From the NCBI GenBank assembly GCA_030620925.1, contig JAUXIQ010000112.1:1-6689 (forward strand): a stretch of 6,689 nt of DNA, read 5' to 3'. This stretch comes from JAUXIQ01 sp030620925 [NCBI: Nitrospinota bacterium]. Its GTDB lineage: Bacteria; JAUXIQ01. The notes under the pieces are model-generated. The model had not been told where the DNA came from. It saw only the letters and a list, made by a program, of their open reading frames with translations, and did not search any database. Below, one piece after another: positions 1 to 6,689 of the stretch (position 1 is its first letter; each line of letters begins with the position of its first letter). The position numbers and the translations under genes are program-made.

Positions 1-190
1 GCTTTCTTCCGAAGAAGCTCAGAGACTATATGCAGACGCAAACATGGAATACCCTGCCAATTCCCGGATTGAGCCCAACCCGGAAGTGGCTTCATGGGGT
101 GAATTCAAGGCCAATCCCATTAACGTAAGCGTTTATGGTCTGTTGCAGATCTCGGCCATTCGTCTCATGGACCGGGCGGGATACAGGTAA
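1..190 (+). CDS. Iron(III)-type ABC transporter substrate-binding protein, C-terminal fragment (5' end outside window)
   Basis: Reading from base 2, 62 codons run open to a TAA at 188-190. The fragment contains NMEYPAN, then [11 protein letters not shown], and ends LMDRAGYR. This matches my knowledge of the C-terminus of FbpA/FutA/AfuA ferric-binding proteins, which carry a conserved EYP motif, a 'GxFK' stretch and a final helix ending in 'AGW/Y-K/R'. Such proteins capture ferric iron in the periplasm, or as a lipoprotein, and hand it to the permease. The signal peptide and the metal-binding tyrosines lie outside the window, so the ligand is inferred mainly from the neighbours: an FbpB-type permease 36 bp downstream, then an FbpC-type ATPase. 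Another ligand, such as thiamine or 2-aminoethylphosphonate, cannot be excluded from this fragment alone. The gene is cut by the window edge; nothing suggests it is broken. Confidence 0.82.
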
Positions 191-226
191 CAGAGGTTCC
201 AATATTTAAAGGTCCGACTGGAGAAT

Positions 227-1882
227 ATGAAAGTCTCAGGTGCCATATCTCGGCGTAAAATGTTGAAGGGTAGAGGTTTGCAGGTGGGGGCCGGCGTTGC
301 CGCGGCCCTCGTAGCGGTGCCGGTGTTGGTCATACTATCCTCTCTGTTCAAACCCACCCAGGATATATGGGGGCACCTCCTCGAAAACGTCCTACCCCGC
401 ATTTTTGTTAACACGGTGAGCCTCGTAATCGGAGTATCCTTCGGTACGCTGATATTGGGCGTTGCCCTGGGATGGCTCACCGGAGCGTGCGATTTCCGGG
501 GCAGGAGGATTTTTTCGTGGGCACTCCTGCTGCCCCTTGCCATTCCAACCTACGTCATGGCCTTCGTATATCTGGGGTTGTTCGACTTTGCCGGCCCCTT
601 GCAGTCCGCGCTGGGAGACATGTTCCCCCGGAGTAATCCGCGCCTGCCTAACATCCAATCGGCAACCGGAGTGATAATAGTAATGACTCTGGCTCTCTAT
701 CCCTACGTTTACCTGCTTGCCCGAAGCGCTTTCATGACCCAGGGGTTGACCTCAATTGAGGCGGCCCGGTCGTTGGGTGCAAGCCCTGTCGGGGCTTTTT
801 TCAGGGTGGTTCTGCCAATGGCCCGGCCCTGGATAGTAGGCGGTCTGATGCTGGTGGTCATGGAAACCCTCGCTGATTTCGGGGCGGTTTCTATTTTCAA
901 TTTTGATACGTTTACCACGGCGATATATAAATCCTGGTTCGGCTTCTTTTCATTGACCGCGGCGGCGCAGCTTTCATCCATACTGGTGTTCATGGTGTTG
1001 ATAGTGGCGCTGTTGGAGCAGCGCCTTCGTCGTCAACAGCGGTACACCGGTGGTGGCGGATCGACTCCGAGTATGGCTCGCATCCAGCTCTCCGGTGTCA
1101 AGGCCTGGGCGGCTGTTGTGTTTTGTCTCCTTGTGCTTTTAACGGCATTCGCCGTTCCCTGCCTGCAGCTCATCGTTTGGAGCGCCGATTCATTCGGGAT
1201 GGAGTTCGGGACACGCTATTTGGGGTTGGTGGGCCGCACGCTTTTCCTGGCTCTGGCCGCCGCCCTGATTACTTGTTCGACAGCGCTCCTTCTGGCTTAC
1301 GCCAGACGATATCATCCGGAGCCGTTCACATTCGGCCTGACCCGTGTGGCTACCATCGGTTACGCCCTTCCCGGCACGGTGCTGGCGGTTGGCATCTTCA
1401 TACCCGTGGTTTTCACGGACAACTTTATTTCCCAAATAGTTCGCTCTGTTTTCGGCTATGACCTGAAGCCCCTTTTACAGGGGACGGTGTTTATAATGCT
1501 AATCGCCTACCTTGTGAGATTCACCGCTGCTGGATTCAATTCCGTGGACAGCGCCATGCAAAGGATCGCCCCTGGTATAGATGATGCATCAACACTTTTG
1601 GGAGCAAAGGGCCTGGCCCTCTTAAGACGCGTCCATCTTCCCATTCTCAAATCGGGCATTTTGACGGGATTGACGCTTGTTTTCGTGGACGTAATGAAGG
1701 AGATGCCCATTACGCTCATGACCAGGCCCTTCGGTTGGGATACTTTGGCTGTGAAAATTTTTGAGTTCACTTCGGAAGGGGAATGGGAACGTGCGGCTTT
1801 ACCGGCGGTGGCAATCATTCTGACCGGGCTCTTCCCTGTCATACTCCTTACGAGACACAACGAAAAACAGTTCGCAACCTGA
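227..1882 (+). CDS. fbpB: Iron(III) ABC transporter permease, fused two-domain type (FbpB family)
   Basis: This 551-aa integral membrane protein has two homologous permease halves in one chain, the usual FbpB/SfuB/HitB layout and length. About twelve hydrophobic segments are visible, roughly at residues 24-40, 62-84, 98-118, 147-165, 203-224, 245-265, 293-318, 336-358, 373-396, 418-436, 475-490 and 521-542. Each half has an EAA-type coupling loop for the ATPase: EAARSLGASP from E178 and DDASTLLGAKG from D452. Family-typical stretches are ETLADFGAVSIF (213-224) and VDVMKEMPITLMTRPF (487-502). The halves are joined by a charged, glycine-rich linker around 265-285 with TGGGG at 274-278. The ATG at 227 is preceded by GGAG at 220-223 with only 3 nt between, which is tight. 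The in-frame ATG at 260 has no better site, so 227 is kept. The ATPase gene follows after 17 bp. Iron is the likely cargo by family and context; the sequence does not prove it. Confidence 0.9.
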   Translation: MKVSGAISRRKMLKGRGLQVGAGVAAALVAVPVLVILSSLFKPTQDIWGHLLENVLPRIFVNTVSLVIGVSFGTLILGVALGWLTGACDFRGRRIFSWALLLPLAIPTYVMAFVYLGLFDFAGPLQSALGDMFPRSNPRLPNIQSATGVIIVMTLALYPYVYLLARSAFMTQGLTSIEAARSLGASPVGAFFRVVLPMARPWIVGGLMLVVMETLADFGAVSIFNFDTFTTAIYKSWFGFFSLTAAAQLSSILVFMVLIVALLEQRLRRQQRYTGGGGSTPSMARIQLSGVKAWAAVVFCLLVLLTAFAVPCLQLIVWSADSFGMEFGTRYLGLVGRTLFLALAAALITCSTALLLAYARRYHPEPFTFGLTRVATIGYALPGTVLAVGIFIPVVFTDNFISQIVRSVFGYDLKPLLQGTVFIMLIAYLVRFTAAGFNSVDSAMQRIAPGIDDASTLLGAKGLALLRRVHLPILKSGILTGLTLVFVDVMKEMPITLMTRPFGWDTLAVKIFEFTSEGEWERAALPAVAIILTGLFPVILLTRHNEKQFAT

Positions 1883-1899
1883 TCTTGAGGAGAATAAAG

Positions 1900-3024
1900 A
1901 TGCACCCCTTGCTGGAAGTCAAGAACATATCGAGTTCCTACGGCAATAAATTGGCCATAAATGATGTAAGCGTCAATCTGGAAAAAGGTGAAATCGGCTG
2001 CTTGCTGGGACCAAGCGGTTGCGGGAAGACCACCCTCCTCAGAACGATAGCAGGTTTTAAGGACATCGTCTCTGGAGATATATTGATAGAGGGCAGACGG
2101 GTCGCGGCGGAAGCGTTTTCCGTTTCACCTGAAGAGCGGGGAGTGGGGATGGTGTTTCAGGACTACGCCCTCTTTCCTCATTTGAACGTCCAGGAAAACG
2201 TGGCCTTCGGCCTTAAACATATGAAAAGGTCTGAGAAGAAGAGGAGAGTCGGCGACCTGCTTAGTGTTATAGGTCTCGAGCAGGTCAAACACAAATACCC
2301 CCACGAATTGTCAGGAGGCGAGCAGCAACGCATAGCCCTGGCAAGGTCCCTTGCACCCAGACCCCGATTGTTGCTTCTCGATGAGCCGTTTTCCAACCTG
2401 GACGTCAACATGCGCGAGCTTCTGTCAATGGAGGTGCGTAAGATCATCAAGCAGCAGAACACCACGGGGCTGGTGGTCACGCACAACCAGCACGAGGCCT
2501 TCGCCATGGCGGATAAAATCGGTGTCATTTCATGCGGTCGCATGCTGCAGTGGGACAGCGCCTACAATCTTTACCACAGGCCGTGCGGTTCCATGGTTGC
2601 CTCTTTTGTGGGAGAAGGTGTGCTGTTACCGGGGAGAGTCCTTGACGATCATCTGGTGGAATGCGGTCTGGCAGTCCTCAAAGGCCGATTTTCTTCGTCC
2701 TGTCCGGTGGGTGCCATGACGGACATCCTGATACGGCCGGAGGATGTCGTTCATGAGGATGAGAGTCCCCTGAGAGCTGTAGTGGTTCATAAAACCTTCC
2801 GGGGGCCAAACATTATTTATACTCTGTGTCTAAGCTCAGGTGATGCTGTCCTGGCTCTGTTCCCCAGCCATTACAGGCATGAGATTGGCGAGGAAATAGG
2901 TATCCGGCCGGAGGTGAAAGACATAGTTCTTTTCAAGAGGGACCATGAGGAATTAAGACGCCCTCAGGAAGTCAACCCGAAATCCATGCTTCACAATGAG
3001 TCGGAATGTCATTATAATGTTTAA
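1900..3024 (+). CDS. fbpC: Iron(III) ABC transporter ATP-binding protein (FbpC family)
   Basis: This 374-aa cytoplasmic ATPase would power the preceding permease. All ABC motifs are intact: Walker A GPSGCGKTT at 37-45, Q-loop glutamine Q87 in VFQDYALFPHL, signature LSGGEQQR at 137-144, Walker B LLLLDE at 157-162, D-loop SNLD at 165-168 and H-loop H195 in VTHNQ. A C-terminal TOBE-like domain follows (about 240-345, with ILIRPEDV at 276-283), as in FbpC/FutC and other CUT1/MOI-type ATPases. A polar tail of about 28 residues after the TOBE core ends in HNESECHYNV. The start at ATG 1900 is chosen because GAGGAG at 1887-1892 sits 7 nt upstream; the frame is open upstream to an ATG at 1783, but that would overlap the permease gene by 100 bp. 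The last codons also contain a candidate promoter for the next gene. The ferric-iron assignment rests on the family and operon; the ATPase itself does not set specificity. Confidence 0.9.
   Translation: MHPLLEVKNISSSYGNKLAINDVSVNLEKGEIGCLLGPSGCGKTTLLRTIAGFKDIVSGDILIEGRRVAAEAFSVSPEERGVGMVFQDYALFPHLNVQENVAFGLKHMKRSEKKRRVGDLLSVIGLEQVKHKYPHELSGGEQQRIALARSLAPRPRLLLLDEPFSNLDVNMRELLSMEVRKIIKQQNTTGLVVTHNQHEAFAMADKIGVISCGRMLQWDSAYNLYHRPCGSMVASFVGEGVLLPGRVLDDHLVECGLAVLKGRFSSSCPVGAMTDILIRPEDVVHEDESPLRAVVVHKTFRGPNIIYTLCLSSGDAVLALFPSHYRHEIGEEIGIRPEVKDIVLFKRDHEELRRPQEVNPKSMLHNESECHYNV
2990..3018 (+). promoter_or_regulatory. Candidate sigma70-type promoter inside the 3' end of the ATPase gene
   Basis: TTCACA at 2990-2995 matches five of six bases of the -35 consensus. 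It is separated by exactly 17 bp from a perfect -10 hexamer TATAAT at 3013-3018. Transcription would begin near 3025, just after the ATPase stop codon, giving the amidohydrolase gene at 3180 its own promoter with a leader of about 155 nt. It overlaps coding sequence, but the -10 lies in the last few codons, where AT-rich sequence begins. This is pattern matching only; activity has not been shown. Confidence 0.5.
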
Positions 3025-3179
3025 ACTTTTAAGATTAACTGGCAGGACGCGTTGGCCGTGAGCAATAATGATTAATCCTACATTTTTTGTCTCGGTTATC
3101 ATGTCAAGGAGGGGTTACTGCTTTATTAGCAGGAACTTTTTGGTTGGAATAGACTCGTATCCGAGGGGAGGGGATAAAA
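3025..3179 (+). other. AT-rich intergenic leader between the iron operon and the amidohydrolase gene
   Basis: This 155-bp gap is about 40% GC by hand count, lower than the genes on both sides. It contains no convincing gene. It has a free-standing Shine-Dalgarno-like AAGGAGGGG (3106-3114) with no usable start after it, and a small hairpin CTGCT/AGCAG (3118-3122 with 3128-3132). A longer-range pairing CTCGG (3091-3095) with CCGAG (3161-3165) is possible next to the real ribosome binding site. No known riboswitch class was recognised, and no convincing intrinsic terminator for the iron operon was found. The six-T run at 3083-3088 lacks a good stem before it. Confidence 0.4.
3166..3173 (+). promoter_or_regulatory. 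Ribosome binding site that fixes a GTG start
   Basis: The purine-rich GGGAGGGG lies 6 nt before the GTG at 3180, whereas it is 15 nt from the in-frame ATG at 3189. This favours the GTG. The frame is closed upstream by a TAG at 3150-3152, so no longer start exists. Confidence 0.6.
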
Positions 3180-4016
3180 GTGGCTGAGATGGTAAAAATC
3201 GCAGGTGTTCAGATGGACTCCAAGATAACCCAGAATGGCCTCAATCTGGAGAGGATAATGGACTATCTCCAGGAGGCGGCCGGAAACGGGGCGAAGATAG
3301 TGGTATTTCCCGAGTGCGCCCTCACCGGTTACTGCTTTAACGACCTGGAAGAGGCCAGACCCTACGCCGAGCCCATCCCCGGGCCCAGCACCGAAGCCAT
3401 GGGCGCGCTTTGCGCCAAGCTGGATGTTTATGCGGTGGTGGGCATGCTGGAGGCCGACGGCGAAGAAGTGTTTAACGCCGCCGCGCTGCTGGGGCCGCAA
3501 GGGCTGGTGGGCTCCTACAGGAAAATTCATCTCCCCTTCCTGGGCGTGGATCGCTTCGTAGCGCCGGGGGACAGACCCTTTTCGGTTTATCAAACAGGCG
3601 CCGGCAGGTTAGGCATTAACATCTGCTACGATGCGAGCTTTCCCGAAAGCTCGCGCATCATGTCCCTCCAGGGGGCAGAGCTAATCGCCCTGTCCACCAA
3701 CTGGCCCCAGGGGGTGGAGATAGTCCCCGATCACGTGATCAATACCCGCGCCCTGGAGAACAGAATAAACTATATCGCAGTTAACAGGGTCGGCGAGGAG
3801 CGAGGCTACCGTTTCTTCGGGCATGGCAAAGTGGTGGGGGCCAACGGGGCCACCATTGTAGCGGCCGGGTCCGAGGAAGAAATATTCTACGCCGAAGTAG
3901 ACATGGGGGCCGCCCGCGATAAGAAAGTGGTGACAATCCCCGGCCAGTGGGAGGTGGACAGGATGAACGACCGCCGCCCGGAGCTCTACGGCGAGCTTGT
4001 CCAACCCAACCAGTAG
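3180..4016 (+). CDS. Nitrilase-superfamily carbon-nitrogen hydrolase (amidase-like, substrate unknown)
   Basis: This 278-aa cytoplasmic enzyme is a full-length CN_hydrolase domain with no signal peptide. The catalytic triad of the superfamily is visible: Glu45 in VVFPECALTG, Lys115 in YRKIHLPF and Cys149 in INICYDASFPE. Typical flanking motifs follow: STNWP (172-176), then RALENRINYIAVNRVGEE (190-207). The C-terminal DRRPELYG (264-271) resembles the end of many amidase and carbamoylase members of the superfamily. These enzymes hydrolyse a C-N bond through a cysteine acyl-enzyme, usually releasing ammonia from an amide, carbamoyl or nitrile group. The branch, and so the substrate, cannot be told by eye. 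The GTG start has a strong ribosome binding site. The gene stands alone between a 155-bp AT-rich leader and a convergent helicase gene, so context gives no pathway clue. It is clearly richer in GC than the iron operon upstream. Confidence 0.88.
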   Translation: MAEMVKIAGVQMDSKITQNGLNLERIMDYLQEAAGNGAKIVVFPECALTGYCFNDLEEARPYAEPIPGPSTEAMGALCAKLDVYAVVGMLEADGEEVFNAAALLGPQGLVGSYRKIHLPFLGVDRFVAPGDRPFSVYQTGAGRLGINICYDASFPESSRIMSLQGAELIALSTNWPQGVEIVPDHVINTRALENRINYIAVNRVGEERGYRFFGHGKVVGANGATIVAAGSEEEIFYAEVDMGAARDKKVVTIPGQWEVDRMNDRRPELYGELVQPNQ

Positions 4017-4084
4017 TCAGCCGCGCCGCTTTCTCAACACCAGAGAGATAAATAATCGGTCTGATGCTATTGCCGGACCTCGGT

Positions 4085-6637
4085 TCATTTGTTGCCGTCG
4101 AAAAATTCCCGGACCGCCTTAAGCACTTCGTCTACAGTGCCCACAACGGTATTGCAGGGGGGAAGGGATCTGATGAACAGCTTACCGTAAGACTTTTCCA
4201 CGATCCTCCTGTCCAATATGAGCACCGCACCGCTGTCCGTGGCCTTGCGGATCAATCTCCCGAATCCCTGTTTGAACTTGATGACAGCCTGAGGCACGAT
4301 ATACTCGAGGAAGGCGTTTCCCCCCTGTTCCTCGATTTGCTGGCATCGGGCTTCCAGCACGGGCTCGGTGGGCACGCGAAAGGGCAGCCTGGCAAGGATC
4401 ACGCATTCCAGCGCCTCTCCTTCCACGTCCACCCCGTGCCAGAAGCTGTCTGTGGCGAACAGGACGGAGGTCTTGTCTCTCTTGAAAGCCTCCAGGAGCT
4501 GATGGCGTGGGCGCTGGCCCTGCTTGAGGGCGGTAATCCCCATCGCTGCAAGAGGTTCCTGCAACTGGTCGTGCACCCAGTCCAGCGACCTGTAGGAGGT
4601 GAAGAGGACGAAAGCTTTTCCGCCCGTGGCCTCCAATGTGCTGTATACGACGTCTTTCAGTGAGCCGTCGAAATTTTTCTCATTCGGTTCCGGTATGTCC
4701 GTGGGTATACCTATGATGACCTGGGTCTGGTAATCGAAGGGGGATGGGAGGAGCAGTTCTTCCATCCTGTCCTCGTCCACCAGGTCCAGGCCGAGGCGCG
4801 ATTTGAGATGCTGGAAGCTGTTGTCCACGGTGAGGGTCGCTGAGGTGAGGGCCACGGTGGGTATTCGGTCGAAGAGGTTTTCCACCAGGTCGTTAGCCAC
4901 ATCCACAGGGGAAGAGAGGATTCGGACAATTTTTGCGCCCCGTTCTCCCATCCTCCCTTCCACCCAGGCCACCTCGTTTTTGCCTCCACCGGAGAGGACT
5001 TGTAGCAGGTCGGCCCCCACGGCATCCAGCCTGTCGGCGGATACCCTCAGCTCGAAGCGTTGATCGGCCACCGGTTTTCCCACCGCCTCTTCGAGTTTTC
5101 TCGAGAGGCCGGACAGTTCTCGTGCCAACGATTTCAACTTCGCGGCGAGCTCGGAAACCTCAGTGTCCAATAAATCACTCCATCCCCGGGTGCCCACCAC
5201 CCGGGGCGTGAGGCGAAGCCTGAGCTCATCGTATTCCTGTCCTGTTTGGCGTGCGGTCTCTTCCAGAACGGCGTCGAGAGTCGCATTGGAAGTGGTCACC
5301 AATTGGCGAACGGTTGGCATGAGGCTCCTTTCCACAGTCCTCACAATGTCGTCCAGCGTCCCGCCGCCGTCCCTTAACTTGCGCAGTGCGGCGAGGAGGT
5401 AGGGCAGCAGGCCTTTTCCTCCCCCGGAGGGGCTGTACAGTCTGCCCAGCATGCGGGTCATACCCAGCCTGGTTATCTGAGTGCCGAAATATGAAGTGGC
5501 AACGTCTTCTATGGTGTGCGCTTCGTCTATGATGAGGCGTCTGTATGGCGGGAGGATGGCCAGCGCGGAGTAGGTGCCGGTGAGCCTGCGCAGGGCCGTA
5601 TCGGCGAAAAGGAGATGATGGTTCACCACCAGCAGGTCCGCCGCCGCCGCGTTTCTGCGAGCTGCGTTGACGAAGCAGCGCTTCTGGTCAGGGCAGCGGG
5701 TGCCCATGCAGTAGTCGCTCTCGGAGCAAAGTTTTTCCCATAGGGCGAGGGGCGGGACGAAGCTGAGCTCGGTGCGGCAGCCGGTGGCGGTATTCTTAAC
5801 CCACTCCAGGAGGGTGTTCAGCGTCTCCATCTCGTCCGGTTCGGCCAAAAGCTCGGGCTCCCGCTCCAGTTGGGTGGTCTTCCTCAAGCAGACGTAATTT
5901 CCCCGGCCTATTACCTGCACCGCCTTGAATTTCATATCCAGGGCTTTCTGCAGGAAGGGGATATCTTTGTGAACCAGTTGCTCCTGCAGGTTGATGGTGT
6001 TTGTGGAAATCACCACTCTCTCCCCGTTGTTCTTTGCCCAGTGGACGGCGGGAAGTAGATATGCCATAGTCTTACCCGTTCCGGTGCCCGCCTCCACCAG
6101 GGCTATGCCGTTGCGGTTAAAGGCCCGGGCCGCGGCTTCGGTCATTTTGCCCTGCTGGGGACGGTGTTCATAACCGCTCAATTTCTGTGAGATCGTTCCG
6201 CCGGGCTCCAGGAGGGAAGCTAGTTCGACGGGGTCCAGGTGCTCGGCTTGCTTTTCCTTGAAGGCTTCCACCACCACATAGGCGGAAGTAGCGTCGTTGT
6301 CTATGATGTAAAATCCCACACCGCAGTTGCCCAGGGCCGAAGCCGTGCTGATATCCGCATCAGAAGGTGTGAGTTCGCCTGAAGGGTGGTTGTGGATGAC
6401 CACCTCTCCCCGGGAGGCCGCCTCCATGATGGCGGGGGCCGAGACCTCGTTCCCCCGCGCCGCCACCCGCACCTTCCGCACGCGGTCGCCTTCGGGGAGC
6501 TTCCCAACAAAGAAAACCTCGTTGCCTCCCGTCCCGGCTATCTCCTTCCTTATGGACTCGATTGCCTGCGGTGCGATAAGTTCCTCTATGTTCTCCATGT
6601 CGTACCTTTTGCTGAATTCCGGGGCGAAGTTGTCCAT
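4085..6637 (-). CDS. dinG: DinG/XPD-family iron-sulfur DNA helicase with N-terminal JAMM (RadC-like) domain
   Basis: This 850-aa protein has two parts. Residues about 20-126 form a JAB/JAMM metalloprotease-like domain: Glu64 in GNEVSAP, HNHPSG at 82-87 (zinc ligands His82 and His84), then Ser92 and Asp95, the E-HxHPxG-SxxD pattern of RadC and JAMM proteins. Residues about 150-850 form a superfamily 2 XPD-like helicase: Walker A AGTGTGKT (183-190), iron-sulfur cysteines C250, C310, C315 and C321, DEAH (371-374), TSATL (598-602), FWHGVDVEG (732-740) and QGFGRLIR (790-797). The last three cysteines have gaps of 4 and 5 residues, as I recall for E. coli DinG. Such helicases unwind DNA 5'-3', including R-loops and damaged forks. 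ATG 6637 is used because GC-rich third positions, typical of coding, begin there right after AT-rich sequence. The ATG at 6598 (Met14) has a better ribosome site and would also keep both domains. It converges with the amidase gene, with a 68-bp gap. Confidence 0.9.
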   Translation of the reverse strand: MDNFAPEFSKRYDMENIEELIAPQAIESIRKEIAGTGGNEVFFVGKLPEGDRVRKVRVAARGNEVSAPAIMEAASRGEVVIHNHPSGELTPSDADISTASALGNCGVGFYIIDNDATSAYVVVEAFKEKQAEHLDPVELASLLEPGGTISQKLSGYEHRPQQGKMTEAAARAFNRNGIALVEAGTGTGKTMAYLLPAVHWAKNNGERVVISTNTINLQEQLVHKDIPFLQKALDMKFKAVQVIGRGNYVCLRKTTQLEREPELLAEPDEMETLNTLLEWVKNTATGCRTELSFVPPLALWEKLCSESDYCMGTRCPDQKRCFVNAARRNAAAADLLVVNHHLLFADTALRRLTGTYSALAILPPYRRLIIDEAHTIEDVATSYFGTQITRLGMTRMLGRLYSPSGGGKGLLPYLLAALRKLRDGGGTLDDIVRTVERSLMPTVRQLVTTSNATLDAVLEETARQTGQEYDELRLRLTPRVVGTRGWSDLLDTEVSELAAKLKSLARELSGLSRKLEEAVGKPVADQRFELRVSADRLDAVGADLLQVLSGGGKNEVAWVEGRMGERGAKIVRILSSPVDVANDLVENLFDRIPTVALTSATLTVDNSFQHLKSRLGLDLVDEDRMEELLLPSPFDYQTQVIIGIPTDIPEPNEKNFDGSLKDVVYSTLEATGGKAFVLFTSYRSLDWVHDQLQEPLAAMGITALKQGQRPRHQLLEAFKRDKTSVLFATDSFWHGVDVEGEALECVILARLPFRVPTEPVLEARCQQIEEQGGNAFLEYIVPQAVIKFKQGFGRLIRKATDSGAVLILDRRIVEKSYGKLFIRSLPPCNTVVGTVDEVLKAVREFFDGNK
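6605..6610 (-). promoter_or_regulatory. Possible ribosome binding site for an alternative helicase start at 6598
   Basis: On the - strand AAAAGG lies 6 nt before the in-frame ATG at 6596-6598 (Met14). No comparable site precedes the first ATG at 6635-6637. If this is the real start, the protein is 837 aa and loses only residues before the JAMM domain. The match to the Shine-Dalgarno consensus is partial. Confidence 0.3.
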
Positions 6638-6647
6638 TCGTCAGGTG

Positions 6648-6655
6648 ATAATATA
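6648..6655 (-). promoter_or_regulatory. Weak -10-like element upstream of the helicase gene
   Basis: The - strand reads TATATTAT here, in a short AT-rich stretch directly upstream of the helicase gene. The best -35 at normal spacing matches only three of six bases, and no TGn extension is present. A start of transcription near 6641 would leave almost no leader for the ATG at 6637 but about 43 nt for the ATG at 6598. It is recorded because it bears on the start choice. Confidence 0.2.
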
Positions 6656-6689
6656 CATAACTTGAGCGGTTATTACTATACAGTCCTCA

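Follow-up and report, generated by a model that had tools for sequence, protein, structure and literature searches.

A JAMM/RadC-like domain fused to a DinG-type helicase in diverse bacteria: conservation, genomic context and candidate functions

Described RadC-like and DinG-like systems

A class of proteins in which a RadC-like domain precedes the helicase domains of DinG has been named "RadC-like DinG", with an example from Desulfuromonas soudanensis (Cheng 2025; PMC11981726, section 3.8). In the parts of that paper covered here, the class was modelled with zinc and described as one on which no research had yet been done, DALI matched its RadC-like domain to metalloproteases and to no nucleases, HolC was argued to be absent from the organisms that encode it, and the conclusions held that several DinG-like homologues are often encoded per bacterium. 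Fusions of RadC with DinG/RAD3 helicases had already been noted in 2017, when, according to the passages considered, a nuclease role was proposed from their positional equivalence to nucleases. JAB domains of the RadC clade have been argued, in the sections concerned, to lack the groove and residues for the ubiquitin tail and to be possible nucleases (PMC3482391; likewise the 2017 context analysis), and the role of RadC in DNA repair is described there as disputed (Cheng 2025, PMC11981726; the 2017 paper). The covered part of PMC9674854 deals with RadC on archaeal plasmids and not with the JAMM-DinG fusion. We found no experimental study of a RadC/JAMM-DinG fusion among the open-licence papers listed by the searches; an earlier note on this DNA, made from the sequence alone, had expected similar fusions with no known function, and the class of Cheng 2025 (PMC11981726) bears this out as far as its section 3.8 goes.

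The protein encoded in the window (the whole analysed stretch of 6,689 nucleotides, one contig of an assembly that is 89% complete and comprises 445 contigs) belongs to this published class, which is already named in print. As in the class described, an N-terminal RadC-like domain leads into the DinG helicase domains, and the residues of the putative metal site are all present and conserved: the Glu that opens the first strand, both His and the Asp, here E40, H82, H84 and D95. The present analysis adds the pattern of one DinG-like helicase per genome, the losses of catalytic residues and the presence of HolC in carriers of the fusion; the covered parts of Cheng 2025 mention neither inactivated versions nor the one-per-genome pattern, both of which were seen here.

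RadC/YicR (PF04002; 2qlc) shares the JAMM fold, the HNHPSG..PS..D motif and a Glu in register with the window domain, whereas the N-terminal half of RadC, which is HhH, and its HPRE(V) stretch have no counterpart in the fusion (only the C-terminal half aligns, and HPRE falls in a gap). The NCBIfam models of RadC scored far below their cut-offs (27.9 against 180 bits and 22.5 against 133.85 bits), which together with the missing N-terminal region and HPRE(V) rules out that the window protein is a full-length RadC; an ordinary RadC is also encoded in the window's genome. E. coli YoaA and DinG correspond to the helicase region, the YoaA model being the top NCBIfam match (592 bits, below its cut-off of 680), but both lack a JAMM domain. 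ExoDinG (S. aureus type; 8zef) resembles the fusion in carrying an additional enzyme domain at the same N-terminal position, although this is an exonuclease where the fusion has JAMM.

The fused gene and its two parts

The features of the gene are collected in Table 1. Met14 (base 6598) is the probable true start instead of Met1, because sequence comparison places the starts of relatives near Met14 and an AAAAGG stretch lies just 5' of its codon.

Table 1. Features of the fusion gene, in positions of the window
Feature	Coordinates	Strand	Basis or remark
JAMM-DinG fusion gene	4085..6637	minus	one ORF, 850 codons and stop from Met1 (850 aa)
JAMM/MPN (RadC-like) domain, about residues 14-138	6224..6598	minus	Pfam PF04002, predicted fold, profile search
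Glu40 codon, predicted catalytic Glu	6518..6520	minus	kept in 44/47 genomes; aligned with RadC Glu (hhalign)
JAMM metal motif H82-N-H84-P-S-G-...-S92-x-x-D95	6353..6394	minus	spacing HxHx7SxxD
DinG/YoaA-type XPD-family helicase, residues 150-850	4088..6190	minus	Pfam, NCBIfam, alignment, structure model

Both Pfam families that the earlier note had proposed for residues 1-130 were searched. RadC (PF04002) matched residues 63-106 above its cut-off of 22.1 bits, with 27.7 bits in the whole protein and 31.5 bits for residues 1-130, whereas Prok-JAB stayed below its cut-off of 25 (15.1 and 19.0 bits, respectively). A profile of 84 domain sequences, run against the sequences of solved structures, matched RadC 2qlc (E 1.7e-7) and, weakly, an A. 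fulgidus JAMM protein (E 0.05). Structure prediction, suggested in the same note, agreed: the AlphaFold2 model of the domain, built from 79 sequences, is a confident JAMM fold (pLDDT 89, pTM 0.76), with the fold match spanning residues 18-124. Its top solved structure in Foldseek was RadC 2qlc (E 1.8e-5), followed among others by CSN5, the proteasome lid, Caldiarchaeum Rpn11 and bacterial BubCD, and the 28 matches at E <= 0.001 were by title RadC, Rpn11, CSN5, BubCD, PfJAMM1 and other JAMM/MPN-bearing entries. VIA-align gave tied Z scores for Rpn11 4o8x (Z 9.3, rmsd 2.7, 103 aligned), BubCD 9ea4 (Z 9.1, rmsd 3.0, 108 aligned), RadC 2qlc (Z 8.9, rmsd 2.9, 99 aligned), the A. fulgidus JAB1/MPN protein 1oi0 (Z 8.7, rmsd 2.6, 90 aligned) and PfJAMM1 (Z 8.5).

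In the model, Glu40 lies just ahead of the first long strand, His82 and His84 close a later one and Asp95 belongs to the helix that follows; the JAMM/MPN+ signature E-Xn-H[S/T/N]H-X7-S-XX-D is present within a JAMM fold, by sequence and predicted structure. This residue set was defined in PMC300881, the covered part of which also states that an Asn between the histidines (HNH instead of HSH) can serve the same bracing role. Given the predicted JAMM fold and the conserved E/HxH/S/D, the domain very probably forms a metal site.

The helicase part contains all features of an XPD/DinG FeS helicase, namely Walker A (K189), DEAH (371-374), Helicase_C_2 (667-827) and four cluster cysteines (C250, C310, C315 and C321). 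The complete XPD/DinG helicase read from the sequence in the earlier note therefore stands, with all four cysteines retained by 72 of the 76 full-length proteins that were aligned (the window's counted); as for the Pfam families named there, Helicase_C_2 scored above its cut-off, as did DEAD, while DEAD_2 fell short (14.9 bits, cut-off 21). The full-length model was confident (pLDDT 91.7, pTM 0.86), and among solved structures the helicase matched E. coli DinG 6fwr best and S. aureus DinG 9ii8 almost as well. As judged from its family, the protein would be a 5'-3' helicase with a [4Fe-4S] cluster.

Distribution and conservation of the fusion

In a sample of 386 diverse genomes drawn without regard to the JAMM domain, 47 (the window's included) matched the domain profile at E <= 1e-10, with a single match each. 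The domain lay in frames longer than 800 aa in 44 of them (43 besides the window); two further copies (G043 and G048) were cut at contig ends and still ran into helicase sequence, and in G295 the frame changed within the helicase. No stand-alone copy of the fusion's JAMM subfamily was seen among the 386 genomes, the domain always adjoining DinG helicase sequence. A genome scan returned at least 490 relatives among at least 586 pattern matches, and the best 80 of these loci were analysed: 41 came from Thermodesulfobacteriota, 8 from Myxococcota, 8 from KSB1 and 1 from Hydrogenedentes (both by title), 4 each from Hydrogenedentota and Acidobacteriota, 2 each from Spirochaetota and Calditrichota, 1 each from Bacillota and Actinomycetota, and 8 carried no phylum label. 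Complete fused frames were found at 70 of the 80 loci, Geomonas strains being among such genomes; 7 were cut short where the contig or the available sequence ended, and 3 were frame-changed in the helicase. Fused relatives are about 31-56% identical to the window protein.

The fusion is spread over many bacterial groups, and it is real, chance being excluded because the same fusion occurs in 46 other sampled genomes. An artefact of mis-assembly or of a mis-called start, for which no evidence appeared, is refuted by the recurrence of the architecture in those 46 genomes and in the 70 complete ORFs, and its probability is practically negligible. The main claim of the earlier note, that a DinG helicase carries a JAMM/RadC-type domain, is borne out by this recurrence together with the PF04002 match and the JAMM fold.

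Conservation was counted over 54 rows, which after removal of 7 duplicate loci represent the 47 genomes. The motif was judged on this sample only, because the search pattern presets the IHNHP[SG]G stretch in the 78 alignment rows derived from the scan; the domain profile did not require the site residues. Glu40 was kept in 44 genomes, His82 and His84 in 46 each, Ser92 in 45 (with Thr in two) and Asp95 in all 47, counts that are phylogenetically dependent (G129 and G265, for example, share one genus) and that very degenerate copies could escape, the profile having been built from pattern-derived rows. The divergent copies of G017 and G166 keep all five residues and have a six-residue insertion after HNHP. 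These results revise the E-HNHPSG-SxxD site as first proposed: His82, His84, Ser92 and Asp95 hold, and Glu64 is rejected as the catalytic residue, since E occupies its position in just 10 of the 47 genomes and in 27 of 76 full-length proteins. Conservation falls instead on Glu40, which is E in 76/76 full-length proteins and stands opposite the RadC Glu in hhalign with five RadC proteins (97% probability). Cheng 2025 likewise has the Glu opening the first strand, so Glu40 corrects the earlier note and not the published description.

A quick helicase tree was made with 43 fused rows, chosen from those available, and 20 others, after 2 of 65 proteins whose longest frame was not helicase had been dropped. 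The fused rows needed 2 changes, and with 21 of 60 inner branches open and several long end branches the tree is compatible with a single or a multiple origin. Nine long-frame helicases without JAMM formed a separate group (support 91), several of which presumably have a DnaQ-like start. An origin from phages or plasmids was rejected: residues 1-130 matched one plasmid and one phage record, and the domain alignment search gave 8 weak loci on viral contigs.

Helicase complement, neighbours and candidate functions

We tentatively propose, with somewhat less than even confidence, that the fusion is the DinG-type helicase of its cell, with a catalytically competent JAMM zinc hydrolase that cuts proteins encountered on DNA or attached to it at a peptide or isopeptide bond; a coupling of helicase action to such cleavage was one suggestion of the earlier note. 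The helicase would move along single-stranded DNA where forks have stalled, R-loops have formed or lesions lie, and the JAMM domain would most likely cut such a bond in a protein encountered there, with Glu40 as general base, His82, His84 and Asp95 as metal ligands and Ser92 for the intermediate. What the analysis shows is the fusion itself, its predicted fold, the conserved site and its apparent place as the sole DinG of the genome; metal binding, activity, 5'-3' polarity and substrate are what we infer for the fusion protein. A peptidase is favoured on two grounds: the JAMM peptidase residues are kept in full, Ser92 included, and helicases of the DinG family have been connected with protein obstacles. 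In the covered part of PMC4437897, which cites earlier work, mutation of dinG makes E. coli hypersensitive to the DNA-protein crosslinks formed with aza-C. Several observations count against peptidase action: E. coli DinG, which has no JAMM domain, still matters for crosslinks; the same dinG mutant showed no hypersensitivity to quinolones or to non-covalent complexes that bind tightly; the RadC clade is argued to lack the ubiquitin-tail groove, the published argument for a nuclease; no conserved neighbour names a substrate; SprT-like genes are not associated with the fusion; and 3 of the 47 genomes lack the full catalytic residues. If the protease reading is true, bacteria would have in the fusion an enzyme dedicated to roadblocks made of protein or to crosslinks.

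FANCJ is an XPD-family helicase, and SPRTN is not a JAMM enzyme. In eukaryotes these are two polypeptides, and FANCJ unfolds a crosslinked protein so that SPRTN can cut it (the covered part of PMC12279946, citing earlier work). By analogy only, the single-chain fusion might be their bacterial counterpart, in which the DinG motor would unfold a protein bound to DNA covalently or tightly and the JAMM domain would cut the unfolded chain as a dedicated, ubiquitin-independent crosslink protease; we consider this specific form improbable. If true, it would mean a crosslink protease in bacteria across many phyla. SprT-like genes, which may encode another crosslink protease, were found in 14/47 carriers and 88/339 non-carriers at E <= 0.001 (8/47 and 52/339 above cut-off), neither depleted nor enriched in carriers, so that there is no pointer to replacement of a crosslink protease by the fusion and this idea was rejected.

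Across the best 80 loci no flanking cluster kept a fixed place at most of them. The widest cluster, which may have been merged by shared domains, occurred at 24 of 80 loci with 36 members scattered up- and downstream, and the steadiest neighbours were a same-strand ORF within 300 bases upstream (8/80) and an ORF within 300 bases downstream (6/80), all of these being undercounts as many loci are short. Six patterns of LexA/SOS boxes gave 0-1 matches in the 80 upstream stretches, not above shuffled sequences, a weak result in that start sites were guessed.

The helicase query matched in all 47 carriers. A second DinG-like helicase was found, among the matches listed, in one of them (G189), and at least one in 160 of 339 non-carriers (Fisher p 5e-11, kinship uncorrected); up to two candidates were scored per genome, so second helicases may be undercounted, and this comparison, like those of SprT and HolC, assumes that the same 386 genomes underlie all searches. 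Four other carriers had two or more matches: in G305 and G372 these were pieces of the fused frame, and G190 and G295 were counted as having one gene because their loci hold the helicase in one whole frame (L155) and in two frames (L173), respectively. In a smaller set of 59 genomes (the window's included), with all candidates of carriers scored, no second DinG-like helicase appeared in 9 carriers at E <= 1e-20, and 23 of 50 non-carriers had a DinG-like match. With a second helicase in only 1/47 and 0/9 carriers, the fusion seems to be the only DinG-like helicase of its genome and the DinG of its lineage.

Since carriers rarely have another DinG-like helicase (1/47), the fusion may replace ExoDinG, DinG or YoaA, which would also suit a JAMM domain that acts as a nuclease or nucleic-acid-processing domain, in place of the DnaQ exonuclease of ExoDinG or the endonuclease of EndoDinG. 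The published argument that the domain sits where nucleases sit when fused to DinG/RAD3-like helicases and the loss of ubiquitin-tail residues argued for the RadC clade (PMC3482391) point the same way, as far as the covered parts of these sources go, and are set against the metalloprotease matches in DALI reported in section 3.8 of Cheng 2025 (PMC11981726). The retained residues are exactly the JAMM peptidase set, Ser92 included, and all 28 Foldseek matches are JAMM/MPN-bearing by title. To our knowledge, nuclease activity has not been proven for any RadC or JAMM domain, so that a nuclease here would be the first JAMM nuclease known to us. We consider this reading rather unlikely, and peptidase action on a DNA-bound protein somewhat more likely than it. 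The 386 sampled genomes include 47 in which a RadC-type domain with a strongly conserved site is joined to a partner of known type, and the DNA substrates of the DinG helicase family are known; the cleavage target of the RadC/JAMM clade becomes directly testable on a DinG-family helicase.

Catalytic residues were lost in 3 of 47 genomes from two lineages, yet the fusion was retained: in G129 and G265, of the same genus, Glu40 is lost and Ser is replaced by Thr with His and Asp kept, and in G171 both His are lost and Glu is replaced by Asp, the site of its family-mate G309 being intact. These natural versions would serve as built-in controls. They also suit a metal-stabilised, non-catalytic structural or docking module, one that might for instance contact a partner in the replisome, as YoaA does with HolC. 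JAMM complexes often contain inactive MPN domains, and HolC is commoner in carriers, but the retention of Glu40, Ser92 and Asp95 in 44, 45 and 47 of the 47 genomes, in proteins sharing about 31-56% identity with that of the window, is unexpected for pure docking, which we regard as quite unlikely.

HolC scored above cut-off in 5/47 carriers (G043, G129, G189, G229 and G265) and 6/339 non-carriers (p 0.006), with 9/339 non-carriers at E <= 0.001; none was found in the window's genome, at its 89% completeness. This contradicts the published generalisation that HolC is absent (Cheng 2025, in the part covered), and because five carriers have HolC, its absence does not define the class. Binding of HolC by YoaA was mapped to Arg619-Thr620 (PMC8378479, in the part considered). 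A simple pattern for this Arg-Thr pair matched just 1 of 76 fused proteins, and the pair is absent from the C-terminus of the window protein, which leaves room for the view of Cheng 2025 that HolC is not bound by the fusion. Among the five HolC-bearing carriers are G129 and G265, which have lost Glu40; they belong to one genus, and the coincidence is at most suggestive.

Stand-alone RadC and HolC in genomes carrying the fusion

The window's genome was also found to encode an ordinary stand-alone RadC (L001), and the fused domain is therefore no substitute for RadC. According to Cheng 2025 (PMC11981726), HolC is absent where RadC-like DinG occurs; in contrast to that statement, our analysis identified HolC (PF04364) in 5 of the 47 genomes carrying the fused domain (G043, G129, G189, G229, and G265). 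Two of these HolC-bearing carriers, G129 and G265, which belong to a single genus, have also lost Glu40 of the JAMM site.

Natural variants of the fused gene

The JAMM His pair is lost in the fused copy of G171 (L169) and intact in that of its family-mate G309 (L156), and the two genomes, judged by sequence, constitute a natural pair of putatively inactive and active JAMM domains. In addition, a 6-residue insertion splits HNHP from the Ser/Asp part of the motif in the fused copies L011 and L166 (genomes G017 and G166, respectively). Within the helicase part, frame shifts in three Acidobacteria assemblies (L063, L069, and L095) shared an identical direction, with positions that were not all identical; they may represent assembly indels, decay or recoding. 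The helicase of the fused gene in G295 likewise displayed a frame change.

Genes neighboring the fusion

An ORF belonging to one particular cluster was observed at most 300 bases upstream of the fusion gene, on the same strand, in 8 of the 80 loci (the best 80 of at least 490 relatives from the genome scan), and the longest member of this cluster contained an SHGHTDH stretch, typical of metallo-beta-lactamase-fold nucleases. For the ABC transporter permease and ATPase genes of the window, the top NCBIfam models, all below cut-off, were 2-aminoethylphosphonate, polyamine and similar transporters; the cut frame preceding them may, as a guess, encode the substrate-binding protein.

Coordinates of the fused-gene variants, stand-alone RadC and neighboring genes
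Feature	Location	Remark
Cut frame	window 2-190	
ABC transporter permease and ATPase genes	window 227-3024	NCBIfam matches below cut-off
Carbon-nitrogen hydrolase gene (nitrilase superfamily)	window 3180-4016	convergent with fusion gene
Stand-alone RadC (L001)	G000:C231:4647-5003	
Cluster member upstream of fusion	L045 6911-7919	7 further loci carry related ORFs
Fused gene in two overlapping frames	L063 7926-10527	Acidobacteria assembly
Fused gene in two overlapping frames	L069 1956-4554	Acidobacteria assembly
Fused gene in two overlapping frames	L095 7911-10437	Acidobacteria assembly
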